The translations under genes were made by a program, and so were the position numbers. Under the pieces are notes generated by a model. The model saw only the letters and a list, made by a program, of their open reading frames with translations. It did not search any database and was not told the DNA's origin. A stretch of 64,000 bases of DNA from an uncultured Deferribacteraceae bacterium (GTDB taxonomy: Bacteria; Chrysiogenota; Deferribacteres; Deferribacterales; Mucispirillaceae): NCBI GenBank assembly GCA_947039395.1, contig CAMQYS010000004.1, positions 1-64,000 of the forward strand, read 5' to 3'. Positions 1-64,000 of this stretch are shown here, piece after piece (the first letter of the stretch is position 1; the number at the start of each line of letters is the position of its first letter).

Positions 1-738
1 TATATCTAATTGAGTGAATTCTGGTTGACGATCTGATCTTAAATCTTCATCTCTAGAACAACGTACGATCTGATAAAATTTATCAAATCCACCCATCATT
101 AACAGCTCTTTAAACACCTGTGGTGATTGTGGACGTGCATAAAACTTACCTGCGTTAACCCTTGATGGGGCTAGATAATCTCTCGCACCTTCAGGTGTAG
201 ATTTAGTTAGAAATGGAGTCTCTATATCAACAAAATCCTGCGACAACATATACTCTCTTATAGATTTAGTTAAAGTGCTACGAAGCATAATATTTCTTTG
301 TAACTCAGGACGTCTAAGATCAAGGTAGCGATATTTTAATCTTATATCTTCAGCAACTTCAATACTATCATCTATCATAAATGGAGGCGTTAAAGCTGTA
401 TTTAAAATTCTTATCTCTGATATATGAACTTCAATATCACCTGTTGTAACAACCTGTATTTCATTTCTAAACCCATCTGGACGAAGCATAACCTTTCCAA
501 GAACTGCTACAACATACTCTGGTCTACAAGTATCGCCTACAACTCTAGCCTCTTCATGTTCTTCGTTGATAACTATCTGAGTAACGCCGTATCTATCACG
601 AAGATCTATAAATATAACTCCACCATAATCACGACGTTTCTGTACCCAACCGTTTAAAATGACTTCTTTATTTAAATCTTCTTTTCTAAGATCGCCACAT
701 GTATGAGTTCTTTTAAAATCCCCTAAATTGCTTAACAT
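1..738 (-). CDS. aspS: Aspartyl-tRNA synthetase, N-terminal part (cut by window edge)
   Basis: Class II aminoacyl-tRNA synthetase charging tRNA-Asp in the cytoplasm. Only the first 246 codons are in the window; the gene runs off the left edge. The N-terminal OB-fold anticodon-binding domain is seen ([20 protein letters not shown]), followed by the family signature [13 protein letters not shown], motif 1 region with [13 protein letters not shown], and motif 2 with [16 protein letters not shown]. The ATG at 736-738 has TAGGAG upstream, at a rather long spacing. It lies 97 bp downstream of hisS in the same orientation, a common hisS-aspS pairing, so the two are probably cotranscribed. Confidence 0.96.
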
Positions 739-835
739 TAACTAAACGCTCCTAACACATATTTATATATTATAGCAAAATATTATACTCTAAATTAAAA
801 CTTTCATAACTTATTTATATTTTAAACAGAATAAA

Positions 836-2083
836 CTAATCTCTATTTATAGCACACAAATCAGAAATACTAACCCTTTTCTGATAGCCACTTAACATAT
901 CTTTAATAGTTACCTCTAATGAATTAACTTCATCTTCACCTATTATTACACTAAATTTAGCATCCAGTTTATTAGATTTTTTCATCTGAGATTTCATAGA
1001 TGATTGATCGTAATCGTACTCTACTATAAACCCTTTCTCTCTCAAACTCTTAACAATTTTTAATCCATGCTCTAATGTGTTTTCAAAACATACAATAAAA
1101 TAATCTGTTTGTCTTATAGGTATTTTTTTACTCTGTTGAAGAATTTCAACTAATCTATCAACACCTATTGCAAATCCAATCCCTGCTGTATCTTTTGAAC
1201 CGCCTAATGTCTTGATTAATCCATCATATCTACCACCAGCTCCTACTGCTGACGCTGATCCTAACATCGTTGTTACAAGCTCAAAAGCTGTACGTATATA
1301 GTAATCTAATCCTCGAACCATAAAAGGATTAATTTTATATGGTATATTCATCTCATTTAAATGCTTTTTAACTTGACTAAAATGATCTGAACACTCGCAA
1401 CATAGATTATCAAGCATAACAGGAGCATCTTTAATCAGTTTCTTACAATTTTCATTCTTGCAATCTAATATACGAAGAGGATTACGCTCTAACCTTCTAT
1501 TGCAATCACCACATAACTCATCTTTAATATTTTTAAAATATGCGATCAACAACTCATTATAATCAGGACGACACTCTTTACATCCTAAAGAGTTAATCTC
1601 TAGCTCAACAATATTTTCTAGCTCTAAAACTTTAGCAGAGTTATAAAGTAGTGATGCTATCTCTGCATCAAGTAAAGCAGAAGAACTCTCTAAAACTTCT
1701 ACCCCTATTTGAGTGAACTGACGAAAACGACCTTTCTGCGGACGCTCCCGTCTAAACATATTTCCTAAATAGTAAAACTTTTTCACACCATTATTAATTA
1801 ATCCGTTCTCAATATATGCTCTTAGTAATGATGCTGTACCCTCAGGACGTAATGAAACAAACTCACCATCTTTATCTTCAAAAGAGAACATCTCTTTCTC
1901 TACTATATCTGTAGTATCACCTATCCCTCTATTAAATAAAGCTGTTTTCTCTAAGATAGGAAGACGGAATTCTTTAAAACCATAGCTAGTAAATAGTGAT
2001 TTTAGCTTACTCTCAACATATTGCCAATACTCAATATCTTCTCCAAAAATATCTCTAAAACCTTTCATCTTACTGTATTTCAT
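836..2083 (-). CDS. hisS: Histidyl-tRNA synthetase
   Basis: Class II synthetase that charges tRNA-His. The 415-residue length is normal for bacterial HisRS. Visible motifs are N-terminal KGFRDIFG, SLRPEGTASLLRAY, motif 2 with FRRERPQKGRFRQFTQ, the histidine-specific RGLDYYIRTAFE and GGRYDGL, and motif 3 with GIGFAIGVDRLVE, followed by a C-terminal anticodon-binding domain. A middle segment is unusually cysteine-rich (CKECRPDY, CGDCNRR, CKNENC, CCEC), as in some bacterial HisRS insertions that may bind metal. It lies between folK upstream and aspS downstream on the same strand. The ATG start has AGGA about 12 bases upstream. Confidence 0.96.
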   Translation of the reverse strand: MKYSKMKGFRDIFGEDIEYWQYVESKLKSLFTSYGFKEFRLPILEKTALFNRGIGDTTDIVEKEMFSFEDKDGEFVSLRPEGTASLLRAYIENGLINNGVKKFYYLGNMFRRERPQKGRFRQFTQIGVEVLESSSALLDAEIASLLYNSAKVLELENIVELEINSLGCKECRPDYNELLIAYFKNIKDELCGDCNRRLERNPLRILDCKNENCKKLIKDAPVMLDNLCCECSDHFSQVKKHLNEMNIPYKINPFMVRGLDYYIRTAFELVTTMLGSASAVGAGGRYDGLIKTLGGSKDTAGIGFAIGVDRLVEILQQSKKIPIRQTDYFIVCFENTLEHGLKIVKSLREKGFIVEYDYDQSSMKSQMKKSNKLDAKFSVIIGEDEVNSLEVTIKDMLSGYQKRVSISDLCAINRD

Positions 2084-2110
2084 TAATACTCATATCCTAA
2101 CTAATATATG

Positions 2111-2599
2111 TTATTTATTACTATCTATTATCGTTATATTTAAATCATCTTTTAATTGAACTATCATCTCATCTATACTCTTTAAAGTTACTCTATGAAT
2201 ATAATTTTCATCTATCTCTTTTAACGGTATAAGAACGAACGATCTTTCACTCATACACTTATGTGGAATAGTTAATATATCACAATCAAGAACTATGCCA
2301 TTACTATCTATAATATCTATATCTATCTCTCTTGCGCCCCAATATGAATGGTTTTTGTTTCTTCCAATAGATACCTCTATCTCTTTGATAAATTTAAGTA
2401 ATTCCTTAGGAGATATATCAGACTCAATAGAGATAACTTTATTATAATAATTTCTTTGATCATCTCTTAAAAGTGATACTGTCTCATATAATGACGACTC
2501 TTTTAACAATACAAACTTTTCAGATATTAAAGTAATCGCTTTTGTTATGAATTTTTTACTATCACCTATATTGCTTCCGATACCTAATATTACCGACAT
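2111..2599 (-). CDS. folK: 2-amino-4-hydroxy-6-hydroxymethyldihydropteridine pyrophosphokinase
   Basis: HPPK of folate synthesis: transfers pyrophosphate from ATP to 6-hydroxymethyl-7,8-dihydropterin. The 162-residue protein begins with the family motif ILGIGSNIGD, has a central VSIGR, the signature WGAREIDIDIID and the downstream IPHKCMSERSFVLIPL, which together cover the pterin and ATP-Mg sites. There is no fusion to FolB or FolP. It sits 27 bp upstream of hisS and 3 bp after plsC, so it is most likely part of a plsC-folK-hisS-aspS transcription unit. Confidence 0.93.
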   Translation of the reverse strand: MSVILGIGSNIGDSKKFITKAITLISEKFVLLKESSLYETVSLLRDDQRNYYNKVISIESDISPKELLKFIKEIEVSIGRNKNHSYWGAREIDIDIIDSNGIVLDCDILTIPHKCMSERSFVLIPLKEIDENYIHRVTLKSIDEMIVQLKDDLNITIIDSNK

Positions 2600-2602
2600 A
2601 AT

Positions 2603-3334
2603 TTACTTTTCTTCAATATTATAATTATCTTTTAGCCCCTCTAACAGAGCCACTCTTACCTCTTCCATTAACTCTTCATCTTTCTTACCTTCAGTAGGTA
2701 TAGGTTTTAAAACTTTAAGTTCCATATTAGATGGATACATACCAAGACCTGATTTATGCATACATACATCTGTTCCGATAATTGCAACAGGTAAAATCTC
2801 AACATTAGCCTTACGAGCTATCAAAAATGCACCTTTTTTAAATGGAAGTAATACACGATTACCACTTCTTGTTCCTTCAGGAAAAATAGTTACATCTATT
2901 CCAGAATGGAGAACTTCAACCGTTCTATTAATACTTTTTATAGCATTTCTTGCATTACCTCTTTCAACAGGAATACAACTTAATCCTTTCATTGCAGAAC
3001 CCATAAAAGGTACATAAAAAACCTCTTTTTTAGACATAAAACTTACTCTACGCTTAAAAGCTGTAAAAGACATTAATATCATTAATATATCAGTATAACT
3101 TTGATGGTTCGGCATAACTAAATATGTTTTATTTGGATCAAGATATTCTTCTCCTGACCACTTCAATGTTGAGTTATGTAACCACAACATAAACTTTCCT
3201 CTTGGTATCAAGGGGGTTCTATAGCACAAATCTTTATCTTTTTTAAACCATGACAATATTGTACGTTCAAGAGAGTACTCTAATACTCCTATCATCGTTA
3301 TAACAAATATTATCCAACCTTTAATCTTTTTCAT
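2603..3334 (-). CDS. plsC: 1-acyl-sn-glycerol-3-phosphate acyltransferase
   Basis: Membrane-bound acyltransferase that makes phosphatidic acid from lysophosphatidic acid. The 243-residue protein has an N-terminal hydrophobic segment (about residues 6-22), the catalytic HX4D motif NHQSYTD, the substrate motif FPEGTRSGNR, and further PlsC blocks around PFKKGAFLIARKA and ILPVAIIGTD. It is the first gene of a minus-strand run plsC-folK-hisS-aspS; only 3 bp separate it from folK. The family also includes lyso-ornithine-lipid acyltransferases, so the exact acceptor is inferred. Confidence 0.88.
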   Translation of the reverse strand: MKKIKGWIIFVITMIGVLEYSLERTILSWFKKDKDLCYRTPLIPRGKFMLWLHNSTLKWSGEEYLDPNKTYLVMPNHQSYTDILMILMSFTAFKRRVSFMSKKEVFYVPFMGSAMKGLSCIPVERGNARNAIKSINRTVEVLHSGIDVTIFPEGTRSGNRVLLPFKKGAFLIARKANVEILPVAIIGTDVCMHKSGLGMYPSNMELKVLKPIPTEGKKDEELMEEVRVALLEGLKDNYNIEEK

Positions 3335-3559
3335 TAAATTAACCTACTTTACTTTTTATTACATTCTAGTTATTGTGGTTATTATCGTTATAGTTACTAA
3401 TTTATTACTACAACTACCATCTATTGATATTATTATTACTTAATTATTATTGTTGCTACGACTATTAATATTACTATTGTTATTATCGTTATATTTCATA
3501 TAGTTACATAAACTATTTATCTATTATCACTTGTTAGTACAGCTCATATCTAGATAAAG
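3335..3559. other. Low-complexity TTA-rich intergenic region
   Basis: A 225-bp spacer between plsC and the flavoprotein gene, built largely of TTA/TTG/CTA trinucleotide-like runs. A 14-base stretch (gttattatcgttat) occurs twice, near 3379 and 3479. No gene, promoter with both boxes, or terminator is convincing. Confidence 0.5.
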
Positions 3560-4927
3560 CTAATCAGTTAGTTTTTTAACCTTACTCGCAATTTCACAAA
3601 ATATATCGTTATAAGCTGGTCTAATCCCTGTAAAGTCAATGATATTATCTACCTTTATTTTGTTTTGAAAAAACATGTTAAATGTAGACAATATCTCTCT
3701 TACACCAGAACCTAAAACATATACACCTAGAAAAGAATTATCTGCTTTATTATATATAACTTTTATTGTTGTATTGGTATCTTCTGCGAAAAGATGATGA
3801 TAAAATGATGTATGATTTACCTTTATAACATCATAATCATATCCTGTTTCCTCCGCCTGTTCTTCAGATAAACCTATAAACCCTAACTCTGGATCAGTTG
3901 ATAAATATGTAGAAAAAGCAAACTCATCTGATAAGATATCTTTACCTAACATATTTTTTGCAGCAATCTCTCCAGAACTCACAGCCCAACCTAATTGCAT
4001 ACCTACAGCTGTTATATCGCCTGCCACATAAATATCTTTATTGTCTGTGGTAAAGTTAGTATCATGAATCACACTCCCATTACTATTTAGATTAACACCT
4101 GCTGCTTCAAGATTTAATGGTAATATAAATGGTTTTCTACCTATTGATAGAAATACTTGTTCTGACTCTATCTGCATATCATTAAACAATATAAGATACT
4201 TCTGTCCAACTTTATCTACATTTACAACTTCTCTATTATGAATTATATTAATGCCTTTCTTTTTCAATATATCTTCATACCTTTTGACAGCCTTGCTATC
4301 TATAAATGAAAGGATAGAGTCCTCTTTCTCTATTATATTAACCTTAGTTCCTAGACGATTAAAAACACAAGCTAACTCTACCCCTATCAAGCCACCACCG
4401 ATAATAGATATAGAGGCAGGTATACTCTCAAGTTTTGATACAGAGTTAATATCAGAAACTTTAAGATTAGATAGTAGTTTTTGTTGATCTGAACCTACAG
4501 CAATAAGTGCTTTCTCAAAAACAATTGTATCAACTTCACCATCTTCTCTAGTTAATTCAGCTTTATGAGATTCAAGAAATTTTATCGAACCAGAAATATA
4601 GTTGATTTCATATTTTTCAAATTTATCAAGAATTGATCGCTTTGCTTTATTAACATTGTTATCAATATACTTTTTTAATCTTTTGAAATCTAATTTTGCT
4701 GGAGATATTTTACCATTATCAATAAAATTATTATGGACTTGAAGATATCTTGTATACATTTGCGAAAAATATAGTAGAGAATTAGATACAACTACACCAT
4801 CATTACAATATGCTCCACCTAACTGCCTAGAGACTACTAAAATGTCACTACTTTCTTTTGCTAAAATTGTGGATGCTGCAATACCAGCAGGACCAGCACC
4901 CACAACTAAATATTTTACCTTAATCAT
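3560..4927 (-). CDS. Lipoamide-dehydrogenase-like flavoprotein lacking the redox disulfide
   Basis: A 455-residue FAD/NAD(P) oxidoreductase with the fold of dihydrolipoamide dehydrogenase: FAD site GAGPAG at residues 10-15, NAD-binding SIIGGGLIGVELACVF, second FAD contact NKDIYVAGDI and the C-terminal dimerisation domain. The active-site segment that normally reads GG-x-C-x-N-x-G-C is GGAYCNDGV here, so the two cysteines are replaced by Y40 and V45 (C41 is out of register). The C-terminal HPT-x-x-E dyad is also altered (RPAYND). It should therefore not do dithiol-disulfide exchange on lipoamide. No lipoate-enzyme genes adjoin it; ahcY lies 32 bp upstream. Function unknown; possibly an NAD(P)H-quinone or transhydrogenase-type activity. 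Confidence 0.8.
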   Translation of the reverse strand: MIKVKYLVVGAGPAGIAASTILAKESSDILVVSRQLGGAYCNDGVVVSNSLLYFSQMYTRYLQVHNNFIDNGKISPAKLDFKRLKKYIDNNVNKAKRSILDKFEKYEINYISGSIKFLESHKAELTREDGEVDTIVFEKALIAVGSDQQKLLSNLKVSDINSVSKLESIPASISIIGGGLIGVELACVFNRLGTKVNIIEKEDSILSFIDSKAVKRYEDILKKKGINIIHNREVVNVDKVGQKYLILFNDMQIESEQVFLSIGRKPFILPLNLEAAGVNLNSNGSVIHDTNFTTDNKDIYVAGDITAVGMQLGWAVSSGEIAAKNMLGKDILSDEFAFSTYLSTDPELGFIGLSEEQAEETGYDYDVIKVNHTSFYHHLFAEDTNTTIKVIYNKADNSFLGVYVLGSGVREILSTFNMFFQNKIKVDNIIDFTGIRPAYNDIFCEIASKVKKLTD

Positions 4928-4959
4928 TTGCGATCTAGTGTTTACTTCCTAATCAATTA

Positions 4960-6228
<1,269 letters not shown>

Positions 6229-6342
6229 TTATATTCCCTCTATTAAATAATTCTATAACTTTTTGTACCACAAAATAAAAATAGATAATATAAGTGTTGT
6301 TTAACAAATTTATTATCTATTATTATAATTTACTACTTTTTT

Positions 6343-7488
6343 TTAACTTATTTTTGCTAATGATTTAATATCATTTACTCTATCTATTTTTTCCCAATTA
6401 AATATCTCTCTACCAAAATGCCCGTACGCTGCAGTTTCTCTAAAAATCGGTTTTCTTAAATCAAGCGATTCTATCAATCCTTTAGGTGTAAGATCAAATA
6501 CCTGCCCTATTATTTTTGATATTTCTGTATCAGGTATTATACCTGTGTGAAATGTATCTACACTAATAGATACAGGTTGAGCAACACCTATCGCATAAGC
6601 TAACTGTATTTCACAACGTTTTGCAATACCTGCCGCTACTATATTCTTAGCAACCCATCTTGCACCGTATGCAGCCGATCTATCAACTTTTGTTGCATCC
6701 TTACCAGAGAAAGCTCCACCACCATGACGCCCCATTCCACCGTATGTATCAACAATAATCTTTCTACCAGTTAATCCGCAATCACCCATAGGTCCACCTA
6801 CAACAAATCTACCTGTTGGATTAATATGAAGTGTGATAGCATCTTTATCATATAAACTACTTGGTAGTGTAGGCTCTATAACATATTTCTTTATATCTTC
6901 ATGAATTTTTTCAAGAGTAATCTCAGGTGCATGTTGTGTAGACACAACTACTGTATCAATACGTACAGGTTGATGTCCATTATATTCTATTGTTACTTGA
7001 GACTTACCATCAGGTCTAAGATAATCGAGTACACCTGTTTTTCTCACTTCACTTAGCTTCATAGATAGTTTATGAGCAAGCATAATCGGTAGTGGCATTA
7101 ATTCTTCAGTCTCATCACAGGCAAACCCAAACATTAATCCTTGATCTCCTGCACCACCAGTATCTACTCCCATAGCTATATCAGGAGATTGTTGATTAAT
7201 TGTAGATATTACTCCACACGTTAAGTAATCAAACCCATATTTAGCTCTAGTATATCCTATTTCTTCAATTGTTTTTCTAACAACAGCAGGAATATCTACA
7301 TATGTTTTAGTTGTTATCTCTCCAGAAACTACCACTAATCCAGTAGTTAGAAGCGTTTCACAAGCAACCCTACTAGCAGGATCATCAGTAAGCATTGCGT
7401 CAAGAATACTATCTGATATTTGGTCAGCTATCTTATCTGGATGTCCTTCTGTTACCGACTCTGATGTAAAAAGATGTTTCTTATCCAT
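6343..7488 (-). CDS. metK: S-adenosylmethionine synthetase
   Basis: Forms SAM from methionine and ATP. The 381-residue length and all signature blocks are typical: [15 protein letters not shown] with the ATP-binding His, [37 protein letters not shown], and the phosphate-binding [19 protein letters not shown]. Upstream is a 140-bp spacer that holds a short run of ctatac hexamers (about 7503-7528) but no recognisable SAM riboswitch. It is followed by ahcY on the same strand. Confidence 0.97.
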
Positions 7489-7628
7489 AATGTTAAAATT
7501 TCTCCTATACCTATACCTATACCTATTATATTAGCACTATTATTAACTTTTTAATATTTATCTTCGTTGTTCGTAGCTAAACTCTTTAAATATTATACAT
7601 TAACTATTAGCATTAACTCATTACATAG

Positions 7629-7868
7629 TTACACTTTAGTATTAGTAACTAACTCTTTTTTGTACTTTGTTATTATTTGATCCATAAGATCTTTATTTTT
7701 TAATTTTGTTAATTTAATCTGTTTAATATTAGCTTCAACTTCTGGAGGAATAATTTTAAGGCTGTACAACGCCTCTAAATCCTGCTCTAGTTTTATATGT
7801 TCATTAAAATATTTTTTAAATTCCATATCGCTATTTCGTAACTCTGAAATAATAATATCTTCGTTCAT
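7629..7868 (-). CDS. YdcH/DUF465 family small protein
   Basis: A 79-residue, charged, probably helical-hairpin protein of the DUF465 (YdcH) type. The family segment runs from FKKYFNEHIKLEQDLE through a short hydrophobic turn (SLKIIPPEVE) to IKQIKLTKLKNKDLMDQII. An open frame extends upstream to 7937, but the ATG at 7866-7868 is preceded by the strong ribosome-binding site AAGGGGGA at good spacing, so I start there. It is 101 bp after rimI and precedes metK. Its biochemical role is not known; proteins of this family are small and may bind other proteins or nucleic acid. Confidence 0.75.
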   Translation of the reverse strand: MNEDIIISELRNSDMEFKKYFNEHIKLEQDLEALYSLKIIPPEVEANIKQIKLTKLKNKDLMDQIITKYKKELVTNTKV

Positions 7869-7969
7869 ATCTATAATTCCCCCTTCACAATATAATAAAA
7901 CAGTATAATTAACTCGTATGTAAACTATACAAATCAACTATATAATATCTATAAATATAATTTAGTTAA

Positions 7970-8398
7970 TTAACTTACTGCTTCTCTTGTCATTCTTACA
8001 GCATTAAGATTACTACCATAATAATTTTTTATTATTCCACACTCTTTAAAATTGAAATATTTATATAAGTTTAATGCAACATCATTACATACATTAACCT
8101 CTAAAAACCATGTGTAACCTTTATTCTCTTTGATAATAGTTGTAAGAAATTTCTTACCTAATCCTCTATTTTGATACTCTTTATCAATTGCAAATGTTAC
8201 AAGTTCAACTGTTAAACTAAGCTTCCATATAACCATATAACCTACAGCTTGCCCTTCAAACTCATAGATATAAATAATTGAATGATCTTTACTAAACTCT
8301 TGTATAAATGAAGTGTTACTCCACCTATTTAAATCAAAAGAAGCATCGCAAATACGTCTTATTGTCTCTATATCATCTAATGTTGCAACTCTTATCAA
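7970..8398 (-). CDS. rimI: Ribosomal-protein-alanine N-acetyltransferase-like GNAT
   Basis: GNAT-fold acetyltransferase, most like RimI, which acetylates the N-terminus of ribosomal protein S18. It has the acetyl-CoA motif A region VTFAIDKEYQNRGLGKKFL followed by WFLEVNVCNDVALNLYKYFNF and a C-terminal YYGSNLNAVRMTRE, close to the usual RimI ending. The chosen start is TTG at 8396-8398 (MIRVATLDD), with GGAG eight bases upstream; the open frame continues to 8446, but that extension is inside tsaB and unlike the family. It overlaps the end of tsaB by 26 bp, implying translational coupling, and the tsaB-rimI pair is a conserved arrangement. Confidence 0.85.
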   Translation of the reverse strand: MIRVATLDDIETIRRICDASFDLNRWSNTSFIQEFSKDHSIIYIYEFEGQAVGYMVIWKLSLTVELVTFAIDKEYQNRGLGKKFLTTIIKENKGYTWFLEVNVCNDVALNLYKYFNFKECGIIKNYYGSNLNAVRMTREAVS

Positions 8399-8969
8399 AA
8401 TCAATCTCCGCTTCAGCTTTACGCAGATACAACGGTAAACACTCACTTAGAAAATAAGAGATATTTTCATGCTTAGCAACCGCTTCAAGATTAATTACAT
8501 CGCTTGGAAACGAATTAACTGTAATATAATCTCCTATTAATTCATCAGAAACAACCACTTCTTCTATATTTGAAAAAATCGTATCTTTAAAATTATAGCT
8601 ACGAACAGCAAATAAATCCCCTTTAAGCCTTGAGATAACTGAAAACTCATTATCCATTTGTATAGATATCGCTTTCGCATCAAGAGAGTTTATACCATAA
8701 ATAGCTTTATTATCTGCAATAGCTAATCCATATACAAATGATATTCCAACTCGTATACCTGTAAACGATCCTGGACCAGTTACTACATAATATTCATCAA
8801 TAGATGCGATATTAATAGATGTTTGAGTTAACATAAAATCTAATATAGGCAGTATCTTCTCTGATGTTCCTCTCTCGATCCTTATTTTTGTGGAAAAAAC
8901 AACACCACCACAATCGGTAAGAACAAAAGATAGATAGCTAGATGATGTATCTAAAAAAAATCTTCTCAT
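8373..8969 (-). CDS. tsaB: tRNA threonylcarbamoyladenosine biosynthesis protein TsaB
   Basis: Partner and regulator of TsaD in the complex that installs t6A37 on ANN-decoding tRNAs. The N-terminal ASKHA-type strand FLDTSSSYLSFVL and the diagnostic VTGPGSFTGIRVGISFVYGLA are both visible; the protein is about 198 residues. Start taken at ATG 8967-8969 (MRRFFLDTS), with GGAA just upstream, in preference to a TTG three codons earlier. It overlaps rimI at its 3' end. tsaD and tsaE are not in this window. Confidence 0.92.
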   Translation of the reverse strand: MRRFFLDTSSSYLSFVLTDCGGVVFSTKIRIERGTSEKILPILDFMLTQTSINIASIDEYYVVTGPGSFTGIRVGISFVYGLAIADNKAIYGINSLDAKAISIQMDNEFSVISRLKGDLFAVRSYNFKDTIFSNIEEVVVSDELIGDYITVNSFPSDVINLEAVAKHENISYFLSECLPLYLRKAEAEIDFDKSCNIR

Positions 8970-9104
8970 TTGTTCCAATTATAATATTTATAATTCAATA
9001 AGTCAATTATATTAACAGATTATGTTCCACTAAAACAGAGTAACTACTTACAACAATAAACTAGAAAATGATAATATTATCCCACTTCAGCTATAACAAT
9101 TATG

Positions 9105-9737
9105 TTACGCTGTCACAAATGGATTATGAACTTTTTCATGCCCAATAGATGATTTTTGTCCGTGTCCTGGACAAACAGTTACATCCTCATCTAATGTATA
9201 TAGCTTCTCCTTGATAGATCTAATTATAGAAGGATGATCTGATTGCTCTAAATCTGTTCTTCCTATAGACTCATGAAATAATGTATCTCCTGATATAAGT
9301 ATCTTATCATCTCTCTCACCTATTAGAAATGATACACAACCCATAGTATGTCCTGGTGTATGAATTACTGTTATATCCTTACCGTTAAAGTCTATCTTAT
9401 CTCCATCATTTAAATAACCGTCTACTATAGGCTCAACATCGTATTTCCAACCATACATTTTTGAGATAGATTTTGCATCTCCTATTAATGGCTCATCATT
9501 CTTATGAATATAAAATTTACAACCATACTTCTTCTGTACTTCGCCTACTGCACCTATATGATCGAAATGTCCATGTGTGTTAAGAATTGAGTGAACTGAT
9601 AAATTATTCTTCTCTAAAAATGCGTCTATCTTATGAAAGTCGCCACCTGGATCAAATAATATCGCTTCTTTACCATCATGATAAATATATGTGTTCTCCA
9701 TAAGTGGAGTAACTGCTATAAATTCTAACTTAAACAT
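9105..9737 (-). CDS. MBL-fold metallo-hydrolase (glyoxalase II-like)
   Basis: Metallo-beta-lactamase-fold hydrolase of 210 residues. Metal ligands are all present: the THGHFDHIG motif, the downstream HTPGHTMGCVSF histidine, the ISGDTLF aspartate and the C-terminal CPGHG histidine. It lacks the C-terminal substrate domain of classical GloB, so it resembles the short YcbL-type glyoxalase II family; the substrate is likely a glutathione-type or other thioester, but this is inferred. It lies 39 bp downstream of murJ on the same strand, with a plain SD (AAGGAG) before the ATG. Confidence 0.88.
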   Translation of the reverse strand: MFKLEFIAVTPLMENTYIYHDGKEAILFDPGGDFHKIDAFLEKNNLSVHSILNTHGHFDHIGAVGEVQKKYGCKFYIHKNDEPLIGDAKSISKMYGWKYDVEPIVDGYLNDGDKIDFNGKDITVIHTPGHTMGCVSFLIGERDDKILISGDTLFHESIGRTDLEQSDHPSIIRSIKEKLYTLDEDVTVCPGHGQKSSIGHEKVHNPFVTA

Positions 9738-9776
9738 AAATTCTCCTTACTATATTAATTTATTTACTACTTTAAT

Positions 9777-11258
9777 TTATCTTAATACTTTTAAAACATT
9801 TACTCTTAATGAATATAAATATCCAAAATAGAATAATATAGAAAATAATATAATAAGTAAAACATTTAATTCAATATGCTTCAATATCATTATTAATATT
9901 ATAAGCAGAATGTTTGATGAAATAACCTTTATTAACAATACTTTATGTCTATTTATATTAAGTGAGTAATCTTTAATAAATACATATAAAAACAGTGCAT
10001 TAAAAAATGCTGAAATAGAAGAGGCTAGTGCTATCCCTGAATGAGCTAAGAACTGCATCAATATAAGATTTAATATAACATTTAATACAAAACCAATAAA
10101 AGCTGCTTTAACTGGTGTTTTCGTATCCTTTTTAGAGTGAAACACTTTTGTGAATAAATTTATAAATGAGAAAAATATCAATCCAACACTATACATTCGT
10201 AAAGCTGATGCGGTATTAACCAAATCAGTTTCTGTAAAATTATTACGATAAAATATTAATCTAGTTATATCTGTAGATAGTAAATAAAGCCCTATCGTTG
10301 CAGGAATAATCGCTATAAATAATGTCAATATAGACTTATCAATTAATGATACCCTCTTTTCAACATCATTATTGATATACGCTTTAGATAGCTCTGTTAA
10401 TGATACTGTTCCAACTGCAACAGCTAACACACCTAACGGAAATTGGAAAATTCTATTAGAGTAGAATAACCAAGATATCGAACCTACTGCTAAATATGAT
10501 GCAAGCACTCTACCGATTAAAAAGTTCAACTGTGATATAGATACGCCTGCAATAGATGGAATAATTAATAGATATGTTTGTTTAATCGCTTTATCTATTG
10601 TCTTAAAAAAAATCGGTTTATATCCGTAAATTAATGATATAGAGAATATAAGTAATGCTTGCAAAAAACCACCTAGTAACGTTCCATAAGCTAGATAATA
10701 TATATTACCACTCTCTTTATATCCTACCCATGCACCAAGTATCATCGCCATATTGAATAACGCTGATGATACATACGGAATAAAATATGAGTTATTAAAG
10801 TTTAGAAAACCTGATAATAAACCAGAGAAACTAATTAACAGGAGAAAAGGCATAACAATACGTAATAAGTTTGCTCCCTCATTTAATATCTCTTTATTTT
10901 CTGAAAAACCAGGTACAAATAAAAGTATTACATAATCTGCTAAAAAGATAATTATCAATGTGATTATAGATATGATAAATGTTTGAACAACTATAAGTTG
11001 TGTAAGATAAGCGTTCTGCATTTTGTGCCCACCTACCTTAAACTTCTCTGTTAAAAAAGGCATGAATGCAGATGAGATCGCTCCTTCTACAAAAAACTGT
11101 CTAAATAAGTTAGGAATTGCAAAAGCAACGAAAAAAATATCTGTTAATGCTGTAGCTCCAAAATAAGCAGCAATACTAATATCTCGTATTAATCCAAATA
11201 TTCTACTTATTAATATCCCTATACTTGAAAGTAAAACTTTACCAATATAACTACTCAA
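9777..11258 (-). CDS. murJ: Lipid II flippase MurJ
   Basis: Polytopic inner-membrane flippase for the peptidoglycan precursor lipid II. The 493-residue protein shows 13-14 hydrophobic segments and the MviN/MurJ family features: N-terminal SRIFGLIRDISIAAYFGA, the loop FAIPNLFRQFFVEGAISSAFMP, and later TPVKAAFIGFVLNVILN. It is the first gene of a minus-strand unit with the MBL hydrolase and is divergent from the HU-type gene across a 158-bp spacer. Confidence 0.94.
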   Translation of the reverse strand: MSSYIGKVLLSSIGILISRIFGLIRDISIAAYFGATALTDIFFVAFAIPNLFRQFFVEGAISSAFMPFLTEKFKVGGHKMQNAYLTQLIVVQTFIISIITLIIIFLADYVILLFVPGFSENKEILNEGANLLRIVMPFLLLISFSGLLSGFLNFNNSYFIPYVSSALFNMAMILGAWVGYKESGNIYYLAYGTLLGGFLQALLIFSISLIYGYKPIFFKTIDKAIKQTYLLIIPSIAGVSISQLNFLIGRVLASYLAVGSISWLFYSNRIFQFPLGVLAVAVGTVSLTELSKAYINNDVEKRVSLIDKSILTLFIAIIPATIGLYLLSTDITRLIFYRNNFTETDLVNTASALRMYSVGLIFFSFINLFTKVFHSKKDTKTPVKAAFIGFVLNVILNLILMQFLAHSGIALASSISAFFNALFLYVFIKDYSLNINRHKVLLIKVISSNILLIILIMILKHIELNVLLIILFSILFYFGYLYSLRVNVLKVLR

Positions 11259-11416
11259 TTAAGAAAACCTCCTAGAACTTAACAACGTGTTAATACATCA
11301 TAAAAATAGTTTTGACAACCAATGCTTATTAGGTTAAGGTATAAAAAATCATATAGCAAGAAAATAGTTTATTAACTAATAAATTAGTTGATAATTACAA
11401 CAATGGAGACTTTATA

Positions 11417-11713
11417 ATGATTACTAAATCTGAGCTTATTGAAACAATCGCACAAAGATATCCTGATATGACAAAAAAACAAGTCGAATATATAATAAAT
11501 GCTATATTTCTAACTATTAGAGACTCTCTAATGGATGGAAACGCTGTAGAAATTCGTGGCTTCGGCTCTTTTAAAATTAGAGAGAAAGATGCTAAATCTG
11601 GAAGAAACCCTAAAACGGGTACTCGTGTACTCGTGCCTGAAAAAAAAGTACCCACTTTTAAACCTGGAAAAGAGATAAAAGAAGCGTTACTTGCAATTGA
11701 AGTAAAAAACTAA
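11417..11713 (+). CDS. HU/IHF-family DNA-binding protein
   Basis: A 98-residue histone-like protein. The family signature is complete: helix-rich N-terminus TKSELIETIAQRYPDMTKKQVE, then the beta-arm start VEIRGFGSFKIREKDA and the DNA-arm segment GRNPKTGTRVLVPEKKVPTFKPG. The arm motif NPKTG and overall spacing look closer to IHF-beta than to HU, but the distinction is not secure. It bends or compacts DNA in the nucleoid. AATGGAGACTTTATA gives the ribosome-binding site. A short hairpin (AAGGTTA/TAACCTT, 11766-11788) lies downstream without a T-run. Confidence 0.92.
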   Translation: MITKSELIETIAQRYPDMTKKQVEYIINAIFLTIRDSLMDGNAVEIRGFGSFKIREKDAKSGRNPKTGTRVLVPEKKVPTFKPGKEIKEALLAIEVKN

Positions 11714-11945
11714 GTTAAATTGTTTTGCTTTAAGTTATAATATCTCATCTATATTTTATCAACTAAAGGTTAATAAAAGAGTAACCTTATCGGTTGTTAT
11801 GTGGTAAAAAGATGAATATCGTATAAAACTACTTAATATTGATATCTAAAATATATTTATTATTTTATGGTAAAATATCAATATCGCAAGCAACTATATA
11901 ACAAAATACCAAAAACTCTTATAAGAACCACTTAGTAACATCAGA

Positions 11946-14009
11946 TTAACCGATACATATATAGCTACTATCTCCACTTAATATAGTCACAATCCTCTCT
12001 TCAATCACACTATCTTCTATACCAACTTCAACATATTTTTTAGCATCTATATTAGCATCTCTTAATATTATAACATCTTCAACTATATTAGCATATTTTA
12101 GCTCTATCCCTCCAGATTGTCTTGTACCAAATAAATCGCCTTGTCCTCTAAGTTTTAGATCTATTTCTGCTAACTTAAATCCATCATTATATTTTATCAT
12201 CGCCTTAATTCTTTCAATACCTATAAATGTAATATCTTTTGATGTAATAAGATAACAGTATGATTGTAGATCTGATCTACCTACTCTACCCCTTAATTGG
12301 TGTAATTGTGATAATCCAAATCTTTCTGCCTGTTCTATAACCATAGCTGTTGCATGTGGTATATCAACACCTACTTCAACAACTGTAGTTGATACAAGTA
12401 CATTTATTACGCCATTTCTAAAATCATCTAGTAGAGAACGCTTTTCATCTGATTTTAATCTACCATGTAGAAGTCCCACTTTTTTATCTTTATAATATTT
12501 TGATATATACTCATAACTTTGTGTGGCTGCCTTTAGATCCATTTTATCACTCTCATCTATCAACGGATATACAAAAAATGCACCCTCTTTTTTATCTAGC
12601 AATATCTTAACCTTATCTAGAACTTTATTAAGTTCGCTATCACGATAATGTTCTGTAATAGGTTGAATTCTACCAGGTGGCATCTCATCAATAATTGATA
12701 TATCAAGATCACTATACAATGTCATTGCTAAAGTTCTAGGAATTGGCGTTGCTGTCATCAATACTATATCTGGTACAGGACTACCTTTTTCAATCAACTT
12801 TTTACGTTGATCAACTCCAAATCTATGTTGTTCATCAACTACTACTAAACCTAACTTATTAAATACGATATCACTTTCTAATAATGCGTGCGTACCGATA
12901 AGTATATCTATCTCATTATTAGCTAATCTCTGCTTAATATCATCTTTAACTTTTTTAGTTTTTGAACCTGTTATAAGCTCAACTTTAATAGTATCATTGC
13001 CGAAAATTCTAATAAAACTATTATAATGTTGTTCAGCTAAAACCTCTGTTGGAGCAATAATAGTAGATTGAAAACCGTTCATCACCGATATAGCTGCTGA
13101 TATAAAAGCTACGATTGTCTTACCTGATCCAACATCTCCTTGAATTAATCTATTCATCTGTCTAGAGTTACGCATATCGTTAAAAATCTCTACAAGTACT
13201 CTGCGTTGTGCAGATGTTAATTTGAACGGCATAATCTCTTTAATTCTATTTAGATACTCCTTTGATATATCAAACGACACACCTTCTAGTTCATGATAAT
13301 TTTTTCTCTTTTTTGCAAGCAGTAAATTGAGATAAAAAAGTTCTTCATATATAAGTCGTTGATATGAAGGATGCTTTCTACTAATTATTAATTTACTGTT
13401 TTCAAAACTTTTTGGAGTATGAATAGATTGTAATGAATTCTGAATTGATGGGAAATTATATCTATCTAATATATAATTAGGTAATGTTTCTTTAACTTCA
13501 ACTAATCCGATAGATAACGCCTCTTTAACTGCTTTACGAATTATAGCTTGATATAATGATACTGGTAAATGATAGATAGCTCTTACAGTATTTAGATCGT
13601 AGTCTGGTATAATCTCTGGGTGAAAAATTGATGATATACCTTTATTTGTTGATATACTACCGTATAAGTTATACTTTTTGCCCACTTTAAATATCGGTAA
13701 CGGATAGCTATATGTATAATTTAGATATAACGCTGCTATAAAATCATTATCTCTTCTAAAAAGAAGTTTTAGAACTTTTTTACCTTTCTTTGAATCAATA
13801 TAAGTGTGGCTTTCATAGATACCAGATAAGACACCGTTATCGGTTTCTAAGTTTTGAGATAACACCTCGTATCTATATGGTAGAAAATATATCATATCAT
13901 AGATATTATATACATTATACTTACTTAAAGATATAGCAGCTTTCTCACCGATCCCTTTAAGAGTTTCAATAGATCTTTTTAATATCTCTTTGTTATTCGA
14001 TGAGAGCAT
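11946..14009 (-). CDS. recG: ATP-dependent DNA helicase RecG
   Basis: Superfamily-2 helicase that remodels stalled forks and Holliday junctions. About 687 residues: N-terminal wedge/OB domain, then the motor with Walker A GDVGSGKT (about residue 290), TAPTEVLAEQH, DEQHRFGVDQR (DExH box), MTATPIPRTLA, then helicase C-terminal motifs STTVVEVGVDIPHA and QLRGRVGRS, and the RecG tail GDLFGTRQSG. The ATG at 14007-14009 is used; an adjacent TTG codon is possible. Its start overlaps the end of cheW by 17 bp, so the two are translationally coupled. Confidence 0.96.
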   Translation of the reverse strand: MLSSNNKEILKRSIETLKGIGEKAAISLSKYNVYNIYDMIYFLPYRYEVLSQNLETDNGVLSGIYESHTYIDSKKGKKVLKLLFRRDNDFIAALYLNYTYSYPLPIFKVGKKYNLYGSISTNKGISSIFHPEIIPDYDLNTVRAIYHLPVSLYQAIIRKAVKEALSIGLVEVKETLPNYILDRYNFPSIQNSLQSIHTPKSFENSKLIISRKHPSYQRLIYEELFYLNLLLAKKRKNYHELEGVSFDISKEYLNRIKEIMPFKLTSAQRRVLVEIFNDMRNSRQMNRLIQGDVGSGKTIVAFISAAISVMNGFQSTIIAPTEVLAEQHYNSFIRIFGNDTIKVELITGSKTKKVKDDIKQRLANNEIDILIGTHALLESDIVFNKLGLVVVDEQHRFGVDQRKKLIEKGSPVPDIVLMTATPIPRTLAMTLYSDLDISIIDEMPPGRIQPITEHYRDSELNKVLDKVKILLDKKEGAFFVYPLIDESDKMDLKAATQSYEYISKYYKDKKVGLLHGRLKSDEKRSLLDDFRNGVINVLVSTTVVEVGVDIPHATAMVIEQAERFGLSQLHQLRGRVGRSDLQSYCYLITSKDITFIGIERIKAMIKYNDGFKLAEIDLKLRGQGDLFGTRQSGGIELKYANIVEDVIILRDANIDAKKYVEVGIEDSVIEERIVTILSGDSSYICIG

Positions 14010-14448
14010 CAATTGCTAAGAACTCACTTTGAGAAAATAAATTCAGTACATCTACTATAACTATCATATCTGCACCCACTCTAGCGATACCTTCAAGATG
14101 ATTTTCATTACTGTTTTTAACACAAGGAGTTGCATCAATATCATTAGTGTTAATACTTAAAACTTCTGAAACAGAATCAACAACAAACCCAATTCTACGA
14201 TTATTTATTGAAGAGATAATAACCCTTGTATCCTCATCATCATTAAGCACTGGCATATTAAGTTTTTTTCGGAGCGATATAATCGGAATTACTTTTTCAC
14301 GAAGATTAACAATGCCTAAAACATAATCAGGAGATCTAGGTATAGGAGTGATATTGATCCTTCTAATAATCTCTTCTATCACCATAATATCTACAGCGAA
14401 ATCGTCATTCGCTAACTTAAATCCAACATATTTCTTTAAATCTGACAT
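13993..14448 (-). CDS. cheW: CheW-type chemotaxis adaptor protein
   Basis: A 151-residue single-domain CheW protein, which links chemoreceptors to the CheA kinase at the inner membrane. Family landmarks are KYVGFKLANDDFAVDIMVIEEI, the conserved ITPIPRSPDYVLGIVNLREKVIPIISLRKKL and the C-terminal half with VDSVSEVLSI and IARVGADMIVIVDVL. No cheA, cheY or receptor gene is nearby; instead it overlaps recG by 17 bp. Together with the flagellar-rod-like gene at 53.9 kb, it suggests a motile organism. Confidence 0.93.
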   Translation of the reverse strand: MSDLKKYVGFKLANDDFAVDIMVIEEIIRRINITPIPRSPDYVLGIVNLREKVIPIISLRKKLNMPVLNDDEDTRVIISSINNRRIGFVVDSVSEVLSINTNDIDATPCVKNSNENHLEGIARVGADMIVIVDVLNLFSQSEFLAIDALIE

Positions 14449-14913
14449 ATATACTCCAAAATATTTAATAGCATCTTATAATATGATACTTTTAAATTTA
14501 GATATAGTGATAAAAATCTACTATTAAAATATAGTATAAAAATATATAATTGACAATAGAAATGATATTTATATCCATTATATATAAATAATTTTTAACA
14601 AATAGAAACATGAACAATGATACTTATTCATGTAATAACTATCTTATCAAAACTTACTAATTGTAATATCGGCTACTTTAGAGAAAATATCTCTTTGATT
14701 TTTAAGATTAATTTATTTTATAATTTATACTCTTTATTGCGATGATTTAATCAAGATCTATCTACATAATGCAAACAAACAATATGTTAAACCACCATAC
14801 TTATTAAATAGATAATTGCAAAAAAGATTACTAATTTTGATAAAATGGATTATAATAAGGTTGGTAATATTGATGTTATATTGATTTTGATATAAATTTA
14901 AAGGAGTTTTATT
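14449..14913. other. Intergenic region without a recognisable gene
   Basis: A 465-bp very AT-rich spacer between divergent cheW and the carbonic-anhydrase-like gene. I see no open frame with family features on either strand. It holds a perfect TTGACA near 14552 without a well-spaced -10 box and an ACATGAA/TTCATGT inverted repeat near 14610. Promoters for both flanking genes must lie here, but I cannot place them with confidence. Confidence 0.5.
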
Positions 14914-15441
14914 ATGATGACTATTATAGAAAGATTAAATAGAGGCGTTAAAAAAGGTAAAGATGTATATATAGCACCATCTGCTACAGTGTTCGGATAT
15001 TGCGATCTTGGAGATGATTCATCAATCTGGCACGGAGCTGTACTGCGTGGAGATGTTGAACAGATATCTGTTGGAGATAGAACTAATGTTCAAGATGGAT
15101 CTGTTCTACACGTTACTACCGACAAATGGAAATGTATAGTTGGCAATGACACCTCAATAGGACATGCAGTTGTTCTACACGGCTGTACTATCGGAAACAA
15201 TGTGCTTGTCGGTATCGGTGCAATTATATTAGATGGAGCTGTTGTTGGTGATGATTGTATAATAGCTGCAGGAGCTCTTATACCTCCAAATAAAATAATC
15301 CCACCTAGAAGTATGGTTATGGGTTCGCCTTATAAAATTGTTAGAGAGTTAAATGATGATGATGTAGCGAACATTAGATCGTTCTCTGAAAGATATGTTA
15401 ATTATAAAAATATCTATCTAAACTATCCTGAAAAATTATAA
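14914..15441 (+). CDS. Gamma-carbonic-anhydrase-like hexapeptide-repeat protein
   Basis: A 175-residue left-handed beta-helix protein of the YrdA/CaiE/gamma-CA family. It has hexapeptide repeats through DDSSIWHGAVLRGDVEQISVGDRTNVQDGSVLHVT and the metal-ligand histidines in the VLHVT and GHAVVLHGC segments, then VGIGAIILDGAVVGDDCIIAAGA and the C-terminal family motif MGSPYKIVREL. It probably forms a trimer with metal at the subunit interfaces; carbonic anhydrase activity is plausible but not shown for many members. The ATG follows AAAGGAG at good spacing. A rho-independent terminator follows at 15483. Confidence 0.88.
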   Translation: MMTIIERLNRGVKKGKDVYIAPSATVFGYCDLGDDSSIWHGAVLRGDVEQISVGDRTNVQDGSVLHVTTDKWKCIVGNDTSIGHAVVLHGCTIGNNVLVGIGAIILDGAVVGDDCIIAAGALIPPNKIIPPRSMVMGSPYKIVRELNDDDVANIRSFSERYVNYKNIYLNYPEKL

Positions 15442-15482
15442 GAAACATACATTTTGAAATAAAATAGATTTTAGATTAAATT

Positions 15483-15510
15483 ATACCTACCGTTTGGTGG
15501 GTATTTTTTT
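15483..15510 (+). terminator. Rho-independent terminator after the carbonic-anhydrase-like gene
   Basis: Stem ATACCTACC / GGTGGGTAT (9 bp, one G-T wobble) with a GTTT loop, directly followed by seven T residues. Confidence 0.85.
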
Positions 15511-15559
15511 ATTGTTATATTTTGAAATTCTCTTATAATAAGCTTAAGAGGATAATTTT

Positions 15560-15871
15560 ATGGTAACATTTTTATTACTACTACTTATAGGTGTATCTGC
15601 TGGGATTATTGATATTCTTCCTATGATTAAAATGAAACTTGATCGTCACTCAATAGCTTCAGCGTTTATGTTTCATCTAATTGCACCAACAATTCTTTAT
15701 CATATACAGATTAATGTTTCTGTTTGGTTAAAAGGTGGAATTGTTTATCTTTTACTAGCGATACCTCTTATAATTTTTGTAAATAAGAAAGATAAAAAAG
15801 GGTCAATAATTATGATTATCTCATCAATAATTATAGGAACAGTAGTTGCTTTAATTGAAAGTACAATTTAA
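15560..15871 (+). CDS. Small membrane protein of unknown function
   Basis: A 103-residue hydrophobic protein with three to four predicted membrane segments (about residues 3-20, 33-50, 55-74 and 82-99) and a short basic loop KMKLDRH and KKDKKG between them, suggesting positive-inside orientation. AAGAGGA lies seven or so bases before the ATG, which supports expression. It stands alone between a terminator and the convergent mutS2. I do not recognise a family. Confidence 0.65.
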   Translation: MVTFLLLLLIGVSAGIIDILPMIKMKLDRHSIASAFMFHLIAPTILYHIQINVSVWLKGGIVYLLLAIPLIIFVNKKDKKGSIIMIISSIIIGTVVALIESTI

Positions 15872-16004
15872 TTTACCATAATAACTTAATATAAAAAAAT
15901 CTAATAACAGTACAACTACTATTATAATAATTTAACTTAGAGTAACTCTATTTACAAACTAGATAATCATTGGTTTAATAACTTACATTATAGAAAAAAT
16001 ACCT

Positions 16005-18293
16005 CTATAAAGTTACTATAGTTATCGCTTGTCCACCCTCTTGGTTTTCAGCTAGTCGATAAGATTTAATCGTTGATGATTTGCGTAGATATTCATGAAC
16101 CGCTTTACGTAGCTGTCCTGTACCTCTACCATGTACAACGTTTACTGTATCAAAATTGCTATCTATCGCTTTATCAAGATACGCTTCAAGTAGATCTAAC
16201 GCCTCTTCAACTCGTTTACCTACTAAAACTATCTCACCTTTAATATGGTTAGTAACAGCGTTATCTTTGATCTTTATAGCTTTCTTTACAGGTTGTTTTT
16301 TATCTATCTTTTTACCGATTAAATCATTCATTTTTAGATTTAACTTAAATCCGTTTATATCAACTTGAACCATATCTTTACGAATAGAGAGAACCGTTGC
16401 TTTCGCATTATATGTATCTAAATAAATTAGATCACCTACTTCAATATCTTTAACTTTATCGAACGATTCTTTAACTTTAGAGAGTCTACTTTCAACTTGC
16501 TTAATACTACTTTCAACACTTATCTGATCTATCTTCTCTTTTTTTTCTTTTATCATACGTCTACTTTGTTGAAGAAGTTGATACGTTTCAGATAGTAATT
16601 CAAACTCTTTTTTACCTAACTTTTTATTTATTATCTCATCTGTTTCTGTAAGTTTTCTCTCTCTTTCATTAAGTTCACGATCCCACTCTTCTAATGTGAT
16701 TTTTAAGTGAGTGTTCTCTGCTTTCATTCTATTGATCTCATCAACTGAAACTTCAAGAGATGATTTATATTGGTTAACCTCTTCTAACGCTAAATCTATA
16801 ACTTGTTCATTAAATCCTAATCTCTTAGCGATTAATATCGGATCTGATCTGCCAATGATATCTTTTAATAATCTATATCGTGGTTCAAAAGTTTCATAAT
16901 CAAAATCAACAGAGTAGAACATCGAGATACTATTATTTAATGCAAAATTTTTAATTTCAGTAAAGTGAGTTGTAACAACGATATCAGAGTTTTTATTCAA
17001 TAGATATTTCAAGATTGCAATAGCTAAGGCTGCACCCTCTCTTGCATCTGTTCCTGTGCCTAACTCATCAAAAAGTAGCAACGATCTATCAACACTTTTC
17101 TCCATAATAGATTTTATATTAAGCATATGAGATGAAAATGTAGAGAGATCCATAACGATAGATTGTTTATCACCGATATCTGCTAAGATATTACGGTAGA
17201 TTACATATTTAGCGTAATCAGCAAATATAGGTAATCCGCAATAAGTTAAAATTAAATTAAGACCTATAGATTTTAATGCAGCCGTTTTACCACCAGTATT
17301 CGGCCCTGTGATTACCGCTAACTGTTTATCTTTATCGAATGTGAAATCTATACCTATTGATCTACTATCCTGTTTCAATAATATTAATGGGTGATGTAAA
17401 TTTTTGAAATTTAATCCATCTGAATGTTCTGCAAATGTGATTACTTTATCTTTATAAAATCTTCCTATCTCTAAATATAAAGCAAGTTTTGTATACTGCT
17501 CTGTTAAAAGATTTATATCTGTAATTGACGCTTTAAATTGAGAAATTATATTATAGATAATTTTAGCGATCTCTTCTGACTCTTTTATTGTAAGCTCTTG
17601 GATCGCATTATTAAATGGGATCGCTGTTGATGGCTCAATATATAATGTCTGTCCTGATGTTGATTTATCTTGAATTATACCAACTATATATTGATGATAA
17701 TTAGATTTACAACTTAATGTATATCTACCATTATGAACAGTTATCGTATCCTCATTTATAAACTTAGATGCGTTACTTGAATTTATAATCTGTTTAAGTT
17801 TTTTCTGTAATGAGTCCCTGTAAATCTTGATATCTTTTCTTATCTCATAAAGCTCTGTAGTTGCATTATCCTTGATCTGTCCTGTATCGTCTATAGCTGT
17901 TTTGATGGTTAACGATATATCATCTAATGTATTGATAGATTGTACTAAATCTTTTAAATACACAATCCTTTTTGTAGATAACAACTTAGATTTCATAATA
18001 GCTATATCATTCAAAAAGTTTGCAAAAATAATGAGATCTTTAGGATCGTATGAGACCTCTTTATTGATTAATCTATCAATTGCATGATAAGTATCTTCAT
18101 CTTTATTAAGCACTACCTCATCTGATACAAGGTTGATAATTTCGCTATACTTATTTTGTTCTAAAAGTATATCATCAACATTATTATAAGGAGATAGTTT
18201 ATCTATATCTAACTTAGCGTAGTATGATATAAACGACTCTTTAAGAATATCTAAAAAATTGTAAAACTCTAAAGTTTGATAATCGTAACTCAT
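16005..18293 (-). CDS. mutS2: Endonuclease MutS2
   Basis: MutS2-type ATPase/nuclease, 762 residues, acting on recombination intermediates or collided ribosomes depending on the species. It lacks the mismatch-recognition domain. Present are the Walker A GPNTGGKTAALKSIG (about residue 330), STFSSHM, the Walker B LLLFDELGTGTDAREGAALA, a long coiled-coil middle, a KOW-like beta segment (VGDLIYLDTYNAKATVLSI) and the C-terminal Smr nuclease domain with VVHGRGTGQLRKAVHEYL. It is monocistronic here. Confidence 0.95.
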   Translation of the reverse strand: MSYDYQTLEFYNFLDILKESFISYYAKLDIDKLSPYNNVDDILLEQNKYSEIINLVSDEVVLNKDEDTYHAIDRLINKEVSYDPKDLIIFANFLNDIAIMKSKLLSTKRIVYLKDLVQSINTLDDISLTIKTAIDDTGQIKDNATTELYEIRKDIKIYRDSLQKKLKQIINSSNASKFINEDTITVHNGRYTLSCKSNYHQYIVGIIQDKSTSGQTLYIEPSTAIPFNNAIQELTIKESEEIAKIIYNIISQFKASITDINLLTEQYTKLALYLEIGRFYKDKVITFAEHSDGLNFKNLHHPLILLKQDSRSIGIDFTFDKDKQLAVITGPNTGGKTAALKSIGLNLILTYCGLPIFADYAKYVIYRNILADIGDKQSIVMDLSTFSSHMLNIKSIMEKSVDRSLLLFDELGTGTDAREGAALAIAILKYLLNKNSDIVVTTHFTEIKNFALNNSISMFYSVDFDYETFEPRYRLLKDIIGRSDPILIAKRLGFNEQVIDLALEEVNQYKSSLEVSVDEINRMKAENTHLKITLEEWDRELNERERKLTETDEIINKKLGKKEFELLSETYQLLQQSRRMIKEKKEKIDQISVESSIKQVESRLSKVKESFDKVKDIEVGDLIYLDTYNAKATVLSIRKDMVQVDINGFKLNLKMNDLIGKKIDKKQPVKKAIKIKDNAVTNHIKGEIVLVGKRVEEALDLLEAYLDKAIDSNFDTVNVVHGRGTGQLRKAVHEYLRKSSTIKSYRLAENQEGGQAITIVTL

Positions 18294-18494
18294 AATAATT
18301 TATCACATATTAGATGTGATTAATCAAGTATAAAAAAATCAACTAATAATCATCGTAAAAACTCACAGTAATTATTATACTTTATCATCCTGTCTGATAT
18401 CGTAATATGCGATATAATTGTTGACTTTTATGCAATATAATATAAATTATGAGAGTTATTATAAAATATGAATTTAGTTCGGGGGAATATTATT

Positions 18495-19229
18495 ATGTCT
18501 AGTCCTGTATTTAGTGAAAAAACTTTTTCCACAACTTATCAAACAGAAAGTTCTGATGTGATGACTGTAAACGGTACGATTTCAAGAGCGTTAGTTTTAA
18601 CATCTATATTAGTTGGATTTGCATTATATGGAGCTCATCTTTTTGCTAATGCAACAGATATGGGATTGATGATGAACATCGTTAAAGGTACTGCTATCGC
18701 TGCACTTATTATCGCAGTTGTAATGGTGTTTAAAAAAGAGTACGCAATGCCTTTATCTATAGTATATGCGATGCTTGAAGGTGTATGTTTAGGTATTATA
18801 TCTATGTTGTTTGAATCTATGTATAATGGAATTGTTTTTCAAGCGTTAGGTTTAACAATAATGGTTCTCTTTCTAATGTTGTTTCTATATAGATTTAGAA
18901 TTATCAGAGTAACAGAGAAATTTAGAAGTGTTATAATCGTTGCAACTTCAGCTATATTTGCGATGTACTTATTATCATTTGTACTTGGTTTTTTCGGTAT
19001 CAGCTTACCGTTCTTAACTGGAGCATCTCCACTTGCAATAGGTATCAATGTTGTTGTTGTTGTTATCGCATCATTAAATTTATTACTTGATTTTGATTAT
19101 ATTGAGAAAGGTGCAGAAAATAATCTACCTAAATATTTCGAATGGTATTCAGCTTTTGGATTATTAGTTACATTAATTTGGTTATATCTTGAGTTATTAA
19201 GGTTGTTAGCAAAATTGAATAAAAGATAA
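18495..19229 (+). CDS. Bax inhibitor-1/YccA family membrane protein
   Basis: Integral membrane protein of the BI-1-like family, with seven hydrophobic segments spread over about 244 residues and the family-typical last segment with LLDFDYIEKGAENNLPKYFEWYSAFGLLVTLIWLYLELLRLLA. The open frame reaches back to 18468, but the ATG at 18495 (MSSPVFSEK) follows the strong site GGGGGAA and is chosen. Members may act as pH-sensitive calcium leak channels; the bacterial role is unsettled. The TPR gene follows 27 bp downstream on the same strand. Confidence 0.88.
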   Translation: MSSPVFSEKTFSTTYQTESSDVMTVNGTISRALVLTSILVGFALYGAHLFANATDMGLMMNIVKGTAIAALIIAVVMVFKKEYAMPLSIVYAMLEGVCLGIISMLFESMYNGIVFQALGLTIMVLFLMLFLYRFRIIRVTEKFRSVIIVATSAIFAMYLLSFVLGFFGISLPFLTGASPLAIGINVVVVVIASLNLLLDFDYIEKGAENNLPKYFEWYSAFGLLVTLIWLYLELLRLLAKLNKR

Positions 19230-19256
19230 CTATATAAAGTATTTTAAAGGATTGAT

Positions 19257-20147
19257 ATGTTAAAATTAGCTTCACGATATGTAATTGTTATCTTAGTAGT
19301 TTCATCAATACTCGCATCTACATACGGTTGTTTCAGTGCAGAAAGTTATTATAATAAAGGCTTAGTTGCCTATAAAAATGGTGATTTAGATAAAGCTATT
19401 AATAGTTTTAATAAAGCTATAGAGAAAGACCCTATATATGTTACAGCTTATTTAGAAAGAGGAAATGCATTAGCTGATAAAGGTGAAATTGAAAATGCCT
19501 TTTTAGATATTAATAAAGCAATAGAATTATCACCTACCTATCCTAATGCATACTACAATAAAGCAGTTCTATATCATCGTGAAGGTGATTTAGCTAAAGC
19601 AAAAGAAGTGTATGAACAAGTCATAGAAATCAATCATGAGTTTGCTATGGCTTACTACGGGATAGGAAATATATATAATGATGAAGGTAATAAAACTGTA
19701 GCATTAGATTACTACAATCAATCTATAGAGAAAGACCCTGCAATTGTAAACACTTATAATCATAGAGGTTTAATATTTTTTGAACAAGCAAACTATAATA
19801 AAGCTATTGAAGATTTTAGTGATGCAGTAAAACTTGAACCACATTACTTGGTTGCATACTACAATAGAGGATTAGCATATTTAGAATTAAAAGATTACGA
19901 TACAGCTATTAAGGATTTCACAACTATCATCGGTTTTGATCCTCAATATGTACGTGCATATTATAGTAGAGCTACAATATATGAGTTAAAAGGTGATATA
20001 GATAAAGCTACAAGTGATTATATGAGTTGTTTAGATTTTGTCCCAAACGATCAATATATAATTGATAAATTAATTGCACTATCTGATAACGGAAGCGTAA
20101 TTGCAGAGAAATATTTGATTGATACAGGATTAGTGAAAAAGAAATAA
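19257..20147 (+). CDS. Exported TPR-repeat protein
   Basis: A 296-residue protein made of about seven tetratricopeptide repeats after an N-terminal signal sequence. The hydrophobic stretch (residues 8-22) ends at a possible but imperfect lipobox, STYGC, with C25 as candidate lipid-modified cysteine. Repeats have typical TPR residues such as YYNKGLVAYKNGDLDKAIN, YLERGNALADKGEIENA and YYNRGLAYLELKDYDTAIKD. It is probably a periplasmic or outer-membrane-facing scaffold. It is likely cotranscribed with the BI-1-like gene and is followed by a strong terminator. Confidence 0.85.
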   Translation: MLKLASRYVIVILVVSSILASTYGCFSAESYYNKGLVAYKNGDLDKAINSFNKAIEKDPIYVTAYLERGNALADKGEIENAFLDINKAIELSPTYPNAYYNKAVLYHREGDLAKAKEVYEQVIEINHEFAMAYYGIGNIYNDEGNKTVALDYYNQSIEKDPAIVNTYNHRGLIFFEQANYNKAIEDFSDAVKLEPHYLVAYYNRGLAYLELKDYDTAIKDFTTIIGFDPQYVRAYYSRATIYELKGDIDKATSDYMSCLDFVPNDQYIIDKLIALSDNGSVIAEKYLIDTGLVKKK

Positions 20148-20200
20148 TAAATTTTATTTTGAAAATATTTTCATATTGTTTTAATGATGTTTTAGAGAGA

Positions 20201-20227
20201 TAGACTGTTAATAGCAGTCTATTTTTT
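20201..20227 (+). terminator. Rho-independent terminator after the TPR gene
   Basis: Perfect 7-bp stem TAGACTG / CAGTCTA with a 7-base loop, followed by six T residues. Confidence 0.85.
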
Positions 20228-20405
20228 ATAAGATTGTAATAGATATTGTTTTAATACTTCATATCTATATCAGTTGAATAATGATTGACGATATATAACC
20301 ATACACTATACTATTTACTTTTACTATCAATCATATAGCTTATCTTATTTAATCTATATAAAACAAACTCTATTACGTTTGATTAATAAGTTGAAGTTAT
20401 TAAAA

Positions 20406-20933
20406 CTATAATCCTATATCAGAACTATCAAACGGTAAAAACCTATCTATACCAGAGATTTCATTTAACTTCTTATATATAATACTAGGGATAGGCAGAA
20501 TATAAGGCACTAATTTAGATTCTGCAATACTATTATTAATAGCCGACTCTTTAGGGATAAATAACATAACTATCCATAAAAATATAGATGCGATTACCGC
20601 TCCTTTCACTCCACCAAAAATCAATCCACCTAACCTATTTAATCCACCTAAATGTATCATTGTAATAAACCTATGCAATATCTTACCCATTAAAAAGACT
20701 ATGACATAAATAAGTAAAAAACCTAACACATAAGTAATTACTGACGATATTTTATCATCAGTAACACCCATATTAACAACAATATTATGTATTGGAGTAT
20801 AAACCATATATGAAAATATTAATGCTAATGCGATACCTAACATACCAACAACACCTATTATTAATCCAGCAAATAACCCTCTAATTGCAAAGAAAACTAT
20901 TATAGATAGGATTACTATATCAGTTATGTCCAC
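20406..20933 (-). CDS. CvpA family membrane protein
   Basis: A 175-residue protein with four hydrophobic segments, beginning with the family-typical MDITDIVILSIIVFFAIRGL and containing GGLNRLGGLIFGGVKGAVIASIFLW. The start is GTG at 20931-20933, six bases after GGAGAT, and overlaps the last codons of the upstream yqeY gene by 14 bp. CvpA proteins influence colicin V production, envelope integrity and biofilm in other species; the molecular role is not known. Confidence 0.88.
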   Translation of the reverse strand: MDITDIVILSIIVFFAIRGLFAGLIIGVVGMLGIALALIFSYMVYTPIHNIVVNMGVTDDKISSVITYVLGFLLIYVIVFLMGKILHRFITMIHLGGLNRLGGLIFGGVKGAVIASIFLWIVMLFIPKESAINNSIAESKLVPYILPIPSIIYKKLNEISGIDRFLPFDSSDIGL

Positions 20934-21372
20934 CTGCTATCTCCTTAACTACATCTGATACTAATTTACCATCTGCTTTTCCAGCAACCTTACTTAAAAC
21001 ATTCTTCATAACTATACCAAAATTTGATTTCTCTCCATCTGATAGATCGTTATATACACCTTTAACAATAGCTACTACTTCATCTTTTGATAGCTGTGCT
21101 GGTAGATATTTTATAATTGAATCTATCTCTTTCTGTTCTTTTTCTACAAGATCATTTCTACCAGCTTTTGCAAATTGATCTATAGAGTCTTTACGTTTCT
21201 TTATTGATGAGGCGATGATTTTTAAAACTTGTTCATCATCTAACTCTTTCATTAAAGCTATTTCTTGATTTTTTATATCTGCTTTTAGCATTCTAATAGC
21301 GTCTAAGGTAATACTATCCTTAGCTCTCATCGCTGTTTTCATATCTTCGTTCATTATATTCTTTAAACTCAT
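20920..21372 (-). CDS. YqeY/GatB-like domain protein
   Basis: A 150-residue, helix-rich protein of the GatB/YqeY family, which shares the tRNA-interacting tail domain of amidotransferase subunit GatB. Visible features are MKTAMRAKDSITLDAIRMLKADIKN, QFAKAGRNDLVEKEQKEI and the C-terminal GIVMKNVLSKVAGKADGKLVSDVVKE. It overlaps the GTG start of the CvpA-family gene. Upstream of the ATG is GGGAGAA. Precise function is unknown; by family it may act in tRNA-linked amidotransfer or quality control. Confidence 0.9.
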   Translation of the reverse strand: MSLKNIMNEDMKTAMRAKDSITLDAIRMLKADIKNQEIALMKELDDEQVLKIIASSIKKRKDSIDQFAKAGRNDLVEKEQKEIDSIIKYLPAQLSKDEVVAIVKGVYNDLSDGEKSNFGIVMKNVLSKVAGKADGKLVSDVVKEIAGGHN

Positions 21373-21477
21373 TCTAAAATTCTCCCTACGTCACTAAATT
21401 AATCTTAGTTATATATTATAATCGACATAAATTAAAAAAAACTTACTTATAAAAAAATAAATAGTTGCTATATAAAT

Positions 21478-21516
21478 AAAAAATGTCAATACTAAAAAGT
21501 TAAAAAGTATTGACAT
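21478..21516 (-). terminator. Rho-independent terminator after the CsgG-like lipoprotein gene
   Basis: Perfect 11-bp stem ATGTCAATACT / AGTATTGACAT with a 12-base loop; read on the minus strand it is followed by a run of six T residues. Confidence 0.8.
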
Positions 21517-21556
21517 CATATGCTATAAATTTGTTATCAATAACAATTATTAGAGA

Positions 21557-22558
21557 TTACTTACCGAACTGATTTTCTAATTCATACATACGTTTAATAT
21601 TAGACTCAGCACGTCTTATTGTATAATTTAAAAGATCATCAGGCTCAACTGATATACTATCAGTATATTTAAGTTGATCTAATGCTTTTTGAAACTCTCC
21701 TTCAAGCTCATAACATATCCCAACATTATAATTTAATGATAAAGATGATCTGTTTTTTAATAATAACTCTCTAAAAATTTCACATGCTCTATCATCTCTA
21801 CCACTTTTAACAAATTTAAGTGCATTTTTTAATAATTCTTTATCACTTTTTGCCATACCATCTGTATCATCTTTTAATTCAATAGATATCTCCGTTACCA
21901 TCGGAGACAGATCTTTTTTAATATTTCTAAAGATTTTAGTTTTCGCTTTATTTGCAAGAGTTGCTTTATCATCTTGATATCCACTACAACTATAATCACC
22001 AACACTCTCTATAAACGCTTTAGAATATATTAATCTACCCGTTGAAACTGATGTAAGTTTGGGAGTAAATGAAACTATAGCCGATGTAGTTAGACACTTG
22101 ACTTGATACGTCTCATAATATTGACAGTTACTATTGCTATCATATAATTTACATCTAGATCTTCTATCATAAGATACAATTTGATCTGTTTTCTCTTCAA
22201 CATTTCCAGTCCATATTGCATCAACACCAACAAGTTTACCTATTCGCACAGCTGTTTCATCATCAACAATACCGCTTAATTGAAACGCTTGTTCATTTAG
22301 TATAGTTTCAATATTTGCACGATCCATTATTTCATATATTGGAGAACCTTTAAACTTTAAATTCTGTAAAAGAGCTTCAAACTCTGAACGATAATTATCT
22401 CCTTTTCTACCAGTAAAATCCATAACTGCAATTTTATTATACTTAATAACCTCTGTTTCCTTTGCAGGAATAATATACTCTGTTGTGACATATGTTGTGC
22501 AACCTATTGCTGTCGATAATACAGATAACAATAGCATTAACCTTAATAGTATGAACAT
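21557..22558 (-). CDS. CsgG/LpoB-type lipoprotein with C-terminal TPR-like tail
   Basis: A 333-residue predicted lipoprotein: hydrophobic signal at residues 2-18, lipobox AIGC with C20. Residues about 40-215 match the CsgG-like fold (IAVMDFTGRKGDNYRSEF, IMDRANIETILNEQAF, GKLVGVDAIWTGNV), which in other proteins assembles outer-membrane secretion rings or periplasmic adaptors. A cysteine-rich insertion (RCKLYDSNSNCQYY and VKCLTTS) is unusual. The C-terminal third carries tetratricopeptide-like helices (ALKFVKSGRDDRACEIF, YNVGICYELEGEFQKALDQL). It stands alone, without curli partners, and has its own terminator. Confidence 0.78.
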   Translation of the reverse strand: MFILLRLMLLLSVLSTAIGCTTYVTTEYIIPAKETEVIKYNKIAVMDFTGRKGDNYRSEFEALLQNLKFKGSPIYEIMDRANIETILNEQAFQLSGIVDDETAVRIGKLVGVDAIWTGNVEEKTDQIVSYDRRSRCKLYDSNSNCQYYETYQVKCLTTSAIVSFTPKLTSVSTGRLIYSKAFIESVGDYSCSGYQDDKATLANKAKTKIFRNIKKDLSPMVTEISIELKDDTDGMAKSDKELLKNALKFVKSGRDDRACEIFRELLLKNRSSLSLNYNVGICYELEGEFQKALDQLKYTDSISVEPDDLLNYTIRRAESNIKRMYELENQFGK

Positions 22559-22946
22559 TTCACTCTCCTAAATCCCCATTTATTGTAAAACTTTCTAACT
22601 ATTACTAAATCTAGTTAGCAAAACCTATAACTTAATTATAATCTATAAGATACTTCATTTATAGCGATCTTACTACTATAGTTTTCTATTTTTTTAAATA
22701 TAATTTTAATATTCATAGAGATATTCTCCAAAAGCTTCACCCAGTTTTTTAATATCTCAGGAGTAATAAACATATCAACTATATTAATCAATTTAATATT
22801 TATACAACAACAAACCTTACCACTACCCATAACCTAAATATTTTAAAGGTTTTAATACAGGTTCTTCTAAGAGTTCTACTATGTTACTGTAAAATCTTTA
22901 AATATTTTCATAATTATCGTTTATGTTTATAACTATACTTTGAAAA
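22559..22946. other. Intergenic region without a convincing gene
   Basis: A 388-bp AT-rich stretch between the CsgG-like gene and the methyltransferase gene. A 64-codon open frame (22636-22830, minus) is present but has no clear ribosome-binding site or family similarity. No terminator or promoter is obvious. Confidence 0.45.
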
Positions 22947-23831
22947 TTACTTAAATTGTAATCTTGTAGTTATACCACAAGGCATATACATCTTACCCTC
23001 TCTAAAAGGAAGAACTGTCTCCTTTATTGTAAGTACAGAGTTATTATTTAGATACTGTGAAAATACATCTAACATAATATTATGTAAAGCTGTTGATGAT
23101 ATAGATGCTGTGTATGTATTCAATATTATATACGATTTACTATCTGAAAGCAGTTTACGTACATTAACAAGTAGATCCCATAAATCATCTTGCAATTTCC
23201 ATATTTCACTATTAGCCCCTCTACCAAAAGCTGGTGGATCTAATATAATAGCATCATATTTTTTCTCTCTTCTAATATCTCGTTCAACAAACTTCATACA
23301 ATCATCAACTATAAAGCGTACTTTATCTTCACGCACTTTAGATAAATGGCTATTCTCTTTACACCAATTAACAGCACCTTTTGAAGCATCCACATGCACA
23401 ACGTTAGATCCACCAACAGCTGCGGCAATAGATGAACCACCAGTGTAACCAAAAAGATTTAAAGTTGTTTTAACTTGATCTCTTCTATTCTTATCAATTA
23501 TAAAGTCCCAGTTCACTGCTTGTTCGGGAAATAATCCTGTATGCTTAAAACCAGTTGGCTTAACTTTAAATTTTAATTGTTTATAATTTATAAACCAGTT
23601 ATCTGGAACGCTATCAGCATCTAAATATTTCCACTCTCCACCACCTGATGAACTACGAAAATATATCGCATCAGCTTGATCCCATAGCTTATGATCTGAT
23701 CGTTTCCATATAGCTTGAGGCTCAGGCCTAATGAGAACTATATCTTTCCATCTCTCTAAACGCTCTCCTGATCCTGCATCAATTAACTCGTAATCTTCCC
23801 AACTATCTGAAATTAAAATATCTTCTCTTAT
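22947..23831 (-). CDS. RlmI-like SAM-dependent methyltransferase, apparent ATA start
   Basis: Class I methyltransferase of the COG1092/RlmI-like group that probably methylates rRNA. The C-terminal catalytic half has the SAM-binding LNLFGYTGGSSIAAAVGG, the acidic VHVDASKGAVNWCKENS and the catalytic LDPPAFGRG. The conserved N-terminus (SDSWEDYELIDAGSGERLER, then IRPEPQAIW) is fully encoded upstream, but no in-frame ATG, GTG, TTG or CTG occurs before 23516. The best start is ATA at 23829-23831, seven bases after a perfect AGGAG, giving MREDILISDSWEDYE. A start at GTG 23514-23516 would delete 105 conserved residues. Either a rare AUA start or early decay of the gene explains this. Confidence 0.8.
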   Translation of the reverse strand: MREDILISDSWEDYELIDAGSGERLERWKDIVLIRPEPQAIWKRSDHKLWDQADAIYFRSSSGGGEWKYLDADSVPDNWFINYKQLKFKVKPTGFKHTGLFPEQAVNWDFIIDKNRRDQVKTTLNLFGYTGGSSIAAAVGGSNVVHVDASKGAVNWCKENSHLSKVREDKVRFIVDDCMKFVERDIRREKKYDAIILDPPAFGRGANSEIWKLQDDLWDLLVNVRKLLSDSKSYIILNTYTASISSTALHNIMLDVFSQYLNNNSVLTIKETVLPFREGKMYMPCGITTRLQFK

Positions 23832-23917
23832 GACACCACTCCTAAACCAAAATTACGATGATTATATATTATATTATAAATAAATGATATTAATATTTAT
23901 ATCAAAAACAATAATAA

Positions 23918-24850
23918 TTAAATTACTGCCTTGCCCTTAAAATCATCTATACAATTAAATAGTTTGCTATTCATATATTCTCTTAATTCATTTGAAATAT
24001 TTATTGCAGCAGATGGATCTGTAAAGTTTGCTGTTCCTACTTGTACAAGATCTGCTCCTGCTAAGATAAACTCTGCAGCATCATTACCTGTCATTATCCC
24101 TCCCATACCTATGATAGGGATTTTTACCGTATTAAACGCCTCGTAAACCATTCTTAATGCTATAGGCTTTATCGCAGGGCCTGATAGTCCACCTGTTTTA
24201 TTAGCAAGCACAGGTTTAAAATTATGAATATCAATCGCCATACCTATCAAGGTATTGATCAATGATACAGAATCAGCACCCTCTCCTTCTACAACTTTTA
24301 GATACTCTTTTATATCAGAAACATTAGGTGATAACTTTATAATTAGAGGCTTATTACGAATAACTTTTCTAACTTTATGTGTAATCTCTATAGTAGCATT
24401 AGGTGATGATGAAAATGATATTCCACCATCTTTAATATTTGGACATGAAATATTCATCTCAAGCATATCAACACCATCTGTATTATCTAAAATTTCAGCA
24501 ACTTTAAGATATTCATCTATACTTTTTCCCCAAAAATTAACTATTATATTTGTATCGAAACTTTTTAATATCGGTAATTTCTCTGCAATAAAAGTTTTTA
24601 CACCAACATTCTGTAAACCGATCGCATTTAATAATCCTGATGGGGTTTCTACTATTCTTGGCATAGGGTTGCCCTCTACTGGTTCAAGAGATATACCCTT
24701 AATTGATATTCCACCTAATAAATTTAAATCGATAAAACGGATAAATTCTAAACCGTATCCAAATGTTCCTGATGCAGTAATTACAGGATTTTTAAATTTT
24801 ACTCCACAAATCACTTTTTCTAATATATTGTTTTTACTGTTGCTATTCAT
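23918..24850 (-). CDS. pyrD: Dihydroorotate dehydrogenase B, catalytic subunit
   Basis: FMN enzyme oxidising dihydroorotate to orotate in pyrimidine synthesis, class 1B. Signatures seen: NPVITASGTFGYG at the N-terminus, IGLQNVGV, EMNISCPNI with the catalytic Cys of soluble class 1 enzymes, SLINTLIGMAIDI, and the FMN-phosphate segment IGMGGIMTGNDAAEFILAGADLVQVGTA. 310 residues, normal length. It directly follows pyrK with no gap, as expected of the PyrD-PyrK heterotetramer that passes electrons to NAD. Confidence 0.95.
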   Translation of the reverse strand: MNSNSKNNILEKVICGVKFKNPVITASGTFGYGLEFIRFIDLNLLGGISIKGISLEPVEGNPMPRIVETPSGLLNAIGLQNVGVKTFIAEKLPILKSFDTNIIVNFWGKSIDEYLKVAEILDNTDGVDMLEMNISCPNIKDGGISFSSSPNATIEITHKVRKVIRNKPLIIKLSPNVSDIKEYLKVVEGEGADSVSLINTLIGMAIDIHNFKPVLANKTGGLSGPAIKPIALRMVYEAFNTVKIPIIGMGGIMTGNDAAEFILAGADLVQVGTANFTDPSAAINISNELREYMNSKLFNCIDDFKGKAVI

Positions 24851-25645
24851 CTATACCAACCTTTCCCATACAATCTTTTTACCATCAAAAATAGGGCCTT
24901 CAACACAACAACGTCTATTCACAATTGATCCATCATTAGATATAGTTGGAATAAGGCAACCTAAACAAGCACCTATTCCACAACCCATTTTTGCTTCCAT
25001 TGATACCTCAATATCAATACTCTCATCAATTAACAACACAGACTTAACAAGTACAGATAACATACCTGTAGGACCACAAGCATATATATTATTGAACTTC
25101 TCATCACTTGATAACAATAGCTTTGTTACTAGACCTTTGCTACCAACTGTTCCATCAAGTGTTGACACCTCAAGATTATCATAAGAGGTAGATAAGATAT
25201 CTAATGGTAAAATATCTTTCTTCGATGCACCACCGTAAAATAATGTAACTTTATTACCATGTTTTCTAAGTACTTTACCTAAAATAATCATCGGAGCAAT
25301 ACCTACTCCACCTGCGACTAAAGCTACATTCTTATTTTCACATATAGAGAATTTTGTACCTAATGCACCTACAATATTTAATTTATCTCCCTCTTTCACA
25401 GAGGTTAGCATAGTAGTCACTCTACCAACTATTCGGTATATAAATAAAATTCTATTGTTATCTAACATATCTGCAATAGCGAACGCTCTATTAATTAATG
25501 GATCAGAGTTTGTTTCATTATTTATACGAGGTGATATCATAAAAAACTTACCAGCCTCACTGCTTGCATATAACTCTTCTGACTCTACAATCATATAGCC
25601 GTAATCATTATTTATTTGGGTATTTTGAATAACTTTTGCTTTCAT
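24851..25645 (-). CDS. pyrK: Dihydroorotate dehydrogenase B, electron-transfer subunit
   Basis: 264-residue FAD/[2Fe-2S] protein that connects the PyrD FMN to NAD. FAD-binding RAFAIADML, the NAD-binding ALVAGGVGIAPMIILGK, YACGPTGML, and a C-terminal cluster-binding segment with cysteines CGIGACLGC and RRCCVEGP, the expected ligand pattern. It lies immediately upstream of pyrD, whose ATG directly follows the pyrK stop. A plain promoter was not identified in the 80-bp spacer to the upstream ccoI. Confidence 0.94.
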   Translation of the reverse strand: MKAKVIQNTQINNDYGYMIVESEELYASSEAGKFFMISPRINNETNSDPLINRAFAIADMLDNNRILFIYRIVGRVTTMLTSVKEGDKLNIVGALGTKFSICENKNVALVAGGVGIAPMIILGKVLRKHGNKVTLFYGGASKKDILPLDILSTSYDNLEVSTLDGTVGSKGLVTKLLLSSDEKFNNIYACGPTGMLSVLVKSVLLIDESIDIEVSMEAKMGCGIGACLGCLIPTISNDGSIVNRRCCVEGPIFDGKKIVWERLV

Positions 25646-25725
25646 AATCTCTCTATTAATTATTTATTGAAATCTTATATTAAAAGTAGTTTAACATAAA
25701 AAAATAAAAGGGTTTTTACTGGTTT

Positions 25726-28158
25726 TTATTTTCTTAATCTAGATGAGTTGAGTATAACCATTAATGATGAAAAACTCATAAATGCAGCACTCATTACTGG
25801 ATGAATATAGCCTGCAACTGCAAGTGGAATAGCTACAAGGTTGTATGAAAATGACCATAGAAGATTTTCTTTCATTATCCTTAAACTCTTTCTACATATT
25901 TTCTGTGCTTTATTAATAATTGTAAGATCGTTTCTAAGTAATATAGCTGATGCTGACTCCATAGAAATATCTGTAGAGTTTCGCATAGATATCCCAACCG
26001 ATGCCTTAGTCAATGCAACAGCATCGTTAATCCCATCACCTATCATACACGTTCTATTAATATCCTTAGATCTACCTATTATATCTGATTTCTCAAATGG
26101 AGATATATCTGATATAATATCCATATTTATATCATTACTTATTAACATATATTTTGCAGATGAATGATTATCTCCTGTTAATAATGTAACCTTGTTGCCA
26201 TCATCAATTAATTGATCTATAAACGTTTTTGCTTCACTTCTTATCGTATCTGTTATTGCAAATACAGCAAATAGCTTATTATCAATCGCCATCATTACAA
26301 CAGTTTTGCCTGTTGAAATATATATTTCCATCTTACTACTAATATTGAGGTTATATTCAACTTTAAAATCTTTCATCAACTTATGATTACCGATCAGGTA
26401 TTTTACATTATCAACTTCTGCTTGAATACCTTTTCCAGGATACTCTTTATACTCAATACTGTTATCAACATCAATATACTCACAATCTTTAAAAATAAAG
26501 TTAGATATAGATTTTGATGCAGGATGCATAGAGTTATATGTTATTTTGCCGATCGTATCAAATGAGTTTTTATACTTATCCAATATCTCATAATCTACAA
26601 CTTTCATTTTACTTTCAGTAATCGTGCCTGTCTTATCAAGATAGATATCATTGACCATAGCCATACGTTCTATTGATTGTCCATTCTTAAATAATATCCC
26701 TATGTTCATAAGTCGTGAGGTAGAATTGATAATAGCTAACGGAGTTGCAAGCCCCATTGCACAAGGGCAAGCGACAACTATTACAGATACAGCACGCATA
26801 ATATTAGATGATAATTCATTATCAGAAAAAACGCTCCAACTTATAAAAGTTAATATTGAAATTAAAAGCATCGCTGGTACAAAATATGATATAAACTTAT
26901 CTGCAAAATTTTGAATATCAGCCTTACTACTCTCTGCATCATCAACAGCTGTTGCGATCTTTGAAAGAAATGTATCCTCTCCAATTCTAATAGCTGTTGC
27001 AACTAATTTTCCAGATAAATTAAGGCTACCTGAATAGACTTCATCGCCCATACTTTTAGATACTGGTAACGGCTCTCCTGTTAACATAGACTCATTAATA
27101 TCTGATTCCCCATACACAATCTTACCATCTAATGCTACTGATGAACCTTCCTCTATTAAAAATAATTCACCAATTTTTAACTCTTCAATGTTGATTACAA
27201 AAACATTGTCTAAATCTGTAATATCTAACACTTTTTTAACAGTCAATGGACGCATATTTAACAGTTTAGAAACAGCATCTCCACCACGTTGCTTAGCACC
27301 AGCTTCAATAAACCTTCCAAGTAATATCAGTGTTATAATCGTAGTGGCTGTATCAAAATAACTTTCATGTCCAGTAAAAATAGCAACAACACTATATATG
27401 TATGCAGTACCTGATCCTAATGCTACAAGTGTATCCATCGTCCAATGTCGATGCCGTGCTGCTTTAAGAGAATTTCTAAAAAATGGATACGCACAATATA
27501 ACATAACAGGAGTAGCTAAAAGAAAAGAAACATACTGAAAAAATGATCTTAACTCATCCTCTATACCTTGAAAATATCCAGTATATAATGCACCAGAGTA
27601 TAACATTAATTGCATTGTTAAAAATAAAGCTGTGATAAATCTATAGAAATAATCTTTACGCTCTTTATCTGCATTAGATAAAATATCTGTTATCGGAAGT
27701 GGACAATACCCTAATGAAGTGATAATCTCTAACATATCATCTATTGAGATATCTAACGGTGAAAAACGTATCTTAGCTTTATGATTAGAATAATTTATTC
27801 TAATAGATTTTATACGGCCATCGTCAAGTAACGATCTTTCAATTAACCATATACAACTTGCACAACGGATATTATCAATTACTACCGATAATTCTATATC
27901 GCCTTCTGGAAGATTAGTTATAGATTTATTGAAAAAATCTGAGTTGATTTTAATCTGTTCAAAAGGTTTGTAATCTTTAGCAGTACGCTTTACATAAAAT
28001 GAAGATAATCCTTTAGACTCTATTAAATCATAAACAGCATTACAACCACTACAGCAAAAATGTATGTCCCTCTCTTCATCGTAGATAGAAGTATTTTCTT
28101 TTATTAAACTGTTGCAATGTGCACAATATTTATCATTTGATATTTTCGTCATCATCAT
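25726..28158 (-). CDS. ccoI: CcoI-type copper-transporting P-type ATPase
   Basis: P1B-type ATPase that supplies copper for CuB assembly in cbb3 oxidase. 810 residues: an N-terminal cysteine motif typical of CcoI/FixI (CAHCNSLIKE and HFCCSGCNAVYDL), an HMA-like domain with IRCASCIWLIE, eight membrane segments, the actuator TGEPLPVSKSMGDEV, the ion-binding CPC in VACPCAMGLATP, the phosphorylation site DKTGTIT, and hinge GDGINDAVALTKA. It starts with three consecutive ATG codons inside the end of ccoS, an overlap of 26 bp, so the last two genes of the assembly operon are coupled. Confidence 0.94.
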   Translation of the reverse strand: MMMTKISNDKYCAHCNSLIKENTSIYDEERDIHFCCSGCNAVYDLIESKGLSSFYVKRTAKDYKPFEQIKINSDFFNKSITNLPEGDIELSVVIDNIRCASCIWLIERSLLDDGRIKSIRINYSNHKAKIRFSPLDISIDDMLEIITSLGYCPLPITDILSNADKERKDYFYRFITALFLTMQLMLYSGALYTGYFQGIEDELRSFFQYVSFLLATPVMLYCAYPFFRNSLKAARHRHWTMDTLVALGSGTAYIYSVVAIFTGHESYFDTATTIITLILLGRFIEAGAKQRGGDAVSKLLNMRPLTVKKVLDITDLDNVFVINIEELKIGELFLIEEGSSVALDGKIVYGESDINESMLTGEPLPVSKSMGDEVYSGSLNLSGKLVATAIRIGEDTFLSKIATAVDDAESSKADIQNFADKFISYFVPAMLLISILTFISWSVFSDNELSSNIMRAVSVIVVACPCAMGLATPLAIINSTSRLMNIGILFKNGQSIERMAMVNDIYLDKTGTITESKMKVVDYEILDKYKNSFDTIGKITYNSMHPASKSISNFIFKDCEYIDVDNSIEYKEYPGKGIQAEVDNVKYLIGNHKLMKDFKVEYNLNISSKMEIYISTGKTVVMMAIDNKLFAVFAITDTIRSEAKTFIDQLIDDGNKVTLLTGDNHSSAKYMLISNDINMDIISDISPFEKSDIIGRSKDINRTCMIGDGINDAVALTKASVGISMRNSTDISMESASAILLRNDLTIINKAQKICRKSLRIMKENLLWSFSYNLVAIPLAVAGYIHPVMSAAFMSFSSLMVILNSSRLRK

Positions 28159-28285
28159 CTAACATACGATATTTTGGTGCCTCAATATCATCAAATTGTT
28201 TTTTTTTGCTTGAGTATATAAATATAACATAACCTGTTACACCTACAACTAATGATAGCAATATAAGAATATATAACGTAAACAT
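28133..28285 (-). CDS. ccoS: cbb3 oxidase maturation protein CcoS
   Basis: A 50-residue peptide encoded between ccoH and ccoI. It begins MFTLYILILLSLVVGVTGYV (one membrane segment) and ends with the tail QFDDIEAPKYRMLDDDD, the acidic pattern of CcoS/FixS. CcoS is needed for heme and copper insertion into the catalytic subunit. It overlaps ccoI by 26 bp and lies 8 bp after ccoH. A second, similar peptide precedes ccoG (29900-30055). Confidence 0.88.
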   Translation of the reverse strand: MFTLYILILLSLVVGVTGYVIFIYSSKKKQFDDIEAPKYRMLDDDDENIK

Positions 28286-28293
28286 ATAATAAA

Positions 28294-28710
28294 TTACTTC
28301 TCATGGTAGTATGAAAATACTACAGGAACAGTACGATTGTCGCTTAAATATACAAGCTCTAAATTATACCACCCTTGATTTATTGAAGATAAGGAATCAT
28401 ATATAAATGTACCATTATCATTTTTAAAGGCATAAGAACTTTTCTTTATAGGTGCTTTTAAAATAACTTCAACAGGAACTTTATCTGGAAGAAAAGATGC
28501 TTTTAATATCATAGAGTTATTATCTCTTTCAAATCCATAAAACAGAATATCTTTTCTATACTCTTTCTTAAAAGCTTGATCGTTATCGTAATTAATTCCA
28601 TCAATATATTTGCTATTTGTTACCTCTCCATCATGAAGTTTTAAACCTATCATAAGTGTTATAGCCGTTGTTATAACTCCAAACGATATTAGTAATATCA
28701 TCGGTTTCAT
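28294..28710 (-). CDS. ccoH: FixH/CcoH cbb3 oxidase assembly protein
   Basis: A 138-residue protein with one N-terminal membrane segment (residues 3-21, ILLISFGVITTAITLMIGL) and a periplasmic beta-rich domain ending in WYNLELVYLSDNRTVPVVFSYY. Length, topology and position directly after ccoG fit FixH/CcoH, which stabilises and helps assemble the oxidase. The sequence is more divergent than the neighbours, so context is a large part of this call. The ccoG stop and the ccoH ATG are adjacent. Confidence 0.8.
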   Translation of the reverse strand: MKPMILLISFGVITTAITLMIGLKLHDGEVTNSKYIDGINYDNDQAFKKEYRKDILFYGFERDNNSMILKASFLPDKVPVEVILKAPIKKSSYAFKNDNGTFIYDSLSSINQGWYNLELVYLSDNRTVPVVFSYYHEK

Positions 28711-29916
28711 TTATTTGTTTCCCCTATTTAATTTTTTAAATTCTATCTCTTTTCTATATCCTAACTCTGTCTCAATAACAATTTTTATATTATTATTTAT
28801 ATTATCATCATTAACTTTAATGTTATACTCTTTTTCAATCTTCTGTGCAGCTCTTAAAATCGTACTATCTGGATAAATATATGTGTTGTTATCAATAGGT
28901 ATTAAATTTAGTAAAAGAGACATATCTCTTCTATTTTCATAACTAATAGTTAATGTATAAGAACCGTTATCACTCTCAACTATATTGTTTTGAGGAGTAA
29001 TTATTACAGGAATATTAAACCACACAAGATATATCAAATAAATAAATAATGCAGCTGCAACTATACCAGTGATAATTATATTTGGTCTTAATATATTAAA
29101 CCTAAAACCTGTTCCCCAATTATATTTCAGTATAGAATGTTTACCTTTTTTTGATAAAGCTTTTTCACAAGCAACAATACATTTTTCACAGTAAAAACAA
29201 GCAGCATTCGGAGTTTTACGAGGATCAATATCAACTGGACAGACACGAACACATGCATTACATTTAATACACTCAATATCACCATTCTCTTTCATACCGA
29301 TAAAAAGAGTTTCATTATCACTCATTACCGATTGAATTTTTGAATATGGGCATAAATATTTACACCATTTATACCTAAAAAATGCAAAATCAAGAAATAA
29401 AAATGTCATTATTCCTATAAATATAGGGATTAAAATATGTGAATTTGAACCAAAAACTATATCTAAAAAATAGTATGGTGATGTAAAGAATAAAAAGAGG
29501 ATCACTGTTAATAAAAAAGCTCCAATTAAGGATAGAAAAAATCTAGCAAACCTTTCTCCTAAGAAAGAGATTTTTTTTTCTAACTTCATTATTATATTCA
29601 AAAAGATAGATTGCGGACAAAGTACTGCACACCATATCTTTCCAAATATTTGTGTAAACAAGATAAGAATAAATATTAGAAATAAAAATAAAACTGATGC
29701 TATAAAAAAATCATCTATCTTTATAACCTGATTGAAGAAATAGAGTGACACTGTAGATATATCTAATCTTAACGCAGTATTACCATTTGATGTAACAAGA
29801 AATAGAGGTACAATCGCTGCTACTATTAATATACTAGAGATAAGTTGAGTACGAAAAAGTGATGGGATATTATCAATCTTTATCTCATCTTCGTTACTGC
29901 TATTTTTTGTCATCAT
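28711..29916 (-). CDS. ccoG: cbb3 oxidase assembly protein CcoG (FixG-like ferredoxin)
   Basis: A 401-residue membrane ferredoxin implicated in copper reduction for cbb3 assembly. Five hydrophobic segments flank the polyferredoxin core: FGKIWCAVLCPQS, FFRYKWCKYLCPYSK, and two 4Fe-4S motifs in CIKCNACVRVCPVDIDP and CFYCEKCIVACEKA. The C-terminal periplasmic domain (about 300-395) is of the IG-like type seen in FixG. It overlaps the preceding CcoS-like peptide gene by 17 bp. Confidence 0.94.
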   Translation of the reverse strand: MMTKNSSNEDEIKIDNIPSLFRTQLISSILIVAAIVPLFLVTSNGNTALRLDISTVSLYFFNQVIKIDDFFIASVLFLFLIFILILFTQIFGKIWCAVLCPQSIFLNIIMKLEKKISFLGERFARFFLSLIGAFLLTVILFLFFTSPYYFLDIVFGSNSHILIPIFIGIMTFLFLDFAFFRYKWCKYLCPYSKIQSVMSDNETLFIGMKENGDIECIKCNACVRVCPVDIDPRKTPNAACFYCEKCIVACEKALSKKGKHSILKYNWGTGFRFNILRPNIIITGIVAAALFIYLIYLVWFNIPVIITPQNNIVESDNGSYTLTISYENRRDMSLLLNLIPIDNNTYIYPDSTILRAAQKIEKEYNIKVNDDNINNNIKIVIETELGYRKEIEFKKLNRGNK

Positions 29917-30055
29917 CTTTCAACATTTCATACTTAGGAGATTCAACCGTTTCTTTTCTTTTTGAAGAAAAATAGTAATATATCACTATTATCATTGCTA
30001 TAATTAATATACTGCCTGTTACTAATAAAAATATTTCGCTTCCACCAAATGTCAT
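29900..30055 (-). CDS. Second CcoS-like small membrane peptide
   Basis: A 51-residue peptide with one membrane segment (about residues 8-29, FLLVTGSILIIAMIIVIYYY) and a C-terminal tail ESPKYEMLKDDDKK that matches the PKY-x-ML-x-DDD tail of the ccoS product at 28133. It has GAGGTG upstream of its ATG, and its end overlaps ccoG by 17 bp. It is therefore the first gene of the ccoG-H-S-I unit. It could be a duplicated CcoS or a CcoQ-like peptide that shares the tail. Confidence 0.75.
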   Translation of the reverse strand: MTFGGSEIFLLVTGSILIIAMIIVIYYYFSSKRKETVESPKYEMLKDDDKK

Positions 30056-30073
30056 AATACCACACCTCATTAT

Positions 30074-30101
30074 ATAATATAATATTAAATATTGTTGTCA
30101 A
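30074..30101 (-). promoter_or_regulatory. Sigma-70-type promoter for the cbb3 assembly genes
   Basis: On the minus strand a perfect TTGACA (30096-30101) is followed by 16 bases and TATTAT (30074-30079), about 20 bases before the CcoS-like start. The tandem-repeat array ends up to 250 bases upstream. Confidence 0.6.
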
Positions 30102-30123
30102 AAGTTTAAACTAACTTTTATTT

Positions 30124-30347
30124 TAAATCTTAAACCTAGCTATCAGTATAAATCTAAAATCTTAAACCCAGCCATTAGTATAAATCTAAAATCTTAAACC
30201 TAGCCATTAGTATCAATCTAAAATCTTAAACCTAGCCATTAGTATCAATCTAAAATCTTAAACCCAGCCATTAGTATAAATCTAAAATCTTAAACCTAGC
30301 CATTAGTATAAATCTAAAATCTTAAACCTAGCCATTAGTATAAATCT
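30124..30347. repeat. 32-bp minisatellite, seven copies
   Basis: Seven head-to-tail copies with a fixed 32-base period, starting at 30124, 30156, 30188, 30220, 30252, 30284 and 30316; an eighth decays after 4 bases. Units begin AAAATCTTAAAC and differ at only a few positions (cct/ccc, ata/atc). There are no unique spacers, so it is not a CRISPR array. It lies between the terminator of ccoN-O-P and the promoter of the assembly genes. Confidence 0.95.
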
Positions 30348-30434
30348 AAAAGTTAAACAGAAACCATAAATTTTATAACAGCTTTAAACTAATAACATTG
30401 TTTTTTCAATAATATATTAAATAATAAAATAATA

Positions 30435-30466
30435 CTCTCTTTTTTACATAAATATAAAAAAGAGAG
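30435..30466 (-). terminator. Rho-independent terminator after the ccoN-ccoO unit
   Basis: Perfect 11-bp stem CTCTCTTTTTT / AAAAAAGAGAG with a 10-base loop, downstream of the small anchor gene; the U-rich stem arm and following T-rich sequence fit a terminator. Confidence 0.7.
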
Positions 30467-30494
30467 CTTAATAATAACTAATTAAGATATAGTC

Positions 30495-30692
30495 TTAATT
30501 TAAATTTAATTTATCTAAAGACTCTTCAATCTCTTTATCTTGAGTCCATCCAGAAAATGCTGGCGTATATGCAAAAAAATAGTACACACCCCAAGCAATT
30601 AAACCAACAAATAAAACTACCCAAAGCAATGGAAGCTTATGCGCTGTATCCTTTCTAGATAGACTTTCTACGTTATCCTCTTCTATAGACAT
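30495..30692 (-). CDS. CcoP N-terminal-like membrane anchor peptide
   Basis: A 65-residue protein with one membrane segment (KLPLLWVVLFVGLIAWGVYYFF) followed by AYTPAFSGWTQ. This matches the single-helix N-terminal anchor of CcoP, which also has a P-x-W-W entry and a Y-P-x-x-x-x-W exit, but no heme domain follows. The ATG at 30690-30692 has GGAGG upstream; an in-frame extension to 30734 lies inside ccoO and is not used. A CcoQ identity is possible. It lies 19 bp after the ccoO stop. Confidence 0.7.
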   Translation of the reverse strand: MSIEEDNVESLSRKDTAHKLPLLWVVLFVGLIAWGVYYFFAYTPAFSGWTQDKEIEESLDKLNLN

Positions 30693-30711
30693 AAATATAC
30701 CTCCAGTAAAG

Positions 30712-31656
30712 TTATTTATTAATACCACTATCAACAGCAGAAATATCTGTGTTAGTAGTAGTCGCTACAGTTCTCTTCTTATTTGCAAGCTCTTTAGCAT
30801 ATAATACTAATTCCCATATTCTTCTCTTAGTCATAATACCGATGTGACTAGGCATTGTATAAGGGATACCGTTTGCTATACTAACAAATAAAGGCCCATC
30901 AATTACTGGATCAGGAATTACATCAGATAGTGGTGCAGCAATCTCTGTACCCTCTCCTTCTGTTCCATGACAACCAGCACAATTATCAACAAATGCTACT
31001 TTCGTTTCAGGAGAAACTGTAGACATCGGAGCCATCTTATCTTCATAATCAGAATACTCTACCTTAACATATAAATTGTCAGGTATATCCGCTCCTAATG
31101 ATTGTAAATAAGCAGTAAGTGCTTCAAGCTCAGTCGATCTAGCTACTAAGTCTATATCTTCTTGTGTATATGGATATTTTAGTGCTTTCATAGACTTTTC
31201 TGCATCTACTGCATTAGCAGGTCTGTCAAGAAATGCATATGAAGGCATATTGGTTTTAGGATAGAATTGTTTAGGATTTTTAAGATGTGCAATTTGCCAC
31301 TCATCAGAATATCTTCCACCGTTTCTACTTAAATCAGGACCAGTACGTTTTGAACCCCATAAAAATGGACGTTCATAAAACTCTTCACCTGCTTTTGTAT
31401 AATCACCATATCTAACAACATCTGCTGTTAAAGGACGAACCATCTGCGAATGACAATTAACACAACCTTCACGTTGATATATATTTCTACCTTCAAGTTC
31501 AATAGCTGTATACTCTTTTGTACTCTCAAGTTTTGGATGCATATCATCTCTTAACAAAGGCATCGCCATAGTAATTACTGTTCCAACTAGAACAACTACT
31601 GCCATAGTAATCACTAAAGGAATAATTTTACTATATATACTGTTATCTTTACTCAT
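30712..31656 (-). CDS. ccoO: CcoO cytochrome c subunit fused to a CcoP-type C-terminal heme domain
   Basis: A 314-residue c-type cytochrome of cbb3 oxidase. Residues 10-34 form the membrane anchor; the CcoO heme site is CVNCH (C65, C68, H69) with NMPSYAF (M137) as distal ligand. The CcoO core ends near residue 190 and is followed by a second class I cytochrome domain, CAGCH (C226, C229, H230) with GIPYTMPSH and ELVLYAKEL, which resembles the C-terminal domain of CcoP. It lies 13 bp after ccoN. There is no separate diheme CcoP in the window. Confidence 0.92.
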   Translation of the reverse strand: MSKDNSIYSKIIPLVITMAVVVLVGTVITMAMPLLRDDMHPKLESTKEYTAIELEGRNIYQREGCVNCHSQMVRPLTADVVRYGDYTKAGEEFYERPFLWGSKRTGPDLSRNGGRYSDEWQIAHLKNPKQFYPKTNMPSYAFLDRPANAVDAEKSMKALKYPYTQEDIDLVARSTELEALTAYLQSLGADIPDNLYVKVEYSDYEDKMAPMSTVSPETKVAFVDNCAGCHGTEGEGTEIAAPLSDVIPDPVIDGPLFVSIANGIPYTMPSHIGIMTKRRIWELVLYAKELANKKRTVATTTNTDISAVDSGINK

Positions 31657-31669
31657 TTTATCCCCCTCT

Positions 31670-33064
31670 CTATTTCGATGACATCTCTCTTTTACCTTTT
31701 ACAACCGTCATAATCAGAGTAAATAGGAAAAAGAGCATTCCAACAATAAATACTGCACCAGATATTGTTCTCATCTGCCAATATGGATAGTTACCAACTA
31801 AAGTTTCCATAAAAGTGTACATCAATGTTCCATCATCGTTGTAAGACTTCCACATTGCACCTTGACGAATACCTGTTATCCACATAGTGATAGAGAAAAC
31901 AACTTGACCTATCAATACTAACCAAAAGTGAGTATTAGCAAGTTTTTCACTATATATTGTTGTGTTATATATTTTAGTTACGATGTAATACATTGATGCT
32001 GTGGTAACTAATACCACCCAACCCATCGTTCCCATATGAACATGTCCTGGAACCCAATCTGTAAAGTGTATAAGCGAACTAATCGCTCTTAAACCTTGTG
32101 ATGGACCTTGTAATGTTTGAAGACCGTAAAATGTTATACCTAATATAAAAAACTTAGTTAGATATTGTGAATTCATTTTTGACCAATCAGGTTGAACAGT
32201 CATATAACCGTTGATAACTGATCCCCATGATGGAGCAACTAACACTATAGTAAATACAATACCTAATGTTTGTAACCAATCTGGAATTGGACTGTAAACT
32301 AAGTGGTGAGCTCCTGTCCATAAGTACATGAACACTAAAGACCAAAATGAAATTATTGATAATCTATGACTATAAATAGGCATATTTGTAGATTTAGGAA
32401 GAAAGTAGTAAAACATTGCTAATATAGGCGTTGTAAATAAGAAACCAACAGCATTGTGCCCATACCACCACTGAACATTTGCAGAGTTTAATCCGCTAAA
32501 TAAATGATAAGATTTTGTAAGAGTAGCTATTATTGCTAGGTTGTTAACTATATACAATATAGCAACTGCAACAACTGTAACTAATATATACCATAATGAT
32601 ACATACATATGCTTCTCTTTACGAGTTGCAACCGTTCCAATAACATTTATTGCAAATAAAACCCAAATAATAACAATACCTATATCTATAGGCCACTCAA
32701 ACTCAGCATATTCTAATGATTGAGTATAACCCATGAAAAGTGTTATAGTTCCTGCAAGTATTCCAATATTGAAAATAACAAGGTTAACCATTGCAAGTTT
32801 AGGAAATAGTAACGTTCTTTTTGTTAACTTAGTGATGATATAGTAAAATACACCCATCTCAGCACCGATACCTAACCCATATGCTAGAACATTTGTATGA
32901 ACCGTTCTTAATCTTCCAAAAGTAAAATACTCTCCAAAGTTAAAATCTGGATCCCACATCTGAATAGATATAAGAAGACCTATTAATAAACCTATTACTC
33001 CCCAAAACAATGATGAGTATATATAACCCATCACAATTTTCGAATCAATTGATATCTCTTTCAT
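31670..33064 (-). CDS. ccoN: cbb3-type cytochrome c oxidase catalytic subunit
   Basis: Heme-copper oxidase subunit I of 464 residues with 12 membrane segments. Heme b ligands are in GRLRTVHTN and VPGHVHMGTMGW; CuB ligands are in VQWWYGHNAVGF and WTGAHHLVYSPIPDW. The cbb3-specific cross-linked tyrosine is consistent with the SPIPDWLQTLG helix. It reduces oxygen to water and pumps protons, with high oxygen affinity. An AGGAGGGAGG site precedes the ATG, and a promoter is placed at 33189-33218. Confidence 0.96.
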   Translation of the reverse strand: MKEISIDSKIVMGYIYSSLFWGVIGLLIGLLISIQMWDPDFNFGEYFTFGRLRTVHTNVLAYGLGIGAEMGVFYYIITKLTKRTLLFPKLAMVNLVIFNIGILAGTITLFMGYTQSLEYAEFEWPIDIGIVIIWVLFAINVIGTVATRKEKHMYVSLWYILVTVVAVAILYIVNNLAIIATLTKSYHLFSGLNSANVQWWYGHNAVGFLFTTPILAMFYYFLPKSTNMPIYSHRLSIISFWSLVFMYLWTGAHHLVYSPIPDWLQTLGIVFTIVLVAPSWGSVINGYMTVQPDWSKMNSQYLTKFFILGITFYGLQTLQGPSQGLRAISSLIHFTDWVPGHVHMGTMGWVVLVTTASMYYIVTKIYNTTIYSEKLANTHFWLVLIGQVVFSITMWITGIRQGAMWKSYNDDGTLMYTFMETLVGNYPYWQMRTISGAVFIVGMLFFLFTLIMTVVKGKREMSSK

Positions 33065-33440
33065 AGCGACATTCCCCTCCCTCCTAAACTTAAATAATAT
33101 ATATTAGTGTTCAAAAAAAACCTTAACAAAATAATGGCTACTGAGAAAACCCCATAAAACAGATACTAAAATAGTCTTATTCCTTCATATTGTACACATA
33201 TTTATAGAAACAAGTCAATGATATATTTAAATATAAATAATGTTTTATCTCTTTTAACATCTTTATTTTATCTTTTAAAACAAATGAATAGTAATTTAAA
33301 TAAATACAGTTAATAACTAAGTTTTTTAGCTTATAATTTACAAGTTTTTTATTTAGTGTATAAACCTAAAAAGGTGTACTTTCCTTTATTTCAATATTTA
33401 CAATCATGAATTTTAAGGTCTACTTGATGAATATTAAACC
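33065..33440. other. Intergenic region with the ccoN promoter
   Basis: A 376-bp spacer without any credible gene. It holds the putative minus-strand promoter of ccoN; no FNR-type palindrome (TTGAT-N4-ATCAA) was seen. Confidence 0.5.
33189..33218 (-). promoter_or_regulatory. Sigma-70-type promoter for ccoN
   Basis: Minus strand TTGACT (33213-33218), 18-base spacer, TACAAT (33189-33194), about 125 bases before the ccoN ATG. Confidence 0.55.
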
Positions 33441-33731
33441 TTAAATCTTATGTCCATAAAAATATTTAGCACCTTTTTCAAATCTACCAGCAGAGATCAT
33501 TTTTACAAACTCTTTAGTTTTTTCGATTAATATATCATCAACCATATCATTGTATTTAATCGGAGCATATAAACCTGTATTAATAGATAAAATCTCTGTA
33601 AGATCGCTATTTAAAAACGGCTTACTCTCGGTTTTTACTCTCATCATATCATCTATTAACTCATTTGCGATATCATTTAGAAAGACTTCTTCTCCATCAT
33701 AATAATATTTATCTAAATCATTTTCTTCCAT
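33441..33731 (-). CDS. Hypothetical protein
   Basis: A 96-residue acidic protein, apparently soluble and helical, with no signal sequence or membrane segment. I recognise no family. It lies 19 bp downstream of the broken gene at 33751-34197 in the same orientation, so the two formed one small accessory unit. The ATG is preceded by an AT-rich stretch with no strong ribosome-binding site. Confidence 0.55.
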   Translation of the reverse strand: MEENDLDKYYYDGEEVFLNDIANELIDDMMRVKTESKPFLNSDLTEILSINTGLYAPIKYNDMVDDILIEKTKEFVKMISAGRFEKGAKYFYGHKI

Positions 33732-33750
33732 AAATTATTACACTCTTCAC

Positions 33751-34197
33751 TTACTTCTTCTGCGGTTCTCCCTCTCTTATATCTTCATCATCTAAAATAC
33801 AACCGATATAGAAAGCTATACTTTCTCCAGCATCTGTCCCTTCAATATCTTCATAGAGATCACATAAGCAAAGAGCTATATTTAAAGAAAGTGATAGATA
33901 GTAGAAGTACCACTCCGATGAAATATCCTCTTGATCAACAAGTGTGAGAACATCTCCAATGAAAGCAACTTGTTCATTGCTTGCAACCGATAAAAATAGT
34001 TTTCTACAAAAATCAACAGTTGTCTCATAATTACTTTTTTCCATTATCTTTAAAATCTCTAATATATTCTCAAAATTTCCACCTTGATACTCACATAATA
34101 TTTTAATTAAATGTCCAACTTCAGTATCTTGATCTGCGTAAGATTAAGTATTCGTTTTCTCTCCAAACCAATTACTTTCTAATAATTTTTCTAACAC
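33751..34197 (-). pseudogene. Small acidic protein gene interrupted by an in-frame TAA
   Basis: A reading frame that starts at GTG 34195-34197, behind AAGAGG, encodes LEKLLESNWFGEKTNT, meets TAA at 34144-34146, then continues open in the same frame for about 130 codons to 33751. The open frame passes through the ATG at 34042-34044, which lacks a ribosome-binding site. The encoded chain is acidic and helical, with a hydrophobic centre (YFYYLSLSLNIALCLCDL). The layout suggests a recent nonsense mutation in a roughly 148-residue gene. A truncated 97-residue product from the internal ATG is possible. Function unknown; size and context would suit an immunity or antitoxin-type protein, but that is speculation. 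Confidence 0.6.
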
Positions 34198-34262
34198 AAA
34201 TACACCTCTTATAATTTATTTAAGGAAACCGATTTGAATGACAACATATTTACCAAGCATTA

Positions 34263-35027
34263 TCAACCCTCTGTTATAAACTCTAAAAACTTTTTATGAA
34301 GAGTACTATTTGCGACTATGATCGAGTTTCTTTTAAGATATTGATCACTACCATTAATATCACTTATATGTCCACCAGCTTCTGTTACGATAATCGCACC
34401 TGCTGCTATATCCCAAGGTTTAACTGCTCCCTCATAATATAGATCTAGTGAGCCTTTAGCAACGTAACAGGTATCAAGTGCTGATGATCCTGATCTGCGA
34501 GCATCTTGAGATTTATTAAGCAATTTTTCAAACTTTTTAACAACGGTTGGTAGAGTACTTTTATCGTACGGAAATCCTGTTGCAAATAATGAGTGAGATA
34601 GATCATCTTCTTTAGATACAGATATCGCCGTGCCATTACAATATGCACCAGAACCTTGTTGTGCATAAAACATCTCTTTTAATATAGGGTTATACACAAC
34701 ACCGATATCCCCTAATGAGTTTGTATATATCCCTATTGATACTGCTACAAACGGATATGAATGAACAAAATTTGTTGTACCGTCAATCGGATCTATATAG
34801 ATAATATTAGGTGCTTGATTAGATGTATCGGTTGTAGACTCTTCACCCATTATCTGATAGCTAGGATACAGTTTACTAATTCTATCTACAACAAAATCTT
34901 CAACCATAACATCGTACTCTGTTACAAGATCTGATGCACCTTTATATTTTACTTCCTTATTTTTATAAAACCCTTCAAGAATAATTTTTCCTGCTTCTTC
35001 TGCAATCTCTATCACTTTGTTTAACAT
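34263..35027 (-). CDS. Inositol-monophosphatase family protein (SuhB-like)
   Basis: A 254-residue Mg-dependent, lithium-sensitive phosphatase-fold protein. Metal-binding motifs are GEEST, YIDPIDGTTNFVHSYPFVAVSIG and the C-terminal KPWDIAAGAIIVTEAGG. Substrates in this family include inositol-1-phosphate, fructose-1,6-bisphosphate, NADP and PAP; sequence alone does not choose among them. It stands alone on the minus strand, divergent from zapE across a 270-bp spacer. Confidence 0.9.
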   Translation of the reverse strand: MLNKVIEIAEEAGKIILEGFYKNKEVKYKGASDLVTEYDVMVEDFVVDRISKLYPSYQIMGEESTTDTSNQAPNIIYIDPIDGTTNFVHSYPFVAVSIGIYTNSLGDIGVVYNPILKEMFYAQQGSGAYCNGTAISVSKEDDLSHSLFATGFPYDKSTLPTVVKKFEKLLNKSQDARRSGSSALDTCYVAKGSLDLYYEGAVKPWDIAAGAIIVTEAGGHISDINGSDQYLKRNSIIVANSTLHKKFLEFITEG

Positions 35028-35297
35028 CTATAATCCTCTTAGTAAGTATAATATAATTTATAATCAATTACAGAGTAGCATATTAATAATTATCTATCAA
35101 CTTACTTGACTTTATATTAACAAATATCTGATACATAACTATGAAACTAATTACCTTTCTTATGTACAAAAACGCTATAAGTTATATTAATACCATAAAC
35201 GTATTAATAACTAGTTATTTATATCGTAATAGTATATAATCATGTAGGTTTAATAATTGAACTTAGAATATATAACCTTGAGGATATTTGTAATTAT

Positions 35298-36365
35298 ATG
35301 GAAAATAAAAAAAATATAGATTTAATAAAACTCAATTATGATATACCTGTAATAGAGTGCTTTTCAAAACTTGTACCTCACCCTAAATTTACAGGTTGTA
35401 CATTTGATAACTATAAAGAAGATATGAATTATCCATCACAGTTATATCTTAAAAATAAGTTAAAAGAGATACCTGTTAATAATAGTAAGAAGAAACCTTT
35501 TTCAATCAAAAAAATCTTTAGTGGTAAAAAAGAGGTAACAGAAAATATCTATATCGATGGAACTTACGGTATCGGTAAGACACATCTACTCTCTGCATTA
35601 TTTCATTTCTTTGATGATAGTAAAGCGTTTCTATCTTTTCTTGAATTAACTTATTTTATAAACTATTACGGACTTGACAAAACGATTGAAGAGTTTAAAA
35701 AAGTTAAACTTCTTCTTCTTGATGAGTTCGATCTTGATGATCCTGCAACAACAAGAATGATGGCAAGGTTTATATCTGAAGTAAACAAATATACAACGAT
35801 CGTTACAACATCAAATAGATTACCTAAAGAGTTAGGTGGAACAAACTTTGATACAGGGGCGTTCGCAAGAGAGTTAGGTATAATTGCAGACTCCTTTACA
35901 ACAATAGTCGTTGAAGGAGAGTCTTTTAGGATAAAATTAGGTAAATGGCAAGCTAGTTACTCTGATAATAACTTTAACGATGTATATAACAATTTCCAAA
36001 CTGGTTCAATCACAGATGAAGTTGGCTCAATCATAAGTAAGATTGATTATACTATAAGTAAGATTGATTATAACTCGCTAAATAAAATATTACAATCTAA
36101 TCACCCTTTTAAATTTTTTGTAATACCTAACAATGTATCTGTAATATTTATAGAGAATTTTGATGGATTTACAAAATTAAATGATGCGTTAAGATTTTCT
36201 GTTTTTGTTGATCATTGTTACTACTACGACACAAAACTATTTTTCAATAAAGAGATGGATAGACAAACTTTATTCCCTAAAGAGATTATGGAGACAACTT
36301 TTGAAAGACAATTTTTAAGATGTTTATCTAGACTTGATGAAATAGCAATATTTTTTAAAGGATAA
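35298..36365 (+). CDS. zapE: ZapE/AFG1-like ATPase
   Basis: A 355-residue P-loop ATPase of the ZapE/AFG1 group, associated in other bacteria with Z-ring constriction. The N-terminal region CTFDNYKEDMNYPSQLYLK is the family entry; Walker A is DGTYGIGKTHLLSALFHFF, Walker B LLLLDEFDLDDPATTRMMARF, and the sensor-like TTSNRLPKELGGTNFDT follows. The C-terminal 120 residues are more variable and include a duplicated IISKIDY / TISKIDY segment. The Walker A form is closer to the actinobacterial/epsilon type than to E. coli ZapE. A tandem repeat begins about 45 bp after the stop. Confidence 0.82.
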   Translation: MENKKNIDLIKLNYDIPVIECFSKLVPHPKFTGCTFDNYKEDMNYPSQLYLKNKLKEIPVNNSKKKPFSIKKIFSGKKEVTENIYIDGTYGIGKTHLLSALFHFFDDSKAFLSFLELTYFINYYGLDKTIEEFKKVKLLLLDEFDLDDPATTRMMARFISEVNKYTTIVTTSNRLPKELGGTNFDTGAFARELGIIADSFTTIVVEGESFRIKLGKWQASYSDNNFNDVYNNFQTGSITDEVGSIISKIDYTISKIDYNSLNKILQSNHPFKFFVIPNNVSVIFIENFDGFTKLNDALRFSVFVDHCYYYDTKLFFNKEMDRQTLFPKEIMETTFERQFLRCLSRLDEIAIFFKG

Positions 36366-36407
36366 AATTAATTTAGATTGTTCTAGTTAACTTGTCTGTA
36401 AATAGGA

Positions 36408-36610
36408 ATAAAACTTTATCTAGTTTATTTTGTGCTATTATTAAGTTAAATATAAAAACTTTATCTAGTTTATTTTGTGCTATTATTAAGTTAAATATAA
36501 AAACTTTATCTAGTTTATTTTATGCTATTATTAAGTTAAATATAAAAACTTTATCTAGTTTATTTTATGCTATTATTAAGTTAAATATAAAACTTTATCT
36601 AGTTTATTTT
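36408..36610. repeat. 45-bp tandem repeat, about 4.5 copies
   Basis: Copies aligned on CTTTATCTAGTTTATTTT occur at 36414, 36459, 36504, 36549 and 36593, a 45-base period except for one lost A in the last. Units differ at one base (tgtgct/tatgct). The array lies between the convergent ends of zapE and the DUF2461 gene and touches the stop codon of the latter. Because 45 is a multiple of three, it stays open in frame, but I do not regard this as a gene. Confidence 0.93.
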
Positions 36611-37293
36611 TAAACAGTTACTGGGATAAATTTATAACCCTCTAACGCACTTTTAAGAAAATTATTGAACGGAATCATTAACGTATATTTCTCTACAATT
36701 TCATCTACTAACAATTTTATATTATTAAGTCTACTACTCTCTATACCTGTTTCTATATACCAACTTTTATATTTTAAATATTCACTAAAATCCTCATCCT
36801 TAATATATCCCTTAGGAACATTTACTAACTTTACACCTTTAAAATCAAATAACGATAAAAAGTTTGGATCATTAACAATATCTAAAAACTCTTCATTGTT
36901 TATTGTTATATATTCTCGTACTTTTTTAGTAGCCTCTTTAAAATAGTGATTATATAAGCCTCCATCAATTGAAATCTTATAAGGTGATATAGATAAATAA
37001 TATCCTATTGTAACATCTTTACTATCATCGTACGATATATACGATCGCAAGTTTGTATGGTACGGAGTTTTATCTTTACTAAATCTCATATTTCTATTAA
37101 TTCTAAAAAGCGTATCTTTAGCATTTATATCAACTATTGAGGGATCAACTACGATTAGTTTATCTATAATCAATTGAACAATATTTTGAAACTCTTGCTT
37201 AACTTCAAGATACCATTTTTTATTTTTATGCATCCATACTACACTATTATTACTACTTAACTCATTTAAAAATTTTATTATATTATTTTTCAT
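36610..37293 (-). CDS. DUF2461 family protein
   Basis: A 227-residue protein matching the DUF2461 (TIGR02453) family: N-terminal FLNELSSNNSVVWMHKNKKWYLEVKQEF, central DTLFRINRNMRFSKDKTPYHTNLRSYIS and IDGGLYNHYF. Members are widespread small soluble proteins without assigned function. The stop codon coincides with the end of the 45-bp repeat array, so the last few residues could have been changed by repeat growth. The gene is isolated, with a terminator of the upstream CoA-transferase gene 37 bp before its start. Confidence 0.85.
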   Translation of the reverse strand: MKNNIIKFLNELSSNNSVVWMHKNKKWYLEVKQEFQNIVQLIIDKLIVVDPSIVDINAKDTLFRINRNMRFSKDKTPYHTNLRSYISYDDSKDVTIGYYLSISPYKISIDGGLYNHYFKEATKKVREYITINNEEFLDIVNDPNFLSLFDFKGVKLVNVPKGYIKDEDFSEYLKYKSWYIETGIESSRLNNIKLLVDEIVEKYTLMIPFNNFLKSALEGYKFIPVTV

Positions 37294-37321
37294 CTTACTA
37301 TTATTACAACTACCTTACATA

Positions 37322-37353
37322 AATTAAAATGGAGTAGCAATTACGCTACTCCA
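37322..37353 (-). terminator. Rho-independent terminator after the CoA-transferase gene
   Basis: Perfect 9-bp stem TGGAGTAGC / GCTACTCCA with a 6-base loop; the minus-strand read ends in TTTTAATTT. Confidence 0.8.
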
Positions 37354-37401
37354 CTTATCAACTATAAATTTTAAATTTATTTTTTATACTATAACTACTT
37401 C

Positions 37402-38961
37402 TTACTTCTTCCAAAATCTCATTGTGCCGTTATCTTCTAATGAGTTATGCATAGCAAACGACTCTTTTAAGATTTGAGGCTCATGAGCAGATTTAGTTTT
37501 TGCAGTAGCTCTTTCTAAATAATCAAACAGATAATCTTTATACTCTGGATGAGCACATTTAGTAATTATCTCCTTAGCTCTATCTTTTGGAGCTAAACCT
37601 CGAACATCTGCTAAACCTTGCTCTGTAACTAAAACATCAAGATCGTGTTCAGTATGATCAACATGTGGTACTTGAGTAACAACAGAAGATATACCAAACT
37701 CATCAGTTTTAGAAGCTCTAAATGATGGAGCATGCATTATAGATAGATAAGCATTTCTACAGAAATCACCCGATCCACCGATACCGTTAATCATCTTAAC
37801 GCCACCTGCAAGAGATGAGTTCACATGAGCATACATATCAAACTCAACAGGAGTGTTCATAGATATAACACCTAACCTTCTAACAACCTCAGGGTGATTA
37901 GAAACACTCATCTGTCTTAAGACTACTCTCTCTTTATAGTAATCATATTTGCTCCACCACTGCTCAAACGCTTCGTTCGATAATGATAGTGATGTAGCAC
38001 TTATATATTCACATTTACCAGAATCCATAAACGGTATAAACGCATCTTGTAAAACTTCAGTATAAACTGTTAATTTATCAAAAGGAGAAGTTGTTAACCC
38101 CATTACAACAGCATTAGCGATTGATCCTACTCCTGATTGTAATGGTAAAAGATTTTTAGGTAATCTACCAGCTTTCACTTCAAACTGTAAGAAATCAATA
38201 ATATGTTGAGCGATAGCAACTGATGCATCATCAGCTCCCCTTACAGCTCTACCGTTATCAGGCTTAGTAGATTCGATAATAGCGATGATTTTACTCTTAT
38301 CTGTTGGAACATATGTTGTACCAACTCTATCTCTTACATCAATTATCGGTATAGGTTTTTTGTATGGTGGAATACCAGACATCCATATGTCATGCATACC
38401 TTCAAACGATGGTAGATGAGTATTTATTTCAACTATTATTTTTTCTGCTTTTTCTATAATTTCTGGTGATGCTCCAACTGATCCTGCAAGAACGATATTA
38501 CCATTCTCATCAATAGCAGATGCTTCAATTATAGCGTAATCAAGTTTTTCACCCTCTCCTTTTGTATAAAATCCATAAAGAAGATCTTGACTAAACATAG
38601 AGAGATGTTTATCACCCATTTTAACTTGTCCAGAGTTGATAGCTTTTTTCATTGATGAAGATGTTTGATACGGCCATCTTTTATTGATCATACCTAGATC
38701 AGTCCATCTGTCTTCAATTTCAGCGCCGATTGATGCGCCTGTAAAAAAATTAAATACCCATTTTCCTTGCAGATTATTCTTTTCAACATGATCAGCAAGG
38801 TCGGCAGTTAATGTTTTAGGATACCCAACAGGAGTAAATCCTGATAGTCCCAAATTTAACATTCTTTTTTCTGTTTCAGCAAACAAAGGAATTACTTTAT
38901 CGGTCGTTGTTACTTTTGATAGAAGACTCTTATCTCGTATTCTTTTCTCTAATTCTGACAT
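37402..38961 (-). CDS. Succinyl-CoA:acetate CoA-transferase (acetyl-CoA hydrolase family)
   Basis: A 519-residue class I CoA-transferase that most likely moves CoA between succinyl-CoA and acetate. Signatures are FTGASIGAEIEDRW, VGSIANAVV, VYTEVLQDAF with the likely catalytic glutamate, and the C-terminal VKMINGIGGSGDFCRNAYLS and VTEQGLADVRGLAPKDRA. In organisms without succinyl-CoA synthetase it closes a modified TCA cycle and disposes of acetate. It is monocistronic, with its own terminator. AGGAG precedes the ATG. Confidence 0.88.
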   Translation of the reverse strand: MSELEKRIRDKSLLSKVTTTDKVIPLFAETEKRMLNLGLSGFTPVGYPKTLTADLADHVEKNNLQGKWVFNFFTGASIGAEIEDRWTDLGMINKRWPYQTSSSMKKAINSGQVKMGDKHLSMFSQDLLYGFYTKGEGEKLDYAIIEASAIDENGNIVLAGSVGASPEIIEKAEKIIVEINTHLPSFEGMHDIWMSGIPPYKKPIPIIDVRDRVGTTYVPTDKSKIIAIIESTKPDNGRAVRGADDASVAIAQHIIDFLQFEVKAGRLPKNLLPLQSGVGSIANAVVMGLTTSPFDKLTVYTEVLQDAFIPFMDSGKCEYISATSLSLSNEAFEQWWSKYDYYKERVVLRQMSVSNHPEVVRRLGVISMNTPVEFDMYAHVNSSLAGGVKMINGIGGSGDFCRNAYLSIMHAPSFRASKTDEFGISSVVTQVPHVDHTEHDLDVLVTEQGLADVRGLAPKDRAKEIITKCAHPEYKDYLFDYLERATAKTKSAHEPQILKESFAMHNSLEDNGTMRFWKK

Positions 38962-39059
38962 ATATACTCCTCCCGTAAAACATAGATATATATTATTTTT
39001 TTAACTATAAGACTATTTTTACCTTATTTTCAAAGTATTTACAAGTCTTATTATATAAA

Positions 39060-40106
39060 TTAATAATTTTTAGGTATATAATCGCAAAATGGCTCTTCTG
39101 CTAAATAGTCTCCAGTGATAGAATATGCCCTTGCTCTACAGCCTCCACAGACGTTTAAATGCTTACAAACTCCGCATTTTCCTTCGTATCCAGAGAAGTT
39201 ACGCATATCATCAAATAACTCTGATTTATCCCAAATATTTTTTAATGTATCTTCAAAAACATTTCCAGCTGGAAGTGCAAAATATGAACATGGGAATATA
39301 TCTCCTTTCGATGAAACAAAACATATACTCTGTCCAGCTATACATCCTTTACCGCCACCTGTAGAGAAACTTAACGATCTACGTTTAACATCTAATCCAT
39401 CTTCGTGGCTTCTCTCTTTCCATATTCTATAGTAGTGAGGAGCACAAGTTGGACGAACTAAAAGTTCCTCTTCAGATCTTTCCATATCGTAATGCCAATT
39501 TAAGATCGTTTCGTAATCTTCTTTCGATACAAGTTCAGCCATAATATCCTCACCTCTACCAGTTGGCACAATTAAGAACATATACCAAGCATGTGCACCG
39601 ATTGATTTAGCAAGTTTATAACAATCTTCAATGTATGCTTGATTACGCTTCGTAAATGATGAATTAACTATAAATTTAATATCATGTTTCTTGAAATATT
39701 CTACTGCATTTAAAACAGATTTAAATGCTCCTTTAACGCCTCTAAAGTTATCATGAATTTCATCATTAGGTCCGTCAATACTGATGGATACTATTTTCAT
39801 TCCAGAATCTATAATTTTTTTACACACATCATCATCAACTAATAATCCGTTTGTTGCCATCGCCATACGAAGTCCAAGTTTTGTACCGTATGATGCGATA
39901 TCAAATATGTCTCCTCTTACAAGTGGTTCGCCACCTGATAAAACTATTGTTGGGTTAGCCATTTCTTTTATTTGATCTAAAAAGTTATAACACTTTTCTA
40001 ACGTCCATACACCAGTTTCAGAAAATTTATCAGATGATGACCTGCAATGAACACATGTAAGGTTACACGCTTGTGTTACTTCCCAAGCCAGCCATTTTAA
40101 TTCCAT
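39060..40106 (-). CDS. Radical SAM/SPASM protein, NirJ/AhbD-like
   Basis: A 348-residue radical SAM enzyme with cluster ligands C14, C18 and C21 in [11 protein letters not shown], the SAM-binding [12 protein letters not shown], and a C-terminal SPASM domain for auxiliary iron-sulfur clusters ([11 protein letters not shown], then [17 protein letters not shown] and CDYIP). The segment [15 protein letters not shown] is typical of the NirJ/AhbC/AhbD group, which modifies siroheme-derived tetrapyrroles; AhbD converts iron-coproporphyrin to heme. No other heme genes adjoin, so peptide modification cannot be excluded. Confidence 0.72.
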
Positions 40107-40238
40107 ATCTTATTTACCTCTAAGATTATATGATTGTAAAACATAACTTTAATAGTTCTACAATACTTATACAATGTTAATACAATTTTTAACGTATGAC
40201 AATATAATTATATAATAATTGATGAAAATAGATTACTC

Positions 40239-41015
40239 TTATCTAATCCATCTATTAATATCTTCACTACTATCATAAAAGAAAAATGCTTCATCAACAT
40301 TAAGTTGGTTTAATTTATAACTTTTAGGTAGAGGCAATTTACCAAATGATCTAAGCACTCTCATAACTTCTCTATCTAAATTATGATACCCACTACTACT
40401 AATCATCTTTATATTAACGATTGATCCATCTGATAATATTGAAAATTGTACACCAACAACCCCCCTTTCCCCTCTAATAGCAGACTCTCTAGGATACTTC
40501 CATATCTGATATATTCTTGTACGAAATTTACCAAAATACGAAGCATACTTATCTTCAAACTTATTATATGATGCTGTATCTTCGCCGTCCCTATCGACAC
40601 TTTTTTGACGAGCAACTCTATTCGTTATCTCTTTAGTATTAAGTATATTTGGCTTATACACCGTTGCAAGATCTGATTTAGAATTAACTATCTCATCGTT
40701 CTCATTCAGAGTAGATTTAGGTAATAAACTACCTTCAGGCTCATCAATATTACTCTCTTTAGAAGATGTAATTTTGTCGTGATCAAATGTAGTATCTCTA
40801 TCATCATCAATAGGCGGAGGAATAACAGGAGGGGGTTCGTTAGATGGCATAGGTGGAGTGATAGGCTCAACTTTTTTTTCACTTATATATTCTATCTCTG
40901 TATACTCCTTCTCCTCTTCCACAACAGGCTTATGTATTTTAATTAAAACAATAGCAATATGGATTAATAAAGAGAGTAATATAGATATTATTAAAAACTT
41001 ATTTCTTCTAAACAT
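40239..41015 (-). CDS. tonB: TonB-like energy transducer
   Basis: A 258-residue protein with an N-terminal membrane anchor (residues 7-24, FLIISILLSLLIHIAIVLI), a proline-rich segment with PITPPMPSNEPPPVIPPP, and a C-terminal TonB domain (RIYQIWKYPRESAIRGERGVVGV is the start; LPLPKSYKL the end). It couples the inner-membrane proton gradient to outer-membrane receptors, which implies an outer membrane. ExbB and ExbD are not adjacent. It is divergent from the hsp20 operon. Confidence 0.85.
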   Translation of the reverse strand: MFRRNKFLIISILLSLLIHIAIVLIKIHKPVVEEEKEYTEIEYISEKKVEPITPPMPSNEPPPVIPPPIDDDRDTTFDHDKITSSKESNIDEPEGSLLPKSTLNENDEIVNSKSDLATVYKPNILNTKEITNRVARQKSVDRDGEDTASYNKFEDKYASYFGKFRTRIYQIWKYPRESAIRGERGVVGVQFSILSDGSIVNIKMISSSGYHNLDREVMRVLRSFGKLPLPKSYKLNQLNVDEAFFFYDSSEDINRWIR

Positions 41016-41091
41016 ATTGATAGAATAATAATACAGTATTAAAAGAATAACAACATTAAAGTTACTGTTTTAGAAAGATATTAAAAGATAT

Positions 41092-41112
41092 GTTGACAGT
41101 GATTGGCTCAAG
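41092..41112 (+). promoter_or_regulatory. HAIR-like HspR operator
   Basis: GTTGACA - N7 - GCTCAAG, with the exact 7-7-7 geometry of the HspR inverted repeat (CTTGAGT-N7-ACTCAAG): the right arm matches 6 of 7 bases, the left arm matches the TTGA core. It covers the -35 box and most of the spacer of the promoter at 41093-41121, a position suited to repression. The hspR gene lies 1.8 kb downstream. Confidence 0.65.
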
Positions 41113-41121
41113 TATTATAAT
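41093..41121 (+). promoter_or_regulatory. Consensus sigma-70 promoter of the heat-shock operon
   Basis: Perfect TTGACA (41093-41098), 17-base spacer, perfect TATAAT (41116-41121). The hsp20 ATG follows 38 bases later. This is the best promoter match in the window. Confidence 0.88.
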
Positions 41122-41158
41122 GCAAACAGAAGCATATTTAATTATATGGGGAGACTTA

Positions 41159-41590
41159 ATGTCATTAATCAGATGGAACCCAGTAAACGATATTCTCACT
41201 CTGCAAGAGAAGGTGAACAAATTATTTGATGATAATAATGATGATCAATCTACTACACACACATTTACTCCTTTAGTAGATATAATTGAAACTAATAATG
41301 ATATAAAATTAATAATAGAAGTTGCAGGTATGAAAGAGGAAGATATTGATATACAGATTACAGATGGAAGTGTGATTGTTAAAGGAGAGAGAGTTTTTGA
41401 TGAAGATCTTAATGAAGAGAGCTCTTATAAATTAGAAAGACAGTACGGTAATTTTAAACTCTCATTTGCAGTACACCCAAAGATTACTTCTCCTGCTGTA
41501 TCTGCAACTCTCAAAGATGGTTTATTAAGAATTGTTTTAAGAAAAAAAATTGAACCTAATTCTAAATCTATAGTAATTAATAAAGAGTAA
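41159..41590 (+). CDS. Hsp20/alpha-crystallin small heat-shock protein
   Basis: A 143-residue ATP-independent holdase. The alpha-crystallin domain (about residues 40-135) shows VDIIETNNDIKLIIEVAGMKEEDI, GSVIVKGERV, ERQYGNFKLSFAVHP and the closing ATLKDGLLRIVLRK. The start is ATG 41159-41161 (MSLIRWNP), with GGGGAGA upstream; an open frame extending back over the promoter is ignored. It is the first gene of the hsp20-dnaJ-hspR-clpB cluster. Confidence 0.94.
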   Translation: MSLIRWNPVNDILTLQEKVNKLFDDNNDDQSTTHTFTPLVDIIETNNDIKLIIEVAGMKEEDIDIQITDGSVIVKGERVFDEDLNEESSYKLERQYGNFKLSFAVHPKITSPAVSATLKDGLLRIVLRKKIEPNSKSIVINKE

Positions 41591-41699
41591 TAATATACTA
41601 TTTAGAGTAATGTTAAATAATGTTACAATATAAATTTGAGATATCTTGCTAAACATACAATTATCTCATTTGTTTTAAAGAAAATAATATGGACGGTTT

Positions 41700-42818
41700 A
41701 TGATTAAAAGTAAAGATTACTATGAAATTTTAGAGGTATCTAAATCAGCAACAGCTGAAGATATAAAGAAGAACTATAAAAAATTAGCAAAAAAGTATCA
41801 TCCTGATATGCATCCTAATGATAAAGAAGCTGAAATAAAATTTAAAGAGTTATCAGAAGCTTATGCCGTTCTATCTGATAGTGAAAAACGTAAAGATTAT
41901 AACTCATTAGGGCATGAAGCATTTACATCATCAGGGCAAGGACACAATTTTAGAAATATGAACTCTGAAGATATGCGATCATTTCGTTTCGGTGGCAACA
42001 CATCATTTGAAGATATTTTTGGAGATGCTTTCGGTACAGGAAGAAGAAAGAAAAAAAAACCTGCAAACCAAAAAGGTGATGACAAACTCTATGCTGTTAC
42101 AATTGATCTTGATGATGCGATAACAGGTTCAATAATTGAGCTATCTATCACAAGACGTGAAAAATGTAAACAGTGTAATGGTGCTACTGGAACAAAAGGT
42201 AAATGTACTGATTGTAACGGTACTGGAGAGGATCAATCACAACGTTCATACTATCAAGAGTCGTGTTATACATGTGATGGTTCTGGAGAGGCTATTGTTG
42301 AACCGTGTAAAGTATGTGGCGCAACAGGGCTAACACCGATATATGAAAAAATTAAAGTAACTGTACCTAAAGGTATTAAAAATGGTGGAAAGATACGTTT
42401 ATCTGGTAAAGGTGATGATGGTCGTGGTACTGGTAAAACTGGAGATTTATACATTGAAATAAATATTAACGAACACTCTATCTATACTCGTGATGGCGAC
42501 AACCTATATCTAAACTTAGATGTAGATATGTTTGAGGCTTTATTAGGTGCAAAAATTACTGTTCCTACTCCTTATGGAGAGGTTATGCTAAATATCCCTA
42601 AAGGAAGTAATAATGAACAGAAATTTAGATTAAAATCAAGAGGAATGCCTAAAATGAAATCTGTAGAGTTTGGAGACCTATATGTTGTTATACATGTAAA
42701 AACTCCAAAAATTGAGGACGATAATATTTTAAATGATCTTAAAAGTATTATGGATAAAACAAAACGAATTGATAGGTCATTGATTTTAAATGAAGGTATG
42801 ATTAAGAAAGATCAGTAG
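41700..42818 (+). CDS. dnaJ: DnaJ-type co-chaperone
   Basis: A 372-residue Hsp40 with the J-domain (YYEILEVSKSATAEDIKKNY, HPD at about residue 36), a short and glycine-poor linker, a zinc-binding region with four CXXCXG-like motifs (CKQCNGATG, CTDCNGTG, CYTCDGSG, CKVCGATG), and two C-terminal substrate-binding domains (TVPKGIKNGGKIRLSGKG, TPYGEVMLNIPKG). It stimulates DnaK, which is not in this window. It lies 109 bp after hsp20 and 44 bp before hspR. The reduced G/F linker hints at a specialised DnaJ. Confidence 0.93.
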   Translation: MIKSKDYYEILEVSKSATAEDIKKNYKKLAKKYHPDMHPNDKEAEIKFKELSEAYAVLSDSEKRKDYNSLGHEAFTSSGQGHNFRNMNSEDMRSFRFGGNTSFEDIFGDAFGTGRRKKKKPANQKGDDKLYAVTIDLDDAITGSIIELSITRREKCKQCNGATGTKGKCTDCNGTGEDQSQRSYYQESCYTCDGSGEAIVEPCKVCGATGLTPIYEKIKVTVPKGIKNGGKIRLSGKGDDGRGTGKTGDLYIEININEHSIYTRDGDNLYLNLDVDMFEALLGAKITVPTPYGEVMLNIPKGSNNEQKFRLKSRGMPKMKSVEFGDLYVVIHVKTPKIEDDNILNDLKSIMDKTKRIDRSLILNEGMIKKDQ

Positions 42819-42862
42819 ATCTATAAAGTATAAGATCGCAACAAAATTACAAGGATATAGGT

Positions 42863-43225
42863 ATGGAAGAGAAACCATTATATGTAATAAGTATTGTATC
42901 TGATCTATTAGGATTGCATCCTCAAACTTTACGCCAATATGAAAGATTAGGGTTTATTGAGCCATCAAGAACTATCGGAAACACCCGTTTATACTCTGAA
43001 AATGATATAGAACAGTTAAAAAAAATTATTCTATTAACAAGAGAAAACGGTGTAAACTTAGCTGGTGTAGAGATAATTTTGCAGATGCAAAAAGAGATAG
43101 ATATCTTAAATGAACAGATCAATGATAAAATAAGTCGTATTAAAAATAATTTTGATAATAATAAAAGAAGAGACGGACTATCTATTAACAAAGTTTATAC
43201 TAAGATAACTATTTTAAAAGAGTAA
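42863..43225 (+). CDS. hspR: MerR-family heat-shock repressor HspR
   Basis: A 120-residue MerR-type regulator. The winged-helix domain YVISIVSDLLGLHPQTLRQYERLGFIEPSRTIGNTRLYS matches HspR closely, followed by the dimerisation helix ending near residue 90 and a basic tail. HspR represses its own operon in other bacteria by binding HAIR sites, often with DnaK as co-repressor. A HAIR-like site overlaps the promoter of this operon. AAGGATAT precedes the ATG, and clpB starts 16 bp downstream. Confidence 0.92.
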   Translation: MEEKPLYVISIVSDLLGLHPQTLRQYERLGFIEPSRTIGNTRLYSENDIEQLKKIILLTRENGVNLAGVEIILQMQKEIDILNEQINDKISRIKNNFDNNKRRDGLSINKVYTKITILKE

Positions 43226-43241
43226 GTCGGGGATAAGTATT

Positions 43242-45851
43242 ATGATAAATTTTAATAAATTAACTATTAAAGCACAAGAGTCATTACAAAGTGCGATCTC
43301 TTTAGCAAATGAAAAGAGTAATCAACAAGTACAACTTGAGCATCAGTTAGTGGCGTTAATAAATCAAGAAGATGGATTAACTGTTCCTATATTGCAAAAA
43401 ATTGGAATAGATTATGATAGATTAAAAACAGAGGTTATGGAGCTTATAACCAATCTTCCTAAAGTTTCTGGAGATACAGATACAGTTATCTCTAAAGAGC
43501 TTATTAAAGTTTATGATTACGCTCAAAAATACGCTAAAAAAATGTCTGATGAGTATATATCTGTTGAACATATTCTTCTTGGTATTATAGAAAATGCTGA
43601 ATATTCATTAAGAAAAATATTCACAACGTTTAATATTAATGAAAAAATAATGGAACAAGCGTTATTAACTATTCGTAAAGGAGCAAAAATTACCGATCAA
43701 AACCCTGAAGATAAGTTAAATGTATTGGAAAAGTATACGATAGACTTAACTAAACGTGCAAGAGACGGAAAACTTGATCCAGTTATCGGTAGAGATGAAG
43801 AGATTAGAAGAGTTATACATGTGCTATCTAGAAGAACTAAAAATAATCCGATATTAATCGGTGAACCAGGTGTTGGTAAAACAGCAATCGCTGAAGGTTT
43901 AGCATTAAGAATTATTGATGGAGATACTCCTGATTCATTAAAAGACAAAACTGTCGTAGTCTTAGATATGGGAATATTGATTGCAGGAACAAAATATCGT
44001 GGTGAGTTTGAAGATAGATTAAAAGGTATAATAAAAGAGATTATTGATAGTAATGGTAACATAATATTATTTATAGACGAAATACATACCTTAGTAGGTG
44101 CTGGTGCAACGGAAGGTGCAATGGATGCAGCAAATATACTTAAACCATCGCTTGCAAGAGGAGAGCTACATTGTATCGGTGCAACAACACTAGATGAATA
44201 TAAAAAATATATTGAAAAAGATGCTGCCTTAGAAAGACGGTTTCAACCTGTTGCAATAAATGAACCATCTGTTGAAGATACTATCTCAATTCTTAGAGGA
44301 TTAAAAGAAAGATATGAAATTCATCATGGTGTAAGAATAAAAGATTCTGCACTTGTTGCAGCCGCTCATCTTGCAAATAAATATATAACTGATAGATTTA
44401 TGCCTGATAAAGCGATAGATCTTATTGATGAGGCTACAGCAAAACTTAGAATGGAAATAGACTCTATGCCTCAAGAGTTAGACGAATTAGAGAGAAGATT
44501 TCGTCAATTAGAAATTGAGAGACAAGCATTAAAAAAAGAAAAAGATAATGCATCTAAGATAAGATACGATAAAATAGAGAGTGAGATAGCTAACCTTAAT
44601 GACAAGATATCTATTATTAGAACTAAATGGAATAACGAAAAAGAAATTATCTTTAAAGTTAGAGAGCTTAAAGAGAAAATAGAAGATACAAAACATCAAG
44701 CTTTTAATGCTGAAAGAAAAGGTGATTTTGAATCAGCTTCTGTACTTAAATACGGCAAGTTAGTAGAGCTAGAGAAAGAGTTAGATACTTACAATAATAA
44801 AATCATATCTATTCAAACAGGTAACCCTCTTCTTAAAGAAGAAGTTGATGAAGAAGATATCGCTGAAGTTGTATCTAATTGGACAAAAATTCCTGTAAAA
44901 AAACTCCTAGAGGAAGAAGTCGATAAACTTATTAACATGGAGAGCTATCTACATAAAAGAGTTATCGGACAAAATGTAGCGATTAAAACTGTTTCTGATG
45001 CTATACGAAGGAATAGAGCTGGTTTAAACGATATAAATAAACCTATCGGCTCATTTATCTTCTTAGGTCCAACAGGTGTTGGTAAAACCGAGCTTGCTAA
45101 AGCATTAGCTGAATTTTTATTTGATTCTGAAAATGCACTTATTAGAATTGATATGAGCGAATATATGGAGAAACACTCTGTCTCAAAATTAATAGGATCT
45201 CCTCCTGGATATGTAGGATATGAAGCAGGTGGACAATTGACAGATAAAGTAAGACGTAGACCCTACTCTGTTATCCTCTTTGATGAAATAGAGAAAGCTC
45301 ATCCAGATGTCTTTAATGTTCTACTACAACTACTAGATGATGGAAGATTAACTGATGGTAAAGGAAGGGTTGTATCATTTAAAAACACATTAATAATAAT
45401 GACTTCTAATATAGCATCTTTAAAGATACAAGAAGAATTTGCCGAAGAGAAAACTATGGAAGAGAAATATAGAATGATGAGTAAAATCGCTATGGACGAG
45501 TTATCTATATATTTCAAACCAGAATTTATTAATCGTATAGATGATATTATTGTGTTTCATCCACTACAAGATGAAGATTTGAAAAAAATTATTAAATTAA
45601 CTTTAAATAGTATTGAAAAAAGATTGGAAAATAATTCTGTTAAAGTAACCTTTGATAACTCTGTAATTGATGAGATATCTAAAACAGGTTTTGATAGATC
45701 ATATGGTGCTAGACCTATGAAAAGAATTATACAGAAAAAAATAGAAAACTTTATTGCTGATAAAATAATTAGAGGAGAAATAAAACAAAATTCTCTTATT
45801 AATTTATACTATAAAAATTCACAGTTAGAGTTTAAAAATATAAATAGTTAA
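43242..45851 (+). CDS. clpB: Chaperone/disaggregase ClpB
   Basis: An 869-residue Hsp100 disaggregase working with DnaK and DnaJ on aggregated proteins. It has the Clp N-domain, nucleotide-binding domain 1 with Walker A GEPGVGKTAIAEGLA (about residue 210) and PVIGRDEEIRRVIHVLSRRTK, the coiled-coil M-domain (about 405-530), and nucleotide-binding domain 2 with GPTGVGKTELAKALAEFLF and IRIDMSEYMEKHSVSKLIG, then GARPMKRIIQ. The long M-domain separates it from ClpA/ClpC. GGGGATAAG precedes the ATG. It ends the HspR operon with a terminator-like hairpin. Confidence 0.96.
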   Translation: MINFNKLTIKAQESLQSAISLANEKSNQQVQLEHQLVALINQEDGLTVPILQKIGIDYDRLKTEVMELITNLPKVSGDTDTVISKELIKVYDYAQKYAKKMSDEYISVEHILLGIIENAEYSLRKIFTTFNINEKIMEQALLTIRKGAKITDQNPEDKLNVLEKYTIDLTKRARDGKLDPVIGRDEEIRRVIHVLSRRTKNNPILIGEPGVGKTAIAEGLALRIIDGDTPDSLKDKTVVVLDMGILIAGTKYRGEFEDRLKGIIKEIIDSNGNIILFIDEIHTLVGAGATEGAMDAANILKPSLARGELHCIGATTLDEYKKYIEKDAALERRFQPVAINEPSVEDTISILRGLKERYEIHHGVRIKDSALVAAAHLANKYITDRFMPDKAIDLIDEATAKLRMEIDSMPQELDELERRFRQLEIERQALKKEKDNASKIRYDKIESEIANLNDKISIIRTKWNNEKEIIFKVRELKEKIEDTKHQAFNAERKGDFESASVLKYGKLVELEKELDTYNNKIISIQTGNPLLKEEVDEEDIAEVVSNWTKIPVKKLLEEEVDKLINMESYLHKRVIGQNVAIKTVSDAIRRNRAGLNDINKPIGSFIFLGPTGVGKTELAKALAEFLFDSENALIRIDMSEYMEKHSVSKLIGSPPGYVGYEAGGQLTDKVRRRPYSVILFDEIEKAHPDVFNVLLQLLDDGRLTDGKGRVVSFKNTLIIMTSNIASLKIQEEFAEEKTMEEKYRMMSKIAMDELSIYFKPEFINRIDDIIVFHPLQDEDLKKIIKLTLNSIEKRLENNSVKVTFDNSVIDEISKTGFDRSYGARPMKRIIQKKIENFIADKIIRGEIKQNSLINLYYKNSQLEFKNINS

Positions 45852-45885
45852 TTTACTTTTTAACTTATTAATAAGTAAATTTTTA
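45850..45885 (+). terminator. Probable terminator after clpB
   Basis: Stem AATTTACTT / AAGTAAATT (9 bp) around a 14-base loop, followed by TTTTAG. AT-only stem, so weak; partial read-through into the sigma gene is possible. Confidence 0.55.
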
Positions 45886-45909
45886 GTTTATGGAGTTCAT
45901 GAATAAATA

Positions 45910-47106
45910 ATGACAAAAAGAACACCTAAAAAAAATGGTAGCGATGATCGTCTTAATAATGATCATGATATCATAAAAGATAACAGTTCAAATGTGCTTG
46001 ATAATATAAACGAGCTTAAAAATACAAACGAGCTTGATAATATAGACGAGCTTGATAACCTAGATGAGCTTGATAATGTAGATGAGCTTGATAACCTAGA
46101 TGAGCTTGATAATGTAGATGAGCTTGATGACCTAGATGAGCTTGATAATGTAGATCCAATTGATGTTCTTGATGAATTAGAAAATCTTGACTTAGTTGAT
46201 AGCGATATGCAAAATATAGGTCCGATTGATATTCTTGATAATATAGAACAACAAGATAAAATAGACGATAAAAAATCTTATGTCAGCAGTGATATCACTA
46301 CTCAATACTATAAAAATATCGCTCAATATAAACCATTAACTTTAGAACAAGAGTTGGCTTTAGGTAGAAAGATTAAAAAAGGTGATAAAAATGCCTTAAT
46401 GGAACTTCTACTTGCTAACCTTAAGTTTGTTGTCTCAATTGCTTTGAAATATAAAAATACATCTGTACCTATTCCTGATCTAATTAATCAAGGTAATATA
46501 GGATTATTAGAAGCTGCAAAAAGATATAAACCAGAGAAAAAAGTAAAGTTTATAACTTACGCTGTGTGGTGGATAAGACAATCGATTATAAGTTGTTTAT
46601 CAGATAATATCGGATCGGTAAAGTTATCGTTAAAACATAGTAGCTTACTTTATAAAATTAATTCTACATCAGAGAGATTATCAAAAGAGTTAAAACGTGC
46701 TCCTCATATAGATGAGATTGCTGCTCAACTTAGTATATCTGAAGAACAAATTGAAGCGATCTACCGTGTTTCTAAAGGAACACTTTCATTAGATACACCT
46801 ATATCTAACGATAATGAGACTTCATTTATTGATAGTATCGAAGATAAGGGAGAAAGTATTGAAGATATTCTTATTCAAAATATGTTAAAAGTATCTTTAC
46901 ATGATATAGTATCAGAACTTGATGAAAGAGAAGGTAAAATTATCGCATTAAGATTTGGATTAGATGGAGAAGACTCACTAACACTTGAAGAAGTTGGTAA
47001 CAAATTAAGCATATCAAGAGAGAGAGTAAGGCAACTAGAATCAAGAGCATTAGATAAACTTAAAAAGAAAGCTATAAAAAAGAGATTAAATGATTATCTT
47101 TATTAA
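45910..47106 (+). CDS. Sigma-70 family factor with acidic hexapeptide-repeat extension
   Basis: A 398-residue sigma factor. Region 2 (LLANLKFVVSIALKYKNTSVPIPDLINQGNIGLLEA, then YAVWWIRQSI), region 3 and region 4 with LTLEEVGNKLSISRERVRQLESRAL are complete. Region 2.4 (QSIISCLSDNIGSVKLSLK) departs from the primary-sigma form, so this looks like an alternative or group-2 factor. Residues 35-82 are eight tandem ELDN-x-D hexapeptides; with neighbouring sequence they give a very acidic, Asn/Asp/Leu-rich extension of about 110 residues. The position after clpB suggests a stress-response role. The ATG overlaps a three-codon ORF (45899-45910). Confidence 0.88.
   Translation: MTKRTPKKNGSDDRLNNDHDIIKDNSSNVLDNINELKNTNELDNIDELDNLDELDNVDELDNLDELDNVDELDDLDELDNVDPIDVLDELENLDLVDSDMQNIGPIDILDNIEQQDKIDDKKSYVSSDITTQYYKNIAQYKPLTLEQELALGRKIKKGDKNALMELLLANLKFVVSIALKYKNTSVPIPDLINQGNIGLLEAAKRYKPEKKVKFITYAVWWIRQSIISCLSDNIGSVKLSLKHSSLLYKINSTSERLSKELKRAPHIDEIAAQLSISEEQIEAIYRVSKGTLSLDTPISNDNETSFIDSIEDKGESIEDILIQNMLKVSLHDIVSELDEREGKIIALRFGLDGEDSLTLEEVGNKLSISRERVRQLESRALDKLKKKAIKKRLNDYLY
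46012..46155 (+). repeat. 18-bp coding repeat in the sigma gene, eight copies
   Basis: GAGCTTGATAA-type units start every 18 bases at 46012, 46030, 46048, 46066, 46084, 46102, 46120 and 46138; alternate units (ataatgtagat, ataacctagat) give a 36-base super-period. The array stays in frame and encodes ELDN-x-D. Confidence 0.93.
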
Positions 47107-47204
47107 TATCAAGTAACGATATAAAGTCTATTTAATATTTTGTTACTTTAAATAGTAACTCAAAATAGTATTAATAAAAGATAAGAGATGCTAACTTTAT
47201 ATAT

Positions 47205-47891
47205 TTACTCCAATACTCCAACATTCCGTGCAGTATTCCAATCAATGTTACTTAAATTGTCCGACTCTTCAGTTTCATAAAGATCTAAACCAACTGTTGA
47301 AAGCCCGATAAATTTTACGTTTCCATCTGTTTCATTTTCATATATAGCCTTAGTTGTAGATAAAGCTTGTACAAAATTAAATGCATCTTTTATATTCTGA
47401 TATTTACCGAGATACGTTCTACCTGTTTGCGAATCAAAATACTTTTGACATGCCTCAATCGTTTTACCTATGACATGATTAAGAAATAACACACTATAAT
47501 CAACTGTAAGTTCGCCAACTATTTTAGCACCAACCCAGCTTATATTATTTATATCCGTGATAGGATCATCGGTAACATATAATACATCTGATCTAATTTC
47601 ATGACCGTAATAATATTCTCTATTTTGTAAGCGATATACCCCTCTTGTATGAGATATCTCTTTTACAAAAACATATGTTCTACCTGTATAATCAGTATAA
47701 TTTTTACCACCATCACTATGATAAGAGAGATAACGTCCTGTGCTATCAATCAACAATTTATTGCTCACTTGTGCAAGAAAATTTGAAGGATGTGGCTTTA
47801 TATCACCATTGCCATTATTTTTATCATCTATGATATCCCCACATGATAAAATAAACAACTGTGTACACAGTAATAGTAATAATTTTTTGAT
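47205..47891 (-). CDS. Predicted lipoprotein with an internal repeat, apparent ATC start
   Basis: A 228-residue protein of no recognised family. From ATC 47889-47891, six bases after AAGGA, it reads MKKLLLLLCTQLFILSC, an ideal lipoprotein signal with C17 as lipidated cysteine. The only conventional in-frame start (TTG 47856-47858) would remove most of the signal. The identical AAGGATATTTT precedes the ATG of the neighbouring gene at 48174. The mature part is duplicated: two blocks of TGR-containing sequence (DYTGRTYVF, DSQTGRTYLG) each end with DI/N-x-I-x-W-x-x-A-x-x-VG-x-L (NISWVGAKIVGEL and NIDWNTARNVGVLE). It lies between the sigma gene and repeats. Confidence 0.72.
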   Translation of the reverse strand: MKKLLLLLCTQLFILSCGDIIDDKNNGNGDIKPHPSNFLAQVSNKLLIDSTGRYLSYHSDGGKNYTDYTGRTYVFVKEISHTRGVYRLQNREYYYGHEIRSDVLYVTDDPITDINNISWVGAKIVGELTVDYSVLFLNHVIGKTIEACQKYFDSQTGRTYLGKYQNIKDAFNFVQALSTTKAIYENETDGNVKFIGLSTVGLDLYETEESDNLSNIDWNTARNVGVLE

Positions 47892-47970
47892 AAAATATCC
47901 TTAAATTTAATTCCGATTTTGCTGTATAAGTAAATATTATGTTTTTATAAGATAATGTCAATATTAAAAA

Positions 47971-48018
47971 TATTTAAGCATAAACAATATCAGATATTTA
48001 AGCATAAACAATATCAGA
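47971..48018. repeat. 24-bp direct repeat, two copies
   Basis: TATTTAAGCATAAACAATAT-containing 24-base unit repeated back to back at 47971 and 47995, upstream of both divergent accessory genes. Confidence 0.85.
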
Positions 48019-48173
48019 TATCTTATGTTTGATTACGGATATTTTTGAACTTCTTTCTGGTTATAAAGCTAATAAGTATAAACAATTTATCTATACTATA
48101 AATAACCAGTATTAACTTGTTTTTATATTTAAAAAGCTGTAAAATAGCTTGATATATGCAAAAGGATATTTTG

Positions 48174-48635
48174 ATGAAAAATTACGAATTCACATTTTCA
48201 ATAAAGGGTTTTGGAGTTTTTTTCGCAGTGATGCTACCTAATATACTTTGGATAGCCTACCCTCCTGCAAACGATATACTTACTACAAACCTAAGTGATT
48301 ACTCTATACTAAATTATACTATGTTTACAAGTCAGTGGATAATGTTAACACTGCTTATGATCTTAAGTAGAAAGGCAGAAACTGAAATAGATACTGCAAG
48401 TAATACAGATACATTTTATATTGTGTGTTGTACGGTATCACTTTTAGGATATTATATTTTTTGGGTACTATATTATATGGCGATTACCTCATCTATCGTA
48501 TTTATGGGAATGGCTATCTTTCCATCAGTTTTTTTTATTATGTTTTCACTGTTAGAAAAAAATTATATAGCTCTCTTTCCTGCAATAATTTACGCAATCT
48601 TAAATATAGGAATTACATACTCAAATCTACCGTAA
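48174..48635 (+). CDS. Small multi-spanning membrane protein
   Basis: A 153-residue hydrophobic protein with four to five predicted membrane segments (about residues 8-27, 42-60, 78-97, 104-124 and 130-148). The ATG at 48174 follows AAGGATATTTTG; an upstream in-frame ATG at 48156 lacks a ribosome-binding site. I do not recognise the family. It is divergent from the repeat-containing lipoprotein and is followed by a decayed SMI1-like gene on the same strand. Confidence 0.65.
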   Translation: MKNYEFTFSIKGFGVFFAVMLPNILWIAYPPANDILTTNLSDYSILNYTMFTSQWIMLTLLMILSRKAETEIDTASNTDTFYIVCCTVSLLGYYIFWVLYYMAITSSIVFMGMAIFPSVFFIMFSLLEKNYIALFPAIIYAILNIGITYSNLP

Positions 48636-48677
48636 AACTTATCTTATAACTATCAAAAAACTAGAGAGAATTATCTT

Positions 48678-49020
48678 ATGTCTATCATCGAACATTTAAC
48701 GATATACAAAAGTTTTATAAAGAGTTATATAACGGATTTGACTATCATGCATGCCACTCTATGGGCTTATCTTCAGAAGATGATGTAACATATTTTCAGA
48801 TCATGACTGGGAGGTAGTTGAAGAAAATAGCGAACTTATTGAGATTAATTTAGATACAACATTCTGATTTTTCACTAACGGTATGGGTGGATATGTTGCA
48901 ATAGATACGAAGTTGAATTCTAACGATAACACTGTTCTATGATGGGACGATGATCTTCCGCAATACAATATAAGTTTTGGGATTGTGTTGATAATGGATA
49001 GTAATCAGAATAATAATTAA
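48678..49020 (+). pseudogene. Decayed SMI1/KNR4-like gene
   Basis: Recognisable protein similarity is spread over at least three frames: KFYKELYNGFDYHACHSMG in one, then SDHDWEVVEENSELIEINLD followed by FFTNGMGGYVAIDT and WDDDLPQYNISF in another. The block with G-M-G-G-Y and W-D-D-D is the SMI1/KNR4 (immunity-protein-like) core. It carries at least two frameshifts and two TGA codons, both where Trp would fit (TGG to TGA). SMI1-type proteins often protect against contact-dependent or polymorphic toxins; no toxin gene is seen here. Confidence 0.6.
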
Positions 49021-49092
49021 TAATATAAATACCCTACTCTCTATCATTAAAAAAATTTTATCTAAATGAACATACATTTTATAGTTATAATA

Positions 49093-49127
49093 TAATAAAA
49101 GAGAGTGCTACATAACGTAACACTCTC
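49093..49127 (-). terminator. Rho-independent terminator after the pot operon
   Basis: Stem GAGAGTG / CACTCTC extended by TA/TA across one mismatch, and a TTTTATTATATT tail on the minus strand, 110 bases after potD. Confidence 0.75.
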
Positions 49128-49237
49128 ATATCTAATTCTTATTTAATTCGTATCAATTTATTATTAATTCATAGTTAATCTCTATCAGCTAAATATAATC
49201 AATACTGTAATCTATCTAGTACGCACACAGCAACTAT

Positions 49238-50287
49238 CTAGTTTCCTGTTTTAAGTTTTTCCCAAAATTTTTCATAAACAACAATTGACTCAAAAACATC
49301 ATTTTGAAATTCAATCTTATTGATCTCTTCTTGTGGAGGATAAAGGATTACACTTTCAGCGATATCTGTAGGTAAAAACTCTTTAGATTTTAGAGATGGT
49401 GATGAGTATCCATACTCTTCTGATATTCTTGCAGATATATCAGGACGTAGAAGATAGTTAATCAACTTATAAGCGTTATCAACATTCTCTGCCTTAGCAG
49501 GAATAACATAACTATCACCCCAACCTATAGCTCCCTCTTTAGGATAGACAAATTTAATATCAGGATTTTCTTTTGCTGCCATAAATACTTCTCCACCCCA
49601 TACAAGCCCTATATAAACTTCTTCATTTAATAAAGGTACTTTAGGTGAATCAGAATTAAATAATCTTATTGATGGGTAAAGCTTTACTAATTCATTATAA
49701 GCTTCTTCAATCTCTTTAGGATCAGTACTATTCCCTGAATAACCTAGTTTTGCTAAACCGATATGAAAAACTTCTCTTATATCGTTTTGTACGATAACTT
49801 TACCTTTATACTCTTCATTCCATAGATCACTCCAAGATGTCACATTATCTGGATTGATAAATTTAGAGTTAACAGCTATACCTGTTATCCCCCACATAAA
49901 CGGAACAGAATATTTATTACCTTTATCATAAGATTGATTAAGAAGTGCTTTATCAACCTCATTTAGATTAGGTAGTTTACTTAAATCAATAGGTAATAAT
50001 AAACCATCATTTATCATCTTTCCAATATAATAGTTAGATGGAAAAAGAAGATCGTAACCTAAACCATCTAATAACTTAACCTTAGAGTACATAGCCTCAT
50101 TACTATCATAAGTTGAATAGATAACTTGAATACCTGTTTCTTTCTCAAAATTTTCTAATATATCTTCCGATATATACTCTGCCCAATTAAAAACATTTAC
50201 CACTTCTTTATTCTTCTTTTTACATGCAGGAATAAGTAGAAATGTAAATGCTATTAAAAGTAAAACTAAAAAATACTGTTTTTTCAT
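49238..50287 (-). CDS. potD: Polyamine ABC transporter substrate-binding lipoprotein
   Basis: A 349-residue periplasmic binding protein for spermidine/putrescine. The signal ends in lipobox LIPAC with C22, and the mature part begins with the PotD hallmark VNVFNWAEYISEDILENFEK, followed by YDSNEAMYSKVKL, VPFMWGITGIAVNSKF and YVIPAKAENVDNAYKLINYLL. It delivers polyamine to PotBC in the inner membrane. Last gene of potABCD, 64 bp after potC, with a terminator behind it. Confidence 0.93.
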   Translation of the reverse strand: MKKQYFLVLLLIAFTFLLIPACKKKNKEVVNVFNWAEYISEDILENFEKETGIQVIYSTYDSNEAMYSKVKLLDGLGYDLLFPSNYYIGKMINDGLLLPIDLSKLPNLNEVDKALLNQSYDKGNKYSVPFMWGITGIAVNSKFINPDNVTSWSDLWNEEYKGKVIVQNDIREVFHIGLAKLGYSGNSTDPKEIEEAYNELVKLYPSIRLFNSDSPKVPLLNEEVYIGLVWGGEVFMAAKENPDIKFVYPKEGAIGWGDSYVIPAKAENVDNAYKLINYLLRPDISARISEEYGYSSPSLKSKEFLPTDIAESVILYPPQEEINKIEFQNDVFESIVVYEKFWEKLKTGN

Positions 50288-50351
50288 AACTTTTAACTCC
50301 CCTTTTTTTACTTTTATAAACTAACCAAGTTGTTCTAAAACACTCAATCTG

Positions 50352-51140
50352 TTATTTATTTTTATTTAACTTTGATTTATCTTTTAATAGTATCTGTGAA
50401 AGAACTATTAAAATAAACGATAATCCAAATATAATCGTACTAAGTGCATTAACCTCAGGTGTTACTCCTAGTCGTACCATTGAGTATACCTTTAATGGTA
50501 AAACCTCAAACCCAGGACCTGTTGTGAAAAATGAACCTATTGAATCATCCATTGATATAGTAAATGATAGCAACCAACCTGCAACTACAGCTGGTAATAT
50601 TGATGGTAAAATAATATACCAAAATGTTTTTAAACTATCAGCTCCTAAATCTTTTGCAGCTTCAATAATATTTTTATCAAAACCAGCAAGCCTTGTAAAT
50701 AATGCTATCACTACAAACGGCAAGCTAAAAGTAACATGAGTAATTAATAATGTTGAAAAACCAAGTGGCATATCAATCACTAAAAATAGTATCAATAACG
50801 AAATCCCCATAACAATATCTGGAGACATCAACACTACATATATAAGCGTCAATAGAAAGTTTTTACCGAAAAATTTAAACCTAAATATAGATACCGATGC
50901 TAAAGTTCCAATAATAGTAGATATCGTTGCAACAGATACTGCTAAAATAAATGAGTTAAATGCAGCTTCAACTAACCCTTTATTATTGAATAGTTTGATA
51001 TACCATTTAAAAGTAAACTCTCCTATTGATGTGCCGTACTGTGATGAATTAAACGATAAGAAAATAAGTATAATTAAGGGTATATACAAAAATAGATATA
51101 CCGTACATAAATAGATATTTTTTAAATATTTTTTACTCAT
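50352..51140 (-). CDS. potC: Polyamine ABC transporter permease PotC
   Basis: A 262-residue permease with six membrane segments and the EAA loop IEAAKDLGADSLKTFWYIILPSILPA, which docks the ATPase. The segment SFTISMDDSIGSFFTTGPG is close to PotC/PotI. It lies 2 bp after potB in the same orientation. Together with PotB it forms the transport channel. Confidence 0.93.
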   Translation of the reverse strand: MSKKYLKNIYLCTVYLFLYIPLIILIFLSFNSSQYGTSIGEFTFKWYIKLFNNKGLVEAAFNSFILAVSVATISTIIGTLASVSIFRFKFFGKNFLLTLIYVVLMSPDIVMGISLLILFLVIDMPLGFSTLLITHVTFSLPFVVIALFTRLAGFDKNIIEAAKDLGADSLKTFWYIILPSILPAVVAGWLLSFTISMDDSIGSFFTTGPGFEVLPLKVYSMVRLGVTPEVNALSTIIFGLSFILIVLSQILLKDKSKLNKNK

Positions 51141-51142
51141 AT

Positions 51143-51994
51143 CTATAACACCTTACTATTAATTTTCTTAGCAGATTTATAGTATGCAAATAACATAAAC
51201 GCCATAATAATCATCAATAGATTAGATACAGCTGATCCAAATGGCCAGTTTCTTGCAAGTAAAAATTGATCCTTAATCAGATTACCAATAAGAAGATTTT
51301 TTGCCCCACCTAAAATATCTGGAATATAAAATAAACCAAGTGATGGTAGAAATACCAGTAAACAACCAGCTATTATTCCTGGTACAGTTAAAGGTATAAT
51401 TATATAAGTAAACACTTTAAATTTGCTTGCACCTAAATCTCCAGCTGCTTCAATATACCTTACATCAAGTTTATCTATCGTTGCATAAAGAGGCAAAATC
51501 ATAAACGGTAGAAGTGTATACACAAGCCCTAATATAACTGCCCCCTCTGTGTATAAAAGATTTAACGGTGCATCAATTATTCCAACCGTTTCAAGAACAG
51601 TATTTATAATTCCATTCGTTGTTAATAAAACTTTAATCGCATATGTACGAATTAATGCTGACGTCCAATACGGAATAATTACAAGTATCGCAAGTAATGA
51701 TTTATATTTAAAGTTTGACCTAGCAAGCATATATGCAAACGGATAACCGATTAGAAGAACTATAACTGTGGTGATAGTTGCCATCTTAAATGAGTTAAAT
51801 AGAACTTGAAAATATAACGAACTAAAAAATGATTTATAGTTATCAAGTGTAAAAGCTACTTTGAAAAACTCTGTATCACTTCTTTCAAAAAAACTTATCA
51901 CAAACATCATTATGTTAGGTATAAATGCAAATATTAAAAGCCATAAAGCTATAATTGCGATAGTAACAACGTTGAAAAAGTTACGTTCTTTCAT
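51143..51994 (-). CDS. potB: Polyamine ABC transporter permease PotB
   Basis: A 283-residue permease with six membrane segments. Family features are RSNFKYKSLLAILVIIPYWTSALIRTYA and the EAA loop IEAAGDLGASKFKVFTYIIIPLTVPGI. Its start overlaps the 3' end of potA by 14 bp, indicating translational coupling. Confidence 0.93.
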   Translation of the reverse strand: MKERNFFNVVTIAIIALWLLIFAFIPNIMMFVISFFERSDTEFFKVAFTLDNYKSFFSSLYFQVLFNSFKMATITTVIVLLIGYPFAYMLARSNFKYKSLLAILVIIPYWTSALIRTYAIKVLLTTNGIINTVLETVGIIDAPLNLLYTEGAVILGLVYTLLPFMILPLYATIDKLDVRYIEAAGDLGASKFKVFTYIIIPLTVPGIIAGCLLVFLPSLGLFYIPDILGGAKNLLIGNLIKDQFLLARNWPFGSAVSNLLMIIMAFMLFAYYKSAKKINSKVL

Positions 51995-53234
51995 CAGTTA
52001 TAACTACCTCCCATCCAGATACCCAACCGATAGAAACTTTCTCATTATAGTTATAATCTAAATCTTCATACTCTTCATTGAAGAACTCTGATGCTTTAAT
52101 CTGTTTACCGTTATTTAATCTGATTAATGTATCAAGCGTTGCACCTTTATAAGTTTTAAACTCTATGTTACCTAACATCAACCCTTCTGTATCAGGCACT
52201 TCAGATATTTTCTCTATCAACATATCTTCAGGACGTAGAAGCAATTTAAATTTCTGTCCAACTTCTAATTTTTTCTCTGTGTCAACGGTACAAATTCTAC
52301 CTTCAACTTTAGCATTGATAAGGTTATCTTCTGTGTATCCTAAAACCTCTGCATCAAATATATTTATATCGCCTATGAATGATGCTACAAAAAGTGACGT
52401 AGGATTTTCATAAACATTTTTAGGAGAACCGATCTGCTCAACTACTCCATTATTCATAACAACAACTCTATCAGACATAGATAAAGCCTCTTCTTGATCG
52501 TGCGTTACGAATATAAAAGTTATACCTAACTTACGCTGTAACTGTTTTAATTCATTCTGCATATTTTTACGTAAAGAGGCATCAAGTGCTGATAACGGTT
52601 CATCAAGTAATAACACTAATGGATTATTAACAACGGCTCTTGCAAGAGCAACACGTTGTTGCTGTCCACCTGATAGTTGATGAGGTTTACGATCAATATA
52701 ATCTTCTAACTTAACGATGCGAAGTATATCCATCACACGAGTGTGAATATCCTCTTTAGGTATTTTATTCATCTTAAGTCCGAAAGCTACATTGTTATAT
52801 ACAGTCATGTGTGGAAATAAAGCGTAACTTTGAAAAACAGTATTTACGCCTCTTTTATTCGGTTGTTCATCTTTTATCAATTTTCCGTTGATGAATAACT
52901 CTCCTGAATCTGCTGTTTCAAACCCACCGATAATTCTAAGTGTTGTTGTTTTACCGCACCCTGAAGGACCAAGTAATGTTAAAAACTCTCCGTTGTAGAT
53001 AGATAGATCTAAATTATCTAAAACTTTTTTAGAGTCAAACGATTTATTAATACCTTTTAACTCTACAATTACCTTGCGTCTAACATCTAAAGTTACTACT
53101 TCATTAGTATCATTATCTAAAATATTTTCAGATTGATTATCAATTGAATAATCTTTTTTTGATATTATGTCTGCAAAAAAATTACTGCTTATCCTAAAAA
53201 TATTAGGAAAAGATGTAAAAGCTGTTTTTTTCAA
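51981..53234 (-). CDS. potA: Polyamine ABC transporter ATPase PotA
   Basis: A 417-residue ABC ATPase: Walker A LLGPSGCGKTTTLRIIGGFE, Q-loop QSYALFPHMTVYNNVAFGLK, signature HQLSGGQQQRVALARA, Walker B LLLLDEPLSALDASLRK, and a C-terminal TOBE-like regulatory domain (about 300-415). About 55 extra residues precede the ATPase domain compared with typical PotA; they are rich in Asp, Asn and Ser and have no recognised motif. First gene of potABCD, with a possible promoter at 53272. Confidence 0.94.
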   Translation of the reverse strand: MKKTAFTSFPNIFRISSNFFADIISKKDYSIDNQSENILDNDTNEVVTLDVRRKVIVELKGINKSFDSKKVLDNLDLSIYNGEFLTLLGPSGCGKTTTLRIIGGFETADSGELFINGKLIKDEQPNKRGVNTVFQSYALFPHMTVYNNVAFGLKMNKIPKEDIHTRVMDILRIVKLEDYIDRKPHQLSGGQQQRVALARAVVNNPLVLLLDEPLSALDASLRKNMQNELKQLQRKLGITFIFVTHDQEEALSMSDRVVVMNNGVVEQIGSPKNVYENPTSLFVASFIGDINIFDAEVLGYTEDNLINAKVEGRICTVDTEKKLEVGQKFKLLLRPEDMLIEKISEVPDTEGLMLGNIEFKTYKGATLDTLIRLNNGKQIKASEFFNEEYEDLDYNYNEKVSIGWVSGWEVVITDERT

Positions 53235-53271
53235 AATAACACTCCAAAATTTAACTCTTTAGAAGTGAAAA

Positions 53272-53298
53272 AGTATAGTTTTTTTAGTGAAATGTCAA
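53272..53298 (-). promoter_or_regulatory. Possible promoter of potABCD
   Basis: Minus-strand perfect TTGACA (53293-53298) and TATACT (53272-53277), but the spacer is only 15 bases, shorter than optimal. Confidence 0.4.
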
Positions 53299-53626
53299 GC
53301 TTTTTTACAAAATAAACAAAATAATTAAATAATCAGAAAGTTAAAATTTAAAATAAATGTGTAAACTATTAATAATATTAGACTTTTTGTTATAATTTAA
53401 AAAGGATTAATTACGTATATTTTATAAAAATAGTTACAATAGTTGTATAAAAAGTATAAAAAAATTATATATTTTTAAGAATATATGAAATAATTGAATT
53501 TATAGTCAAAAAATATAAAATAGTAGAGATATATATACAAATATTAGCTCTAAATATGTGATATTTCATCAAAATTGACAAAAAAATAGGAAAGTGTTAG
53601 AAAATCGTTAAAAAATGATCGGCTTG

Positions 53627-53726
53627 ATAAGTGTTAATTTTACATAGATTGAAAAAAATAATAAGTGTTAAATTTACATAGATTGAAAAAAATAATAAGT
53701 GTTAAATTTACATAGATTGAAAAAAT
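53627..53726. repeat. 34-bp tandem repeat, three copies
   Basis: Units containing ATAAGTGTTAAATTTACATA with GATTGAAAAAA, with GTGTTA at 53631, 53665 and 53699 (34-base period); the first copy has one substitution. Confidence 0.9.
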
Positions 53727-53898
53727 ATAGAAAGTTTTAGAGTTGAGATTAAATAAAATTAATCTTAGATAACTATTTATATATTTTATTTTATTTTGTT
53801 TAGTATTAATGATTACTTTAATACGACCTATTGATATATTTTATTAACGAATGATATCAACTATTAGTTTATAGTACCTATTATCTTAAAGTAAATTA

Positions 53899-54477
53899 TT
53901 AGCCGATTATATCTATAAGGCGTTTCATCATATCATCAGACGATGTGATAACTAGAGCGTTAGCTTTAAAATATGCGTTATTGATAAGGCTTCCGACGGT
54001 TTCAGTTACAATATTGACATTTGATGTTACTTGATATCCAGACATGAGAGAGTCGGTAGGCGATACAGCACCGAGATTGCCTCCTAGTGAGTTCAATCTA
54101 CCGATCGGTTCACCGTTACTATATAGAAAGCCGTCATCGTCAACAGAGAGATCAGCCGTATCAAGCGAAGTGAAAGATATATCTTGACTACCATCTAATC
54201 TGAACGATCTATTACCGGGAGATTGATATCCACCGACTCCACCGTGTCTATTAACTATAGATACATCTTGCGGATTACCAGTGTATAGTAGCGATCCAGA
54301 GTTAGTGTTAACTCTAAGAGGAGCTAAACCAACTCCACCTTGGCTCATTTCAGATAGAGATGCTAGACGAGATTTAAATGAGGGCGTGTTTATATTAGCG
54401 ATGTTATTAGCTCTAACATTTGCAACAGATGATCCAACATTTAAAGCTTGTGCGGCTGCGGTTATTGCTCCTATCAT
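53899..54477 (-). CDS. Flagellar basal-body rod/hook-type protein
   Basis: A 192-residue protein with both flagellar axial signatures: N-terminal ALNVGSSVANVRANNIANIN followed by TPSFKSRL, and C-terminal NVNIVTETVGSLINNAYFKA followed by NALVITSSDDMM. This arrangement fits the FlgC/FlgG/FlgE group, but the middle part is shorter than FlgG and longer than FlgC, so the member cannot be named. No other flagellar genes adjoin. The base composition is visibly less AT-rich than its neighbours. A GTAGT-type leader and AT-rich spacer surround it. Confidence 0.85.
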   Translation of the reverse strand: MIGAITAAAQALNVGSSVANVRANNIANINTPSFKSRLASLSEMSQGGVGLAPLRVNTNSGSLLYTGNPQDVSIVNRHGGVGGYQSPGNRSFRLDGSQDISFTSLDTADLSVDDDGFLYSNGEPIGRLNSLGGNLGAVSPTDSLMSGYQVTSNVNIVTETVGSLINNAYFKANALVITSSDDMMKRLIDIIG

Positions 54478-54581
54478 ATATAAATTATAGGTAGTTTAGC
54501 AGTAGTTTGCAATGCTTTTAATCTAAGTTACAATTTATATGTTTATTATAAGTTAGATATAGAAGCGATTTTTATTATTTA

Positions 54582-56114
54582 TTATTTAATATTAAACTTT
54601 CTAAAAGCTTGTATCACTTGAAATATACCGTAACCGATAGCGATTTTACCGAAGATGTAGAAGAAGTAAAAGGAGATTAGTTGAAACGGATTTAAACTAT
54701 TTATATCTAAGTTGCTATTGGGTAATGTACCTGCAACAACTTTCATTAAATCTAAATTAGTAGGAGTTAAATAACTAAAGTAAGTTATTAAAATGATTTC
54801 AAGAGATATATTAGAGTTAAAATAAGTATATATAAAATAAAAACTTATCAGCGATATTAAAACAGGAGGAACACTTTTTTTAATATAGTTTTTACGATCT
54901 AAACATATATAAAATGGTATCCATAAATAAATAACGAAAATTACAAAAAATATTTTCATAGAAATTAATGAAGTATAAGCTAAACTTACAGATATAAAGC
55001 TAGTTATAAAGATAAATCTAACTGCTTTGATCCAGTCTTGTCCATGATTGTTTGATAACCTACTAAGCATAAGAGAAAGAAGTTCTGCGTATAATTCAAC
55101 AATATTTTTATCTTCTTTCTTATTCTTATATTCTTTAATGCTATCTATTTTACTTTCATTATCTGTTTTAATATTTTCAACTTTTTGATTGTCGTTATCT
55201 TCTTTCTTTTTATCATTATTTTTTAATTTTTCAATTCTTGATTTAAGATAATCTTCATATAATTTTTTTTCATCTGCTTTATATTTTAATGCTTTGATTG
55301 TATTTGATCTTGCAAGTTCTTCATGTTTAAATATTATTGCAGTATCAGAGTTTTCAATATAAGGTTCAAAATTAACTCTACTTATAACACCACCATTAAT
55401 AACACTAGCGTTTTCAAAACGAAACTTACTTATATGCACGTTGTTAAAATCAATACGGCAATCTATGACACTATTTTTTATCTCAATCTCAGAGTTTGTA
55501 AAGCACTCATCCTCATTACAATAAATATCCCTAAAAAACATTATACATGTACCTTTTCCAAATGAAAGGTTATCAAAAGTTACTTTACTTCTTGTTTTTA
55601 TTCCAACAAAACTAGCCATTTTATTAAAAAAAGTGCTTGTAAAATAAGCATCTTTATAAAAATGAGAATCCTTAAAGTAAGTGACCCCCATAAAATTACA
55701 AGCATTAAAATTAACTTCCTTTATAAAAATTGAATTACTAAAATTTACATCTAAATTGAAAATAGAAGATGACGCATAAATTTCATTATTAAATGTGGTA
55801 TTAGAAAAATCAATTATTGGTCCTGTTTTACTAGAATTTATTTTATTTAAGTTTACTATATAACGGCATATACGATTACCATTATGGATATCATCGTCTA
55901 ACACATCTCCTAAATCACTTAATATACCTTTAAGGTTAAAATCATAACCTAAGCTAAACTCGATTGCATTTGTTTTATTCTGTTTATTAGTTTTCTTCCC
56001 GATATTAAGAATCAACTTTTCTTCTGCTACTCCCTTTGATTTCTGATCTGCTAAATCTTCTTTAAGCCACTGAATTAAGTGTGCTTTATTAATATATTTT
56101 TCAGGTTGTAACAT
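54582..56114 (-). CDS. Pentapeptide-repeat membrane protein
   Basis: A 510-residue protein. Residues about 100-240 form degenerate pentapeptide-type repeats with central Phe (FSNTTFNNEIYASSSIF, FSNSIFIKEVNFNACNF), expected to fold as a right-handed beta-helix. A lysine-rich helical linker (about 265-335) follows, then four hydrophobic membrane segments (about 365-500) near the C-terminus. Such helix-plus-membrane proteins are often found in accessory regions, with unknown role; some carry channel-like ends. The start is 2 bp after a tiny coupled ORF (56117-56236). Confidence 0.75.
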   Translation of the reverse strand: MLQPEKYINKAHLIQWLKEDLADQKSKGVAEEKLILNIGKKTNKQNKTNAIEFSLGYDFNLKGILSDLGDVLDDDIHNGNRICRYIVNLNKINSSKTGPIIDFSNTTFNNEIYASSSIFNLDVNFSNSIFIKEVNFNACNFMGVTYFKDSHFYKDAYFTSTFFNKMASFVGIKTRSKVTFDNLSFGKGTCIMFFRDIYCNEDECFTNSEIEIKNSVIDCRIDFNNVHISKFRFENASVINGGVISRVNFEPYIENSDTAIIFKHEELARSNTIKALKYKADEKKLYEDYLKSRIEKLKNNDKKKEDNDNQKVENIKTDNESKIDSIKEYKNKKEDKNIVELYAELLSLMLSRLSNNHGQDWIKAVRFIFITSFISVSLAYTSLISMKIFFVIFVIYLWIPFYICLDRKNYIKKSVPPVLISLISFYFIYTYFNSNISLEIILITYFSYLTPTNLDLMKVVAGTLPNSNLDINSLNPFQLISFYFFYIFGKIAIGYGIFQVIQAFRKFNIK

Positions 56115-56116
56115 AA

Positions 56117-56236
56117 TTATTTAACCTCTTTGATGAATTGGATTTCTTCTTCTGTGAAGTTATAAAGTGAATAAATTATATTATCAATCCCTTGCTTCTC
56201 TTCTGTCATCTCATTATAAGTATCAAGTTGTTCCAT
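56117..56236 (-). CDS. 39-residue peptide resembling a DNA-methyltransferase C-terminus
   Basis: Start ATG 56234-56236 nine bases after GGGGAG; product begins MEQLDTYNEMTEEKQGIDNI and ends IYSLYNFTEEEIQFIKEVK. The pattern I-D-x-x-x-Y-x-L-Y-x-x-T-E-E-E-I is typical of the extreme C-terminus of type I/IIG restriction-modification methylases. Only 2 bp separate its stop from the ATG of the pentapeptide gene, suggesting coupled translation. It may be a relic or a separate small protein. Confidence 0.5.
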   Translation of the reverse strand: MEQLDTYNEMTEEKQGIDNIIYSLYNFTEEEIQFIKEVK

Positions 56237-56611
56237 CTTTTCCATCTCCCCATCACTATCTATAATTTTAACTCATCATCACATATATATATCTATTCAA
56301 TCATCTATCACGCCATACCATATATCACTACGGTACACCTTATAACACTTCTACATCACCATAATCGCAATCATCAACATAATCACATTCTAGCCTCTAT
56401 GTTTATATTCATATCCACTATATCATCTATATTGAAATAACTCTATTAATTAATACTCCTCGATTTATACTCTAAAATCGCTATCAAACTACAATTATAT
56501 ATTGTTTTATTTCTTTTTTTCCTTGATATTTATAGTCTTATATTATAATCTGATATATTAGCGTTTTATTCTCTAATAAACTATAATCACATTACAATAT
56601 GCTGATTGTTA
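56237..56611. other. Intergenic region without a recognisable gene
   Basis: A 375-bp AT-rich spacer between the divergent small ORF and the class V aminotransferase. No gene or terminator is seen; promoters for both sides should lie here but are not clear. Confidence 0.45.
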
Positions 56612-57787
56612 ATGAGGTGTAATATTACTAAAAAAACTATATATATGGATAATGCTTCCTCTACCCATACTAAACCTGAAGAAGTATATAACGCAGTTAA
56701 TGATTTTATGAAAACCGTTGCCGTGAGATCATCAAGATATTCGCACTCGCTATCGCTTAAATCTATGGAAATGATTACGCAAACTCGTAATAAAATTGCG
56801 AAAATGTTTAATGTTAAAGATCCTTCAAGAGTTATCTTTACTAATAACTGTACAACTGCGATTAACACAGTTTTATACGGTGTAATTAATGATGATGATA
56901 AAGTCGTTATATCATCACTAGAACATAACTCTATCATGCGTCCACTTGGAAGATTATATATTGATAAAAATATAAAAATCGTTGAAACAGAGCATACCAA
57001 TACTTATACAATCGACTTATTTGATCTATATAAAAAATCTCTCGGAGCTGAAATGGTTATCGTAAGTCACGGAGATAATATTACTGGGGCTGTGAATAAT
57101 ATCACCGATATGGTTGATATAACTCATAAAAACGGTGCATATATTCTTGTTGATGCATCTCAAACTGCTGGACTTATTAATATCGACGTTGACGGATCAG
57201 GTGTTGATTTTCTCGTGCTAAGCGGAAATAAAAACCTCTTCGCTCCACATGGTGTTGGGATTCTGATCTTAGGGAAAGATATCCAATCTAAAGATATTAG
57301 AACCATGATGCAGGGACGAACTGACGCTTTAGCTGAATTTGAAATCGAACCAGATATTATTCCTGATAAATTCGAAATAGGTACGCTTAACTATCTATCT
57401 ATTGCTGGACTGCAAGGGGCTTTAAAGTGGATTGAAACAAAAGGTATAGACTCAATATATTACCGTACTGAAACAATCAAAAACAAATTGTTAGAAGGTT
57501 TAAAAGTTTTAAATAATATAACTTTCTATCATACATTAGGCGATCTATCTACTAATATATTATCAATTAATATGAAAAATATTGCAGCTATAGATCTTGC
57601 AACATTACTTGATAAAAAATATGGTATAATTGTAGATGGTACATTACAGTCTAATCCTCGTGCACATAAATATCTTAATACATACCCAACAGGTGTGGTT
57701 AGGTTCTCGCCGAACGCCTATACAACTTTTAACGAAGTCGACGCTGTGATAGACGCCATGAAAGAAATTAGTAATAGAGTGAAGTAA
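56612..57787 (+). CDS. Class V aminotransferase (cysteine desulfurase-like)
   Basis: PLP enzyme of about 390 residues resembling cysteine desulfurases of the SufS/Csd type: IYMDNASSTHTKPEEVYNAV at the N-terminus, SLEHNSIMRPL, the PLP-contact ILVDASQTAGLINID, and SGNKNLFAPHGVGIL with the Schiff-base lysine in place of the more common GHK. The start is uncertain. ATG 56612 has no ribosome-binding site; ATT 56624-56626 lies six bases after GAGG and would give MTKKTIYMDNASST, matching the family's usual N-terminus. I record the ATG frame. It stands alone. Confidence 0.85.
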   Translation: MRCNITKKTIYMDNASSTHTKPEEVYNAVNDFMKTVAVRSSRYSHSLSLKSMEMITQTRNKIAKMFNVKDPSRVIFTNNCTTAINTVLYGVINDDDKVVISSLEHNSIMRPLGRLYIDKNIKIVETEHTNTYTIDLFDLYKKSLGAEMVIVSHGDNITGAVNNITDMVDITHKNGAYILVDASQTAGLINIDVDGSGVDFLVLSGNKNLFAPHGVGILILGKDIQSKDIRTMMQGRTDALAEFEIEPDIIPDKFEIGTLNYLSIAGLQGALKWIETKGIDSIYYRTETIKNKLLEGLKVLNNITFYHTLGDLSTNILSINMKNIAAIDLATLLDKKYGIIVDGTLQSNPRAHKYLNTYPTGVVRFSPNAYTTFNEVDAVIDAMKEISNRVK

Positions 57788-58124
57788 AACACAGACTAAC
57801 TTGTTGTGTGAATATCGAAATTGTAAAAAATCGGAGTGGATGTTGTTATCATTACACTACGATTATAGATATGATTATAAACTGATGTGATCGTACGATG
57901 AAAGATACAGTCTAGTAATAAAAATAATAATTAAGTGATATAAAAATATAAAGCTCATGACATCTTTAATCATAAAGAGTTATGAGCTTATTTGTTATGG
58001 CTAAATAATAAGATTTAAAACTCCACATCTTTAATATGATTGAAGTTTTTTCTCTATAAAATATGTTATGTTAATTTTATCTATAACTATAATCTCACCA
58101 ACTACCACAACCATAAAACTTATC
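57788..58124. other. Intergenic region between convergent genes
   Basis: A 337-bp stretch with a hairpin AAGCTCAT / ATGAGCTT (57951-57989), followed by ATTTGTT, which may terminate the aminotransferase transcript. No gene is seen. Confidence 0.5.
57951..57996 (+). terminator. Possible terminator after the class V aminotransferase gene
   Basis: 8-bp stem AAGCTCAT / ATGAGCTT with a large loop and a short ATTTGTT tail; also stable when read from the minus strand. Confidence 0.45.
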
Positions 58125-58838
58125 CTACAGCTGACGCCATAATCCGACAACCTTACCGATGATCGTTACTTTCTTCTGATCAATTATATACGTTTTGAAA
58201 TTGGAATTGTCTGACTTTAATAAATATAAACCTTTATCTAAATAAAACTGTACTCGCTTAATTAAAATACCATCAATACCGATCTGTGCATCATTGATCT
58301 TTAATGCGTACAATGAATCATTAATAACCGTGTCAATCTCACTCCTAGACACAGTTATATAATCACCTTTCAAAAAATATGGCAACATATAGTCCGTCTT
58401 AACTCGAACTGAAAATGGTTTCTCACTCTCATTACTATATTGAAACGATGATTCAGAGATACTATGCCATGCAATAATCTCTCCATCATTTATAACATCT
58501 CCTATATCACCCTCACCCTCATTTGTATCATACATCGGAATCCATGATAATCCAGCAATACTATCTGGCTCATTAACAGAATTAACTAACGATGGCGATA
58601 GTAATAGAAACTTATTATCTGTATAACTGAACTCCTCACCCATTAAATAATTATACGAAATATTATATCGCTTAGAAATCCTCTGGATAACAGCAGCCTG
58701 TGGCATACACTTATTATGTATCCACTTGCTCACAGCAGATTTAGTTACCGCAACCTCTTCTGCTAGTTGAGTATAACTTATTTTACGAAGTTTTAAAACT
58801 CGTGCAAGCCTATCACCAAACTTTAATTCACTAGTCAA
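58125..58838 (-). CDS. LexA/CI-like transcriptional regulator without catalytic serine
   Basis: A 237-residue protein: N-terminal HTH_XRE (residues about 7-62, LARVLKLRKISYTQLAEEVA and KSAVSKWIHNKCMPQ), then a C-terminal peptidase S24-like domain. In S24 proteases the nucleophile lies in S-M-x-P; here it reads DYMLPYFLKGDYI, so Y150 replaces the serine, while K194 in ILIKRV keeps the general base. It should bind DNA and dimerise but not self-cleave. The start is TTG 58836-58838 behind GAGAGAG. It may be a phage-type repressor or SOS-independent regulator. Confidence 0.82.
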   Translation of the reverse strand: MTSELKFGDRLARVLKLRKISYTQLAEEVAVTKSAVSKWIHNKCMPQAAVIQRISKRYNISYNYLMGEEFSYTDNKFLLLSPSLVNSVNEPDSIAGLSWIPMYDTNEGEGDIGDVINDGEIIAWHSISESSFQYSNESEKPFSVRVKTDYMLPYFLKGDYITVSRSEIDTVINDSLYALKINDAQIGIDGILIKRVQFYLDKGLYLLKSDNSNFKTYIIDQKKVTIIGKVVGLWRQL

Positions 58839-58885
58839 TTTTTATCTCTCTCTTTGTAAATTATATTTGTACACTATCCATAATA

Positions 58886-58912
58886 TAGCTTATTTTATAA
58901 TATTGCAAGCTA
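58886..58912. promoter_or_regulatory. Possible operator for the S24-like repressor
   Basis: Inverted repeat TAGCTT - N15 - AAGCTA, about 50 bases upstream of the repressor start; another TAGCTTTT half occurs near 58950. Autoregulation is inferred from position only. Confidence 0.3.
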
Positions 58913-59076
58913 AATTATTTACATGTAGTCAACTTTTTAATAAAAAATAGCTTTTGTAAACTTAAAGTCTATTATATATAAATATGCATATAATTTAAAG
59001 ATGCTTATATGTGTAAGTTGATAAATAAATCTCATATATCTTAATATCAAGATTATATAAACTATACAATCAAGAA

Positions 59077-59952
59077 TTATATAAGGTTTTGTATCTGTTC
59101 TTTAATCTTATCAATCTGAGATTTTGCATCTACCACAAATGTTATAATAGATGACTTCGTTGATTTTGATGCGATAGTATTAAACTCTCTATTAAGTTCT
59201 ATAGATAAGAAATCTAGTTTCTTACCAACCTCTTCTTCTGTTTCAATAATATTTTTAAATTGTGTGATATGAGAGTTAATTCTTACAATCTCTTCAGTTA
59301 TATCAGCTTTCTCGCTATGTATAACTGCTTCTTGAATAAGTCTATCTTCAGATATATTTTCTAATTTAAGTAGATCAATTTTTGATTTCAATCTATCAAT
59401 CCATAAATTATATACATCATCTTTACTACCCTCTATGCTATTAGTTATCTCTGATATTGTATTTAACCTATTTTTTATATCATCAATTAAAACCTTACCT
59501 TCTGACATACGCATAACGTTTAGATCTTCTATCGCTTTAAGGAGAGAGTCCTCAATAATTGGCTCAATATGTTCGGTAGCTGTTTCATCGTATTTAAATG
59601 ATATTAAATCTGGTAGTTTAAGGTAATCTTGTAGACCTATTTCTGTAGATATATTAGCCTCTGATTTTAATGTATACATTAGCTCTTTATATTTTTTTAA
59701 TAGATCGATATTAAGCTCTGGTAAACGTTCTATTTTTTTCAGTTCAAGTTCTATACGTACATCTACCTTTCCACGTTTAATTTTTTCTTGAATAAGTTTT
59801 CTATATTTAAGATCATTTTCCAATAAAGTTTTAGGTGTTTTGATAGATATATCACAATACTTACTATTAATAGATCTAATTGTAACTGTAACATCAATAT
59901 CATCTAACAATAAGCTATACTTACCAAAACCAGTCATACTTTTAATATTCAT
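59077..59952 (-). CDS. yicC: YicC family endoribonuclease-like protein
   Basis: A 291-residue protein of the YicC/RapZ-associated family: N-terminal KSMTGFGKYSLLLDDIDVTV, IRSINSKYCDISIKTPK, GKVDVRIELE, and the C-terminal domain with EEIVRINSHITQFKNIIETEEEVGKKLDFLSIELNREFNTIASKS. Members in E. coli and relatives contribute to sRNA turnover. Monocistronic here, divergent from the stomatin-like gene. Length and both domains are complete. Confidence 0.93.
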   Translation of the reverse strand: MNIKSMTGFGKYSLLLDDIDVTVTIRSINSKYCDISIKTPKTLLENDLKYRKLIQEKIKRGKVDVRIELELKKIERLPELNIDLLKKYKELMYTLKSEANISTEIGLQDYLKLPDLISFKYDETATEHIEPIIEDSLLKAIEDLNVMRMSEGKVLIDDIKNRLNTISEITNSIEGSKDDVYNLWIDRLKSKIDLLKLENISEDRLIQEAVIHSEKADITEEIVRINSHITQFKNIIETEEEVGKKLDFLSIELNREFNTIASKSTKSSIITFVVDAKSQIDKIKEQIQNLI

Positions 59953-60119
59953 AAAATCTACTCCAATAATTATATATAGTGAGTAACATTATGATAAATA
60001 TATATAATAAAATCAATATCAAATATCCAATTAGATACTTCAAACCTATGATAACTCTCTTGCATTTTAGATACGTATATGATAGTGTGGGGAATAACAT
60101 GTTTTATGGGAGAAAGAGA

Positions 60120-60896
60120 ATGAATACACTTCAAATTATCAATCCATCAATGATAACTGTTTTATTTATAGTTATCGGTATCGGGATTGTGTTTCTTAAA
60201 ATGGTTAGAATTTTAAACGAATTCGAGAGAGCTGTTGTTTTTAGACTTGGTAGATATGTTGGAATTAGAGGGCCTGGACTAATTATTCTTATCCCTTTTA
60301 TCGAGAAAATGGTTCGTGTTAATATGAGGACAATCGTTATGGATGTACCTCCACAAGATATTATCACTAAGGATAACGTATCTCTTAAAGTTAATGCTGT
60401 TGTTTACTTTAGAATAATTACACCTGAAAAATCTATTCTTGAAGTGGAAAATGTTGAATATGCTACAAGTCAGATATCGCAAACCACATTACGTAGTATT
60501 ATCGGACAGTTTGAGCTAGATGATATTTTATCTCAAAGGGATAAAATTAATATGGAGATGCAAACAGTTATTGATAAGCAAACTGATCCATGGGGTGTTA
60601 AAATCTCTGCAGTTGAGATCAAACATATAGACCTACCTCTTGAAATGCAAAAGGCAATGAGTCGTCAAGCTGAAGCTGAAAGAGAGAGAAGAGCAAGAAT
60701 TATTGCAGCTGAAGGTGAGTTTGAAGCTTCTACTAAATTAGCTGAAGCATCTAAAATTATGGATAAAAATCCTGCAACATTACAGTTACGTTATCTACAA
60801 ACTTTATCAGAAATAGGTGCAAAAAATGGTACTTCAACTATAATACCATTTCCTGTTGATCTGATTAAAGCGGTTCTAGGTAAAGATAGTAAATAA
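60120..60896 (+). CDS. Stomatin/prohibitin (SPFH) family membrane protein
   Basis: A 258-residue SPFH protein: one N-terminal membrane segment (about residues 10-28), then the Band 7 domain [44 protein letters not shown], and the C-terminal helix [20 protein letters not shown]. The open frame begins at 59979, but ATG 60120 ([10 protein letters not shown]) follows GGGAGAAAGAG and matches family length. It has no adjacent NfeD-type partner. A terminator follows directly. Confidence 0.9.
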
Positions 60897-60915
60897 TTAT
60901 AACTTTTCATATATA

Positions 60916-60957
60916 TAGCAGAAGGTATCTAATATTGATATTTTCTGCTATTTTTTT
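60916..60957 (+). terminator. Rho-independent terminator after the SPFH gene
   Basis: Stem TAGCAGAA / TTCTGCTA (8 bp) and seven T residues. Confidence 0.82.
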
Positions 60958-60981
60958 ATTACTTAAAATAAAGGCAGCTAA

Positions 60982-63114
60982 ATGATAAACATTAACGAAA
61001 TATTAGTAAAAGAATTTAATAGAAAAAATCACGAGATAGATAGTTTGATAAAACTTCATCAAGAAGGTAATACTGTACCATTCATAGCAAGATATAGAAA
61101 AGAGATGACTGGAGCTATGGATGAAACTGTTATACGTGATATTATTGAACGATATGAATATCTAGTTAGTCTTGAAAAACGAAAAGAAGATATTATAAAA
61201 AATATTGATGAAAAAGGTAAATTAACAGATCAACTAAAGAAAATTATAATCAATGCTAAAACTCTAACAGAGTTAGAAGATATTTATGCTCCTTATAAAT
61301 CTAAACGTAAAACTAAAGCTGATATTGCAAAAGAAGCAGGCGTTGAACCTCTTGCTATATATATAAAGTCAACTGCTGATCTAACTTATATCGATGATGA
61401 AGCTGTTAAATATATTAATGATGTAGTTCTTGATATTAAAACGGCAATTGATATGGCAAGAGATATTTTAACTGAAGATATATCACATACTATTACAGTT
61501 AAAAATAGATTAAGAGAGTTATATTTTGAAACAGCTATAATATCTTCTAAAAAACATGCTGAAAATAAAGAAGAGAGAAGTAGTTATGAGAACTATTATG
61601 AGTTCGATCAAAAAGTAGCCATAATCCCTCCTCATAGAATTTTAGCCATATTTAGAGGAGAGAAAGATAACGCTTTAAAAGTAAAAATAGTAATAGATGA
61701 TGAATTAGCAATTAATGCGATATCAACCATACTCTATAATACAACATTTGAGCAAAATGAACACGTTGAAAGAGCTATCTCAAGAGCATATAAATCATTC
61801 TTATCTCCATCAATTGAATTAGAGTTACGATCTGAATTAAAATCTAATGCTGAACTTAGAGCTATTAATGTTTTCTCTGAAAACCTTGCTGCACTACTAT
61901 TAACACCAACAATTAAAGGTAGAAGAATTATCGGTATAGATCCTGCATTTAGAACTGGTTGTAAATATGCTGCAATAGATGATACTGGAAAATTATTAAG
62001 TTATGGAGTTATATACCCTACTCAACCTGTATCTAATTATGAAGGCAGTAAAGAGGTTATATTAAGCACAATTAAAAAATATAACCTTAATACAGTTGCA
62101 ATAGGAAACGGAACAGCATCGAGAGAAACAGAAGAATTTATAGCTAAAATAATAAGTGAAGAAGGTTTAACTATTGATTATACAATAGTTAATGAAGCAG
62201 GAGCATCAGTATATTCTGCAAGTGAGATTGCAAAAGCAGAATTTCCTGATATAGATCTAACATTTCGTGGAGCGATATCAATTGCAAGAAGAGTTATTGA
62301 TCCGTTATCTGAACTTGTAAAAATTGAACCTAAATCTATAGGTGTTGGAATGTATCAACATGACGTTTCTGCTAAAAAATTAGATAAATCATTGAAGACA
62401 GTTGTTGAAACAGTTGTTAACTCTGTTGGTGTTAATCTAAATACTGCATCAACATCGCTATTAAAATATATTGCTGGGTTAAACACTACTATCGCGGAAA
62501 ATATTATAAAATTTAGAGAGAAGAAAGGTAGATTTACAAAACGTTCTGAACTGCTTGATATACCAGGACTTGGCGAGTCTATCTATCGTCAATGTGCAGG
62601 ATTTTTAAAAATATATGATGGTGAAGAGAAACTTGATAAAATATTTATCCATCCTGAAAGCTATGAAGCAACATATAAACTTTTAAATAAACTAGGTATT
62701 GATATAGATAATGCTAATACGATTAGATCAAAATTAAAAGATGTAAAAAAAGAAGAAATCTTAAGTGAGTTAGGCATAGGTGCATTCACATTTGATGACA
62801 TAATAGCAAACTTAGAGAAACCTGATAGAGATATTAGAGATAATGTTGATCCGATAATTTTTAAGAATGGAATTATATCACTTGAAGATATTGAGATCGG
62901 AAGTAAGTTAAATGGTAAAATTACAAATATAGTTGATTTTGGTGCATTTGTTGATGTTGGACTTAAAAATGATGGTTTAATTCATCTATCACAACTATCT
63001 GATAAGTTTATCAAAAGTCCATCAGAAGTTGTTAAGGTAGGAGATAATGTGAAGGTAAAAGTTCTAGAGATAGATAAGAATAGAAATCGTGTTTCACTCT
63101 CAATGAAAAGTTAA
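60982..63114 (+). CDS. tex: Tex family RNA-binding transcription accessory protein
   Basis: A 710-residue Tex protein: the N-terminal helical domain with PFIARYRKEMTGAMDE, a YqgF-like RNase-H fold (RIIGIDPAFRTGCKYAAIDD, AIGNGTASRETEEF, EAGASVYSASEIA), helix-hairpin-helix (NTTIAENIIKFREKKGRFTKRSELLDIPGLG) and a C-terminal S1 RNA-binding domain (GKITNIVDFGAFVDVGLKNDGLIHLSQ). Related to eukaryotic Spt6; in bacteria it influences gene expression and stress survival. GGCAGC lies before the ATG. It is preceded by a terminator and followed by a 76-bp duplicated sequence. Confidence 0.95.
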   Translation: MININEILVKEFNRKNHEIDSLIKLHQEGNTVPFIARYRKEMTGAMDETVIRDIIERYEYLVSLEKRKEDIIKNIDEKGKLTDQLKKIIINAKTLTELEDIYAPYKSKRKTKADIAKEAGVEPLAIYIKSTADLTYIDDEAVKYINDVVLDIKTAIDMARDILTEDISHTITVKNRLRELYFETAIISSKKHAENKEERSSYENYYEFDQKVAIIPPHRILAIFRGEKDNALKVKIVIDDELAINAISTILYNTTFEQNEHVERAISRAYKSFLSPSIELELRSELKSNAELRAINVFSENLAALLLTPTIKGRRIIGIDPAFRTGCKYAAIDDTGKLLSYGVIYPTQPVSNYEGSKEVILSTIKKYNLNTVAIGNGTASRETEEFIAKIISEEGLTIDYTIVNEAGASVYSASEIAKAEFPDIDLTFRGAISIARRVIDPLSELVKIEPKSIGVGMYQHDVSAKKLDKSLKTVVETVVNSVGVNLNTASTSLLKYIAGLNTTIAENIIKFREKKGRFTKRSELLDIPGLGESIYRQCAGFLKIYDGEEKLDKIFIHPESYEATYKLLNKLGIDIDNANTIRSKLKDVKKEEILSELGIGAFTFDDIIANLEKPDRDIRDNVDPIIFKNGIISLEDIEIGSKLNGKITNIVDFGAFVDVGLKNDGLIHLSQLSDKFIKSPSEVVKVGDNVKVKVLEIDKNRNRVSLSMKS

Positions 63115-63498
63115 CTTTAAACTTGAGAAGCTAGTAGGTTTTGTTGAGATAATGAAAATAAGCTGGACTACTATACTTAGTTATAAAGTTTATTAGCTTG
63201 ATCTGTTTAAATCTATCTATTTGAGATTAGATTATCTATACCTTGATTAAAAGATCATTGAAAGTTTATTAGCTTGATCTGTTTAAATCTATCTATTTGA
63301 GATTAAATTATCTACACCTTGATTAAAAGATCATTGCTTGTATATTTACAGAACTGTTACTTATTAGACGATTGACTTGCTTAAGATTACTTAGTTAAAA
63401 TAGCTAAAATTATAGTACCATATTTAATCAAAATAAATTTATTACTAATAAAAATTCATTACATTAATTTATTTTTACTAAAACTCACTTTACTACAA
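63115..63498. other. Intergenic region with a 76-bp duplication
   Basis: A 384-bp spacer between convergent tex and proC. Apart from the duplicated 76-bp element and an AT-rich tail, it shows no gene or clear terminator. Confidence 0.5.
63185..63336. repeat. 76-bp direct repeat, two copies
   Basis: A 76-base unit beginning AAAGTTTATTAGCTTGATCT is present twice head to tail (63185-63260 and 63261-63336); the copies differ at only a few bases, for example tctata versus tctaca. Confidence 0.9.
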
Positions 63499-64000
63499 TC
63501 AAACTTTTCTCTCCATAGAAAAACTTTTCTCTATAACGGTTTTAATAGCAGTAGATATATCAGATAGTACCTCTCTCTCTTTTAAAACTTTTAACCCCTC
63601 AATCGTTGTTCCACCAGGAGATGTAACTTTACTAACAAGAGTGTCTGAATCAATATCTGAATAATCTCGCATAAACATCGCCGATCCTATCATCGTATCT
63701 ATAACCATATTTAATGCTGTAGTTCTATCCATTCCATAATCAACACCTACGCTTGCTATCGCATCAATTATTAAAAATATATATGCTGGAGATGATCCTG
63801 ATAAACCTGTAGAAATATTTATTAATCTCTCTTCAGCAACATGATACACCTCTCCTATAGATTTAAAAATCATATCTACAATATCTCTACTCTCATCAGT
63901 TGTATTATCTGAATATGATATTGATACTACACCTCTAGATATAGTAGAAGGAATATTAGGCATCACTCTTGCAACTTGAATACCTGCATCTAAATTGTTT
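63499..64000 (-). CDS. proC: Pyrroline-5-carboxylate reductase, C-terminal part (cut by window edge)
   Basis: The last 166 codons of ProC, which makes proline from pyrroline-5-carboxylate with NAD(P)H. The frame continues past 64000. Seen are the end of the nucleotide domain (VARVMPNIPSTISRGVV), the dimerisation helix with LSGSSPAYIFLIIDAIASVGVDYG and the signature SKVTSPGGTTIEGLKVLKE near the C-terminus. The N-terminal NADP-binding half lies outside the window. Confidence 0.93.
   Translation of the reverse strand, partial: NNLDAGIQVARVMPNIPSTISRGVVSISYSDNTTDESRDIVDMIFKSIGEVYHVAEERLINISTGLSGSSPAYIFLIIDAIASVGVDYGMDRTTALNMVIDTMIGSAMFMRDYSDIDSDTLVSKVTSPGGTTIEGLKVLKEREVLSDISTAIKTVIEKSFSMERKV

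Follow-up and report, generated by a model that had tools for sequence, protein, structure and literature searches.

The analysed stretch of DNA (hereafter the window) comprises the first 64,000 nucleotides of contig CAMQYS010000004.1 from an uncultured gut bacterium of the Deferribacteraceae, whose genome is AT-rich (30.6% GC). Its minus strand carries a methyltransferase gene of the PF10672 family (22947..23831, defined by its open frame, its Pfam score and its homology to structure 2IGT) downstream of pyrD (23918..24850, minus strand, from the ORF list). Read from an ATA codon at 23829..23831, 86 nt from pyrD, the methyltransferase frame holds 294 sense codons and ends with a TAA stop at 22949-22947. 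A Shine-Dalgarno motif, AGGAG (23839..23843, minus strand), precedes the ATA with a spacer of exactly 7 nt (TGGTGTC). The in-frame codons 5' of the ATA read TAA TTT TGG TTT AGG AGT GGT GTC, and the stop eight codons upstream makes a conventional start further upstream impossible. The first in-frame NTG codon is GTG at 23514..23516 (codon 106; minus strand), with no ATG, GTG, TTG or CTG earlier in the frame. An earlier sequence-only reading had placed the start at this ATA, seven bases after AGGAG, and had counted 105 codons free of such starts before the GTG; our re-reading of the sequence bore out both the coordinates and the counts. Promoter and terminator scans of the methyltransferase gene gave chance-level results only, and RNA folding over its ribosome-binding site revealed no conserved or significant structure in the three calculations (z = -1.5, 0.7 and 0.7).

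In a Pfam profile search, the predicted protein scored 64.4 bits with PF10672, whose gathering score is 27. By sequence, its closest solved structure is 2IGT (E = 1.3e-56), which we take to be the SAM-dependent methyltransferase Atu0340 of Agrobacterium; the two appear to have a common fold over residues 5-256 of the window's protein, with residue 5 aligning to chain residue 36 and chain residues 36-290 covered. Because this alignment begins at residue 5, the first 100 residues of the protein lie within a known fold. The Pfam score, together with homology along most of the chain, thus places the protein among the 2IGT-like SAM-dependent methyltransferases of PF10672, and by its family it is likely an RNA methyltransferase. 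The label "RlmI-like" given to it earlier is correct for the PF10672-type SAM-binding core, which is common to RlmI and RlmK/L, but too loose beyond it: only the catalytic core matches the equivalog models of these 23S rRNA methyltransferases, and the scores lie far below the curated cut-offs (51.8 vs 712 bits for RlmI, 88 vs 466 bits for RlmK/L). The protein is therefore not assigned to RlmI, the 23S rRNA m5C1962 methyltransferase.

Two congeners, G001 (CAMRDM010000027.1; 94% protein identity) and G003 (CAMQYB010000121.1; 91%), carry the same ribosome-binding site and the same ATA, their start region reading AGGAGTGGTGTC-ATA-AGAGAAGAT without change. From -16 to +12, 27 of 28 bases are identical between the window's genome and each congener, AGGAG included, while the bases further upstream diverge (25 of 44 identical). 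For codons 2-105 (23517..23828, minus strand), which would stay untranslated if the GTG at 23516 were the start, the three pairwise species comparisons gave dN/dS values of 0.074, 0.072 and 0.018, from 24, 26 and 12 synonymous against 10, 11 and 1 nonsynonymous changes. The remainder of the gene gave similar values (0.04-0.08). Such low values imply that the N-terminus is translated as protein in all three species, and the view that these codons encode a conserved N-terminus was upheld by the selection data (dN/dS 0.02-0.07) and by the 2IGT alignment alike.

These comparisons bear directly on three ways of explaining the ATA away. Initiation at the GTG alone would yield a protein of 189 residues; this codon is the first conventional start, and the standard ORF list begins there. 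We nevertheless judge it not to be the main start and consider its exclusive use highly improbable, as it lies within the conserved fold, a search for a Shine-Dalgarno motif before it found none, roughly 100 residues that align with 2IGT would be lost, and the 105 codons upstream evolve under protein-level selection. An error of sequencing or assembly at the start codon is conceivable in a metagenome assembly, yet the identical ATA in three separately assembled species, within a coherent Shine-Dalgarno site, reduces its probability to almost nil. Each of the three ATA-bearing genomes was assembled from metagenome data, and one study supplied two of them.

The third explanation is a recent loss of the start codon, by which the gene would be decaying and its full-length product no longer made. 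The AT-rich genome would favor such a loss, as would the congener G002 (98% complete), which has no methyltransferase gene. However, the ATA is common to three species separated by dS values of 0.2-0.6, the frame is intact in each of them, and dN/dS stays at 0.02-0.08 throughout. Moreover, over the segment compared (window positions 22947-28158), pyrD is likewise missing from G002, and the closest match there to the P-type ATPase of the window is only 34% identical; the gap in this genome is a whole segment, deleted or unassembled. We thus regard recent decay as very improbable, if marginally less so than the two preceding explanations, and the earlier suggestion of a fresh ATG-to-ATA mutation that has begun to silence the gene is not supported, since the ATA arose before these three species diverged. 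Taken together, the shared ATA and the purifying selection rule out sequencing error, recent decay and initiation at GTG 23516 only.

A fourth explanation moves the start to another near-cognate codon: the GTC directly before the ATA, an ATT or ATA at codon 5, or an out-of-frame GTG GTG TCA TAA followed by re-entry at the ATA. All of these codons are present, and sigR of Streptomyces provides a precedent for a GTC start (PMC5472188). Their distances from AGGAG fit poorly, at 4 nt for GTC (short), 19 nt for codon 5 and at most 2 nt for the two GTGs, and only the ATA column, not that of the GTC, aligns with the NTG starts of relatives. We therefore hold this explanation to be unlikely, although it is the least improbable of the four. 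A frameshift or mini-ORF arising from GTG GTG TCA TAA was rejected, as several other genes with AUN starts contain no such element.

Across eight genomes from two sister genera, the column aligned to the ATA holds TTG in seven and GTG in one. When their sequences were read, the pyrD stop was found to overlap or abut the methyltransferase start in several of them, whereas the window's genus has the 86-nt gap with its own Shine-Dalgarno site. Among 78 distant orthologues from other phyla, 65 have an NTG within -12 to +8 codons of the aligned start, and the other 13 have ATG or TTG at aligned codon 5-7. The NTG codons of sister genera and distant orthologues mark the ATA as a change of the window's genus. 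Comparing the start codon in orthologues, as had been recommended, thus confirmed ATA in three congeneric species and pointed to TTG or GTG as the likely predecessor, not the ATG assumed previously.

We conclude that the ATA is most likely a fixed, working start codon that replaced UUG or GUG, a reading strongly supported by its fixation in three species and the strong purifying selection on the codons that follow it. Very probably, ordinary 30S initiation at the AUA (23831-23829) starts translation of the methyltransferase, which descends from a gene with a UUG or GUG start and belongs to a set of genes starting with AUA or AUU. Initiation at this codon in the cell is what we infer from comparative sequence. 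In the proposed mechanism, AGGAG would pair with the 3' end of 16S rRNA, and the initiator tRNA would read AUA through a third-position mismatch. The ancestral UUG or GUG, overlapping or adjoining the pyrD stop, would have been turned into a stand-alone Shine-Dalgarno site with AUA in the window's genus. An altered initiator tRNA was rejected as the cause of AUA use because its GGG/CCC stem retains all three G-C pairs; IF3 is present, and we found no striking change or clear candidate change in it.

Native AUA starts are known from Staphylococcus aureus (ccpN, infC and citZ), that of ccpN also from Bacillus subtilis (PMC13009471). In S. aureus they yield about 10% of the output of an AUG reporter, with ccpN reaching as much as 30% in rich medium (PMC13009471). 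The window's gene resembles these three in combining AUA with a strong Shine-Dalgarno motif at normal spacing, and ccpN in the conservation of the codon between species. It differs in phylum and gene and in having AGGAG in place of an extended motif; furthermore, the S. aureus starts were demonstrated by Ribo-Ret and reporters, and the present one is predicted from comparative sequence. Other conserved non-canonical starts include AUU or AUC in infC of E. coli and Streptomyces and GUC in sigR of Streptomyces, and IF3 represses non-canonical starts in both organisms (PMC5472188). Codon and gene are different here, and IF3 control was shown for those systems. By analogy, initiation at the methyltransferase AUA would be weaker than at AUG and presumably repressed by IF3. 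Low, tunable expression, as suggested earlier, is plausible in view of the published AUA reporters. A weak start may have been favored for its regulatory use, or AT pressure may have led to its being tolerated. A reconstruction of 61,358 ancestral AUG starts, based on annotated starts, contained a single change to AUU and no change to AUA (PMC5622118); this count must be read with caution, since AUA is seldom called by annotation pipelines.

Our survey for further AUN starts took in about half of each of two genomes: 1.21 Mb (~57%) from the genome of the window and 1.15 Mb from G001. Among 548 orthologous pairs, conserved starts with a Shine-Dalgarno motif in both genomes were ATG/ATG in 274, TTG/TTG in 26 and GTG/GTG in 25. 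The methyltransferase combines the absence of ATG, GTG or TTG at or near the homologous start with a codon conserved in three species ahead of a sequence under coding selection and a Shine-Dalgarno motif at functional spacing (AGGAG, 7 nt). Apart from it, two of the 548 pairs had no nearby NTG but a conserved AUN codon, namely hflX (ATA) and a fabH-like gene (ATT), each 7 nt after AAGGAG. A single-genome scan added ATA starts for a CcdA-like protein and a double-cubane-reductase-like protein, and ATT starts for a PHP-domain phosphatase, msbA and a CobC-like phosphatase, as well as for a TPR protein and a membrane protein of unknown role, the last two with ATT also in G001. In total, of the 992 genes that span 120 codons or more, about 10 (about 1%) have such a start, several of the added candidates resting on one or two genomes.

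The enrichment was also apparent in genes without an NTG start, taken with no selection on the codon. The codon at the start position after the Shine-Dalgarno motif was AUA, AUU or AUC in 7 of 9 such genes in the window's genome and in 5 of 6 in G001, against an expected share of 9.9% (binomial tails 2.7e-6 and 5e-5); these are small samples with three genes common to both genomes. In this genus, AUA seems to serve as the start codon of hflX and ccdA, and AUU as that of fabH, msbA and the PHP-domain gene, in each case behind Shine-Dalgarno motifs.

Relatives give some indication of how these starts arose. The PHP gene has ATT in all four congeners and ATG at that column in three sister-genus genomes. 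For the ccdA-like gene, three congeners read ATA and the remaining one reads ATC; the same column holds ATG in G006, and TTG follows one codon on in G005 and G008. For fabH, the four congeners have ATT, and ATG stands one codon earlier in the sister genera. The genus thus seems to have replaced NTG by AUA or AUU in the methyltransferase, ccdA, PHP and fabH genes. In msbA (contig C7 of the window's genome from about 57763, plus strand; loci L302-L310), the four congeneric species and G004 have an ATT start, G006 and probably G005 and G008 have ATA, and G015 and probably G020 have TTG.

The broadest pattern concerns hflX (contig C3:61458-63086 of the window's genome, minus strand; loci L235-L250 and L312-L317), which encodes a ribosome-splitting GTPase. 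In each of the 20 Deferribacterales genomes whose N-terminus could be read, the start position of this gene holds ATA (15 genomes, in three of which it stands one codon earlier) or ATT (5 genomes), in most cases preceded by a strong GGAGG-like motif; two of the 20, G020 and G041, have an additional in-frame NTG further upstream. Outside the order, the same codon is ATG in G046 (assigned to the same class but another order) and TTG in G058 (another phylum). This order-wide pattern, in which AUA and AUU exchange and NTG is not found, argues for selection on the hflX start. Our literature search found no non-AUG start of hflX, which is weak evidence of absence. For infC (loci L267-L282), an apparent ATA start follows TGGAGG in most of the order, with ATC in G004. 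In the window's genus the infC start is ambiguous because the Shine-Dalgarno motif is spaced differently and an ATG stands in frame five codons further upstream; three of its four species have GGGGG instead of GGAGG.

Few AUA starts have been documented in bacterial genes. Conserved ones are already known from infC and ccpN, and the methyltransferase adds to them. Three findings are new to the extent that we could establish: the AUA start of the methyltransferase, the AUA or AUU start that hflX has throughout the order, and a genus with about ten such genes in the half genome read. The apparent enrichment, at about 1% of genes, is of greater interest than the single methyltransferase case. Tentatively, and with slightly less than even confidence, we suggest that this lineage has relaxed or re-purposed third-position discrimination, such that AUA and AUU serve as regular minor starts in about 1% of genes, msbA included, with an order-wide AUA/AUU start in hflX and apparently such a start of infC in most genomes. 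If so, hflX and infC would form a small IF3-sensing gene set, truncated or missed by standard annotation, and gene finders limited to ATG, GTG and TTG would truncate or miss proteins in this lineage generally. The AUN-started genes would also offer a natural test of third-base discrimination at initiation and of whether the level of IF3 sets the output of chosen genes.

Two further reading frames came to light during the survey. A radical SAM gene (C2:105875-106925, minus strand, in the window's genome; C8:3574-4623 in G001) runs for about 150 codons free of NTG; a conserved ATC that overlaps the end of the upstream gene, behind a weak Shine-Dalgarno motif, is a candidate start. In G001, the best scanned start of an open reading frame resembling cytosine-DNA methyltransferases (C28:16871-17915; L220) is an ATA after GAGGTG.
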